Positions 1-41,655 of a stretch of DNA of 41,655 bases are shown here, in pieces. The position numbers and the translations under genes are program-made. The notes under the pieces were generated by a model. It saw only the letters and a program-made list of their open reading frames with translations. It had not been told where the DNA came from and searched no databases. The stretch is from a virus: positions 1 through 41,655 of the IMG/VR virus record IMGVR_UViG_3300038701_001512. The stretch is one strand, 5' to 3'. Position 1 is the stretch's first letter, and every line of letters starts with the position of its first letter.

Positions 1-132
1 CGGAAATTAAAACACGCTAGATTTGGACAAGATATGGAGACGAAATATATTGAATAAGTCTCAGTAACATATTAAAGCTACTACTGATATTAAATTATGG
101 AAATTAAATAATTATTTACAAATTTAAAAATA
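1..132. repeat. Left copy of 132-bp terminal direct repeat
   Basis: Bases 1-132 match 41524-41655 at a constant offset of 41523. The only differences are at positions 4 and 6; 7-132 is identical. This indicates a complete molecule, either with direct terminal repeats (as in several podoviruses) or circular in the assembly with overlapping ends. The two mismatches sit at the extreme contig edge, where assembly error is likely. The repeat ends inside the first promoter. Confidence 0.95.
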
Positions 133-143
133 TACGATATAAT
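115..143 (+). promoter_or_regulatory. Sigma70-like promoter for the left early genes
   Basis: TTTACA at 115-120, a 17-bp spacer and TATAAT at 138-143. The first good ribosome binding site and ATG follow at 181. The terminal repeat ends at 132, so the right-hand copy holds the -35 element but not the -10 element. Confidence 0.75.
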
Positions 144-180
144 TGATTTTCTTTTTACGCACTTATATATAGGAATTATT

Positions 181-522
181 ATGGCACGCCCTTTTCTACT
201 TATTAAAGCTAAGTTGTTAACTAAGTTGCAAAATGAACATAGTGAAGGCGTACCGGTTACTAAACTAATACGTAAACACGAGCTGCAAGGTAAAATAACA
301 GCACCGACATTAACTAAGCTTATACGCTTTGCTGATACAATGGATAAGATACAAGCAAATCCTTCAGCAAGCAATGATACATACCAAACAATATATAATT
401 CAATATTTCCGCAATGGTTACACGAAGCCGAAAACGATATTGTATTACAACCTGCCGGCTGGCGATATACTGGCCGCATGCCTCTCGGAAAATGGGAAGA
501 AAGATGCTGGACAAATGACTAA
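181..522 (+). CDS. Conserved-looking phage protein, unknown function (113 aa)
   Basis: First gene after the left repeat. The ATG is preceded by AGGA five bases upstream. The N-terminal half is basic and rich in short helices (KLLTKLQ, TKLIRKHEL) with an arrangement that could be a helix-turn-helix; that is a guess from residue pattern. The C-terminus has the segment PAGWRYTGRMPLGKWEERCW, whose aromatic/basic pattern looks like a conserved motif. Under the promoter at 115-143, so probably early. I do not recognise a family well enough to give a function. Confidence 0.75.
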   Translation: MARPFLLIKAKLLTKLQNEHSEGVPVTKLIRKHELQGKITAPTLTKLIRFADTMDKIQANPSASNDTYQTIYNSIFPQWLHEAENDIVLQPAGWRYTGRMPLGKWEERCWTND

Positions 523-540
523 ACATATAGGAGTTATAAA

Positions 541-732
541 ATGAAATACTATAAAGAATTAAGCTTTCATGAGCAACAAAAAGTGCTTGATAATCTTCAA
601 GACTTACCATTGTTTCAACCATTTAGAGATGATGCGCATTCATTACTAATGCAATCTAAAGTACATACATTTGATGAAAAACTAGGTATGTATACATTAG
701 CGGAGGCACCTGATGATAATGCTGATACTTAA
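541..732 (+). CDS. Small hypothetical protein (63 aa)
   Basis: Starts 18 bases after the preceding stop, with AGGAG eight bases before the ATG. It is acidic at the C-terminus and has no cysteines or membrane segment. Its end overlaps the next small membrane-protein frame. Probably part of the same early operon. No family recognised. Confidence 0.65.
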   Translation: MKYYKELSFHEQQKVLDNLQDLPLFQPFRDDAHSLLMQSKVHTFDEKLGMYTLAEAPDDNADT

Positions 733-820
733 ATTCTTTGCAGCTGTATTTTTAATATGGCTTGCATATATAGTTATATACTTTTTATTTATCGAACCAT
801 TTACGAAAGATTATTCATGA
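713..820 (+). CDS. Very small membrane protein (35 aa)
   Basis: Reads MIMLILKFFAAVFLIW followed by a further hydrophobic run and a short polar tail (EPFTKDYS). It is essentially one transmembrane helix. The ATG at 713 lies about seven bases after GGAGG and the frame overlaps the previous gene by 20 bases. Its stop (TGA 818-820) overlaps the ATG at 817 of the next gene in an ATGA junction, which supports translation. Function unknown; small hydrophobic phage proteins can act on host membranes, but nothing here shows that. Confidence 0.55.
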   Translation: MIMLILKFFAAVFLIWLAYIVIYFLFIEPFTKDYS

Positions 821-1446
821 ATATATTTTTAATTGATAAACGCCCGCATGAATGTGCCAAAGCTTTATGTGATTTACGACTTAATAAAATGATACTTGAA
901 ACAGCACAGCTATTGTGTACTTCCCATCGTTATCATTTTCCCGATCGTGTTGAGCAGTTTAGTGACGTTATATATAAAGTTACTCATGAAAATCATCCTT
1001 GTTCAATATGGATGCGAAAACATATAAATAACCATTCATGGATGCTTACATATTTTGAGCATTTGTTTATGGAAAAGCAGTATCGTACGGGTAAAAATCA
1101 TTTAAGTTTTGTTAAACTAGAGCAAATGCTTTATGATGTTAAACTAGGTGATCCTATTGGTACTTTAGATTACGACTCTATGAATTTTGACTTCAATTGT
1201 TCTGGTATATATCCAAGCACCAACAACGTGTTTGCTGATTACAAATTATGCCTACTTCAAAAATGGATTGTTGATAAGCGTGAACCTAAGTTTAGTGCAC
1301 GTAGTCAACCTGATTTTATAACATTTGACTTAGCTAAAGCTCGTGAAGTGTATCTCGAACATAATTCTGAATTTAGTCGTGGTTTATATAAACGTCATAT
1401 GTTAACAAGCGATCCAATTTGGAGACAACATGCCCAAGCAGCGTAA
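817..1446 (+). CDS. Phage protein resembling the pyrimidine-dimer glycosylase (Pyr_excise-like) group (209 aa)
   Basis: I chose the ATG at 817 over an upstream in-frame ATG at 757 because 817 forms an ATGA overlap with the preceding small gene and the protein then begins MNIFLIDKRPHECAKALCDL. That start, followed by LRLNKMILETAQLLCT, is typical of a widespread phage family often labelled pyrimidine dimer DNA glycosylase-like. Later parts contain conserved-looking HPCSIWMRKHINNHSW. Biochemical function in this family is poorly established, so a repair role is only a possibility. Overlaps the next gene by 17 bases. Confidence 0.7.
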   Translation: MNIFLIDKRPHECAKALCDLRLNKMILETAQLLCTSHRYHFPDRVEQFSDVIYKVTHENHPCSIWMRKHINNHSWMLTYFEHLFMEKQYRTGKNHLSFVKLEQMLYDVKLGDPIGTLDYDSMNFDFNCSGIYPSTNNVFADYKLCLLQKWIVDKREPKFSARSQPDFITFDLAKAREVYLEHNSEFSRGLYKRHMLTSDPIWRQHAQAA

Positions 1447-1627
1447 TCAAAATATAAAAAGTACTTGTAATGGTGAAACAGTAAGCATGAATATAAATGC
1501 TTTAATTAATCATTACTTTAAAAAAGCAAATGAAACAAATGATGTAACAGAACAGCATATTTATAAACAACATGCTGAGCATTATATACGCGTAAAAGCA
1601 AATATTAAAATGGGAATACAATGTTAA
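1430..1627 (+). CDS. Small hypothetical protein (65 aa)
   Basis: Starts inside the end of the previous gene with GGAG six bases upstream of the ATG, and ends seven bases into the primase/helicase gene. Charged and mostly helical, with several His residues (NHYFKKANE, QHAEHYI). Tight overlaps on both sides suggest translational coupling with the replication helicase. Function unknown. Confidence 0.65.
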   Translation: MPKQRNQNIKSTCNGETVSMNINALINHYFKKANETNDVTEQHIYKQHAEHYIRVKANIKMGIQC

Positions 1628-3900
1628 TTGATTTATTTATTGGTGCAGGCTGGCATACAGTTCCACTAAAGGGTGAGCTTACTCGTCTTGAAAGTGGTAA
1701 GAAGACTATACCTGTTTTTGAAGAAAATTGGCGAAACAAATATACAAAAAAGTTTAATGAAACTAGTGTAAAACTTGCTGGTGCAATTACTGGTGCGTGT
1801 TCTAATATAATTGCAATCGATTGCGATAATCAATTTACTTATGATTTGTTCAAACGATTTGATCCTGATTATGATTTTCACTTTATATCGAAAGGAAAGC
1901 CTGATGGTGGCGGTACAATTATTTATTCTTATAATAGCGATGTGGGTAGTTTTAAGCTTAACACAGACGAAATCGCGCTGGACTTTTTCTCAGATGAGGG
2001 GTTTGTGTATCTGCCGACGGAAGCTAACCAAACTAAGGAAAGCTGGCAAGGAGTGGAAAAACTCCCGGAAATAAAAGAAGTACCTTTTGAAGTATTAGTG
2101 CTATTAAAAACGTTTAAATCAAAAGTTCCAGCTGTAGGTGTAAATCAAACTAAACCACGTACTGTTATTTCAAACAGACTAGCTCCTATGGTTGAAAACT
2201 TCGTAAAGCGTAAAAAGTATGAACCAACTTTATTTAAAGTACTAACTCCCTATAGCTTTCGAGATTTACCTAGTTATATAGCTAAGGGACATTTACATCC
2301 TAACGACGTTCCACAAGGTAGAGGTAGTGAATATCTTAACAAAGTTAGTGCTATACTTGGTGCAGATATATCTATTAGTAAAGAATTGTATACAAATACT
2401 ATGATGCTTATTAATTCTTTTTGGGATGATCCAATGGAAAAGAGTAAGCTTAATAAAACTATTCTTGAACCTATGATTGAAGAACGTGCTACTGTTGATG
2501 GTGACGTTATATGGAAATATGACGAGCACTGGGAACAAATGGGTTTTATAGCAACATCACTTAATGGAGACTATCTTGAAAGCTTTTACGACGACGTTAA
2601 AGGATTGTACTACCTTATTAATTATACCGTACCCTATGTCAAAGTTTACGGTGACAAGCGCCCTGTTATTACTACACTCAAGACGTTGCTTGGTCGTACG
2701 ATCACGGAGGTACAATATGATAGCACTAAACAACTTATCCGTACTTCTCTCAACCCTGCCCTCGAGTTTGGCCATATGGAAGGCGGAGACATGTTCAACC
2801 TCTTTAGACAGACTGCTGAGCTCAATGTACTTAACAACCCGGCGCCGTATTCAACACAATACAATAGACCAAAGCATATTCTTAAATATTTCGAAACTTT
2901 AATACCTGATGATTTTATGCGTGGTTATGTATTATCATTCTTAAAGACTAAGCTAACTACTTTTAAATATAGTCCGGTTATTCTATATATGATAGGTAAA
3001 CCCGGCTCTGGTAAAGATACAATGGTAAACATACTAGGTAAAATAATTGGCGCAGATTATATAGCTAAACCTGATACAAAAGTATTTCTTGAGCAGTATA
3101 ATGGTTGGATGCTTGATAAATATATCATTCAACTAGATGAGTATGGTAATAAATTGAACAAATCAAGTGAAAAACAAGAAGCATTAGGTAAATTAAAAGC
3201 TTATACAGGTTCATCAGAAATGCAAATACGTGCTATGAGACAGGACGGCTTTAATTATAAACATAGTATTACTTTTGTTATGACAGCTAACTCTAATCCT
3301 TTACCTGTTGAAACAGATGATAGGCGAGTATGCTTTATACGTACACCTAATCGATTAGATAAGCAAGAATGGGTTGTTGAAGCGGGTGGTATATCTCATG
3401 TACATGATACTATTATGACAGAAATTATGGATTTTTGTTATTATTTAGCAACTGAAGTTAATGTGCTTAAAAGTGATGATTATGTTATTGCACCGGAAAC
3501 TGAAGACAAAGAAAAACTTATTCTTGAAAGTCTTCCAGCTGCTGAGCAAATTATCTACTACATACAACATTCAAAATATAAAGAGTTAGAAGAGTTAGCA
3601 GCAGAGTACGGTGTACGTGACTTTAACGAGACATGGGAGAAAAATCGTTTGCAAGGTAGAGCGCTTGAAGAGCTATATGATGCAATGACTGAAGGCAATG
3701 GAACAAATAGAACGATAATTAAAATGATGAAAGCTATTGGATTGTCTCGCAGTCATACTACAGCTGGTGGACAAAATGTATTTTATTGGTTTATTCAGGA
3801 CTTACATTTATACACTGATAGAAAAAGAAATGAAGACACTGAGAACGATGGATTTGTTAAAATAGATACTAGTACTGTTGTACCGAAAGGATTAAGATAA
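1621..3900 (+). CDS. Primase-polymerase / superfamily 3 helicase (759 aa)
   Basis: Likely replicative primase-helicase. The N-terminal ~170 residues look like a bifunctional primase/polymerase domain: GWHTVPLKG near residue 10, then IIAIDCDN with the D67-x-D69 metal pair and a later GGGTIIY strand. The C-terminal half is a D5/SF3-type AAA+ helicase: Walker A GKPGSGKDT at 459-467, Walker B IIQLDE with D506/E507, then FVMTANSN and DDRR. Both activities would act at the phage replication fork. It overlaps the genes on both sides by a few bases. The helicase assignment is strong; the primase half rests on motif pattern alone. Confidence 0.88.
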   Translation: MLIDLFIGAGWHTVPLKGELTRLESGKKTIPVFEENWRNKYTKKFNETSVKLAGAITGACSNIIAIDCDNQFTYDLFKRFDPDYDFHFISKGKPDGGGTIIYSYNSDVGSFKLNTDEIALDFFSDEGFVYLPTEANQTKESWQGVEKLPEIKEVPFEVLVLLKTFKSKVPAVGVNQTKPRTVISNRLAPMVENFVKRKKYEPTLFKVLTPYSFRDLPSYIAKGHLHPNDVPQGRGSEYLNKVSAILGADISISKELYTNTMMLINSFWDDPMEKSKLNKTILEPMIEERATVDGDVIWKYDEHWEQMGFIATSLNGDYLESFYDDVKGLYYLINYTVPYVKVYGDKRPVITTLKTLLGRTITEVQYDSTKQLIRTSLNPALEFGHMEGGDMFNLFRQTAELNVLNNPAPYSTQYNRPKHILKYFETLIPDDFMRGYVLSFLKTKLTTFKYSPVILYMIGKPGSGKDTMVNILGKIIGADYIAKPDTKVFLEQYNGWMLDKYIIQLDEYGNKLNKSSEKQEALGKLKAYTGSSEMQIRAMRQDGFNYKHSITFVMTANSNPLPVETDDRRVCFIRTPNRLDKQEWVVEAGGISHVHDTIMTEIMDFCYYLATEVNVLKSDDYVIAPETEDKEKLILESLPAAEQIIYYIQHSKYKELEELAAEYGVRDFNETWEKNRLQGRALEELYDAMTEGNGTNRTIIKMMKAIGLSRSHTTAGGQNVFYWFIQDLHLYTDRKRNEDTENDGFVKIDTSTVVPKGLR

Positions 3901-4079
3901 TGGGTACACATAAAAGAAAAGAAGTGCCTGATGAACAATGGGCCAACAGAATGTGTTTAAAATGTCATACTGATTTTTTATCTACTTGGATAGGCAATAG
4001 AATTTGTGTTAAATGTAAGACACATGAAGACTATAAATATGACAATGAAACTTATAAACTTGATACAGGGAGGAATTAA
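3900..4079 (+). CDS. Small zinc-ribbon-like protein (59 aa)
   Basis: The ATG overlaps the primase/helicase stop (TAATG), with AAGGA upstream. Two CxxC pairs (CLKC at residues 19-22 and CVKC at 36-39) spaced 13 residues apart suggest a small zinc ribbon. Basic N-terminus. Its stop overlaps the next ATG, again TAATG. Could bind nucleic acid or a host protein; no specific family recognised. Confidence 0.7.
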   Translation: MGTHKRKEVPDEQWANRMCLKCHTDFLSTWIGNRICVKCKTHEDYKYDNETYKLDTGRN

Positions 4080-4264
4080 TGGCTGCTCAAATTAAAATAG
4101 ACATTTTTGAAGGTGAAGCTATAACAGATTTTCAACTATCTAATAGCTCAGAGTTAGAAGTATTACAGTTACTTAATGCTTTAGCTGTTGCACAAGTAAA
4201 AGTATCTGAAAAATTAGCTGTTCAATGCGGCGTCAAAATAGGAGAGAAACCTTCTAATGGCTGA
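4079..4264 (+). CDS. Small hypothetical protein (61 aa)
   Basis: Strong GGAGG six bases before the ATG. Acidic N-terminal half with a hydrophobic helix (VLQLLNALAVAQVKV) in the middle. Overlaps the following helicase gene by eight bases, so likely coupled to it. No recognisable domain. Confidence 0.65.
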   Translation: MAAQIKIDIFEGEAITDFQLSNSSELEVLQLLNALAVAQVKVSEKLAVQCGVKIGEKPSNG

Positions 4265-5576
4265 ACTACTAGAAGATTTTAAAACTTTTATGGCTGATGA
4301 TACTGCGCCTGAAATGTATATTCAAGGAGTTGCAGGAACAGGTAAAACAACCGGCCTTGGTGAAATACTTATCTATTGTCAAAGTATGAGATATGTGACA
4401 GTAACATGTGCCTATACACATAAAGCTGTTAAAGTTTTATCTTCTAAATTACCTCCTATAACTACAACGCATTTAATATGTACTTTGCATAGTTATTTAA
4501 AGAAACGTCCTACAATTAATGATACAGCAACTAAAGTTTCTCATGTAGAAGGTAATACACAATTAGAAATACCTGATAGTGTGGACGTAATTTTTGTTGA
4601 TGAGTTTAGTATGATAGGTGAAAAAGATTATGTTGATCTTAAAGCTTTGCAATATGATGAAGATGGTAAACTATTAGTTAAAATTGTTTATATAGGCGAT
4701 CGTAATCAGTTACCTCCAGTCAAAGATCAACAAACAATAGTACCGCATGGAGATCACGTACATACACTTACGAAAATATATCGCCAAGCTGATGGAAATA
4801 AATTGATAGATACACTATTAGACATCAATGATTATATCAATGGTAAACCAGCCGAAGCTTTAGCAGAACATAGTAACTTTAAGCGTAACACAGATATTGT
4901 AGAAGGTTACAAAAATTGTAAAACTAGTAAAATATTGCTGGCTTATACTAATGCGCGTGTTGAAACATTAAATGCAAACATTCAAGGTTACTCTAAACCT
5001 TTGAAAGATGATTTATTATTTTCACCAACACTACGAAAGTTTTTTAACTTAGGTGACACTTTACTACAAACTAATAACATTATAAATATTATGGGTGATA
5101 TTGTTGAACTAGATAGTAAGTATAAGACACTAGAAACATTACATGATATTGCAGGTATTAAATTTTATGAATTAATTGATACAGATGGAAATGAATTTTG
5201 TTTTGCTGCTGTATTTGGACACGAAGGTTATTTACAAGTTTCTAGAGATTTGGCTGGTGAAGCTGTTAAGATTAACAACCGTATACTTAATCAATTTAAT
5301 ACTGATGCTAAATCATGGGCGAAGAGTAATTGGCAGCATCCACTAGCTAAGGAAAGAGCAAAAGCATGGCGTTATTATCTAGCATTTAAAACAAACGTTA
5401 TTTGTTTAGACTTTCCGCACGCTATGACTATTCATAAGTCTCAAGGTAGTACATATGACAATGTGTTTCTTGACATGAATGACATAGGTAAATGTGCCAA
5501 TAATGATTATCAATTGTATTTAAAACTTTTGTACGTAGCCATTAGTAGAGCTAGTGATACTGTATATACTAATTAA
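4257..5576 (+). CDS. SF1 DNA helicase, Dda/RecD2-like (439 aa)
   Basis: All main SF1B motifs are present in order: GVAGTGKTT (Walker A, residues 24-32), VIFVDEFSM (Walker B, D115/E116), YIGDRNQLPPV (motif III, about 145-155), a KIYRQ motif IV, AMTIHKSQGSTYDNV (motif V), and YVAISRA (motif VI) close to the C-terminus. The size matches compact phage helicases such as T4 Dda. Expected role: 5'-3' unwinding and protein displacement during initiation or recombination. Start chosen for AGGAGA upstream and overlap with the preceding gene. Confidence 0.92.
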   Translation: MAELLEDFKTFMADDTAPEMYIQGVAGTGKTTGLGEILIYCQSMRYVTVTCAYTHKAVKVLSSKLPPITTTHLICTLHSYLKKRPTINDTATKVSHVEGNTQLEIPDSVDVIFVDEFSMIGEKDYVDLKALQYDEDGKLLVKIVYIGDRNQLPPVKDQQTIVPHGDHVHTLTKIYRQADGNKLIDTLLDINDYINGKPAEALAEHSNFKRNTDIVEGYKNCKTSKILLAYTNARVETLNANIQGYSKPLKDDLLFSPTLRKFFNLGDTLLQTNNIINIMGDIVELDSKYKTLETLHDIAGIKFYELIDTDGNEFCFAAVFGHEGYLQVSRDLAGEAVKINNRILNQFNTDAKSWAKSNWQHPLAKERAKAWRYYLAFKTNVICLDFPHAMTIHKSQGSTYDNVFLDMNDIGKCANNDYQLYLKLLYVAISRASDTVYTN

Positions 5577-5589
5577 AGAAAGATTAAAC

Positions 5590-6018
5590 ATGATAGAAAA
5601 TAAATCACAATTGTATAATATATGTGAAGATGTTATTGAAACTGAAGACGTAACACATATTATAAAAGATTTGAAAGCTACAATTTATAACAATACTGAT
5701 AGATATCCAGTAGGGTTAGCCGCAAATCAAATAGGTTATAACAAACGTATTATAGTTTTAAATACACCTAGTTTTAAACACGCAATGATAAATCCAGTTA
5801 TAGTTAAAAAATCAAAGCAAATGACAACACAAAATGAAGGTTGTTTATCTTTTCCTAAAGATTTTATTATACCTGTTACAAGGCATAAGCAAGTAACTGT
5901 TGAGTGGATTAATGAACAAGGTAAAAAAGTTAACCAAAAATTTCGTAACTTAGACTCTCGTGTTATACAACATGAAATAGATCATCTTAATGGTATAACT
6001 TTAGAGGAGTATGTTTAA
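5590..6018 (+). CDS. def: Peptide deformylase (142 aa)
   Basis: Metalloenzyme that removes the formyl group from the initiator methionine of new proteins. All three family motifs are intact: GLAANQIG, NEGCLSFP (metal-binding Cys) and QHEIDHLNG (HExxH). I prefer the ATG at 5590, giving MIENKSQLYN; the longer frame from 5554 overlaps the helicase end and adds MILYILIKER. Phage deformylases are known from marine phages and are usually short, as here. It precedes the HAD gene directly, with no gap. Confidence 0.93.
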   Translation: MIENKSQLYNICEDVIETEDVTHIIKDLKATIYNNTDRYPVGLAANQIGYNKRIIVLNTPSFKHAMINPVIVKKSKQMTTQNEGCLSFPKDFIIPVTRHKQVTVEWINEQGKKVNQKFRNLDSRVIQHEIDHLNGITLEEYV

Positions 6019-6504
6019 ATGACGAATATTTTATTTTTGGATATGGACGGCGTGTTATGTACAGCGCGCTCTACTTTCATGGCAAAAGAGATATATGGTG
6101 AAGTACCTCACAATTATTTAGATAAAGAAGCTACAGAATATATACTACGTATCGTTAGAAAATACGGTTTTAAAATAGTTGTGTCTTCTGTTTGGAGAGG
6201 GCACCCTGAATTTAAAGCAGCTATGAGGTACTTTGGTTTTGTGTTTAGTGATTTTCATCCAGATTGGAGGACTAAAAATATTGATATTGGTAGTCGCGGA
6301 TTAGAAATACAAGACTGGCTGGATAGAAATGAACCACAGTTAGATAAATATATTATATTTGAAGATGAACCAAGTGATTTATTAACTCACCATAAAGAAC
6401 AACATCTTGTACAATGTGATACTTATAACGGTATTATGTTCAACAGTATAATGCAATTTGACAAAAGAGTAATAGATCTTGGTATTAAACCAATATCAAA
6501 ATAA
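6019..6504 (+). CDS. HAD-superfamily phosphatase-like protein (161 aa)
   Basis: The N-terminus has the HAD motif I LFLDMDGVL with two catalytic aspartates, followed by motif II serines in IVVSSVWRG and a late acidic motif (IFEDEPSD). This matches the small HAD domains found in phages and in nucleic-acid repair modules (Swiss-army-knife type). The substrate is unknown; candidates are a nucleotide 5'-phosphate or RNA/DNA ends. GAGGAG lies ten bases before the ATG inside the deformylase end, so the two are probably translated together. Confidence 0.82.
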   Translation: MTNILFLDMDGVLCTARSTFMAKEIYGEVPHNYLDKEATEYILRIVRKYGFKIVVSSVWRGHPEFKAAMRYFGFVFSDFHPDWRTKNIDIGSRGLEIQDWLDRNEPQLDKYIIFEDEPSDLLTHHKEQHLVQCDTYNGIMFNSIMQFDKRVIDLGIKPISK

Positions 6505-6544
6505 TATGTAAAATAAAAAAGAAATAATATTTCAAAATTTTTTG

Positions 6545-6573
6545 TTTACAATTATAAGATATTATGTTATAAT
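6545..6573 (+). promoter_or_regulatory. Strong sigma70-like promoter
   Basis: TTTACA (6545-6550), a 17-bp spacer, TATAAT (6568-6573), and an extended -10 TGT before it. It lies in the 150-bp gap before the SSB-like gene and should start RNA near 6580, giving a leader of about 75 bases. Confidence 0.85.
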
Positions 6574-6582
6574 TTTTACACA

Positions 6583-6630
6583 ATTTGAGCAATCTGTTCA
6601 AATCTTTACTTAGCAAGTGCCAAAGTAAAG
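6583..6630 (+). promoter_or_regulatory. Tandem hairpins in the leader of the SSB-like gene
   Basis: Two perfect inverted repeats follow the promoter. ATTTGA (6583-6588) pairs with TCAAAT (6598-6603), and CTTTACTT (6604-6611) pairs with AAGTAAAG (6623-6630). Placed at the 5' end of the expected transcript, they could protect the mRNA or be an autoregulatory site for the SSB-like protein; neither is shown. Confidence 0.55.
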
Positions 6631-6654
6631 TAACTTCAAGTGAAAGGTAAAATT

Positions 6655-7311
6655 ATGTCAAAAAATGACTTAGTTAATGTAGTAACTCCTGTAGGTGAAT
6701 TGTTTTATGTGAACATTAGCGGACAGGGTAAAGAAAACTATGATGAAGATGGTTATGAATACACCGCTTCTATTCGTCTAACCGGTGAAAAAGCTCAAAA
6801 GCTTATTGCTGATATTGATGAAGTAGTTCAAAAAATGCCAAAAGGTGAAACTCTTAAATCATGTGGTTATAAAGAGCTTGTAAAAGATAAAGAGGGTAAC
6901 TTACGTTCACCTTCTCTTCGCAAGCCTAAAACAGATGAAGAAACACTTTCAGGTATCTTTGAGTTTTCTTTTAAAACTAATACTACATATGGCGATGGCA
7001 AAGCTAAAAAAATTGGTGTACGTAATGCCAATGCTGAACCAGTTAGTCTTGGTGACAAACGTGTTGGAAATGGTACTATTGGTGCGATTTCCGGTAAAAT
7101 GCGTGGAAAATCTTACAAAGAGGAATACTCTGTAACACTGTATCTTAATGCTATTCAAATTGCAAAATTTGTTGAGTACGTTGGTGACGACGGCTTTGAT
7201 GAAGTGGAAGGTGACTTCCAGGGAGTTGAAGATGAAGAAACAGGTTTTGTTGGACAACCTGAAACTAATGGTGAAGCTGAAGCTCCGGCTAAAGTTAAAC
7301 CTAAACTATAA
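6655..7311 (+). CDS. Single-stranded DNA-binding protein-like (T7 gp2.5/DUF2815-like), 218 aa
   Basis: I chose ATG 6655 (MSKNDLVN) with AAAGG upstream rather than the in-frame GTG at 6640. A central beta-rich region with GAISGKMRGKSYKEEYSVTLYLNAIQI resembles the OB-fold phage SSB family. It is followed by a strongly acidic segment (DDGFDEVEGDFQGVEDEETGF) and a short basic end. An acidic tail is typical for recruiting replication proteins, although here it is not strictly terminal. Its dedicated strong promoter fits a protein needed in quantity. It heads a transcription unit that continues toward the DNA polymerase. Confidence 0.72.
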   Translation: MSKNDLVNVVTPVGELFYVNISGQGKENYDEDGYEYTASIRLTGEKAQKLIADIDEVVQKMPKGETLKSCGYKELVKDKEGNLRSPSLRKPKTDEETLSGIFEFSFKTNTTYGDGKAKKIGVRNANAEPVSLGDKRVGNGTIGAISGKMRGKSYKEEYSVTLYLNAIQIAKFVEYVGDDGFDEVEGDFQGVEDEETGFVGQPETNGEAEAPAKVKPKL

Positions 7312-7327
7312 CATCCTCTCAGATGTG

Positions 7328-7398
7328 ATGGGCCGGTGTACCCACTGTAAATTCAGTTAAGCACTATTCCCGGGCAAGAATTCAAAAGGCCCATTTTT
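7328..7398 (+). terminator. Structured intergenic RNA closed by a terminator-like stem
   Basis: ATGGGCC (7328-7334) pairs perfectly with GGCCCAT (7388-7394), and TTTTT runs from 7394 to 7398. The 53-nt interior contains a hairpin (ACTG 7344-7347 with CAGT 7354-7357) and a CCCGGG block. A closing GC stem plus U-run is what an intrinsic terminator or riboswitch expression platform looks like, but the large folded interior is unusual. The AGGAG of the next gene lies seven bases beyond the U-run. Confidence 0.5.
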
Positions 7399-7415
7399 AA
7401 ACATTAGGAGTGATT

Positions 7416-7886
7416 ATGTTTCACAAACAAAATTTAAATAAACTTGCTTATGCAAATGGTTTTAGCTTATGGCATTATTTACATCATGGTAAATTAGATG
7501 ATGTTGAAGTAAAATCTTTCTTTAAACCTGCTGCTACAATTGTTGAACGTAATGATTTAATACTTGTTAACGCACAAGATGGTAATGGCTCATACTGGGT
7601 TATGGACAACTCAAATATGAATGTTATCGTACAAGCTAATCTACTTCCCGCAACACACGAAAAGGACATTAAAATGCAAATAAAGGAAATACACGTCGGA
7701 ATTCAAAGAGTAATAAACCTAGGTAACTATGAAAATGTTCGTTACGAATGTTCAACTGTTGTAACGTTAAATGAAAATGATGATCCAACAGAGGCATATG
7801 AAAAAGGTTTAGAATTCTGTAAAGAAAAAGTCGGTGCTGAAATTGATCGTTTAGAAACAGCTAAATCATTAAATAAACAACGATAA
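7416..7886 (+). CDS. Two-part phage protein of unknown function (156 aa)
   Basis: Start at ATG 7416 with AGGAG five bases before. Residues 1-70 (FSLWHYLHHG, then RNDLILVNAQDG and YWVMDN) resemble the small beta domain with an LWHY...DLI pattern seen in many phage proteins. Residues about 85-156 (INLGNYENVRYECSTVVTL, DPTEAYEKGLEFCKEKV) resemble a separate small phage family with an 'NLGNYE' strand. It looks like a fusion. It is flanked on both sides by structured non-coding segments. No function can be assigned. Confidence 0.75.
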   Translation: MFHKQNLNKLAYANGFSLWHYLHHGKLDDVEVKSFFKPAATIVERNDLILVNAQDGNGSYWVMDNSNMNVIVQANLLPATHEKDIKMQIKEIHVGIQRVINLGNYENVRYECSTVVTLNENDDPTEAYEKGLEFCKEKVGAEIDRLETAKSLNKQR

Positions 7887-8063
7887 GTTATGGGGCTCGA
7901 AAGGCAGAGCGTAGAGAGGTACAACTGTTGACTACAATTCCCTGGGAGCAGGTAACCAATCCAATAAGACTCTTTAATAATTGCGAAGAACACTATTAGT
8001 ACTGTTAAAATTGGCCTGAGTGACGACTCTACTTTAACCCACCAACAAAGGAATAAACATATA
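7887..8063 (+). other. 177-bp intergenic segment with several hairpins; possible structured leader of the DNA polymerase gene
   Basis: Contains GCTC/GAGC, CCTG-GGAG-CAGG and GAGT-GACG-ACTC hairpins, and a longer pairing of GTAGAG with CTCTAC. Local composition is more GC-rich than the surrounding genes. It shares word order with the 7328-7398 element (GTAC..ACTGT, then ATTCCC.GGG). A weak promoter candidate, TTGCGA (7981) with TGTTAAAAT (8003-8011) and a 19-bp spacer, lies within it. No ORF with a credible start fills it. Confidence 0.4.
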
Positions 8064-9749
8064 ATGGAACCAGTACCTTATGAATTTAAAACTGTTGAAG
8101 AATTAAAAGATCTTATTGACTATGAAGAACTTGTAATGTTCGATACAGAAACAGTTGGACTATACGGCAAAATTCGCCTTGCTCAATTTCATCAAAAGTC
8201 TTGGGGCCATAAAGCAATTATGGTAGAATATCCCGATCCTTTTGCATTAGTTTCGGCGTTAACAAAAGCTCATTGTGTTATGCATAATGCTCATTACGAT
8301 ATTACAACAATACAGGAAAATCTTGGGCATATAACTTGGATGCCTGAACAATATGAATGTACTTTTTTACTTGGTAGATTGCATTATTATACACAAGATA
8401 GTTTTAGTCTTGATAATATTGTTATGTACGTTTTAGGTGTAGACATATATGGCGACGATAAAAAAGAAATGCATAAAGCTGATTGGAGTGTACCTATTCT
8501 TTCAGATAAGCAACTAGCTTATGCTGCAAGTGATGTTGTTTACTTACAACATGTATATGATGAAGTTAAAGCACAGAAAGATAATATAAATTATAAACTT
8601 GATATTTTAGCTAGTCGATATGCATTAGATTTTCAGAATAATGGTTTACCTTTTGACGAGGAAAAACTAAACTCACAGTATTCAAAAAATCAAAGACGTA
8701 TTGAAGAAATTGCGTTACCTATTAATTGTAATTCTTGGCAGCAAGTTCGACCTTATATTGGCTCACAGATGTCTGATGATTTAGGTTTATCTACTTTGAT
8801 TGCACAAGGTAATGAACGTGCTGCCGCGGTTAAAGAGACACGTAAATTAACTAAGGAAAACTCATTTCTAACTAAGTTTCTTAATACTGAAAGAGAAGGT
8901 TGTATTTTTGGTAAGTTCAAGTTTTCTCCTCGTTCAGGCCGTTCTTCGTCTGACGATCAAAACTTACAACAATTACCTAGATCAACTAAAGGTATATTTG
9001 GTGTATCAACTGAATGTGATGATGTTTTAATTTACTCAGACTTCTCACAAATGCAATTGAGAGCTGTTTGTGCTGTTACTGGCGATGTTACAATGCAAGA
9101 GCTATTTAGACAAGGAGAAGACTTACATGACTATGTTGCAAAAATTATTTTCGGTGAAGACTTTACAAAGACACAACGACAAATTTGTAAGACAGCTAAC
9201 TTTGGACTTTTGTTTGGTGCAGGGGTTGCAACCTTCCAAAATATTTTGCTCAAGCAAGCAGGACTATCGTTATCAGAAGACGAGGCCATGCGTATCAAGA
9301 AGAAATGGTTATCATTATGGAAGCAAGTAGCAGCGTGGCAAACTTCAGGCATTCGTGCTTGGAAGAAAAAAGATGCGTGGGAAACTCCACTAGGTAGACG
9401 ATACACAGCAAAAATGATGACAGATCAACTAGCAATGCAAATTCAAGGTTTTGAAGCAGAAGTAGCAAAGTTAGCAATGCATTATATGCTACCTAGGTTA
9501 ACTGAACTAGATAAGCGTATCAAATTACGTAACTTTGTTCATGATAGTTATATCTTTACATGTCCTAAAGAACGTATATTATATGAACAAGCTAGTTTAA
9601 TTATTGCCGAAAGTATGCAAGAAGGCTGGACTGAAATGTCTCAATCTGTTATGATTAAAGATCTACCAATGCCTGTGAATGTACGGGTAGGTTATAACTG
9701 GGGTGACATTGAGAATGGTGAATTTATTTACGAGTTTAACAAAGATTAG
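8064..9749 (+). CDS. Family A DNA polymerase with 3'-5' exonuclease domain (561 aa)
   Basis: Replicative polymerase. The proofreading domain is at residues 20-170: Exo I FDTET (D27, E29), Exo II HNAHYD (D79), Exo III Y153-x3-D157. Polymerase domain: motif A SDFSQMQLR (D326), motif B R372-x3-K376-x3-F380-G, then LLFG, and motif C VHDS (D494). Catalytic aspartates are intact. Three positions conserved in E. coli Pol I differ: Glu710 is Gln331, Tyr766 is Phe384 and Glu883 is Ser495. The compact length fits phage PolA enzymes lacking a 5' nuclease domain, which is encoded separately at 14285. Confidence 0.95.
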   Translation: MEPVPYEFKTVEELKDLIDYEELVMFDTETVGLYGKIRLAQFHQKSWGHKAIMVEYPDPFALVSALTKAHCVMHNAHYDITTIQENLGHITWMPEQYECTFLLGRLHYYTQDSFSLDNIVMYVLGVDIYGDDKKEMHKADWSVPILSDKQLAYAASDVVYLQHVYDEVKAQKDNINYKLDILASRYALDFQNNGLPFDEEKLNSQYSKNQRRIEEIALPINCNSWQQVRPYIGSQMSDDLGLSTLIAQGNERAAAVKETRKLTKENSFLTKFLNTEREGCIFGKFKFSPRSGRSSSDDQNLQQLPRSTKGIFGVSTECDDVLIYSDFSQMQLRAVCAVTGDVTMQELFRQGEDLHDYVAKIIFGEDFTKTQRQICKTANFGLLFGAGVATFQNILLKQAGLSLSEDEAMRIKKKWLSLWKQVAAWQTSGIRAWKKKDAWETPLGRRYTAKMMTDQLAMQIQGFEAEVAKLAMHYMLPRLTELDKRIKLRNFVHDSYIFTCPKERILYEQASLIIAESMQEGWTEMSQSVMIKDLPMPVNVRVGYNWGDIENGEFIYEFNKD

Positions 9750-9761
9750 AAAGGATTAAAA

Positions 9762-9995
9762 ATGGATATAGATATTAGATTAAATGAAACAATTGGCTGG
9801 AGTATTTTAGCTATAGGTTTAGTAATTATTATTTTAACTTTAGCATTTAATCATCATGATTATATGGTTAAAAAAGTAGCTGAAGATAATAAAACACAAA
9901 GAATATTAGCAGAACAAGGTTATACACCGCTCGAAATATCTTGTGCTTATAATATTGTTGCACCCGCTTGTGTATTACTTGCTGGGGGTAAATAA
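9762..9995 (+). CDS. Small membrane protein (77 aa)
   Basis: AAGGA six bases before ATG. One strong transmembrane helix at residues 12-30 (WSILAIGLVIIILTLAF), then a charged middle and a moderately hydrophobic C-terminal segment with two cysteines. Its stop overlaps the next ATG (TAATG). Function unknown. Confidence 0.7.
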   Translation: MDIDIRLNETIGWSILAIGLVIIILTLAFNHHDYMVKKVAEDNKTQRILAEQGYTPLEISCAYNIVAPACVLLAGGK

Positions 9996-10558
9996 TGACT
10001 AATATATTCGAACAAGGACTAGATGAAAAACATTGTATGGTTGATTTGGAAACACTGGGTACTAACTCACGTTCTCCCGTCATTCAGATTGGTTTAGTAT
10101 TTTTTACTATTCAAGGTATTCAAACACAAAGTCTTTTAACAGTTGATTTTGATGATGCTTTGAAATACGGTAAAGCCGATGGCTCAACAATTAAATGGTG
10201 GCTGCAGCAAGACACAGCAGCGCAAAAAACATTGTTTGAAAATCCTCGTTCTGCTGAAGAATGTGCTGAAATCATTGAAAAATTAATTACCGCACAAAAC
10301 CCCAATTATTTTTGGGCTCACGCTACTTTTGATTTTCCTATTTTGAATAGTATGTTTGACGCTATGGGCCGTAAAAGACCTGTACCATTTAGAACAGCTT
10401 ATGATTTGCGAACACTTGAATACTTTGCCGGTAATAATATAGAATGGGAAAAGCGAGAAGGTGTGTATCATAATGCACTTGATGATGCAACTTATCAAGC
10501 TAAGCATGCTATTAAAATGCTTCGTTATATTAAAACATTGAAAGGAGAGTTAAAATAA
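9995..10558 (+). CDS. DnaQ-like 3'-5' exonuclease (187 aa)
   Basis: DEDD-type exonuclease: MVDLETLGTNS carries the first Asp/Glu pair, HATFDFPIL gives the second Asp, and YHNALDDATYQA gives the HxAxxD end of the DEDDh type. Composition and length resemble the phage/Rv2179c-like (DUF5051) exonuclease group, which degrades single-stranded RNA or DNA ends. It follows a polymerase that already has a proofreading domain, so it more likely serves degradation or processing than proofreading. Confidence 0.85.
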   Translation: MTNIFEQGLDEKHCMVDLETLGTNSRSPVIQIGLVFFTIQGIQTQSLLTVDFDDALKYGKADGSTIKWWLQQDTAAQKTLFENPRSAEECAEIIEKLITAQNPNYFWAHATFDFPILNSMFDAMGRKRPVPFRTAYDLRTLEYFAGNNIEWEKREGVYHNALDDATYQAKHAIKMLRYIKTLKGELK

Positions 10559-10761
10559 TGGCTATTGCAGTTACAGTTAAAAATCCAAATGCTTTACGTA
10601 AAACAACTATTAATAGTAAAGAGCAAAAAAGAAAAGGTTGGTCTACACCTTATGGTTTTATTGACGCAGACAAACCTGTCACATATAATGAAGCGTTACG
10701 AATGGGCGCTGAGTTAGAGAATAGATTAAATGATATAAAAAGTGAGAAAAAAGATGTTTAA
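10558..10761 (+). CDS. Small basic hypothetical protein (67 aa)
   Basis: GGAG upstream, ATG overlapping the exonuclease stop. Lysine-rich N-terminus (RKTTINSKEQKRKGW) followed by a helical acidic end. It might bind nucleic acid; no family recognised. Overlaps the next gene slightly. Confidence 0.65.
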   Translation: MAIAVTVKNPNALRKTTINSKEQKRKGWSTPYGFIDADKPVTYNEALRMGAELENRLNDIKSEKKDV

Positions 10762-11017
10762 ATTAAACGACTATAGAATATTTGAAATATTAGTTAGTGC
10801 TGCTGTTGCTTTTACTGCTGAATATTTATTCAACGCACCTGAAAAAGTAGTATTGATATTATGGATAGCAGTGTTTTGGTTTTTAATTCTGTCTTTGATG
10901 CAGGACTTTATTGAAACAATTAGTTTTGCGTGGTCTAAGGGCAGAATATCTTGGGAGCGTAAACAAGTTTTACAACAACTAGGTGAATTACAAAAACTTA
11001 TTGAGGCTTTAAAATGA
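10754..11017 (+). CDS. Small membrane protein with two hydrophobic helices (87 aa)
   Basis: ATG 10754 (MFKLNDYR) is preferred over the in-frame GTG at 10742. Hydrophobic stretches at about residues 10-27 and 35-51 (VVLILWIAVFWFLILSL) predict two membrane segments, followed by a charged cytosolic helix. It ends four bases into the ThyA-family gene. Function unknown. Confidence 0.65.
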   Translation: MFKLNDYRIFEILVSAAVAFTAEYLFNAPEKVVLILWIAVFWFLILSLMQDFIETISFAWSKGRISWERKQVLQQLGELQKLIEALK

Positions 11018-11835
11018 CTGATAATTGGGAAGCAAGACAATACGGTGCATTAATTAATAAAATTATGCATAAAGGACAAAAAAGAGAAACACGTAATTTA
11101 GCCACTTATTCAATTTTTGGTGAAGTGATTGAAATTGATATTAGTAATTACTTTCCTTTATTACAAGGACGAAAAATGTTTTATAAGCCTGTATTAGGTG
11201 AATTAGCAGCAATGTTACGTGGACCAAAGAACGTACAAGATTTTAAAAAATTTGGTTGTAACTATTGGGATAGTTGGGGTTCTGAACCGACAGACAATCA
11301 CCTTGGTGGTGATATTGAGGTAGATTATGGGAATGCATGGATTGATTTTAATGGGTTTAACCAGCTTGAAGACGTGGTTGACAAACTACAAAACAATCCT
11401 GCAGATCGTCGTATTATTGTCTCAGGTTGGCGTCCTGACAGGCTTGATAAGCTCAGTCTGCCTTGCTGTCATATGCTCTACCAGTGGTATGTGCGAGGTG
11501 AATACCTTGACATGGTATGGTATCAGCGGAGTGTGGACACTATGGTCGGTTTACCTTCTGATATTATTCTTTGTGCTGCGTGGAATATTATTTTGGCTAA
11601 CCAATGCGGATATAAACCAGGTGTTATTAAATTGGTATTGGGCGATACTCACATATATGATAACCATGTTGGTGCCACTCTCGACTATTTACGGCAATTA
11701 AATAAAGTTAGTAAACCTAATCAAGTAAAATATGAAATAGACAAAACAGCTACTATTTCAAATTTCCGTCCTGAAATGTTAATTCTAGGTAATTACGAAC
11801 CTCAACCAGCTGTTAAATTTGATTTAAACGTATAG
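11014..11835 (+). CDS. Thymidylate synthase family enzyme, predicted dCMP methylase or hydroxymethylase (273 aa)
   Basis: Clear ThyA fold: R26 in the phosphate loop, E63, DRR at 131-133, active-site C152-H153 in LPCCH, QRS at 171-173, and GDTHIYDNH near 210-220. These match E. coli ThyA R21, E58, C146, QRS and H207/Y209. The dUMP-selecting Asn177 of E. coli (in GLPFNI) is Asp183 here (GLPSDI). That change is the hallmark of T4 dCMP hydroxymethylase, and the N229D mutant of L. casei ThyA accepts dCMP. I therefore infer a dCMP-modifying enzyme. The alternative is an unusual thymidylate synthase. Confidence 0.85.
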   Translation: MTDNWEARQYGALINKIMHKGQKRETRNLATYSIFGEVIEIDISNYFPLLQGRKMFYKPVLGELAAMLRGPKNVQDFKKFGCNYWDSWGSEPTDNHLGGDIEVDYGNAWIDFNGFNQLEDVVDKLQNNPADRRIIVSGWRPDRLDKLSLPCCHMLYQWYVRGEYLDMVWYQRSVDTMVGLPSDIILCAAWNIILANQCGYKPGVIKLVLGDTHIYDNHVGATLDYLRQLNKVSKPNQVKYEIDKTATISNFRPEMLILGNYEPQPAVKFDLNV

Positions 11836-11846
11836 GAGTTAAACTA

Positions 11847-11978
11847 ATGCCTTTATTTTTATTTATTTTATTATGTTTATTTTTATTTGTAGGTGAACCA
11901 GATATATTTGATTTGCTTATTGATAATACTAAAGATATGTTATCTCAACAAGCAACAGAGAAAGATTGTGACAAATGA
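11847..11978 (+). CDS. Very small membrane protein (43 aa)
   Basis: Starts MPLFLFILLCLFLFVG, a single hydrophobic helix, then an acidic tail (EPDIFDLLIDNTKDML). TAGGAG lies eight bases before the ATG, and the stop overlaps the next start (ATGA). Function unknown. Confidence 0.6.
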   Translation: MPLFLFILLCLFLFVGEPDIFDLLIDNTKDMLSQQATEKDCDK

Positions 11979-12154
11979 CACAGAAGAGAACAACTAAAGC
12001 CGAACGAATACGAGCAATTGCCGGTGAGATAGAAATAAAAAGTGCAGAGAAGCAAAATGCTTTACAAGGTATACGAGAGGCTAATGCATGGCTTACACGG
12101 GTAGATAGTGAATTACACAATTTACATCAACAATTAGAACTGGAGTTAAAATAA
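11975..12154 (+). CDS. Small coiled-coil-like protein (59 aa)
   Basis: Begins in an ATGA overlap and ends in a TAATG overlap with the MazG-like gene. Basic N-terminus (MTQKRTTKAERIR) followed by a long charged helix with leucine/isoleucine spacing (LHNLHQQLELELK). Coding is supported mainly by the tight junctions. Function unknown. Confidence 0.6.
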   Translation: MTQKRTTKAERIRAIAGEIEIKSAEKQNALQGIREANAWLTRVDSELHNLHQQLELELK

Positions 12155-12726
12155 TGCAAGCTATGACAATTACGGATAGAGTTATTCTTTGGAATAAACA
12201 ACGTTACGAGCAAGAATATAACTATGATTTAGCCGCGCAGCTTTTGTTAGAAGAAACTTCTGAGTTATTTGAAGCTAAATCTGATATTGATAAGCTAGAT
12301 GCTATTGGTGATATCTTTTTTGTAGCAATTGGTGTATTTTGGAAACTAGGCTTACCTAATGAAGTTATCCAACGTATATTTCATGATTTAGATTTAACAA
12401 AAGCAACTATTGAAGAGACTAATGATTTGTGTAATAACATTGAATACGCTATTATGGAAGAAGTTAGTGATGTTATTGGCGCTTATCCAGGTATTAAGTT
12501 AGCTTGCTATTCTGCATTTATTTGTGCTTTAGGTACGTTAAGAGGTATGAATATGCAACATACAATATATGACATTGTTCATGCTATTTGTGACAGTAAT
12601 CATACCAAAGAAATTAAAGGTAAAACACCTTCACATATTAAAGCTAATATAAATAAAGGTAAAGGCTACAAACCACCTACAGAAGCTTTAATGAATATTT
12701 ATAAGCAAAACAAGATTATTCATTAG
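12154..12726 (+). CDS. MazG-like nucleoside triphosphate pyrophosphohydrolase (190 aa)
   Basis: All-alpha NTP pyrophosphatase pattern: LLLEETSELFEA (E33, E34, E37) and, one helix later, KLDAIGDIFFVAIG (D49, D53) form the metal-binding EExxE/ExxD-like core. The C-terminal CDSNHTKEIKG...KGKGYKPP resembles the tail of phage MazG-type enzymes. It hydrolyses non-canonical or excess (d)NTPs to NMPs, so it could supply dCMP to the neighbouring deaminase and ThyA-family enzyme. Start with GGAG eight bases upstream. Confidence 0.82.
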   Translation: MQAMTITDRVILWNKQRYEQEYNYDLAAQLLLEETSELFEAKSDIDKLDAIGDIFFVAIGVFWKLGLPNEVIQRIFHDLDLTKATIEETNDLCNNIEYAIMEEVSDVIGAYPGIKLACYSAFICALGTLRGMNMQHTIYDIVHAICDSNHTKEIKGKTPSHIKANINKGKGYKPPTEALMNIYKQNKIIH

Positions 12727-12735
12727 GAGACTAAT

Positions 12736-13404
12736 ATGACTAGAGATGAACTACATAAAAGATTAATTGAAGTAGCTGCCCAATCACCAGCTAAAAAACG
12801 TAAAGTTGGCGCTATTATAGCTGTTGAATGGAAAGACAATGACTTTTGTATTATATCAGAGGGTTATAATTTTAATCCTTCCGGTGGCCCCTGTGAAACT
12901 GAAGAAAATATTACTCATGAAAATGTTGTACATGCAGAAGTAAATGCTATTAATGAGTATATTAAAACAGACTTAAAACTATTTGCCGATAGTCATGGTT
13001 ACGGACCGGAAATTACACAAAGTCAATTAAAGCTTTATTGCACTCATCCCCCTTGCGATGGTTGTAAAGCTGCTATTCTTGCTGCAAATATTGAATACGA
13101 AGTTATGGGTGATTTTCTTAAATTTGACAGTAACAAACCACGTATGGCCTTAGTTCCTGCCTCACTAGGTTACGAAGTTGGCAGAGTTGTCACTTACGGA
13201 GCCAAAAAATACAAAGTTAATAATTGGCGTAAAGTTAAGTCACAAGAACCTTATATTAACGCACTTGAGCGCCACTTAGCAGCGTATAAAAACGGTGAAG
13301 TTAACGATCCGGAAAGCGGTCTAAGTCACATGTCACATATTGCGTGTAATGCTGCATTTTTACTAGAGTTACAAGACTTACCAATTATAGAAGGAGATAA
13401 ATAA
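12736..13404 (+). CDS. dCMP deaminase fused to a DUF5664-like domain (222 aa)
   Basis: Residues 1-125 are a zinc-dependent deoxycytidylate deaminase: HAE at 66-68 (zinc His and catalytic Glu) and PPCDGC at 105-110 (zinc Cys107, Cys110). Residues about 132-215 (KPRMALVPASLGYEVGRV, TYGAKKYKVNNWRK, then ERHLAAYKNGE, DPESGLSHMSH) match the DUF5664 pattern found in phage dATP/dGTP diphosphohydrolase-like proteins. It would convert dCMP to dUMP and may hydrolyse a nucleotide. AGGAG lies directly upstream. The fusion is noteworthy. Confidence 0.88.
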   Translation: MTRDELHKRLIEVAAQSPAKKRKVGAIIAVEWKDNDFCIISEGYNFNPSGGPCETEENITHENVVHAEVNAINEYIKTDLKLFADSHGYGPEITQSQLKLYCTHPPCDGCKAAILAANIEYEVMGDFLKFDSNKPRMALVPASLGYEVGRVVTYGAKKYKVNNWRKVKSQEPYINALERHLAAYKNGEVNDPESGLSHMSHIACNAAFLLELQDLPIIEGDK

Positions 13405-13793
13405 TGGAAATATTTACAGCTGAATTTATAAATAATATAGCAAGAATTTGTCATGAAGCTAATAGAGCTTATTGTGTAACTATTAACGATCATTCGCAAC
13501 AACCATGGTGTAAAGCACCAGAATGGCAAAAAGATAGCGCTCGTAAAGGTGTAAAACTACATTTAAATGAATTGTACGATGGTAATATACCTCTACCAAG
13601 TAAATCTCATGAAAGTTGGCTAGCTGAAAAATTAAACTCTGGTTGGACTTATGGCGATACTAAAGATGAAACAAAAAAGACACATCCTTGCTGTGTGCCA
13701 TATGATAATTTACCGAATGAGCAAAAAGTAAAAGATTATTTATTTATTTCAATCGTAACCGCAATGTATAAAGGAAGACAAAATGCAAAATAA
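13404..13793 (+). CDS. RyR-domain protein (129 aa)
   Basis: Shows the ryanodine-receptor repeat (RyR) signature seen in many phage genes: ICHEANRAYCVTINDHSQQPW near residue 14, HESWLAEKLNSGWTYG in the middle, and KTHPCCVPYDNLPNEQKVKDYLF near the end. RyR domains in phages have no proven role; nucleotide or ligand binding has been suggested. Start overlaps the deaminase stop with GGAG upstream. Confidence 0.85.
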   Translation: MEIFTAEFINNIARICHEANRAYCVTINDHSQQPWCKAPEWQKDSARKGVKLHLNELYDGNIPLPSKSHESWLAEKLNSGWTYGDTKDETKKTHPCCVPYDNLPNEQKVKDYLFISIVTAMYKGRQNAK

Positions 13794-14280
13794 ACTATTA
13801 AATGACAATGAATTAGAATTAAAATTACGTACTAGTCCAGCTGACAGAGTAACACAAGAATACATGGAAAGTCGTATTGAACAAGTTGTATTCACGGCTA
13901 TGAAAGAAGTGTCTCGTGCTGATGATTGTACAACTATATGTACCATATATTTAGATAACGGCTACACAGTTAGAGGTGAAAGCGCTTGTGTAAATCCTGA
14001 GAACTACAATTCAGAAATTGGTGAACGTATTGCTTATGACAATGCAATTAATGCATTATGGCCTTTATTTGGTTTTTTATTAGCTGAAAGTCAGTATCAA
14101 AAAACTCCTAAAGTAGAAAATACAGGTAGACGTAAAGCAGATCTAAGTTTACCTTATGATGCTGCTGATGGTAAATGGCATGTAGAAGAAACATTATATC
14201 CTGAGTCTCGAGGTTATATTGTACATGACTTTGAAAGTAAAGAAGACGCACAAGAATTTATCAATAAAACAAAGGATTAA
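13783..14280 (+). CDS. Gp49-family phage protein with C-terminal extension (165 aa)
   Basis: Residues about 18-100 match the N4 gp49 / Sf6 gene 66 family: RVTQEYMESRIEQVVFT, then TICTIYLDNGYTVRGESACVNPENY and IAYDNAINALWPLFGFLL. The remaining ~60 residues (KWHVEETLYPESRGYIVHDF, then KEDAQEFIN) are an extension I do not recognise. Gp49 proteins occur widely in early/middle phage operons without assigned function. Overlaps the RyR gene by 11 bases. Confidence 0.82.
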   Translation: MQNKLLNDNELELKLRTSPADRVTQEYMESRIEQVVFTAMKEVSRADDCTTICTIYLDNGYTVRGESACVNPENYNSEIGERIAYDNAINALWPLFGFLLAESQYQKTPKVENTGRRKADLSLPYDAADGKWHVEETLYPESRGYIVHDFESKEDAQEFINKTKD

Positions 14281-14284
14281 TAAA

Positions 14285-15121
14285 ATGGACGGTACAACTG
14301 AAAACCTAGCTCAAAAATACTACGGTAATGGTATGAAAAAATCAATGAATGATGCTGTGTTCGCTGTAGATGGTGATATTATTGCTTATCGTACGGCTGC
14401 AGTATGTGAAGATCATTTTGAAGGTGCTGTAGAAAGTATTATTGACACAACACTTAAAGATATTGTATCTGATACAGGTATTCATAAAATGAGAATTTAC
14501 TTGTCTGGGGAAGATAATTTCAGATACAGAATTGCTATTACAAAACCATACAAAGGTAACCGTGGTAGTATTAAACGTCCTCGCTTTTTAGAACATGCTA
14601 AAGAATATCTTAAAACTCGTTATCGGGCTATTCAAATGCATGGTTATGAAGCAGATGATGGTATAGCAACCGATATGACTATTAATGGAGCTATTCATTG
14701 CGGTATTGATAAAGATATTTTACAAATACCTGGTTTGCATTATGACTATGTTAAAAAAGTATGGGCTGATATATCAGAAGATGAAGCTACACTTAGATTG
14801 TATCGTCAAGTGTTAATGGGTGATAATTCAGATCATATTCCTGGTTTACCTAAAGTGGGTGAAAAAACAGCAGAAAAATTAATTTTTGATCCTGAAACAG
14901 CTCATGAAGATGCTATATCTGTTTACAAGGAAATTTGTGCTGAAAAATTGCCTGATGTAGATCCACTAGTTTATTTTGCTGAGCAATACGCTTTAGTAGG
15001 TATGGTACGTAATGTAGATATGTTTAGTGTAATAACCCAGTATGTTGAGCATGACACAGCAGGTTTTCAACCTATTAAATTAGATGAAGAAGACATGCCA
15101 AGCACAGGAGTTCGATTGTAA
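14285..15121 (+). CDS. 5'-3' exonuclease / flap endonuclease-like (278 aa)
   Basis: Start at ATG 14285 with AAAGGA nine bases upstream; a longer in-frame ATG at 14219 would read through the preceding gene. VDGDIIAYR at 28-36 gives the first metal ligands, YEADDGIATDM the middle ones, and DKDILQIPG plus MGDNSDHIPGLPKVGEKTA the last acidic cluster and helix-hairpin-helix (H3TH). This matches T5 D15/T7 gp6-type enzymes that remove primers and supply recombination ends, complementing the PolA enzyme here. Confidence 0.9.
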   Translation: MDGTTENLAQKYYGNGMKKSMNDAVFAVDGDIIAYRTAAVCEDHFEGAVESIIDTTLKDIVSDTGIHKMRIYLSGEDNFRYRIAITKPYKGNRGSIKRPRFLEHAKEYLKTRYRAIQMHGYEADDGIATDMTINGAIHCGIDKDILQIPGLHYDYVKKVWADISEDEATLRLYRQVLMGDNSDHIPGLPKVGEKTAEKLIFDPETAHEDAISVYKEICAEKLPDVDPLVYFAEQYALVGMVRNVDMFSVITQYVEHDTAGFQPIKLDEEDMPSTGVRL

Positions 15122-15378
15122 TGAGTGACGAACCTATGACAGCCAAAGAGGCAATTAAATATATTGCGAAAGAATTTAACGTTCCTTCGCGGTATGCAAT
15201 GTCTAAGCAACTATCAGATGAGGAGTTAACAGTACAACCTATACAAATAAGTAATTATATGAATGGCACTAAAATGAGTGAGAAAGTAGCAAAGCGTTTT
15301 AATGAGGTGTATGGTGTTCTCATTAGTGACATTCATTACCCTTCTGACTTTCGCCGCACTTCACAAGAGGACATTTGA
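15121..15378 (+). CDS. Helix-turn-helix DNA-binding protein (85 aa)
   Basis: Residues 25-70 resemble a Cro/CI-type HTH: SRYAMSKQL as first helix, then QPIQISNYMNGTKMSEKVA as turn and recognition helix, and VAKRFNEVYGVLI. TAATG overlap with the exonuclease. In a genome with no integrase it is likelier a regulator of phage or host transcription than a lysogeny repressor. Confidence 0.72.
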   Translation: MSDEPMTAKEAIKYIAKEFNVPSRYAMSKQLSDEELTVQPIQISNYMNGTKMSEKVAKRFNEVYGVLISDIHYPSDFRRTSQEDI

Positions 15379-16637
15379 TGACTAAAATTACACCTTGGCC
15401 TGAACAAAAAGCTATGGCCGGTGAGGCTATTAAAGTGCTAAAAGAGCACGGATTAGTCTATCTAGCTATGGAAGAAAGAACAGGTAAAACATTAACAGCT
15501 ATTCTTATAGCAGAAGATACTATTGCTAATCGTATATTAGTTATATCTAAGAAAACCGCGTTAAAAGGTTGGAATGACATGTTAGATGGTTATATTCATC
15601 TTAGTTCATATACAGTAGTAAACTATCATCAAGCTCATAAAGTTAAAGGTGATTTTGATTTAGTTATTTTAGACGAGCCACACAATTATGTTAGTGGTTA
15701 CCCTAAAACATCTGCCATGTGGAAAAATATACACAAACTTGTTTATGGTTTACCAATTATATATATGTCTGCTACACCTAATGCTCAAGGTGTGCAATTA
15801 TTATTCAACCAATTTAAATTGTGTAAGTTTTCGCCTTGGGATCATTATGAAGACTTTTATGAGTGGTTTAAAAAATTTGCTAAAAGAGATGGAAAAGGTA
15901 ATTTACCAGTTACTTATATTGGTAATAATAGAACGGCTATTGACTATAAAAAAATTGAACATGATTTAGCTTTTTCTGAAGTAGAGCATTTGTTTCTAAC
16001 TAAAACAAGAGCTGAACTAGGTTTTGAGCACGAACCGGAAGATGAGTTACATTTTATCGATTTAGACGAGACAACAAGAGGTGCATATAATGCTTTAATA
16101 AAACATAATGTATTAGAATTCTCTCACCAAGCTACAAATCGTGACTATTCTATAATATGTGACAGCGGTATTAAATTACGTTGGACTTTGCATATGTTGG
16201 AAGGTGGTGTACTTAAGTATATTGAAATAGTTAATAAGAAAGAAAAAGTACATTATTTAGTTTTAAATAATAGTGAAAAAATTGACTATATGTTAAATGT
16301 CTGGGGTGATACTAAAGATCTTGTTATAATGCATCAATATAAAGCCGAAGCTATAAAACTACAAGCAATATTTAAAAAAGCACGAATTTTGCAAGCAACT
16401 AGTTATGCTGAAGGTGTTGATTTGTCAATGCATAAACATTTAGTTATTTATTCGCAAGATTTTAGTACAGCAAGACATACACAAAGACGTGCAAGACAAG
16501 CCAATAAAAATAGAGATGAAGAAATTAAAGTTCATTATCTATTAGTTAAAAAAGCAGTTAGTGAACAAGTATATAATGTGTGTTCTAAAAATAAAAAGAA
16601 TTTTGTTGATAGTTTATTTGAAAGGGAAGAGCTATGA
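15378..16637 (+). CDS. SF2 (SNF2/DEAD-like) DNA helicase (419 aa)
   Basis: Start at ATG 15378 in a TGATG overlap. Motif I EERTGKTLTA (about residues 31-40), Walker B LVILDEPHN, motif III MSATPNAQG, motif V YAEGVDLSMHKHLVIYSQ and motif VI QRRARQ are visible in order. Similar helicases in phages act in replication-fork remodelling or recombination. It sits between nuclease and ligase genes, which fits that role. Confidence 0.88.
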   Translation: MTKITPWPEQKAMAGEAIKVLKEHGLVYLAMEERTGKTLTAILIAEDTIANRILVISKKTALKGWNDMLDGYIHLSSYTVVNYHQAHKVKGDFDLVILDEPHNYVSGYPKTSAMWKNIHKLVYGLPIIYMSATPNAQGVQLLFNQFKLCKFSPWDHYEDFYEWFKKFAKRDGKGNLPVTYIGNNRTAIDYKKIEHDLAFSEVEHLFLTKTRAELGFEHEPEDELHFIDLDETTRGAYNALIKHNVLEFSHQATNRDYSIICDSGIKLRWTLHMLEGGVLKYIEIVNKKEKVHYLVLNNSEKIDYMLNVWGDTKDLVIMHQYKAEAIKLQAIFKKARILQATSYAEGVDLSMHKHLVIYSQDFSTARHTQRRARQANKNRDEEIKVHYLLVKKAVSEQVYNVCSKNKKNFVDSLFEREEL

Positions 16638-16810
16638 GTTATGAAATATTACAAGCAAACAACGGTTTTATATTACGACCGAGAAGTGATTATGACAGAG
16701 GTGTTTCCATAGAAAGAGATGTTTTTGTTTTTAACACAGCTAAAGACTTAGGTCAACACATAACAGAAAATTTTAAAACTTTGCAAGAAGAAAAGGAAAG
16801 ACAAGAATGA
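16634..16810 (+). CDS. Small hypothetical protein (58 aa)
   Basis: ATGAG overlap with the helicase stop and GGGAAGAG just before. Begins MSYEILQANNGFILRPRSDY, a likely beta hairpin, and ends in a charged helix (LQEEKERQE). Its stop overlaps the ligase start. Function unknown. Confidence 0.6.
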   Translation: MSYEILQANNGFILRPRSDYDRGVSIERDVFVFNTAKDLGQHITENFKTLQEEKERQE

Positions 16811-18036
16811 TGATATTACCCAACTTACGTGCGAACTCAAGTAGAATAGTAAAAGAACAAATATTAGATCATGCTTCTGAATTAGATAAATTAATGTTTC
16901 AATATGCTTATCATCCTATTAATACTTATGGAGTGAAATTTGACAATATTGATTATTCGACTGTTCAAAATCCTACTAAAGAGATGTTTGACATTTTAGA
17001 CGAGTTAGCAGACAGAACATTAACAGGTAACGAAGCACGTGAAACAGTCGAGGCTTTTGCATTTGAAGATGGTGATTTAATTAAACTTATTTGTAATAGA
17101 GATTTAGATTGTGGCGTTACAGCTACTACGTTGAATAAAGTTTTTGGTAAAGGTTTTATAAAACAATTTAAAGTTCAACTTGCTAAAGAAGTAACACTTG
17201 ATAAAGTTAAGTTCCCTTGTATTGCACAAATTAAATATGACGGTGTTCGTGTTATTGCAATAATCAAGTCACATAAAAATAAAGTTATATTTAAAACACG
17301 TAATGGTAAAGTATTTGAATATCCTGCACTTGAAAAAGCTTTATTATCTTGTAAGTTACCTGATCTAGATATTATATTAGATGGTGAATTAACCTTAGGA
17401 ACTTCATCTGCATCTAATCATACAAATGTTAGTGGGGCTGTTACATCATCTATGCGTGGTAATCCTATTCCAGGTGCTAATTTTGTTTTTAACGTATTTG
17501 ATTTTATGTCTATCGGTGATTTTTATTCACAAACTAATGATAATATTTATGGCACACGATTTGCTGCTGCGAAAACTATTGTAGATAATATACAATCAGA
17601 TCTAGTAAGAATTGCTGAAACACATAATATAGCTACAGCTGATGAAGCTAATAAAATGTTTAATGAAGTTTATAAACAAGGTTATGAGGGTTTAATATTA
17701 AAACATTGGCATCATTTATATACATTTAAACGTAGTGCTGATTGGGTTAAAATGAAAGCTATTAAAGATTGTGATTTGAAATGCGTAGACATTAAAGAAG
17801 GCACTGGTAAGTATCAACATCAAATAGGTTCTCTTATTTGCGAAGGCATGGTTGAGGGTAAATTTGTTATAGTTGATGTAGGCTCTGGTTTAACTGACAT
17901 GCAAAGAGAAACAGCTTGGGATTGTTTCGTAGGTGAAACAATTGAAATTAAATACAACGAGCTTATTAAAGACAGTATAACAGGTGATTGGAGTTTATTC
18001 TTACCTCGTTTTGTAACTATTAGAATGGATAAATAA
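16807..18036 (+). CDS. ATP-dependent DNA ligase (409 aa)
   Basis: Nucleotidyltransferase core: motif I KYDGVR with adenylated Lys143, then FKTRNGKVFEYPAL, ILDGELTL (motif III), EGLILKHW (motif IV) and DWVKMKAIKDCDL (motif V). A C-terminal OB-fold region follows (SGLTDMQRE...EIKYNELI). The N-terminal ~125 residues are helical and DNA-binding-like, as in T7/T3-type ligases with an extra N-domain. Seals nicks after primer removal. Start at 16807 (MMIL) with AAAGGAAAG upstream. Confidence 0.93.
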   Translation: MMILPNLRANSSRIVKEQILDHASELDKLMFQYAYHPINTYGVKFDNIDYSTVQNPTKEMFDILDELADRTLTGNEARETVEAFAFEDGDLIKLICNRDLDCGVTATTLNKVFGKGFIKQFKVQLAKEVTLDKVKFPCIAQIKYDGVRVIAIIKSHKNKVIFKTRNGKVFEYPALEKALLSCKLPDLDIILDGELTLGTSSASNHTNVSGAVTSSMRGNPIPGANFVFNVFDFMSIGDFYSQTNDNIYGTRFAAAKTIVDNIQSDLVRIAETHNIATADEANKMFNEVYKQGYEGLILKHWHHLYTFKRSADWVKMKAIKDCDLKCVDIKEGTGKYQHQIGSLICEGMVEGKFVIVDVGSGLTDMQRETAWDCFVGETIEIKYNELIKDSITGDWSLFLPRFVTIRMDK

Positions 18037-18037
18037 T

Positions 18038-18289
18038 ATGAAAACATTAGAAGAATTATACGAAGAAGCTCGTCAATATGGTACAATTGATATTTTTGGA
18101 CACGCTGATGGTACATATAGTTGTAACATTTCATTTCGCACTATCTCACATATTGAATTAAAAGCTCAAGCAGGTCATGATAATACTACACCTGCTATTG
18201 CATTACAAAAAGCTATAGATAAAGCAAAAATAATTGTTCGAGATTTAGGAAAAGAAGCAGAAAGGTTTAAACAGTTATCTAATGGCTAA
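18038..18289 (+). CDS. Small hypothetical protein (83 aa)
   Basis: Starts two bases after the ligase stop; the ribosome binding site is weak, so translation may be coupled. Predicted small alpha/beta protein (IDIFGHADGTYSCNISF, then helices with AIDKAKIIVRDLGKEAERF). Overlaps the nuclease gene by eight bases. No family recognised. Confidence 0.65.
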   Translation: MKTLEELYEEARQYGTIDIFGHADGTYSCNISFRTISHIELKAQAGHDNTTPAIALQKAIDKAKIIVRDLGKEAERFKQLSNG

Positions 18290-18593
18290 TCCTTTACAAC
18301 CTAAGATATTAAAAGTACTAAGAACTGAATATGGCGCTTACGCAATAAACTTGGTAGCAAGTGCCTCTTCAGGTGATATGGATATTATATGTTGTATAAA
18401 AGGTTTATTTTATGGTTTTGAAGTTAAATGGGCTGATGATAAACCTTCAGAACTTCAGAAAAAGAAAATAAACGCTTGTATTGATGCTGGAGGTAAAGCT
18501 TTTTTTGTTCGTTCTGTACAGTCCTTGCGTAACATTCTTGACAATGACTTGAATCCAGTCTATTATGATATTAAACCGGAGTTTATTTTATAA
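18282..18593 (+). CDS. VRR-NUC type nuclease (103 aa)
   Basis: PD-(D/E)XK-type core: SGDMDIICCIKG gives the Asp, FYGFEVKWADDKPS gives the E-x-K, then LQKKKINACIDAGGKAFFVRS, the typical VRR-NUC ending. The compact size is usual for phage VRR-NUC proteins, which can resolve or cut branched DNA. Last gene of the replication arm, followed by the convergent terminator. Confidence 0.85.
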   Translation: MANPLQPKILKVLRTEYGAYAINLVASASSGDMDIICCIKGLFYGFEVKWADDKPSELQKKKINACIDAGGKAFFVRSVQSLRNILDNDLNPVYYDIKPEFIL

Positions 18594-18663
18594 AAATTGT
18601 CAAAATCTACCTAGGCTACGTCTTCCGAAATTCATTTTATAGATAATCATAAGCCAAATATTT

Positions 18664-18693
18664 AAAGGCCTCAGGGACAATCCTGAGGCCTTT
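18664..18693. terminator. Bidirectional rho-independent terminator between convergent arms
   Basis: AAAGGCCTCAGG (18664-18675) pairs perfectly with CCTGAGGCCTTT (18682-18693) around a six-base loop. A T-rich stretch follows on the plus strand, and A-rich ends give a U-run for minus-strand transcripts too. It separates the replication arm ending at 18593 from the late arm ending at 18704. Confidence 0.92.
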
Positions 18694-18703
18694 ATTTTTA
18701 AAA

Positions 18704-18895
18704 TTAATCTTGTTTTGCTACTGTACTATTATAACTATCAATAGTATTAGCATCTTCACGAGTTAGTTTACTCTCGATCGACAAATTTATAACTGGACAC
18801 GCATTGATCGTACGAGGTGCCGTACACCCAGCGGCAATAACGCATAACAAGACGCATATCATCAAGTTGCCTATTTTCTTGCTTTCGTTTTTCAT
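18704..18895 (-). CDS. Outer-membrane spanin lipoprotein, Rz1-like (63 aa)
   Basis: Signal sequence MICVLLCVIAAGC with a lipobox (IAAG-C24) predicts a lipoprotein of about 40 mature residues. It starts inside the preceding Rz-like gene in another reading frame, overlapping it by 128 bases, which is the classic embedded Rz/Rz1 layout. Unlike lambda Rz1 it is not proline-rich. Last gene of the late operon; acts in outer-membrane disruption at lysis. Confidence 0.82.
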   Translation of the reverse strand: MKNESKKIGNLMICVLLCVIAAGCTAPRTINACPVINLSIESKLTREDANTIDSYNSTVAKQD

Positions 18896-19049
18896 ATTTC
18901 TTGATCTCCTTTACTGCCTGTGCACTTGTCTCTGCTCTTTCAGTTGTAGTACCTTCATTTAATTTTGCGTCGCCAAAACTATAAATTAAATAGCCGCCGA
19001 GGCCCAAAAGAACCACGACGACTACTATAATTATTAGGTATTTATTCAC
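18768..19049 (-). CDS. Inner-membrane spanin, Rz-like (93 aa)
   Basis: N-terminal transmembrane helix (YLIIIVVVVVLLGLGGYLIY), then a charged helical periplasmic part (AETSAQAVKEIKKYEKRK). Two late cysteines could form disulfides. Begins at GTG 19049 sharing a base with the holin stop (TAGTG). Pairs with the overlapping lipoprotein to bridge inner and outer membranes. Confidence 0.8.
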   Translation of the reverse strand: MNKYLIIIVVVVVLLGLGGYLIYSFGDAKLNEGTTTERAETSAQAVKEIKKYEKRKQENRQLDDMRLVMRYCRWVYGTSYDQCVSSYKFVDRE

Positions 19050-19216
19050 TACTTACCTGCATCTGTTTTAACACCTTGGCGAATTGTCGCACCAAGTACA
19101 GCTGTTAAAACAATTTGAGCTGTGTCAGCAAGTGAAACATCACCAACTAGGTAGGCTGCAATAGCACCGATAACAGCAACACCAGCAGTAATGTATGTTT
19201 TATAACCTTTTAACAT
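19049..19216 (-). CDS. Holin-like small membrane protein (55 aa)
   Basis: Sequence MLKGYKTYITAGVAVIGAIAAYLVGD, then LADTAQIVLTAVLGATIRQGVK: two hydrophobic segments with a short turn and a basic end, as in small phage holins. AAAGGA seven bases upstream. Position directly before the spanins and in the same operon as the endolysin supports a holin role; sequence alone does not prove it. Confidence 0.68.
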   Translation of the reverse strand: MLKGYKTYITAGVAVIGAIAAYLVGDVSLADTAQIVLTAVLGATIRQGVKTDAGK

Positions 19217-19228
19217 GGTTAGTCCTTT

Positions 19229-19405
19229 CTAATCGTTTACGGTTTTATTGTAAGCTTCTTGATCCATGGGAGCATTTGTCCCTGCCTCAAGCATACCTAC
19301 AACACATTCTTTGGCTCCTTTTTCTTCAATACATTCGTGACCACCTTCATTTGCGAAGGCGCCACCAACGATTAAAGTCATAACCATTAAAAATTGTGGA
19401 AGCAT
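19229..19405 (-). CDS. Small secreted protein with two cysteines (58 aa)
   Basis: MLPQFLMVMTLIVGGAFA is a plausible cleavable signal peptide (cut after AFA). The mature part is about 40 residues with two Cys (HECIEEKGAKECV) and a negative charge. AGGAA six bases upstream. Lies between the tail-associated 113-aa gene and the holin-like gene, so it could work in the periplasm during lysis or superinfection exclusion. No family recognised. Confidence 0.62.
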   Translation of the reverse strand: MLPQFLMVMTLIVGGAFANEGGHECIEEKGAKECVVGMLEAGTNAPMDQEAYNKTVND

Positions 19406-19423
19406 GTGTTTTCCTTTCTTTGT

Positions 19424-19447
19424 AGTACTTTCTTAAACCCAAGTACT
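19424..19447 (-). terminator. Intergenic hairpin in the late operon
   Basis: AGTACTT (19424-19430) pairs with AAGTACT (19441-19447) across a ten-base loop, between the 113-aa and 58-aa genes. There is no strong U-run after it in the minus direction, so it may be an mRNA processing or stability element rather than a full terminator. Confidence 0.4.
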
Positions 19448-19452
19448 GTAGG

Positions 19453-19794
19453 TTATGCTTTTTCTGAAATGTACACTGTACCATCAGAAGAAGAACGAAT
19501 GCATGATATATGAGTATCACGAACTTTAGACACATCATCATCAACTAATGCAATATCATAGTATAAGCCTGCAGGGATGAAATGACTTAATGCAGTTGCA
19601 ACTACTGTTGAAGTACCAACTTCAACAAATACGTCTTCAGTAGCATATATAGATATCACTCGAGTATCACCATCAAAAGCAGTAGAGTTTTTTGCTGCCG
19701 TTGCTGTAGTTGTAACTGTATGAGCTTTACCTGGTGATAATCTCAATGCAGGTATTGGACGACCTTGTCCATCATTAGGCATTTGTGTAGTCAT
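19453..19794 (-). CDS. Probable minor virion protein, beta-rich (113 aa)
   Basis: Beta-strand-rich sequence: KAHTVTTTATAAKNSTAF, then TRVISIYATEDVFVEVG and HFIPAGLYYDIAL. This pattern is common to small phage proteins encoded near tail or head genes. AGGAA eight bases before the ATG. Located directly after the tailspike gene. Possibly a decoration or fibre-associated protein; the precise role is unknown. Confidence 0.65.
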   Translation of the reverse strand: MTTQMPNDGQGRPIPALRLSPGKAHTVTTTATAAKNSTAFDGDTRVISIYATEDVFVEVGTSTVVATALSHFIPAGLYYDIALVDDDVSKVRDTHISCIRSSSDGTVYISEKA

Positions 19795-19830
19795 AATTTA
19801 TTTCCTTTCTTGTTAAATTATTATATAAGT

Positions 19831-21402
19831 TTAAACATTAACTTCAACTACTCCCGGTCGAATAGGTAGAGCAGTTGCAGAATTGTCTTTAACAATTTTA
19901 GTTATATCTAATGTTAATTCTGCATCATACATGTAGTATAATTGTTCTACTTCAGTACCTGATGGTTCACTATCTAGTGTTAATCTAATAGTTGTTGCAT
20001 CAACTCTTATAGCAGCAGTAATATCTATTGTAGAGGACCCGTCAAAATAAGTAAAACCTTCAATACCAGTTGTTGGTGTAAAGTCTGTGCCGGCATCATG
20101 AGCAATAGTAACATCTACGTTAGTACTTGTTGTTCTGATTGCACTAGCTAATGTAGGACCGTTAACAGAGCCAGAAACTGTATAACCTTTACTATTCAAA
20201 ATAGCATTAGCATTACGTTCAGCTACAACTAGGTAGCCTGCGTCAGTTAAATGTACCTGATCGAATAAAGGTTGATCGTATATCTCACCTGCTAAAATTA
20301 TCCAACTATATGTTTCAGCCAAACGTTGTTGTACTTCTCTTATAGCTTGGACACCGCCAATATTTGTGTAACTACCTGAACGTCTTCCTATAGGCTGAAT
20401 ATATATAGGTATGTCACCAAAAGTATTACGCATGTGCTGGAACACTTTTAACAACGACTCCTCATATATTTCTGCAGGAGTACCGTTATCGATGTAATGC
20501 CCATCTTGTTCACCTTGTCCCCATAACACCATAGTTGGTTTATAAAAAGTATCTGCGATAGTTGAATAAAAATTTGTTAGAACAGGACCAGGCTGGTCAT
20601 TATCATAATCCCACCAATATTCAGAATTAGGTATTGTACTATTACTAGTTTCTAAAATACTGGTACCTCCATCGCCGGCATCTATCATAACAGCGACTTT
20701 ACCTGGCGCCGCTGCACCAAGGACTTGTCTATGTTTTAATTCACCCTCACTAGAGCCACTTTCTTGGGAAGACCAATGACCTCTCATTAAAGATTGACCT
20801 CCACCAGCAATAATAAAATGAGTATGATCTAGCATTTTCTCAAGTGCATACGGTATATCACGATCTTCGTTAATAACCATAAATTTATAAACAGTTAAAT
20901 CTTTAGCATCACCACCGTTATTTCTAGAACCTACGTTAATTTTTAGCAAGTCGTCACCTAGGGGAGCATGTGATTGTTCATTAGTCGATTGTCCTGATAA
21001 TATTGTACTCCCAGTATTACTATACTTTAACAGTGCAAGACACGCAGTGTTTCTAACAATTTGGTCATTATTAGCGGCTGAATGTAAACTAGCTCCGTCG
21101 TCTCTTACAAAACCACGAATAGCTGCACTACTATCTTCTCGAATACCAATAGTATCATTTGCACTACTACCATTACTTGCTACAAATAAATATGTATAAT
21201 TCACAGCAGTTGCAGGCGCTTCATAAATAATAGCCATAATACCTTCATCCGGATTAAAGAAATTATCGTCAGCGATGGTTAATTCATATGGCGACACTGC
21301 TAAAATATTTGTTTCTTCAGATATATAAAATTTGTATGGTAGTGCCACGCTTGCTAAAGCATTTTTTATCGGCGACATACCTTTACCTATGTTAATTAAC
21401 AT
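19831..21402 (-). CDS. Tailspike-like protein with SGNH/sialate-O-acetylesterase domain (523 aa)
   Basis: Residues about 30-180 look like a concanavalin/LamG-type beta sandwich. Residues 195-400 are an SGNH hydrolase of the SASA/CE6 type: block I IIAGGGQSL (S204), WGQGEQD at 294-300 (E298) and DQVHLTDAGY with D381 and H384. The last ~110 residues are beta-rich. Such enzymes deacetylate surface polysaccharides and serve as receptor-degrading spikes. AAGGAG six bases upstream. Its late-operon position fits a virion protein, though it lies after the endolysin, away from the main tail genes. Confidence 0.8.
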   Translation of the reverse strand: MLINIGKGMSPIKNALASVALPYKFYISEETNILAVSPYELTIADDNFFNPDEGIMAIIYEAPATAVNYTYLFVASNGSSANDTIGIREDSSAAIRGFVRDDGASLHSAANNDQIVRNTACLALLKYSNTGSTILSGQSTNEQSHAPLGDDLLKINVGSRNNGGDAKDLTVYKFMVINEDRDIPYALEKMLDHTHFIIAGGGQSLMRGHWSSQESGSSEGELKHRQVLGAAAPGKVAVMIDAGDGGTSILETSNSTIPNSEYWWDYDNDQPGPVLTNFYSTIADTFYKPTMVLWGQGEQDGHYIDNGTPAEIYEESLLKVFQHMRNTFGDIPIYIQPIGRRSGSYTNIGGVQAIREVQQRLAETYSWIILAGEIYDQPLFDQVHLTDAGYLVVAERNANAILNSKGYTVSGSVNGPTLASAIRTTSTNVDVTIAHDAGTDFTPTTGIEGFTYFDGSSTIDITAAIRVDATTIRLTLDSEPSGTEVEQLYYMYDAELTLDITKIVKDNSATALPIRPGVVEVNV

Positions 21403-21411
21403 GTTTGCTCC

Positions 21412-21954
21412 TTATATTACAACTCTGTTTAAAACCCAACCATAAGCAAAGTCTTCATCTTTTTTACGTGCTTGAGATAAGCGTAAATAAAAACTACCTT
21501 GCAAACAATTAAGCGCTCTTAAAAGAACTAGTTCGCCTTGTGTACCTCGTTTTTTGTAATATTGTTTTAAAGCTGACAAAGTAGCAGGTCCAATACTACC
21601 ATCAATTCTAATATCTTTATAATCTTTTTCTTGTCTATTAAAAGCATTTAAACTATACTGTAAATATTCTGCTGCACGTCCGGTACCTTGATTAACACCA
21701 GTGTCAAATAATTCATGAACTAGAGTAGGCATGATTTTATAAATTGCGTCTAGATTTAAAGGTAACCAGAAAGCATCATAATATATTTGCTTTGCTTTAT
21801 TTAAAGATAAGTTTTGCATTTTACCTCTATAACCATATTGTCTAGCAAGCGCAACAGTAATACCGTACATTGTCTTACCACCACTGTCACTTTTATGATC
21901 TGAATAAGTACCTTCAAGATCTAAAACTTTCTCTAAATTTTCTGTAAAAGTCAT
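21412..21954 (-). CDS. Endolysin, GH108 N-acetylmuramidase (180 aa)
   Basis: The N-terminus has LEGTYSDHKSDSGGKTMYG, matching the GH108 pattern (catalytic E14, then D23-x-GG-x-T-x-x-G). The C-terminal third has a peptidoglycan-binding PG_3-like segment (IDGSIGPATLSALKQYY). I start at ATG 21954 (MTFTENLEKV), with AGGG eight bases upstream inside the end of the PAS gene; a longer in-frame ATG at 22026 overlaps that gene. No signal peptide is visible, so release probably needs the holin. Confidence 0.9.
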   Translation of the reverse strand: MTFTENLEKVLDLEGTYSDHKSDSGGKTMYGITVALARQYGYRGKMQNLSLNKAKQIYYDAFWLPLNLDAIYKIMPTLVHELFDTGVNQGTGRAAEYLQYSLNAFNRQEKDYKDIRIDGSIGPATLSALKQYYKKRGTQGELVLLRALNCLQGSFYLRLSQARKKDEDFAYGWVLNRVVI

Positions 21955-21956
21955 TT

Positions 21957-22475
21957 TTATTTCCCTATCAATCTTTCTATTACAAATGCTGTTAATAAAC
22001 CTAGTGAGCTTAAGATAGTCCACCATATTGTTTTTTTATCTCCTACTAACGACAACGACGTCGACTTTTGGGTAGTTGAAGCTAACTCTTCTAGTCTCTG
22101 CTCGTCCATCATTATTCGCGACAGATAAAATTGAAAAGGCTTTAAACCGTCGAAAGGCACTCGAACCACTAATAATATAATTCTTCTCTTTTCTCCATCG
22201 CTGAATTCGTATTCTTTGTGCATTGTGTAGCTGCTTATCTTTCCATCTCTGACAAGCTTCGCCTGCTCTATATCTGCATGTCTTACTTCTGGCGGTGTAA
22301 TATCTGTGAAAGAGCGACCGTAGAACTCGTGTGCCGAAACACCTAATATTTCTAACCATTGGGGATTTACAGAACGAAACAAAAAATCTTCGTCTACAAC
22401 TGCCCAACCATCGAAAGATACGAGCCAACCAGATTTGAATGCTTCTGATCTTTCTTCTTCTGTTAAACCATCCAT
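21957..22475 (-). CDS. PAS-domain protein with C-terminal membrane anchor (172 aa)
   Basis: Residues about 15-125 form a PAS domain: GWAVVDEDFLFRSVNPQWLEILG, then EFYGRSFTDITPPEVRHADI, and strands RRIILLVVRVPF and FQFYLSRIM. A short linker leads to one transmembrane helix at the end (WWTILSSLGLLTAFVIERLIG). No kinase or other output domain is present. It lies directly upstream of the endolysin with a two-base gap. PAS domains sense small molecules, redox or light, so a lysis-timing or membrane-sensing role is conceivable but unproven. Confidence 0.85.
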   Translation of the reverse strand: MDGLTEEERSEAFKSGWLVSFDGWAVVDEDFLFRSVNPQWLEILGVSAHEFYGRSFTDITPPEVRHADIEQAKLVRDGKISSYTMHKEYEFSDGEKRRIILLVVRVPFDGLKPFQFYLSRIMMDEQRLEELASTTQKSTSLSLVGDKKTIWWTILSSLGLLTAFVIERLIGK

Positions 22476-22478
22476 TTA

Positions 22479-25148
22479 TCATTTCTTTCTATTTTCCTCT
22501 AACTTGAATACCATTGCTTTGCCTTCTGTTTTAATACCTTCAAAACCTTTTTCTTCAAGTAATTGTTGTAATTTAGGGATTTTTCTAACCTGTTCTTCTG
22601 TTACATCTTTACCAACAATTAATGAAATATCGTCAAGTGTTGCTAATCTAGATAAATTTAATTCTTTACCTATAATGTTAGTAGCGTTAGGATTTTTAAC
22701 TTTGTCAACAAAATATACACCCTTACCAAATTTGCCATCGGTAACAACAAACTTACCTGTTGCACTTTGTTTGTACATTTTCTTAAAATCCTTAGCAGCA
22801 GGTTTTTGCCCTGTTTTAGCCATTGCTTGTCTTAAGCCAGAAATAAGCTGTACAATTTCAGCTTGTTGCTCACGAGGAAATGACTTTACAAAACTATCTG
22901 CTGTTTTTGCGTTCAAGGGATTTTCTAATAAAGTACCCATTTTATTTAAAAGAGCTAAGTTATTTGCTTTACGTCCTGGTACCAATCTTTTAACTGCATT
23001 AAAACCAGCAGAAGCAACTTCATACTTAGCTCGCATAACAGGATCAACAGTTAGGTAACTCTGAAATTTTGGCACTGCTATATTACCTGATACTTTTGAA
23101 AGATTAGGATCATTTTTAAATATTTTACCATATTCTTGTACAATATCTTTTAAATACTTACCTTCAGGAGTAGTTAAATTAGTACGTTTCAAGTGATCAG
23201 CTAGCATAGGAAAATGTATAGCTTGTTGATCAGTAGCATAACCTAAAGTATAACGATCTGTTAACTCTCGTACAACAACACTTTCAACCTTACCTCTGGT
23301 TTTTGGAGGTAACTTTTCAAGAACTTCGTCAAAAGTACCATCAATTGAATTAATATATTTTTTAGCTGCCGCAGCAATACTGTCTTCAGTTACACCTTTT
23401 TTAGTAAGTGCTTTATACAATATATTGTCTTCCATCTTTTTCATTTTGGAATATTGTGTTTTTGCTTCACTAAATTGTTTTAACCATTCTCCACCATTTT
23501 CAGGCATATAATCTTTTACAGCTTTACCAATTTGTACATCTACTTTATTTATAACACTATTTAAAGCATCTACATCAGGTTTTTTCAATCCTGTTTTACT
23601 ATACTTGAATTCGTTGATAGCTTGTCTAAGCTCAAGAAGATCGCCAAATTGACGTCCTTCAGAAGCATTTTCAATACGTAAAGCATAAGACAAAAATTGT
23701 TCTCTTTTAGTCGGATTTGAAATACCTTTTTCAATAGTTTTCATTACTGGCTCTAATGCCAACTTATCTAAATCAAATTTAAAATCTGTACCATTAATTG
23801 CATCAGAACCAATTTGTTTAACTTCACCATAAAAGTTTTTAACTTCTGAAGTATATTTACCTAGGTCTTCTCTAACAAGATTTCCTACATTATCACCTGT
23901 AGCATTATCTATTAATTTAGTCAAGCCTTTCGCTCTATCATCAATGTCTTTAATAATGGCTTTTGCAACCATAGGCTCGGAAGACGCTACAGAACCAACA
24001 AAAGGTTCAGCACCTTGTTGTGTACTTGATACCACGCCAATAGCTTTTTCTTCAAAAGATTTACCTGGTGCTTTTTTAGCATTAAATCTTTCCCATTGTT
24101 GTACCATTTCAGCAGCTTGATCATCCGTAATCAATAGATTTTCTTTAAGCGCTTTGTATGCCCCTTTGGAATTTCCTCGAGCAACAAAGTCAAAACTCTT
24201 CATTATTTGTTTTAAACCAGCAGCACCTAATTTAAATGTAGCAGTACCTAGGACACCAGCAACACCATCAAATATAGCTGCTTCCTTCATTTGAGACAAA
24301 TACATTTTAGCCTCAATACTTTCTTTTAGTTGTAAAGCATTAATAGTCATATCAATACCTTTACCTGCGGAAGCGCCCACCATACTCCCACCAATAGCTC
24401 CGACGATACCGCCAATAGCCGCCCCAGCAGGTCCAGTAACAAGTTCTTCAGGGAGGACGACCCCGATACCTGTCATATTACCTGCTGCAATGCCCACACC
24501 AGCACCCACTTTTGAACCTACTTTAGCACCTGTCCATGCACCAGCAATAGCACCTCCTATTTCGGCTTTAGTGTTATATAACCGGTTAACAAAGCTACTA
24601 TCAATTTCTTCAACTGTACCATCTTCATTACGTAGCATCAACTCACCTGTTTCAGGAGAAACAAATGCGTCATATTCAAACTCTTGAAGTTTATCAACAA
24701 TAGATTTGTTTAATTGATTTACTTCACGGCGTGCTTCAATACCTTTTTCTAAATTCCACAAACCTTGTATCTGTTTACCTGTTGTAGAATATTTCTCGTA
24801 CACATCTTTGTATAAATCTGCCAAATCTTTTGCTTCTTCCGCAGGTGTATCAGGATCCCATTCATACCGTTGCCATTTTTCACGCACTAAAGCTGTATCT
24901 TCTTCAGAATAACCATTAGCTAATAAGTATTCTTTAATAGCTTTAGGTTCAATACCCTTAGCTTCCACCGCACGAATTTTTTCTTTTAAATCGTTTTGTA
25001 CTGGAATAGGTTCAGCAACCTGCTCTGTAGGTTCTACAGTTAAGGAGGATTGTTCTGCAGCCGTAACTGGCTCAACTTCAGTTGGCGCAGGAACAGCAGG
25101 TTGCTGATTTATATCGACTTGTTGAGCTGTTTGAATTGTATCGTCCAT
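22479..25148 (-). CDS. Large internal virion (ejection) protein with glycine-zipper region (889 aa)
   Basis: Long, mostly helical protein in the position of T7-type internal core proteins. The N-terminus is Pro/Glu/Gln-rich. Residues about 196-266 are a glycine-zipper hydrophobic stretch (GGAIAGAWTGAKVGSKVGAG; later AIGGIVGAIGGSMVGASAG) suited to membrane insertion during DNA ejection. Helical coiled regions follow. The last ~85 residues (GKFGKGVYFVDK, ELNLSRLATLDD, LLEEKGFEGIKTEGKAMVF) resemble an ADP-ribosyltransferase-like fold seen at the ends of phage polyvalent proteins. TAATG overlap with the portal gene. Confidence 0.75.
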   Translation of the reverse strand: MDDTIQTAQQVDINQQPAVPAPTEVEPVTAAEQSSLTVEPTEQVAEPIPVQNDLKEKIRAVEAKGIEPKAIKEYLLANGYSEEDTALVREKWQRYEWDPDTPAEEAKDLADLYKDVYEKYSTTGKQIQGLWNLEKGIEARREVNQLNKSIVDKLQEFEYDAFVSPETGELMLRNEDGTVEEIDSSFVNRLYNTKAEIGGAIAGAWTGAKVGSKVGAGVGIAAGNMTGIGVVLPEELVTGPAGAAIGGIVGAIGGSMVGASAGKGIDMTINALQLKESIEAKMYLSQMKEAAIFDGVAGVLGTATFKLGAAGLKQIMKSFDFVARGNSKGAYKALKENLLITDDQAAEMVQQWERFNAKKAPGKSFEEKAIGVVSSTQQGAEPFVGSVASSEPMVAKAIIKDIDDRAKGLTKLIDNATGDNVGNLVREDLGKYTSEVKNFYGEVKQIGSDAINGTDFKFDLDKLALEPVMKTIEKGISNPTKREQFLSYALRIENASEGRQFGDLLELRQAINEFKYSKTGLKKPDVDALNSVINKVDVQIGKAVKDYMPENGGEWLKQFSEAKTQYSKMKKMEDNILYKALTKKGVTEDSIAAAAKKYINSIDGTFDEVLEKLPPKTRGKVESVVVRELTDRYTLGYATDQQAIHFPMLADHLKRTNLTTPEGKYLKDIVQEYGKIFKNDPNLSKVSGNIAVPKFQSYLTVDPVMRAKYEVASAGFNAVKRLVPGRKANNLALLNKMGTLLENPLNAKTADSFVKSFPREQQAEIVQLISGLRQAMAKTGQKPAAKDFKKMYKQSATGKFVVTDGKFGKGVYFVDKVKNPNATNIIGKELNLSRLATLDDISLIVGKDVTEEQVRKIPKLQQLLEEKGFEGIKTEGKAMVFKLEENRKK

Positions 25149-26995
25149 TACGCACCTTCATTCGTATTTTGTGGTAGTTTTAGTTCTTGGCTTTGTTTCT
25201 GTTGTTCTGTTGCATTAGGATCAGCCATCTGATTACCAGCACCAGCAATCATAGCAGCTGTATTAGCTAATATTTCTGCAATGTCCGGGCTATTGCGCAT
25301 TTTCATTTGTTTAATAGTTAATGATGTAGCCTTGAAAAATCCAGCTGGATTAACAGACATTAATGCTTGACCTATGTTTCCTTGTAATACATTTTCCATC
25401 ATAAGTTGATTTTTCTCGTCTTCATCATTATAAACAACACTATCAATACTAATATCAACCTTAGTGAATGCAATTTCAGTTTCTGTAGTAGGTATAGGTG
25501 CTAAAATGACATTTCCTTGCTCATCTAGCTCAGGTTCACCGGAGGCAGGATCCAATACTTCTTCATAAACTAAATCCATAATTGGTTGACCAGTTTGAGG
25601 ATCTATTTGACCTGTCCATTGAGTTAATGGTTTATTAATTTCAATCCATCTTTCGCCAACACTTTCGTCAGTTATACGTAGAGCTTGATTAGCTGTATAA
25701 TACTGTTTTACTAGGTTTACCATATCCCAACCTAACAAACGATAAAATTGCTCAATACGTACAGTAATATATCTTAATGCTAAAGCTGTAGCATTTTGCT
25801 GTAATTTAACTTTACGACCACTATCAGAAGCAAAAGCCATACCTAGGAAACTATCGTTAATACCCAACACTCTTTGAATTCTGTCGAAGCCTTTATCGAT
25901 AACTGTATATTGATCTAATACTTCGCGAGTAAGATTTTCTATTTTAATCTTGCTTAATTTTAATACAGGTATAACAGCGTTAACACGATTAAATTGATCA
26001 GTAAATTCATCGATGTCTGCAACACCTCCTTCTTCAACAAAAGCTTTTTGAGTATTAACCATAAGCTGGATTTTAATCAAAGCTTGATTAATAGCTTTTT
26101 GACTTTCGATAATCTCACGGAAAATACCATAAAACTCTGTTTTATTACTCGTATGTATTTTATGAACACGGTATGGAAATTTAACTTCTTTATATGTAAC
26201 TTTATATCTGTGTAATTCTTCATCTGCACACCAATAAACAGCCCATACATCACCATCATCGTCTTCAACAATAGAATGCACAATTAAGTAATTATCATAC
26301 TTTTTAAAATAACCGTCAAATTGATCTTGAAAAGCATATTCAAAATCTGCTTCTTCTACGTTCAAATGATTTGAATAAGCATCAAGTTTATCAATTAAGT
26401 CTTGAATTTGTTTATCTGATTTACCAAAACCACGAAGGATTTTAATAATCATTTCTTCACTCATCCATTTAAATCTATGTAAAAACCTGGCATCCGAATA
26501 ATCTTCCAACTTACTCATTGGATCCAAAACAATTTCTTCGGCTGGTACATGAGATAACTCTAATTCGCGAACTTTGCGCCCAAATTGATCCCGCTCTTCT
26601 GTATCTTTAACATCCACGTACACACACATAAGACCTTGTAAAAGCCCATCTAATTTTATTTTATCTCCTTCAGTTTCGAAATGATTATTTTCCATTTCAT
26701 AAGAAATAATATCATTTAATAACTGTGAGTTTAACAAATCATTATATTGACGAGGTGATATTTTTACAGTGTTAACAACACTTGAATAATAACCTAAAAG
26801 CATACGACCAAACAATTTAATAACATTGAATGTTTCTGCTGGTTGACCACGATTTTCTAAAGTAGCAAGTTGTGAGCTAGTATATTGCCTATTATGAAAT
26901 AGGTTTAATACTTCTGCCGCTTCTTCCCTACTTTCTTCATAAGCGTCATAGCCTATCTTAAAAGTATCTTGTAAAGTAATTACATCTGTTTTCAT
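25148..26995 (-). CDS. Portal protein (615 aa)
   Basis: Features of P22/podovirus-type portals: N-terminal ETFNVIKLFGRMLLGYYSSVV, then HVPAEEIVLDPMSKLEDYSDARFLH, a central REIIESQKAINQALIKIQ helix and a long C-terminal part with repeated acidic DP segments. The length agrees with this family. It forms the dodecameric DNA channel at the capsid vertex. It lies between two internal virion protein genes, sharing bases with both neighbours. Confidence 0.85.
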   Translation of the reverse strand: MKTDVITLQDTFKIGYDAYEESREEAAEVLNLFHNRQYTSSQLATLENRGQPAETFNVIKLFGRMLLGYYSSVVNTVKISPRQYNDLLNSQLLNDIISYEMENNHFETEGDKIKLDGLLQGLMCVYVDVKDTEERDQFGRKVRELELSHVPAEEIVLDPMSKLEDYSDARFLHRFKWMSEEMIIKILRGFGKSDKQIQDLIDKLDAYSNHLNVEEADFEYAFQDQFDGYFKKYDNYLIVHSIVEDDDGDVWAVYWCADEELHRYKVTYKEVKFPYRVHKIHTSNKTEFYGIFREIIESQKAINQALIKIQLMVNTQKAFVEEGGVADIDEFTDQFNRVNAVIPVLKLSKIKIENLTREVLDQYTVIDKGFDRIQRVLGINDSFLGMAFASDSGRKVKLQQNATALALRYITVRIEQFYRLLGWDMVNLVKQYYTANQALRITDESVGERWIEINKPLTQWTGQIDPQTGQPIMDLVYEEVLDPASGEPELDEQGNVILAPIPTTETEIAFTKVDISIDSVVYNDEDEKNQLMMENVLQGNIGQALMSVNPAGFFKATSLTIKQMKMRNSPDIAEILANTAAMIAGAGNQMADPNATEQQKQSQELKLPQNTNEGA

Positions 26996-28977
26996 TGTTT
27001 AGCTCCAATAAGCTCATCCATTATATTTCTATCGTCTTTAGTATAACCCTGTTCATTTGGCAAAGCTTTACCATTCTCATCTACTAAACCTTGAATATAA
27101 TCAACACGTTGTTGTAAAGCTTCTTGTATGCCTTGTAGCTTTTCTTGATCAGCACCTAAACGTACTTTTGCAGAATAAGGGTTCATAAGATTAGCAGTAC
27201 TATCGAGCTTAGCTTGTACCTGAGCAAGTGACGTTTTGAAAGCTTCTAATACTGGACCAAGCTTTTGTTTGTCTGTTCCATAAGCTTCATTAAAAGATTT
27301 AATCTCTGCTTCAGTTAAAGCTGAACCATATAATGCATGTCTAACACTATTTCTAAATGCTGCGTATGCAGTTTTTGCTTCTACACCTTTTATATTATCA
27401 CTTAAGTATTTCTTAGCTCCAGCTAGTTGTTTATCAACAAGACCTGTTTGAGCTTCACTAAGCTTGGATGCAGGATCACCTAGGGAAATTAGTTGCCTTA
27501 TTTCCGTTACGGCTTTTTTATCCGCTTCTGAAAGCTCTGTGTTAGTTAACACCTCAATTTCATTAATGGCTCTATAAGCTTTATTATATTGTTTCGGATC
27601 ACTAAAGTCCATATTAAAGAATTGCTCTTCACCACCAAAATCTTGTAACAACTGTTCGGTTTTATCTGCTGCAGCGTCTAAATCTTTTTGCTTAGTCGTT
27701 TTACCATCAGTTTTTAACTTAACTAGTAATTCTTCTCTTTTTATTTGTTGTGCTTCAGCTTCTAAAGCAAGATCAGTATCTTTTTGACCTACTTTTCTGG
27801 TTTCTAATTCTAATTCTTTATCTCTGTTTTGATTAGATGTACCGGCCGCAGCATTAGCTATACTTCTTCGATGTTCTAATATTGTGTCTGTCACAGAAGG
27901 TTTACTTTCAGCTGAAGCATATCTATTCTGTAGTGCATTAGCTACTGACTCTGCATCACTTTCATAATAACGCTCAGCAACATCTAAATTACCTAAAATC
28001 TTTTTAACATATTGTTGTGTTTCTGGAAAAGGAGGTATACCACCATACTTATCAACATTGCCCATACCACCGTTATAAGCAGCAAGTGCAAGTTTAACAT
28101 CTCCATTATACCTATCTAAAAGCTGGCGCATATATTTTGCACCTCCTTCAATAGCTTGATTAGGATCAAACACATCATCAATACCTAAGTCTTTTGCTGT
28201 CGGAGGCATAATTTGCATTAATCCACCCGCTCCTTTTGGAGATACTGCATTTGGATTACCTGCACTCTCAACATGCATTTGCGAAGCAATCAAATTAGGA
28301 GGTAGATCATACTTTTCTGCTGCAGCCATAATTTGTTTTTCATATTTATGACCTTCGGCTGTATGTGTCGCTCCTTTTGGACCTTGAACCAAAGATGTAA
28401 AAGCCTTATAATTTTCTTGTATGGGTGCAGCACGACGTTGGCCCATTCTTTTCATTACGCCTGTTTCCATTGCGGCTTGATTAGCTACGCCAACAGTCCA
28501 ATTTTTACCGTCATAAACCTTGTACAAATTCTTGCGCATTATTTCACGCTTTTCATCAGTGTCATATTGAGCTTCACGTAAACCAGCTTGCTTAAGTATA
28601 TTTGTATCACGATCAAAATCGATATTACTTACCATTTGCACACCTTGTTTAGCCCAAGTTTCCTTAAGTTCTGGATTACTAGATAATGCTTTTTGTAAAT
28701 AATTCGCATCTCCAGTATAAGCAAAATCTTCAAAAGCTGTATCTGTTGTTTGAGCTAATAATTTATTTTGTAAATCACGAGCTAGTTGTACAGCTTCTTT
28801 TGCTGCAAGTTGCTCAGCTTCTCCCATAGAATAAGGTCGAACAGACATATTGCCTTGTTCATCAAATTGGTAACCTTGTTTTTCCAATTCTTGGTTACGT
28901 ATTTTCGCACGTTCTTGAGCATTGCGTCGACTTTCTTTTAAAGAAATACCTGCTCTTACACCATCTGCAAATCCCAT
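26992..28977 (-). CDS. Internal virion protein with lytic transglycosylase (SLT) domain (661 aa)
   Basis: The SLT domain spans about residues 212-330: ASQMHVESAGNPNAV with catalytic E237, KGAGGLMQIMPPTAKDLG, and LALAAYNGGMGNVDKYGG. The N-terminal 200 and C-terminal 330 residues are helical and charged. Virion-associated transglycosylases open peptidoglycan locally so that the ejection channel can cross the cell wall. Overlaps the portal start by four bases and follows the 217-aa internal protein. Confidence 0.9.
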   Translation of the reverse strand: MGFADGVRAGISLKESRRNAQERAKIRNQELEKQGYQFDEQGNMSVRPYSMGEAEQLAAKEAVQLARDLQNKLLAQTTDTAFEDFAYTGDANYLQKALSSNPELKETWAKQGVQMVSNIDFDRDTNILKQAGLREAQYDTDEKREIMRKNLYKVYDGKNWTVGVANQAAMETGVMKRMGQRRAAPIQENYKAFTSLVQGPKGATHTAEGHKYEKQIMAAAEKYDLPPNLIASQMHVESAGNPNAVSPKGAGGLMQIMPPTAKDLGIDDVFDPNQAIEGGAKYMRQLLDRYNGDVKLALAAYNGGMGNVDKYGGIPPFPETQQYVKKILGNLDVAERYYESDAESVANALQNRYASAESKPSVTDTILEHRRSIANAAAGTSNQNRDKELELETRKVGQKDTDLALEAEAQQIKREELLVKLKTDGKTTKQKDLDAAADKTEQLLQDFGGEEQFFNMDFSDPKQYNKAYRAINEIEVLTNTELSEADKKAVTEIRQLISLGDPASKLSEAQTGLVDKQLAGAKKYLSDNIKGVEAKTAYAAFRNSVRHALYGSALTEAEIKSFNEAYGTDKQKLGPVLEAFKTSLAQVQAKLDSTANLMNPYSAKVRLGADQEKLQGIQEALQQRVDYIQGLVDENGKALPNEQGYTKDDRNIMDELIGAKQ

Positions 28978-28978
28978 T

Positions 28979-29632
28979 TTAACCTCCTATAAAGCCGGCA
29001 ACAGTACCGACAACTTGTCCAGCTGCATCCATATTCGCACCTGAAATATTAGTATATTGATTTCTATAAGCATTACCTGTACTTGTATATGAGTTAATAC
29101 CTGTACCATAAGCTTGATTAACATTCGACGATGCTTGATTAATATTACCTAGCATGTTTTGACCTTGGTTTAATCCAATACCTAAGAAACCTAGTTTTTG
29201 TTCAGCAACACGTTCATCTGCTTCTGTTCTTATACGTGCACGAGCTTCTGCATTTTGAAATGTTGCAGTTGATTTTGCAGCATATTCAATACCACTTCCA
29301 GAAATACCTCGTTGAGCTGCTTCACGCTCCATTGTTTTGACTGCACGTTGAAACTCTCTTTGTTGATTTTGCAAACCTAAAGCTGTTAAATCATCAGGAT
29401 TTAAATCACTATAGTATTCACCAAGATTTTCTTGTATATCACCATAAATATTTTGCCAATCTTCATATTGCTCTTTTTGAAATTCTAAAGTTTCTTTTTG
29501 AAGTTTAATACTTTCTTGTGTCAATTTATACTGTTGAGCATTAGCAAAACCAGCCTGTTTAGCAGCTTGCTCTTGACCCTCGTAATCTGTCAATCCAATG
29601 GCGTCGGTAACTTTACCAAATACTTTACCCAT
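28979..29632 (-). CDS. Internal virion protein, T7 gp14-like position (217 aa)
   Basis: Begins MGKVFGKVTDAIGLTDYEGQ, then a long charged helix (LQKETLEFQKEQYEDWQ), a Q/N-rich region (QQREFQRAVKTMEREAAQRG) and a Gly/Asn-rich end that finishes VVGTVAGFIGG. This composition and its place before the transglycosylase are typical for the smallest of the three podovirus ejection proteins. The hydrophobic glycine-rich C-terminus may insert into membrane. Confidence 0.72.
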   Translation of the reverse strand: MGKVFGKVTDAIGLTDYEGQEQAAKQAGFANAQQYKLTQESIKLQKETLEFQKEQYEDWQNIYGDIQENLGEYYSDLNPDDLTALGLQNQQREFQRAVKTMEREAAQRGISGSGIEYAAKSTATFQNAEARARIRTEADERVAEQKLGFLGIGLNQGQNMLGNINQASSNVNQAYGTGINSYTSTGNAYRNQYTNISGANMDAAGQVVGTVAGFIGG

Positions 29633-30056
29633 CTTGAGTCTCCTTAACTATATCTTTTCGATACCGAGTATACTGTACTTGCGCACCATATTTTTCCATT
29701 ATCGAAGCTATGTTTTCATTTGTTGCATCAACTTCCCAAGCTGTATAACCACGCTCTTCAACAAGTGCAAAACAATGTTCTATTAATTTTTTAAGATCTT
29801 TTGAATTTTTATGTGTAACATGTATACCTGAAAAATGAAAAACACCTGGGCTATCTTCATAACCAGTTACAAAACCCATTAAAACTGTGTCATCAAATAA
29901 ACCAATTGCTTGAAAATTAACCATGTTGTTTATTTGATGCATAAGAGTATTAACAGCTTGAAAAGCATTTATATTCTTGCTAATCTCTGCATACATATCG
30001 ATAGTTAATTCAACTAATTGATAAAAATCATCGTTATTAATATGTTTAATTTCCAT
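29625..30056 (-). CDS. GNAT-like acetyltransferase (143 aa)
   Basis: GNAT fold pattern: N-terminal helix-rich part, strand IGLFDDTVLMGFVTGYED, strand FHFSGIHVTHKNSKDLKKLI in the acetyl-CoA-binding position, and a late WEVDATNENIASIMEKYGAQ segment typical of GNAT motif B. The usual Q/RxxGxG/A loop is poorly kept (HKNSKDLK). GNAT genes commonly sit among podovirus structural genes; substrates are unknown. Overlaps both neighbours. Confidence 0.7.
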   Translation of the reverse strand: MEIKHINNDDFYQLVELTIDMYAEISKNINAFQAVNTLMHQINNMVNFQAIGLFDDTVLMGFVTGYEDSPGVFHFSGIHVTHKNSKDLKKLIEHCFALVEERGYTAWEVDATNENIASIMEKYGAQVQYTRYRKDIVKETQDG

Positions 30057-30207
30057 TTTCTAATGCCTGTACTCTAGCTTGTAAATCTTTTATTTCATTA
30101 GTTAATTCAATTAAAAATTGTGTTAGTACTTCTGGTTTTTGTTTCACAACTAATTCAATGTCAACTAAATCAGTTAAATTCTGTGGTATTTGTATGTTAC
30201 CTGCCAT
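30046..30207 (-). CDS. Small coiled-coil protein (53 aa)
   Basis: MAGNIQIPQNLTDLVDIE, then a helix with heptad-like spacing (FLIELTNEIKDLQARVQALE). It overlaps the end of the 508-aa tail gene by 11 bases and the start of the GNAT gene by 11 bases, which supports translation. Possibly a chaperone or small tail component; this is inference from position only. Confidence 0.62.
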   Translation of the reverse strand: MAGNIQIPQNLTDLVDIELVVKQKPEVLTQFLIELTNEIKDLQARVQALENGN

Positions 30208-31723
30208 TTTCTCTACCTACAACTTTAAATTCATACTCATACACAGTTCCAATACCTACTATTTCTATTTGCATACCATAACCTCTTTGCTGTTCAGCAG
30301 GCGGAGATATATCATGCGTTTTATTACCTGTTATAACTTTTGATTGAACTTCATCACCATCAATATAAATTTTAACAGTAAACGTTCCATTTGCACGAAT
30401 GTAAATATTGTTATATAATTTTACTTGTGTGTGACTACCTTCTATAAACAAAGGCGACATATAAGTAAAGCTTAACTGATCTCCTGTAAATAAAGATACA
30501 AGATTATCTCCAACACGACCATAAACTGTATCATTATGCACTACAATATTATCTATACTATCAGAAAATGAAAAAGTACGATAAGACATACCAAATCGTA
30601 AATCCATAATTAAAATCGTGCCATCTGTTAAACATAAGTAATATATTTCACTTTTTACAGCTGCATTTACAATGTCAAAAGATCTTTTACCTAATTTATC
30701 TTTAGAAATTACTTGTATGTAATTACCATTATATACACACAATCCATCTTTAGAAGCCCAAACAGGCATTGTTTTTACTACTTTAGCAGAATTATGAGAA
30801 ATAGAGCCTTGCTCTGTTGTTAAGGGTAATTTTCTAAACGTTGAACTATCAGTACCAACAACCTTAGTTATTCGATCATCCATAGCAACTAATATACCAT
30901 CTTGTACAGGTAATATCATAGTTAAGTTTTTCGCAAACTCTATAAAGTTGGTAGCAGGCCAATAATCAGGCTCACCTATTTTACTAAAATATAATTTTGT
31001 ACCAACAGCCGCAAACATAATTCCATAAGCTTCTACTAAAAACCTAGCTCCAGTCTCTAAAACTTGATTATCATACGTATCTAGCAAAGAGCCTTCTAAA
31101 TCCAAAGTTAAAGTATCATCACGATAAACTGCATTGGTATGATCAATTTCTTCTATAAGTGTCATAGTTGTTATACTATCACCTATTCTATAAATGCGGA
31201 TTTTATCTACTTGATAATCATCAGACAAAATAAAACCTGAAATATCCGCCACTTTATCCGCAGCAATGACAGTTTCATCTGATATCGGTGAAGGCACACT
31301 TTCCACATCGTCTTGTGAATTGTAATAAGTATAAACATATTGTAAAGTAGCTTCGCTAGTAGATATTTTTTCACTCGCAGATGGTTCTGCTTGTGTACAA
31401 ACTAATTTTTCTATTGGTGCTTCTATACCTAGGAGAGTTTCTTGATTACCATCAAATTTCCTAGCTCTTTTATTTTCTTCAGTAAAATATAAGTAATTTT
31501 TATATTCTACGTAAGATCTTGCAGCAGTTGAACTCAACCATTCATCAGAAAAATTATAAAAATAACCGCTAATAATCTCATCAGGTATAACTGAATAATC
31601 TAATGCTGAATTCAGTAATAAATCTGTGTTGTCTACATTATTAAGTACAGTAGCTTCATTAGGTAATACTAATGAAGCATGTACTCTTTGTGATAGACCG
31701 CCATCAAATTTATTTATTTGCAT
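30197..31723 (-). CDS. Tail nozzle-like / DNA-stabilisation protein (508 aa)
   Basis: Beta-propeller-like repeats of short strands (YKNYLYFTEENKRARKFDG, VEAYGIMFAAVGTKLYFSK, PVQDGILVAMDDRITKVVG, VWASKDGLCVYNGNYIQVIS). The start MQINKFDGGLSQRVHASL and the overall size resemble P22 gp10/T7 gp12-type tail proteins that close the tail tube. Ends beta-rich. It shares a base with the neighbouring fibre gene. Confidence 0.75.
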   Translation of the reverse strand: MQINKFDGGLSQRVHASLVLPNEATVLNNVDNTDLLLNSALDYSVIPDEIISGYFYNFSDEWLSSTAARSYVEYKNYLYFTEENKRARKFDGNQETLLGIEAPIEKLVCTQAEPSASEKISTSEATLQYVYTYYNSQDDVESVPSPISDETVIAADKVADISGFILSDDYQVDKIRIYRIGDSITTMTLIEEIDHTNAVYRDDTLTLDLEGSLLDTYDNQVLETGARFLVEAYGIMFAAVGTKLYFSKIGEPDYWPATNFIEFAKNLTMILPVQDGILVAMDDRITKVVGTDSSTFRKLPLTTEQGSISHNSAKVVKTMPVWASKDGLCVYNGNYIQVISKDKLGKRSFDIVNAAVKSEIYYLCLTDGTILIMDLRFGMSYRTFSFSDSIDNIVVHNDTVYGRVGDNLVSLFTGDQLSFTYMSPLFIEGSHTQVKLYNNIYIRANGTFTVKIYIDGDEVQSKVITGNKTHDISPPAEQQRGYGMQIEIVGIGTVYEYEFKVVGRENGR

Positions 31724-32817
31724 TATAAAACCTTAATTTGATACATTAATGAAACATTACGCGGTCTAGTTTCAGAACTACCAGAAGATGCAGTAGCACC
31801 TGTAATAGTGTGAGTATGATTACCTGCAGTAGAAGTAGAAGAAAATTGTCCTGTTGCTGCAGACCCTTGAGCCCCTGCATTACCTGAACCAGATAGTCCT
31901 CCTGTCAAAGTATGAGAATGGTTACCTGCAGTAGACGTAGCTAAGGTACCTACACTGTGGTTATGCGACTCAAGAGCACCAGACTGATTGTCCCCAATTG
32001 CTCTACCTGCATCTATACCTCTACTGTTATCCCAACCTCGTAAAAATTCACCTCTATAGTCAGGTAAATTAAATGTTGTAGACTCATCACCTGCTCCGTA
32101 AGTGTCTCCAATTTTTGCATACAATGTTGCATAAGTTGTACGTGATATTTCCGATCCGTCACATTCCAACCAACCAGAGTCTGGTGTTGAATACGGTACA
32201 CCTATAACAGCACCAACAGGCACACCTGTATCTAGTCCAGTTAATTGAGATCCGTCTACTGCAGGTAAACGGGCAGATCCATCAAGCTGAACCAAATTAT
32301 TAGCCGAAGTACCTACATCAAGTAGTTGAACAGCTGATGTTGCAGCATCCAAATCATCAAGGTCACTAATAATAGCAGCATCTGCAGCTTCAAATGCAGC
32401 AGTTACAACAGCATCAGCAGCAATATAATCTGTATCAGGTGGAATAACTAAGTTACCAGCCGTAGGGTCATAAATAAACATAAGCTCAGTGCCGTAGTAT
32501 ATTTCAACATTATTAGCATCAATTGTTTTACGCCAAATTCTACCTGCTAAATCTAGGTCCAAGGCAGAAGTATTTATTAAACCAGTTAGTAAATTACCTC
32601 CCTCGTCAACAACTTCAGGTAAGTTGTCAATTTGCAGTTGCAAAGCATCAAATTTTTCACTCATTGAAAAATTTGCATCATATGGTAGATTAGCACCATT
32701 AATTTTTGTAATTTCAACTTCAGTTGGACCAGGTCCTCTTTCTTGTGTTACTGTACCAACACCAATTAAAAGATCCTCTAATCCAATTAAATTCTTTTGT
32801 ACTATTACTTGTATCAT
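31723..32817 (-). CDS. Tail fibre with phage tail-collar domain and HxH motifs (364 aa)
   Basis: N-terminal part is virion-attachment-like (strands, then SMSEKFDALQLQIDNL coiled coil). The middle is Ala/Asp-rich. Residues about 200-270 are a tail-collar domain: VPVGAVIGVP, GWLECDGSEISRTTYATLYA, FNLPDYRGEFLRGWDN. The tip region has three HxH motifs (H285/H287, H300/H302, H334/H336) within repeats of the type STAGNHSHT. The end RPRNVSLMYQIKVL is typical of collar-domain fibres. Probable receptor-binding or tail-tip protein. Confidence 0.85.
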   Translation of the reverse strand: MIQVIVQKNLIGLEDLLIGVGTVTQERGPGPTEVEITKINGANLPYDANFSMSEKFDALQLQIDNLPEVVDEGGNLLTGLINTSALDLDLAGRIWRKTIDANNVEIYYGTELMFIYDPTAGNLVIPPDTDYIAADAVVTAAFEAADAAIISDLDDLDAATSAVQLLDVGTSANNLVQLDGSARLPAVDGSQLTGLDTGVPVGAVIGVPYSTPDSGWLECDGSEISRTTYATLYAKIGDTYGAGDESTTFNLPDYRGEFLRGWDNSRGIDAGRAIGDNQSGALESHNHSVGTLATSTAGNHSHTLTGGLSGSGNAGAQGSAATGQFSSTSTAGNHTHTITGATASSGSSETRPRNVSLMYQIKVL

Positions 32818-33566
32818 CCTAATGGCCTATATGTTACATTTCTATCATGACGAGAGAAGTTTTTAGACCTCTCAAAACTATACATTCTAACTAATCCTTC
32901 ATACATATCTAATTCTTCTTTAGCCATACCACGATTTTGCACATCTTGGTTATCCCTTAAAGCCATACCTGCAACATAATGTATTAAAGGTTGTTCAACT
33001 AAATCGTCAATATTTAATTCATCAGCTAAAGCACTTACTTTACTGTGTTTACGTACGTAATAAAATTTAATAACAGCTGCAGCTGGGACTAGAGCTATAT
33101 CACCTATTGTATCAGCTAATACAGGTTGTATATCACTATAGGAAATATCTGTTGTTACTCCATATAACTGATTATACACAATATGATCATTTTGAGCATT
33201 TTCTACAATAGGGTATTGCTTATATTGGCCATTTTGTTGATGATTAGTCACAATAGCTTTAACTTTTGTACCTTTTTCTAACTGCCATTCTGGATCCATC
33301 TCATCCATTTCTTCAAATGAATATATTGGTAATGGTTCATCTAGGTATTCAGCTCGTGTAATTTTAGTTGAGACAGATGTTAAGTCGATATCAACTAGTA
33401 AATCTTGCACAACATAGAACTTTACTTCTTCAAATAGAGTTGTACGTTTTGCAATATCTCTTAATCCATTATTTAATAAAGAAATAAGGCGGGTATTAGT
33501 CCACCTTTCTTCATCAGTATCTGATAAAATATATCTACTTTGTGTTAATATGTCTGATACTAGCAT
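32814..33566 (-). CDS. Head-tail adaptor / tail tubular protein A-like (250 aa)
   Basis: Begins MLVSDILTQSRYILSDTDEERWTN, then LISLLNNGLRDIAKRTTLF, a characteristic opening of podovirus adaptor-like proteins. Later IKFYYVRKHSKVSALADELNID and LIHYVAGMALRDNQDVQNRG, a helical closing region common to these proteins. Located just downstream of capsid and decoration genes, as expected for a connector component. Confidence 0.8.
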   Translation of the reverse strand: MLVSDILTQSRYILSDTDEERWTNTRLISLLNNGLRDIAKRTTLFEEVKFYVVQDLLVDIDLTSVSTKITRAEYLDEPLPIYSFEEMDEMDPEWQLEKGTKVKAIVTNHQQNGQYKQYPIVENAQNDHIVYNQLYGVTTDISYSDIQPVLADTIGDIALVPAAAVIKFYYVRKHSKVSALADELNIDDLVEQPLIHYVAGMALRDNQDVQNRGMAKEELDMYEGLVRMYSFERSKNFSRHDRNVTYRPLG

Positions 33567-33583
33567 AAAAGCCTCAAAATTAG

Positions 33584-33609
33584 TGCTAGACGGCCGAAAC
33601 CGTCTAGCA
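33584..33609 (-). terminator. Strong intergenic hairpin in the late operon
   Basis: TGCTAGACGG (33584-33593) pairs perfectly with CCGTCTAGCA (33600-33609) around CCGAAA. It lies between the decoration-like and adaptor genes. In the minus direction only a weak T-run follows (TAATTTTG), so it may be a partial terminator that lets capsid and decoration proteins be made in excess of tail proteins. Confidence 0.65.
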
Positions 33610-33617
33610 TATATTTA

Positions 33618-34019
33618 TTAAACTAGGTTTGTTAGGTCACCACAGCCTTTGTTGTATTCAACGTACTCTACGATGAATACAAACTCACCTGCAGATGGTG
33701 TTGCACTAAACAAAGCAGTAACAGTTTTACCTGTTCCAGTGTCTAGAGCACCTGCGTCAGCAAGACCTTCAACAACGGCAGCACCGTCAATATCAAGGTC
33801 ATTACCGAGCTCAGCACCACCGTCAAAACCAAAATCCACTGTTAGTGAAGCTTGGCCGGCAACTTTTACAATACAGTAAGAAGCAACAATCAATGCATTA
33901 GGTGGTAAAACGAATAGTTCGTTTGACGCATCTGCTACATCTCCTGCTTTAACAGTTACAGCTGAGGCTGAAACAGTCTTCTTTTCTGAGTTTTTACCTA
34001 CTCGAGTTAAGTTAGTCAT
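33618..34019 (-). CDS. Probable capsid decoration/head protein (133 aa)
   Basis: Beta-rich: KTVSASAVTVKAGDVADASNE, LPPNALIVASYCIVKVAG, ASLTVDFGFDGGAELGNDL, and a terminal FVFIVEYVEYNKGCGDLTNLV-like strand pair. It is encoded immediately after the major capsid gene and shares that gene's more GC-rich coding style, as expected for a highly expressed virion protein. The exact fold is not identified. Confidence 0.7.
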   Translation of the reverse strand: MTNLTRVGKNSEKKTVSASAVTVKAGDVADASNELFVLPPNALIVASYCIVKVAGQASLTVDFGFDGGAELGNDLDIDGAAVVEGLADAGALDTGTGKTVTALFSATPSAGEFVFIVEYVEYNKGCGDLTNLV

Positions 34020-34033
34020 AGTCTTTCTCCTTC

Positions 34034-35140
34034 TTAGATTTCGACGTCGACAGCAACAACACCCCAGTCGATACTGGCAACCTTACCATCCGCATAGTCT
34101 GTATCTTCAGCAGTTAGAATGGTTTTTTGAGTTTCCATCCAAACTTCTAGAGCAGACTCGGATTTGATACCAAAATCTTGTGAAGGTTGCCACTTATAGT
34201 CTGGCATTTTACCGAAGCCCATTTGGATTGCGTTAGCACCCAAAAGAAGTCCACGAGAATGCAGAGTATCAGCAGCGTTGAAGTCAGATTGACCAGTCCA
34301 AGCATCAGCCGTGTCATATTGACGAAGACCTGCAATTTCCACTGCAGAAGCGTCAAGATCCCAGGTTGTGCCTGTTCCTTCTGTTTCACCAAAGAATTGG
34401 TCTGCTTCTACAAGGTAGAGGTTACCAATCTTACCAAACACACCTTTAATAGCACGGTTCTCGTTACCTCGAACATCACCATTATAAACAAGTGTTTGAT
34501 ACCCAGTAGACTTTTTCAACTTAGCGGCCATAGCTGCATCCATAATGAAAAGCCAGCAAGGGCGTCCATCACTTAGCATATATGGTTGTAGAGGACGTCT
34601 ACGTGCACCAGTTGAAAATCCAGTACTTGTTTTAAGCGTTTTCTCAATATCAAGTAAAGCATTATAGTCTAGGGTGGATCCAAGATCAATAATATGAGTA
34701 GGAGCAGAACCCTTAAGTCCTTGCGCCGCATCAAAAATTGCTTGGTCTTTAAAACGTACAAACAAGTCACCAAGTTTGTTACGTGAGTCAGAGTGCTGAG
34801 AGATACTCAGATCACCGATGTCAACAGCATCAAATGCATCACCATTATCAGCAACCAGACGGTAACGTTCAACAGTGATTTTGTCACTGAATTTACGTTT
34901 CTGTTCACCTTTACCAAAAGCAGTTTCCTTACCTTTGATGGCTTTACCAGCAAGACTACCATCGTAATCAAATACAACAGTGTGTCCTTCGGCAGCGTTT
35001 GTGTTGTTGGATTGAAATACAACTGAGTCAGCTGAATTTCCTGTGAATGGAGCCCAAAATGACTTCGATTTAGCTTGAATTAAGCCTTCTCTCATCCATT
35101 TCTTACGCTTCAAATCACTATCAATGCTTACATAAGCCAT
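34034..35140 (-). CDS. Major capsid protein, N4 gp56-like family (368 aa)
   Basis: Begins MAYVSIDSDLKRKKWMREGL, then GKAIKGKETAFGKGEQKRKFSDKITVERYR, typical of the N4-gp56/DUF4043 capsid family. Later DNGDAFDAVDIGDLSISQHSDSR, and LSDGRPCWLFIMDAAMAAKL. Codon use is richer in C/G than most of the genome, consistent with high expression. It has an HK97-type fold if the family assignment is right. A scaffold gene precedes it. Confidence 0.87.
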   Translation of the reverse strand: MAYVSIDSDLKRKKWMREGLIQAKSKSFWAPFTGNSADSVVFQSNNTNAAEGHTVVFDYDGSLAGKAIKGKETAFGKGEQKRKFSDKITVERYRLVADNGDAFDAVDIGDLSISQHSDSRNKLGDLFVRFKDQAIFDAAQGLKGSAPTHIIDLGSTLDYNALLDIEKTLKTSTGFSTGARRRPLQPYMLSDGRPCWLFIMDAAMAAKLKKSTGYQTLVYNGDVRGNENRAIKGVFGKIGNLYLVEADQFFGETEGTGTTWDLDASAVEIAGLRQYDTADAWTGQSDFNAADTLHSRGLLLGANAIQMGFGKMPDYKWQPSQDFGIKSESALEVWMETQKTILTAEDTDYADGKVASIDWGVVAVDVEI

Positions 35141-35168
35141 GATTTTCTCCGTTTCTTAATGTTGTCAA

Positions 35169-35189
35169 CAATTTACACCATGTAAATTG
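35169..35189. promoter_or_regulatory. Perfect short hairpin between scaffold and capsid genes
   Basis: CAATTTACA (35169-35177) pairs with TGTAAATTG (35181-35189) across CCA. It sits in the 62-bp gap upstream of the capsid gene. It could stabilise the capsid mRNA or be an operator. No U-run makes it a terminator. Confidence 0.5.
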
Positions 35190-35202
35190 AAGTTTGAAAA
35201 TA

Positions 35203-35967
35203 TTAATACGTTTCTTTCTTATATGACGTAACAATATCTTCTTTTACAGCATTACCATCCGGACGACTGCTTCCACCAACTTTACTCAAGTTAACAGTGT
35301 TTGGCAAGTCTTCTTGCTTCACGACTTTACCTGTCTTAAGATAGTCGTGGCATTGTTGTAGAAATTCAGTAAAAGAGATGTCACCTTTTTCTAACTTATT
35401 AGTTATACGAGGTGGAATATCATTTGCGATAATATCATCGTCGAGTTCAAAACCAGGATTGGCTTCGAGGAATTCAGCGAGTTGTTGACCGCGGCTTTCT
35501 TTTTCTGTTTCATCCAGAGTAGACTCAGAAACTTTCTTAATCTCTTCGTCAAGCTCTTGTGAACGTTTAGCTTTCGCCTCATTTTCCAGAACGTTAATCT
35601 TCTTTCTCCAAGCTTCCGGGTCTTCGAATTTTAAATCTTCAAGTTCCGCGGCCTGCTCATCGGTAAGGTTAAGCTCTACGTTTCCAATAGCCTGATTTCG
35701 GAGAGCAGATTTTTCTGCTTCCAGTGCTTTAATTCTCTGATTAGATTTTGTATAATTGGCTTGGTTATCTCTAACGCGTTTTTCTGCAGTAACTGCATAC
35801 TTCAACTCTTCAGAGATTTCCTCGTCGTCGGAAAAAACCAAATTACCTTTATCATCCACTGGTGTTTTTGCCAATGTCTCTTTGACACGATCAGCAAAAG
35901 TAACTTCAGATTTAGTATCTTCGGTTTGCTTAGACTGAGTGTCAGCTGCTTGTGCTGGATTACTCAT
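35203..35967 (-). CDS. Scaffold protein (254 aa)
   Basis: Highly charged, acidic and helical throughout (DDEEISEELKYAVTAEKRV, QRIKALEAEKSALRNQ, ENEAKAKRSQELDEEIKKV) with a basic short C-terminus (VTSYKKETY), the usual design for capsid scaffolds. It lies directly upstream of the capsid gene and is the first gene of the late minus-strand unit. AGGAG ten bases before the ATG. Confidence 0.82.
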   Translation of the reverse strand: MSNPAQAADTQSKQTEDTKSEVTFADRVKETLAKTPVDDKGNLVFSDDEEISEELKYAVTAEKRVRDNQANYTKSNQRIKALEAEKSALRNQAIGNVELNLTDEQAAELEDLKFEDPEAWRKKINVLENEAKAKRSQELDEEIKKVSESTLDETEKESRGQQLAEFLEANPGFELDDDIIANDIPPRITNKLEKGDISFTEFLQQCHDYLKTGKVVKQEDLPNTVNLSKVGGSSRPDGNAVKEDIVTSYKKETY

Positions 35968-36012
35968 ATGTTTTAGCTCCTAGTTTATATTAAAATTTCA
36001 ATCATTATTAAT

Positions 36013-36041
36013 ATTTTATCGCTTTTTTATTTACATGTACA
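36013..36041 (-). promoter_or_regulatory. Minus-strand promoter for the late operon
   Basis: Read on the minus strand: TGTACA (36041-36036), a 17-bp spacer and TAAAAT (36018-36013). RNA would start near 36006 and run through scaffold, capsid and the rest of the virion genes. TGTACA is its own reverse complement. Its -35 abuts the -35 of the plus-strand promoter. Confidence 0.65.
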
Positions 36042-36059
36042 CAAAAAACGCGTTATAAT
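36030..36059 (+). promoter_or_regulatory. Plus-strand promoter for the terminase unit
   Basis: TTTACA (36030-36035), an 18-bp spacer, TATAAT (36054-36059). It overlaps the minus-strand promoter back to back, so the two can compete for or share polymerase. A short leader leads to the small gene at 36116. Confidence 0.72.
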
Positions 36060-36115
36060 GGAATTAATAAATTTAATAAATCTAAAAATAATCCCTAAAG
36101 TGAAAAAGAACAGCC

Positions 36116-36271
36116 ATGGACAGAATAATCTCATTTTCTATTCCCCCAACTGATACTGCCAGTAAAGAAGAAGTTCAAAAATTAAAAGACCATTGTGCAA
36201 AAACAGGTACTAATTTTAGTTTTCTTATTTTAAGAGCAATACGTATGCTAAATAAGGAATTAAAATTATGA
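36116..36271 (+). CDS. Small ribbon-helix-helix-like protein (51 aa)
   Basis: MDRIISFSIPPTDTAS, then EVQKLKDHCAKTGTNFSFL and ILRAIRMLNKEL: one strand followed by two helices, as in Arc/MetJ-type DNA-binding proteins. ATGA overlap with the small terminase gene. Placed just after the divergent promoters, it could regulate them; that is inference. The ribosome binding site is weak. Confidence 0.6.
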   Translation: MDRIISFSIPPTDTASKEEVQKLKDHCAKTGTNFSFLILRAIRMLNKELKL

Positions 36272-36702
36272 TAAGTGACAAATTAAAAGCACAAGCAATT
36301 GCTCAGTTAAGAAGTGGTTATGACGCAGAATTCGTGGCTGAAGAATTAGAAATACCAAAATCATTAGTAGAAGAATGGCGAGATAAACTAGATGGAAATA
36401 ATCTTGTCGCTTTGGAAGCAGCTGCAATAGCTGTACAAAGAGTTGAAAATGGTGAAATTGTCGGTGTTAACGAAGACACACTTAAAAATGCGCTTGAAGA
36501 AACAGCTATAGGTTTAGCTAAGCAAGCTGCTATACCTGGTAGTTGGGGTGATATGGCTCAAGCAAAATCTGTTCAATTATGTGCAGATGCTGTAGCTAAA
36601 TTATATACTACACTCATTCTTAAAAATAATTCAACTATTAGTATACCAAATCCGAATGAAGGTCAAGGATTAAATGCTTTTACGTCTAAAATGAAAGATT
36701 AA
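36268..36702 (+). CDS. Terminase small subunit (144 aa)
   Basis: N-terminal helix-turn-helix (KAQAIAQLRSGYDAEFVAEE, then IPKSLVEEWRDKL), followed by a helical oligomerisation region and a flexible NEGQGLNAF tail. It lies three bases before the large terminase. Binds the packaging site and stimulates the large subunit. Confidence 0.82.
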   Translation: MISDKLKAQAIAQLRSGYDAEFVAEELEIPKSLVEEWRDKLDGNNLVALEAAAIAVQRVENGEIVGVNEDTLKNALEETAIGLAKQAAIPGSWGDMAQAKSVQLCADAVAKLYTTLILKNNSTISIPNPNEGQGLNAFTSKMKD

Positions 36703-36704
36703 CA

Positions 36705-38381
36705 ATGCCTTATGCTGAATACAGTTGTCTTTCTATATCACGTGAAGACTTTAGAAAAATATACAAAGATCTACCTATTTTAGAACATGAAGAGTTATTC
36801 TATTCTCAAGCTGAAAATAGACAACAACTAGTTGATGAATACCTAACTAGTAAATTATGGCGCTTAAATAACATATATACCATTGTTGACAAATGGGGTG
36901 ATCGTATGATATTTAAGATGAATAGAGCACAGCATTTGGTATACGCAGCAAGCTTGCGACACCCACGTTTAGTTATACTTAAGTCTAGACAACAAGGTAT
37001 ATCAACATTTTGGCTTGTTTCATTTTTTGATGATTGCTGCACGCAAAAAGATTTATCTATTGGTCTTATGGCACAAGGTCAAGATGAAGCGGAAGCACTG
37101 CTTGAAAGAACAAAATTACTATGGGACACTTTAGACGGTGAAATTAAAACTTTCTTAGGTCTGAGATTACTTGTTGATAATACTAAAGAGTTTAAATTAA
37201 GTAGTAACAGTAAAATCTTTATTCGAACATCTTTCCGATCAACAACACTGCAGCGATTACATATCTCTGAAATGGGTAAAATTGCTAACGCAGCTCCTAA
37301 GAAAGCTAATGAGGTTAAAACAGGTTCATTACAAGCACTTGCGCAAGGTAATATTGGGGTGGTTGAAAGTACAGCTGAAGGTGACAATCTGTTTAAAGAT
37401 ATGTGGGACAATGCTGTCTTATACTTACAAAATATGTCCAAGAAAGACTTTATGCCTGTGTTTTTGTCTTGGATTGACGATCCCGACTGTAATGTTGAAG
37501 AAGATCAAGTCATAACTCCCGCCAATGCTAAATACTTTAAAAAGATTGAAGACAATCTAGGTATTCGCTTAACACGTACACAAAAGAACTTTTGGATTGT
37601 TCAATATCGTGAGCTAAGTGAACGAGTGTACCAAGAATATCCTGCAACAGCTTTAGAAGCATTCATGGCCACCAAAAAAGGCTCCTACTATGCAGATTTA
37701 TATATGGAACATATTATTGGTAATAATCGTGAAATTAAAAACATATACGATAAGAATTTATACACTCAATGTGCTTTCGACCTAGGTATGAATGATACAA
37801 TGGTCTGTTTGCCGTTCCAATGCTATACTGATGATGAATTTCGCATTATTGATGAGTTTTATGATAATGGTCAACAAATCAAGTATTATACTGATTGGAT
37901 GAAAGAGCAACCATGGTGGGAAACACTTAATCATGTCATTCTTCCGCATGATGGTGCTGTTACTAGTTTGAACGATGGTAAAACACGTGAAGACATATTT
38001 AGAGAAGAACTTAAGACTAATAAAGATGGTACTCCTAAAGAGATAAAAGTTCATATAACTGTACTAGAGAAAACAGCAAGTGTTAATACAGACATAGAGC
38101 TTGTACGTATTGCATTGCACAACTTATATTTAGATATTAAATGCGAGTTTATTAAAAAATGTATTTTAGGGTACAAAAAAGAATGGGATGATAGAAGAGA
38201 GCGCTGGAGAGATAAACCTGACCACTCAGGAGATGATAGTCATGGAGCAGACGCTGTTAGATATATGGTTATGGGCGCAAATCGAGGTTCTACATTAAGA
38301 GCACCAACTAAACGACCTACATCAACTAAGGAATATGGTCGAACCCGCCATAGGCAAGGTGGCAGAGGACATGACATCTAA
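36705..38381 (+). CDS. Terminase large subunit (558 aa)
   Basis: Packaging motor ATPase-nuclease. Walker A-like LKSRQQGIST at 92-101, Walker B LHISEMG with E189, and a C-terminal RNase H-like nuclease with D359 in FDLGMND and D516 in HGADAVRYM. The overall pattern resembles P22/N4-type terminases. The basic, Arg/Gly/His-rich C-terminal tail (RTRHRQGGRGHDI) probably contacts portal or DNA. Its stop is followed in frame by the next reading frame. Confidence 0.93.
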   Translation: MPYAEYSCLSISREDFRKIYKDLPILEHEELFYSQAENRQQLVDEYLTSKLWRLNNIYTIVDKWGDRMIFKMNRAQHLVYAASLRHPRLVILKSRQQGISTFWLVSFFDDCCTQKDLSIGLMAQGQDEAEALLERTKLLWDTLDGEIKTFLGLRLLVDNTKEFKLSSNSKIFIRTSFRSTTLQRLHISEMGKIANAAPKKANEVKTGSLQALAQGNIGVVESTAEGDNLFKDMWDNAVLYLQNMSKKDFMPVFLSWIDDPDCNVEEDQVITPANAKYFKKIEDNLGIRLTRTQKNFWIVQYRELSERVYQEYPATALEAFMATKKGSYYADLYMEHIIGNNREIKNIYDKNLYTQCAFDLGMNDTMVCLPFQCYTDDEFRIIDEFYDNGQQIKYYTDWMKEQPWWETLNHVILPHDGAVTSLNDGKTREDIFREELKTNKDGTPKEIKVHITVLEKTASVNTDIELVRIALHNLYLDIKCEFIKKCILGYKKEWDDRRERWRDKPDHSGDDSHGADAVRYMVMGANRGSTLRAPTKRPTSTKEYGRTRHRQGGRGHDI

Positions 38382-38594
38382 ATTACCAAAGACTTACTTG
38401 AATTGCTAGCGAGCATCCCATATGCAGTGGAGGAAGAACTGTTCTTAATACTTAATCCTATTACTCATGTGATGCCAGTAGGTGACTATAGGCCTCATGA
38501 ATGCTGCGCAACTTGTTGGTGTAACCCTACATTAGATGAAGAGATCTGTCTGCACAATGCTTTAGATGGCAGAGATACAGCAACATTACACTGA
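38371..38594 (+). pseudogene. Small Cys-rich phage protein, apparently frameshifted near its start
   Basis: From ATG 38371, which overlaps the terminase end, the frame gives MTSKLPKTYLN and stops at a TAG after 12 codons. A one-base shift near 38400 would join it to LLASIPYAVEEELFLILNPI and HECCATCWCNPTLDE in the frame open to 38594. The joined product (about 74 aa) reads naturally. Cys pattern HECCATCWC suggests metal binding. It may be a sequencing error, a real mutation, programmed frameshifting, or use of a non-ATG start such as TTG 38403. Family not named. Confidence 0.6.
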
Positions 38595-38675
38595 TATATT
38601 ACTGTTACGTTTGTATTAAATTTAATACATAACTGTACAGCATGTTAATTTCTACTGACATCTTGTAACGCAAAC

Positions 38676-38695
38676 GCCCGCCCCCGGGCTGGCCC
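38676..38695. other. GC-rich hairpin island
   Basis: GCCCG (38676-38680) pairs with CGGGC (38685-38689) across CCCC, and alternatively GGGC (38686-38689) pairs with GCCC (38692-38695). It is nearly pure G+C inside a region that is mostly A+T. Possible packaging or origin element; function not shown. Confidence 0.6.
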
Positions 38696-39080
38696 TACCG
38701 CCCCTCAAATTTAGCTGTCATTCACCAACCTTTTATCAATAGAATAATACTTGGTAGTAAACAACTATTCATTGTATTATATTATGGTAACTCTTTATTA
38801 TGATTTACTATCATGGCTTGATATGTCTTTAGAGCATTGCAGTTATTGCATGTCTACTATGTCTGTTGCTCATTTGTCATAATGAACTAATTAGTTAATG
38901 GTTGTCCAGTACCAACTAATAGGGGAGGTTTACATAACAGTAAATAGTATAAAGTATTATATTGAAGCAATTATGACTAATTATGAAAAATAGTAATTAT
39001 GTTAAATAATTATTATAAAGTATTATATTAATGTGATTACAAAATATAACTAATTACAATAATTCAAAGGCACTTTTGAA

Positions 39081-39119
39081 AAAGCTCAATTTTGAGGCTT
39101 TACTATAGCAGTAAAAGCC
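39081..39119 (+). other. Two mutually exclusive hairpins
   Basis: AAAGCTCAA (39081-39089) pairs with TTGAGGCTTT (39092-39101, one bulged G). GGCTTTACT (39096-39104) also pairs with AGTAAAAGCC (39110-39119, one bulge). Both use the same GGCTTT, so only one can form at once, as in an attenuator or switch. No ORF lies immediately downstream. Confidence 0.5.
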
Positions 39120-39187
39120 GCATAATTTGCCAACCGATGTTATTACGTAAATAGGCATTATTTTGACCTTTGTTGGAAAACCGTTAA

Positions 39188-39217
39188 TTGATGCATTTTC
39201 AATCATTGCGTTATAAT
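39188..39217 (+). promoter_or_regulatory. Promoter candidate inside the non-coding region
   Basis: TTGATG (39188-39193), an 18-bp spacer, TATAAT (39212-39217). It would start RNA near 39224 with no ORF for about 590 bases, so it could make a non-coding RNA. In such AT-rich sequence chance matches are common. Confidence 0.35.
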
Positions 39218-39240
39218 AATTTATAGTAGTTGCTATCAAC

Positions 39241-39277
39241 CAAGTAATTAAGTGTTACTGAACAAGTAATTAAGTGT
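39241..39277. repeat. Direct repeat pair, 22-bp period
   Basis: CAAGTAATTAAGTGT occurs at 39241-39255 and again at 39263-39277. The 22-base spacing is about two helical turns, which would place bound proteins on the same DNA face. Confidence 0.75.
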
Positions 39278-39492
39278 CACCAGTCAACTAATAATTATTC
39301 ACCAATTAATAATACTTGTGTTCTACCAACTAATAAATTTATTAGCCACCAACTACCAAGTAAGTCACCTTAAAACTCTTTACCATAACTGTAATACTAT
39401 TCCATAATACTGTAACATTATTTCAGTCCATATTTAGCCATAGAGCTCAGTGTTTTAAAGTCCGCTTATGATTGCCAACGAAAAGCCAACTT

Positions 39493-39530
39493 CTCCTGTA
39501 TGACCATTTAAAGCTCCTTTATGACCATTT
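39493..39530. repeat. Direct repeat pair, 21-bp period
   Basis: CTCCTGTATGACCATTT (39493-39509) and CTCCTTTATGACCATTT (39514-39530) differ by one base and are spaced 21 bases apart, again about two helical turns. Iteron- or operator-like. Confidence 0.75.
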
Positions 39531-39742
39531 CCTCTTTTTAGTTCAAAATTAGTCTTTGATTGTTATAATAATAATTGTGAATAACTTTATTATTTTATTT
39601 ACTTTTATTTTAATTCTAACTATAATGAAAGACCTTAGCAATGTTAAAGATTAATACTATTGAGCTTATAATATTAAAAAAGCAACTTTGGAATGAGTTT
39701 ACCATAGCAACAAATAATTTTGAAATTAATTTAAAATAACTG

Positions 39743-39770
39743 TTTACTTTGGATTTATTTGTGCTATAAT
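39743..39770 (+). promoter_or_regulatory. Sigma70-like promoter for the 64-aa early gene
   Basis: TTTACT (39743-39748), a 16-bp spacer, TATAAT (39765-39770) with TGC directly before it (extended -10). The leader to the ATG at 39812 is about 35 bases. Confidence 0.75.
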
Positions 39771-39811
39771 GATTATATTAAATTGATTAACCAACTAGGA
39801 GATTAAAAATT

Positions 39812-40006
39812 ATGATTGACCATATTAAAAGAATGGAAGAGCTTTTTATAGTTCATGTTGAACTTAGAGACTCTGAAGAGGCACCAGAAAATTGGGATTT
39901 AGCTGATACAATTGAATGGCTCTGTGAGACTTATTCAGAAGTTGAGCTAGATGATAAATTTGAACATATTAGTGGATATTGGTTAAATAATTTATCAGTT
40001 AAATAA
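39812..40006 (+). CDS. Small acidic early protein (64 aa)
   Basis: AGGAG nine bases before the ATG, own promoter upstream and a hairpin after it, so probably a single-gene transcript. Strongly acidic (ELRDSEEAPENWD, ETYSEVELDD) with aromatic residues. Small acidic early phage proteins often bind host enzymes or mimic DNA; that is only a general expectation. No family recognised. Confidence 0.72.
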   Translation: MIDHIKRMEELFIVHVELRDSEEAPENWDLADTIEWLCETYSEVELDDKFEHISGYWLNNLSVK

Positions 40007-40011
40007 TAAAA

Positions 40012-40040
40012 GTTAATAACTTAGCAATAAGTTATTTAAC
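40012..40040 (+). terminator. AT-rich hairpin after the 64-aa gene
   Basis: GTTAATAACTT (40012-40022) pairs with AAGTTATTTAAC (40029-40040) with one bulged base and a six-base loop. Lacks a U-run, so it may slow polymerase or protect the mRNA end rather than terminate fully. Confidence 0.4.
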
Positions 40041-40061
40041 ATAATAGCATGACTTATATTG

Positions 40062-40070
40062 TGCTATTAT
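40062..40070 (+). promoter_or_regulatory. Extended -10 promoter candidate for the 70-aa gene
   Basis: TGCTATTAT (extended -10 with TATTAT at 40065-40070) repeats the TTGTGCTAT context seen at the 39765 promoter. No good -35 is visible. The ATG follows at 40106. Confidence 0.5.
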
Positions 40071-40105
40071 GGTAAATAATATAAACTAAATACAAGGAAA
40101 TTATT

Positions 40106-40318
40106 ATGATTTATAAAGATGCAATGAAGCTGATTGAAACAGCTAGTAAAATTTATATCTGTGTTGAATATACTTGCGAAGGTGAAATAGCTTATATGCA
40201 CTTACAAGGTATTAAAAAAGATGTCATTAGTGAGTTAAAAGCAAAACAAGCTATGACTGATCGACCAATTGAAATAAATATTAGTACATTAGCTTCGGGT
40301 AATGTTTACATTAATTAA
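40106..40318 (+). CDS. Small early protein (70 aa)
   Basis: AGGA seven bases before the ATG. Alpha/beta pattern: MIYKDAMKLIETASKIYICVEYTCEGEIAYM-like strand pair, a helix, then IEINISTLASGNVYIN. Separate promoters before and after it suggest single-gene early expression. No family recognised. Confidence 0.7.
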   Translation: MIYKDAMKLIETASKIYICVEYTCEGEIAYMHLQGIKKDVISELKAKQAMTDRPIEINISTLASGNVYIN

Positions 40319-40371
40319 TATGTAAATATAAATTAGTCTTTATAATATTATTTCTTTTTTGAAAATAATCG

Positions 40372-40400
40372 TTTACAAGATGAATTTACTATGATATAAA
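40372..40400 (+). promoter_or_regulatory. Sigma70-like promoter before the 40412 gene
   Basis: TTTACA (40372-40377), a 17-bp spacer, TATAAA (40395-40400) with TGA before it. The very short distance to the ATG at 40412 would leave almost no leader, so RNA may be leaderless or serve the frame at 40476 instead. Confidence 0.6.
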
Positions 40401-40411
40401 GGATAAATACA

Positions 40412-40684
40412 ATGTTTAATCTACTTAGATATAAATTTTGGAAACATGCAACACTATATAAAGAAGGGAAATACAATGCGAAAGATTATTATATACATAA
40501 TGGCAGTTACGGGTTATCGTGTCAAACATACAACACGAAGCAATCAGATTTTGAACAGAGATGCAAACGAATATCTAAGACTGAAATTAGCGCGCCGACA
40601 TTATTAATGAGCACAACTAGTGTAATGTGTTCTTATATATGTACATTACCACAATCACAACCAAAACTAAGGATAATAAAATGA
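40412..40684 (+). CDS. Hypothetical protein (90 aa), uncertain reading frame
   Basis: AGGA lies before ATG 40412. The first half (MFNLLRYKFWKHATLYKEGKY-like, NAKDYYIHN) is plausible protein; the second half is Ser/Thr/Cys-rich and less convincing. An alternative frame with a better ribosome binding site begins inside it at 40476, and its own tail from the in-frame ATG near 40607 follows that frame's stop. Only one arrangement may be real. Confidence 0.4.
   Translation: MFNLLRYKFWKHATLYKEGKYNAKDYYIHNGSYGLSCQTYNTKQSDFEQRCKRISKTEISAPTLLMSTTSVMCSYICTLPQSQPKLRIIK
40476..40607 (+). CDS. Small basic hypothetical protein (43 aa), alternative frame
   Basis: MRKIIIYIMAVTGYRVKH, then RSNQILNRDANEYLRLKLA and RRHY. 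AAGGG seven bases before the ATG. Strongly basic, with a natural-looking helical end. Its TAA overlaps an ATG (TAATG). Competes with the 40412 frame. Confidence 0.4.
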   Translation: MRKIIIYIMAVTGYRVKHTTRSNQILNRDANEYLRLKLARRHY

Positions 40685-40779
40685 TACAATCTGAAAACGA
40701 TATTCCAACTATGGAAAAAGAAAATAATAGCGATATAATTCAAATTTTATGTGTACATTTAAATCAAAGCACGTTATAA
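40681..40779 (+). CDS. Very small acidic peptide (32 aa), tentative
   Basis: ATG overlaps the preceding stop (ATGA). MIQSENDIPTMEKENNSDI, then IQILCVHLNQSTL. Its 3' end overlaps the promoter at 40752-40780, so it may be chance. Low support. Confidence 0.3.
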   Translation: MIQSENDIPTMEKENNSDIIQILCVHLNQSTL

Positions 40780-40780
40780 T
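40752..40780 (+). promoter_or_regulatory. Sigma70-like promoter for the 165-aa gene
   Basis: TGTACA (40752-40757), a 17-bp spacer, TATAAT (40775-40780). It would give a leader of about 100 bases before ATG 40887, long enough for the hairpins at 40820-40859. Confidence 0.72.
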
Positions 40781-40819
40781 CTTTAAATAATTTCGAAACG
40801 TCTTATTATATAGGGCGTC

Positions 40820-40859
40820 TGTTGGAAACGAGCAAGCCAACACTGATGAGAATGCTCAT
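40820..40859 (+). promoter_or_regulatory. Structured 5' leader of the 165-aa gene
   Basis: TGTTGG (40820-40825) pairs with CCAACA (40837-40842). ATGAG (40846-40850) pairs with CTCAT (40855-40859). The first loop contains GAGC (40830-40833), complementary to GCTC (40854-40857), so an alternative pseudoknot is possible. It may stabilise or regulate the mRNA. Confidence 0.5.
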
Positions 40860-40886
40860 AACTTATATAAAGAAAAGGACTATATT

Positions 40887-41384
40887 ATGTCAAACATTAA
40901 AAAAGCATACGTTGAAATTGTTGAACTTTTGGAAGCAAACGAAGATAAAAAAGTAAAATCTATCATCGATCAAGTACGTGAATTGGCTTCAGCTAAGACT
41001 TCACGAGCTTCTGGAGACTCTGCACTTCGTGACACTGATGGAAACGTTGTTGCAATCCAAGATTATTACTTCAAACGCTTCATGCCTCTTGTTGGTAATA
41101 AAGCAGTGGAATTTGGTGCTAAGAAAAACTCAAGCACTGGCCTTAATACAATGTGTAAAGAAGGTGTTTCTAACTGGACTAAGCAACAACGTGTTGCTAA
41201 ACAAGCAAATCAAGACCTATTGACACGTGTTGCAAATGGTGAAGTTGCTCCTGAGAATATTGGTGCAGAACAAGCTAAAATTGAAGAAGAGCGCAAATCA
41301 ATTGCACCTACTGAATTAGGTTTTGAAACTAAGGAAGAAGTTGTAAAATACCTTGAGAAAAACGGCGTAACACTTGCTGCTTAA
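40887..41384 (+). CDS. Abundant-looking early protein of unknown function (165 aa)
   Basis: Own promoter, structured leader, AAAGGA about seven bases upstream and a strong terminator after it make this a dedicated single-gene unit. Codon use is richer in G/C than its neighbours, like the capsid gene, suggesting high expression. The protein is helical and lysine-rich with a central RASGDSALRDTDGNVVAIQD, FKRFMPLVGNKAVEFGAKK, and an acidic C-terminal helix. No signal peptide or membrane segment. I do not recognise a family; host takeover or DNA-associated roles are possible. Confidence 0.8.
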   Translation: MSNIKKAYVEIVELLEANEDKKVKSIIDQVRELASAKTSRASGDSALRDTDGNVVAIQDYYFKRFMPLVGNKAVEFGAKKNSSTGLNTMCKEGVSNWTKQQRVAKQANQDLLTRVANGEVAPENIGAEQAKIEEERKSIAPTELGFETKEEVVKYLEKNGVTLAA

Positions 41385-41396
41385 TATGTGAAGAGC

Positions 41397-41430
41397 AAAA
41401 GGCCTCAGTAATTCCCTGCTGAGGCCTTTT
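41397..41430 (+). terminator. Rho-independent terminator after the 165-aa gene
   Basis: AAAAGGCCTCAG (41397-41408) pairs perfectly with CTGAGGCCTTTT (41419-41430), the last bases forming the U-run. The stem core AAAGGCCTCAG is identical to that of the terminator at 18664-18693. Confidence 0.92.
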
Positions 41431-41523
41431 CTTTACCTTAATTAGTTTTCCATATTATTGAAATAATAGTTCAGTCCATAGGAGCTCCGTGAGGCCTCGA
41501 ATATTTTGATTGACAATCACAAG

Positions 41524-41655
41524 CGGGATTTAAAACACGCTAGATTTGGACAAGATATGGAGACGAAATATATTGAATAAGTCTCAGTAACATATTAAAG
41601 CTACTACTGATATTAAATTATGGAAATTAAATAATTATTTACAAATTTAAAAATA
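41524..41655. repeat. Right copy of 132-bp terminal direct repeat
   Basis: Matches 1-132 except at 41527 and 41529. The window ends at the last repeated base. Upstream of it, 41431-41523 contains no gene; it has a GAGGCCTC palindrome near 41490 and a TTGACA at 41510 without a matching -10. Confidence 0.95.

Follow-up and report, generated by a model that had tools for sequence, protein, structure and literature searches.

The stretch of DNA analysed here (the window, 41,655 nucleotides of a viral genome record) carries a gene of the thymidylate synthase (TS) family within a conserved cassette of genes, all on the plus strand. The features to which we refer are:

8064–9749, plus strand: family A DNA polymerase, upstream anchor of the conserved cassette (PF00476, phrog_17, synteny)
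11014–11835, plus strand: predicted dCMP 5-methylase, ThyA-family, with Asp at the dUMP-selecting position (273 aa; PF00303, solved-structure alignment, AlphaFold2)
11458–11469, plus strand: codons of Leu149-Pro150-Cys151-Cys152, with a methylase-type Leu at Cys-3 and the catalytic Cys152 (alignments; signature from PMC6400193)
11560–11562, plus strand: codon of Asp183, the equivalent of E. coli ThyA Asn177 and T4 gp42 Asp179 (HMMER and MAFFT alignments)
11815–11832, plus strand: C-terminal tail, FDLNV and the preceding residue, present as in TS and missing from T4 gp42
12154–12726, plus strand: all-alpha NTP pyrophosphatase (MazG-like), candidate dCTPase (PF01503 at 1.1e-4, phrog_671, clade alignment, model)
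12736–13113, plus strand: dCMP deaminase domain with HAE and PCxxC zinc motifs (PF00383 at 6.8e-12, phrog_2369, sequence)
13120–13374, plus strand: dATP/dGTP diphosphohydrolase-like N-terminal domain, fused behind the deaminase (PF18909 at 6.2e-30)
15375–16637, plus strand: SNF2/ResIII helicase, downstream anchor of the conserved cassette (synteny)
16807–18036, plus strand: ATP-dependent DNA ligase (PF01068 and PF14743)

The protein encoded at 11014–11835 matches PF00303 over 264 of 266 model positions (1.1e-63, profile search) and has the fold, catalytic Cys, phosphate-binding Arg residues and QRS and GD.H.Y motifs of the TS superfamily, the conserved residues including Cys152, Arg27, Arg132, Arg133, Arg172, Ser173, Asp175, His213 and Tyr215. 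Its AlphaFold2 model (pLDDT 94.2) superposes on ThyA chains and ternary complexes up to the final residue (Z 34–35, rmsd mostly 1.3–2.2 Å). A canonical dUMP thymidylate synthase has Asn at E. coli position 177; here the motif GLPSDI aligns to GLPFNI of E. coli ThyA, and both HMMER (against solved TS chains) and MAFFT place Asp183 unambiguously in the column of E. coli Asn177 and T4 gp42 Asp179. Asp at position 177, as expected of a dCMP 5-methylase of the Xp12 type, is thus present. The initial annotation, made by eye, had proposed a ThyA-family ORF with Asp183 at the Asn177 site, retaining the catalytic Cys, phosphate-binding Arg, QRS and GDTH-type motifs, and had pointed to an Asp at the same site in T4 dCMP hydroxymethylase. 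All of this is borne out by the profile match and by the alignment with ThyA and T4 gp42 that it had suggested, in which Asp183 falls in the Asn177 column and not elsewhere.

Since Asp is shared by 90 of the 92 TS ORFs of the window's clade, recognised by Cys at position 145 together with Ser or Ala at 176 (some of the contigs being overlapping or duplicate), Asp183 is not a sequencing slip. All 80 bacterial TS examined have Asn and none has Asp; Asp-clade members were not among the best 80 bacterial matches, where identity reached at most 36%. When 263 TS ORFs taken from viral contigs and from reference records were compared, position 177 divided cleanly into Asp and Asn. In a maximum-likelihood tree (quick search, SH-aLRT support only), the window falls in a clade of 77 rows (75 Asp, 2 Asn) with a support of 95, and in the same tree Asp has separate origins in at least two further TS lineages. 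The two Asn rows (L041 and L051) stand on separate branches within the Asp clade and are, therefore, best read as reversions to Asn.

Asp at the Asn177 site also occurs in the td genes of T4-like phages of the genus Gaprivervirus (VR7, VR25, VR26; L164, L170 and L175 at 10001–10849, L267 at 3001–3848), which are annotated as dTMP synthase and lie beside frd; hence the residue alone is no proof of modified DNA. A further separate TS lineage has Tyr176-Asp177 (L143, L145, L174 and ~15 related loci). In another variant, the TS ORF of L030 (9080–10780; also in L004) extends to ~567 aa, its N-terminal extension resembling by eye a 5'-3' exonuclease fused in frame to an Asp-type TS.

The MazG-like enzyme and the dCMP deaminase that had been noted within 2 kb are both located by profile matches (12154–12726 and 12736–13404, respectively). 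The former has the fold and the EExxE plus downstream D metal site of all-alpha dCTP/dUTP pyrophosphatases, the site being intact and its residues (E33, E34, E37 and D53) invariant in the clade alignment; the folds nearest to its model (pLDDT 90.6) are dimeric all-alpha dUTPases (Z 8.4–8.7), followed by DR2231 (Z 5.9). T4 dCTPase gp56 is a member of the same all-alpha group, which, together with the dimeric dUTPase-like fold, makes this protein a dCTPase candidate. The earlier remark that neither a dedicated kinase nor a dCTPase is visible, therefore, stands for the kinase, as a PF21448 search recognised no dNMP kinase in the window, and gives way for the dCTPase. Across 45 records no convincing match to the T4-type dNMP kinase PF21448 was found. 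In six lineages, the window's excluded, a dNMP-kinase-like ORF (phrog_139) adjoins the Asp-type TS or lies one gene after it (L031/L032/L033, L039, L069, L073, L087 and L088) and is a candidate methyl-dCMP kinase. Sequence searches of the PDB, made with both the NTPase and the kinase-like protein, returned nothing useful.

The HAE and PCxxC zinc site of dCMP deaminases is found in the N-terminal domain of 12736–13404, an ORF that also contains the PF18909 domain, and the same joint ORF is present in phages KF-1 and PH1. The gene order polymerase, TS, NTPase, deaminase, nuclease, SNF2 helicase, ligase, VRR-NUC is common to the window, KF-1, PH1 and Amaethon, and VPMS1 has the same order minus the deaminase; the ligase families PF01068/PF14743 are among those associated by MetaGPA with modified-cytosine contigs (PMC8670742). 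The NTPase was found at 25 of 32 full-flank Asp-clade loci and the deaminase at 29 of 32, versus 4 of 88 Asn-type TS loci in either case, a contrast that partly reflects kinship because the search profiles had been built up from proteins of the window itself. Podoviruses that have no Asp enzyme commonly carry MazG-like genes as well (VP93, RIO-1), and an NTPase gene alone is therefore not diagnostic. Counted over whole records, 38 of 42 distinct Asp-clade records encode the deaminase and neither of the two Asn revertants does (Fisher ~0.016), and no PF00383 deaminase is present anywhere in the records of VPMS1 (complete), L031 and L043 despite their Asp enzyme.

Several other genes were observed in these genomes. 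In L034, L049, L020 and L046 the Asp-type TS adjoins a DUF6378 (PF19905) protein, which by its length and motifs may represent a further family of small all-alpha NTP pyrophosphatase-like proteins. In the window, the deaminase ORF is followed by a small RyR-domain protein (13404–13793, PF02026 at 2.2e-12), a DenV-like pyrimidine dimer glycosylase domain is encoded near the left end (757–1446, PF03013 at 2.5e-5, phrog_624), VPMS1 also having an annotated endonuclease V, and a peptide deformylase (5554–6018, PF01327 at 6.7e-39) is encoded between a Dda helicase and a HAD-domain protein.

The two Asn revertants provide a natural experiment. L041 is without both the NTPase and the deaminase. L051 is without the deaminase (weaker evidence, as the record is a fragment of only 21 kb) and has acquired a canonical DHFR; in its NTPase, LLKDTVSKF stands at the site of the EExxE motif present in every aligned relative. 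The altered cassettes of both revertants tie the neighbours to the Asp enzyme, and the loss of the deaminase along with Asp is what would be expected if the deaminase acted on the methylated product. On the other hand, the presence of Asp without the deaminase in VPMS1, L031 and L043 indicates that dTMP supply is not the sole purpose in all members. A DHFR-like ORF after TS in L041, L030, L082 and L050 was a weak match (E 0.038; hhalign probability 10.6) and was not relied on.

Restriction palindromes are often avoided in the genomes of phages whose DNA is unmodified. We computed the ratio of observed to expected C-containing 6-mer palindromes under a Markov model, and the window showed no avoidance (1.08, bootstrap ~1.0–1.13). 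The median ratio was 0.90 in 69 Asp-clade contigs versus 0.72 in 48 GC-matched Asn-type contigs (p 9e-10), with 68% of the former and 17% of the latter above 0.87, while composition-matched non-palindromes gave 1.0 in both groups. Among phages known for modified cytosine, T4 scored 0.88 and a phage of the Xp12 genus 0.92; T4-like phages expected to carry gp42 scored 0.92 and T7 0.54. The difference is also seen between phages of related hosts: VPMS1 (0.99) versus VP93 and ICP3 (0.51 each), PH1 (0.98) versus RIO-1 (0.80), and KF-1 (0.93) versus GF-2 (0.69). In contigs of the independent Tyr176-Asp177 lineage, C-containing palindromes are likewise hardly avoided (median 0.89), and the two Asn revertants are only partly lower (0.79 and 0.87). 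The relaxed avoidance is as cytosine protection predicts, the evidence being indirect, as the statistic is observational and confounded by host. The base composition of the window (34% GC, CpG 0.75) is compatible with 5-methylcytosine decay and too weak a sign for use.

The position of the residue, its conservation in the clade, the linked genes and the two natural revertants make dCMP the likely substrate of the window enzyme. In the mechanism that we propose, the ThyA-fold enzyme would take dCMP in place of dUMP and convert it, with methylene-tetrahydrofolate, to 5-methyl-dCMP: Cys152 would attack C6 of dCMP, Asp183 would bind and protonate cytosine N3, the methylene would be passed to C5, and the folate hydride would reduce it to methyl. 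The downstream NTP pyrophosphatase would lower dCTP and supply dCMP, whereas the deaminase would balance dCMP and 5-methyl-dCMP against dUMP and dTMP. In the window's phage 5-methyl-dCMP would be phosphorylated by a host kinase, and in some relatives possibly by the product of the dNMP-kinase-like gene beside the enzyme. The phage polymerase would then put 5-methylcytosine into the genome, by which many type II restriction enzymes would be blocked. Its presence in virion DNA is plausible in view of the loss of palindrome avoidance. As a whole, dCMP methylation followed by 5-methylcytosine in the phage genome is the best explanation of these observations, and one that we place just on the probable side.

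The initial annotation had left open whether the enzyme would methylate or hydroxymethylate dCMP; of this, the dCMP substrate is well supported, and a methyl product fits better. T4 gp42 shows the hydroxymethylase signature, in which the third residue ahead of the catalytic Cys is Asp, the second ahead of the catalytic Tyr is Ser, and a C-terminal tail is absent (PMC6400193). The window enzyme has neither Asp (or Glu) at the first position (Leu149 versus Asp145 of gp42) nor Ser (or Thr) at the second (Val103 versus Ser94), and its tail aligns to the ThyA C-terminus. Instead, it retains the methylase-type features Leu149, His153, Trp85, Trp88, Tyr105 and the tail, and thereby the TS-type methyl-transfer apparatus (Leu143, Trp83, C-terminal tail), from which 5-methyl-dCMP follows as the more likely product by analogy with hydride transfer in TS; these features are drawn from the TS mechanism rather than from Xp12, since the Bosavirus homologue is without Leu143. 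Exchange of Asn for Asp has been found to convert TS into a dCMP methylase, Asp177 is enriched among TS of modified-cytosine contigs, and position 147 is a second site separating modified from unmodified contigs (PMC8670742). The unchanged His at position 147 of the window enzyme counts against the methyl reading. A hydroxymethylase, yielding a genome with 5-hydroxymethylcytosine or a derivative, would share Asp183 with T4 gp42 and, not oxidising folate, would suit the rarity of DHFR beside the Asp clade: 43 of 88 Asn-type TS loci have a DHFR gene within 6 kb, versus 0 of 32 full-flank Asp-clade loci. It also has a precedent in Shewanella phage Thanatos, where modified cytosine occurs together with a putative hydroxymethylase, a dCMP deaminase and a dCTP pyrophosphatase (PMC12838424). 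However, two Asp-clade loci (L063 and L072) do have DHFR, no glycosyltransferase was recognised among the annotated window ORFs, and no carbamoyltransferase (PF16861) in the window or in 23 related records; a hypermodifying enzyme, which 5-methylcytosine would not require, was not recognised either. We consider a hydroxymethyl product unlikely and favour methyl on these sequence features.

The main mechanistic rival to 5-methylcytosine DNA is a pure dTMP bypass, in which 5-methyl-dCMP is only an intermediate that the deaminase turns into dTMP (dCTP to dCMP to 5-methyl-dCMP to dTMP, with no dUMP), leaving virion cytosine unmodified. The close tracking of Asp by the deaminase across whole records speaks for it, as do the AT-rich composition of the window, the Asp in td of Gaprivervirus phages and a 1982 paper on Xp12 whose title reports a new thymidylate biosynthesis (cited in PMC11946847). 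It is opposed by the Asp enzymes of VPMS1, L031 and L043, whose records hold no PF00383 deaminase, by a relaxation of palindrome avoidance matching that of known modified phages, and by the dNMP-kinase-like protein encoded next to the enzyme in several clade members, so that as a sole explanation we hold it to be quite unlikely. It may, however, coexist with 5-methylcytosine DNA: beyond the readings offered earlier, the linked deaminase could convert 5-methyl-dCMP into dTMP. More tentatively, a single dCMP methylase might act as a branch point, feeding 5-methyl-dCMP both into fully 5-methylated DNA and, through the deaminase, into dTMP, and draining dCTP without dUMP, with reversion to Asn dismantling the branch and restoring a TS-DHFR pair; we regard this scheme as possible, if rather doubtful. 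That the enzyme is an ordinary dUMP thymidylate synthase tolerating Asp, with no bearing on DNA modification, would agree with its otherwise TS-like catalytic residues and, again, with the Gaprivervirus td genes. Such tolerance would leave unexplained why a large clade has Asp as a fixed residue, why Asp goes together with the NTPase and the deaminase, and why both Asn revertants alter their partner genes; mutational work also ties Asp to dCMP (PMC8670742), and we judge this reading very improbable.

Few phages are known in which all cytosine is replaced by 5-methylcytosine, Xp12 being the example cited throughout. If dCMP methylation with 5-methylcytosine DNA is correct, a whole clade of small podovirus-like genomes would make modified cytosine; among them are cultured phages infecting Edwardsiella, Vibrio, Pseudoalteromonas and Dickeya whose enzyme is annotated merely as thymidylate synthase. 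It would explain the lack of restriction-site avoidance in the clade genomes and would bear on restriction-based cloning, type IV restriction and nanopore or bisulfite reads. The residue switch combined with the palindrome statistic offers a cheap screen for more modified phages.

The kind of system is already known from Xp12 and MetaGPA; what is new is a large, partly cultured candidate clade with coherent genomic evidence. Xanthomonas phage Xp12 (genus Bosavirus) has a dCMP methylase and a genome in which cytosine is fully 5-methylcytosine (PMC7653180, PMC5175136), the same substrate and product as predicted here. Its lineage was represented by Bosavirus DoCa6, the comparison not extending to Xp12 itself (MT664984), Bosa (LR743532) or FMYAK-P1 (OK275492). 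The DoCa6 homologue resembles the window in its TS fold, Asp at 177 and adjacent dCMP deaminase; in contrast, it is only 26% identical and is without Leu143 and His147, both kept in the window's clade. The engineered dCMP methylases Lactobacillus casei TS N229D and E. coli ThyA N177D have the same single exchange in an otherwise TS-like enzyme, whereas the Asp of the window is natural and clade-fixed and is accompanied by Ser for Phe176 and Cys for Pro145. T4 gp42 has the ThyA fold, base-site Asp and catalytic Cys in common with the window enzyme, but at 21% identity, the latter being without Asp145 and Ser94 of gp42 and having the tail that gp42 is missing. The cultured Edwardsiella phage KF-1 (Kafunavirus), Pseudoalteromonas phage PH1, Vibrio phage VPMS1 and Dickeya phage Amaethon belong to the same TS clade (42–51% identity) and share the polymerase-TS-NTPase-nuclease-helicase-ligase order, with the deaminase in all except VPMS1; their enzymes are annotated only as thymidylate synthase, and we found no report of base modification in them, the search listings of papers on KF-1, VPMS1 and Kafunavirus showing neither restriction digests nor base analyses. 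Finally, the modified-cytosine contigs of MetaGPA combine TS Asp177 with PF01503, PF00383, PF14437 and DNA ligase families (PMC8670742), as does the window in kind, and differ from it in the carbamoyltransferase, absent from the window and from 23 related records, and at position 147, which in the window is His.
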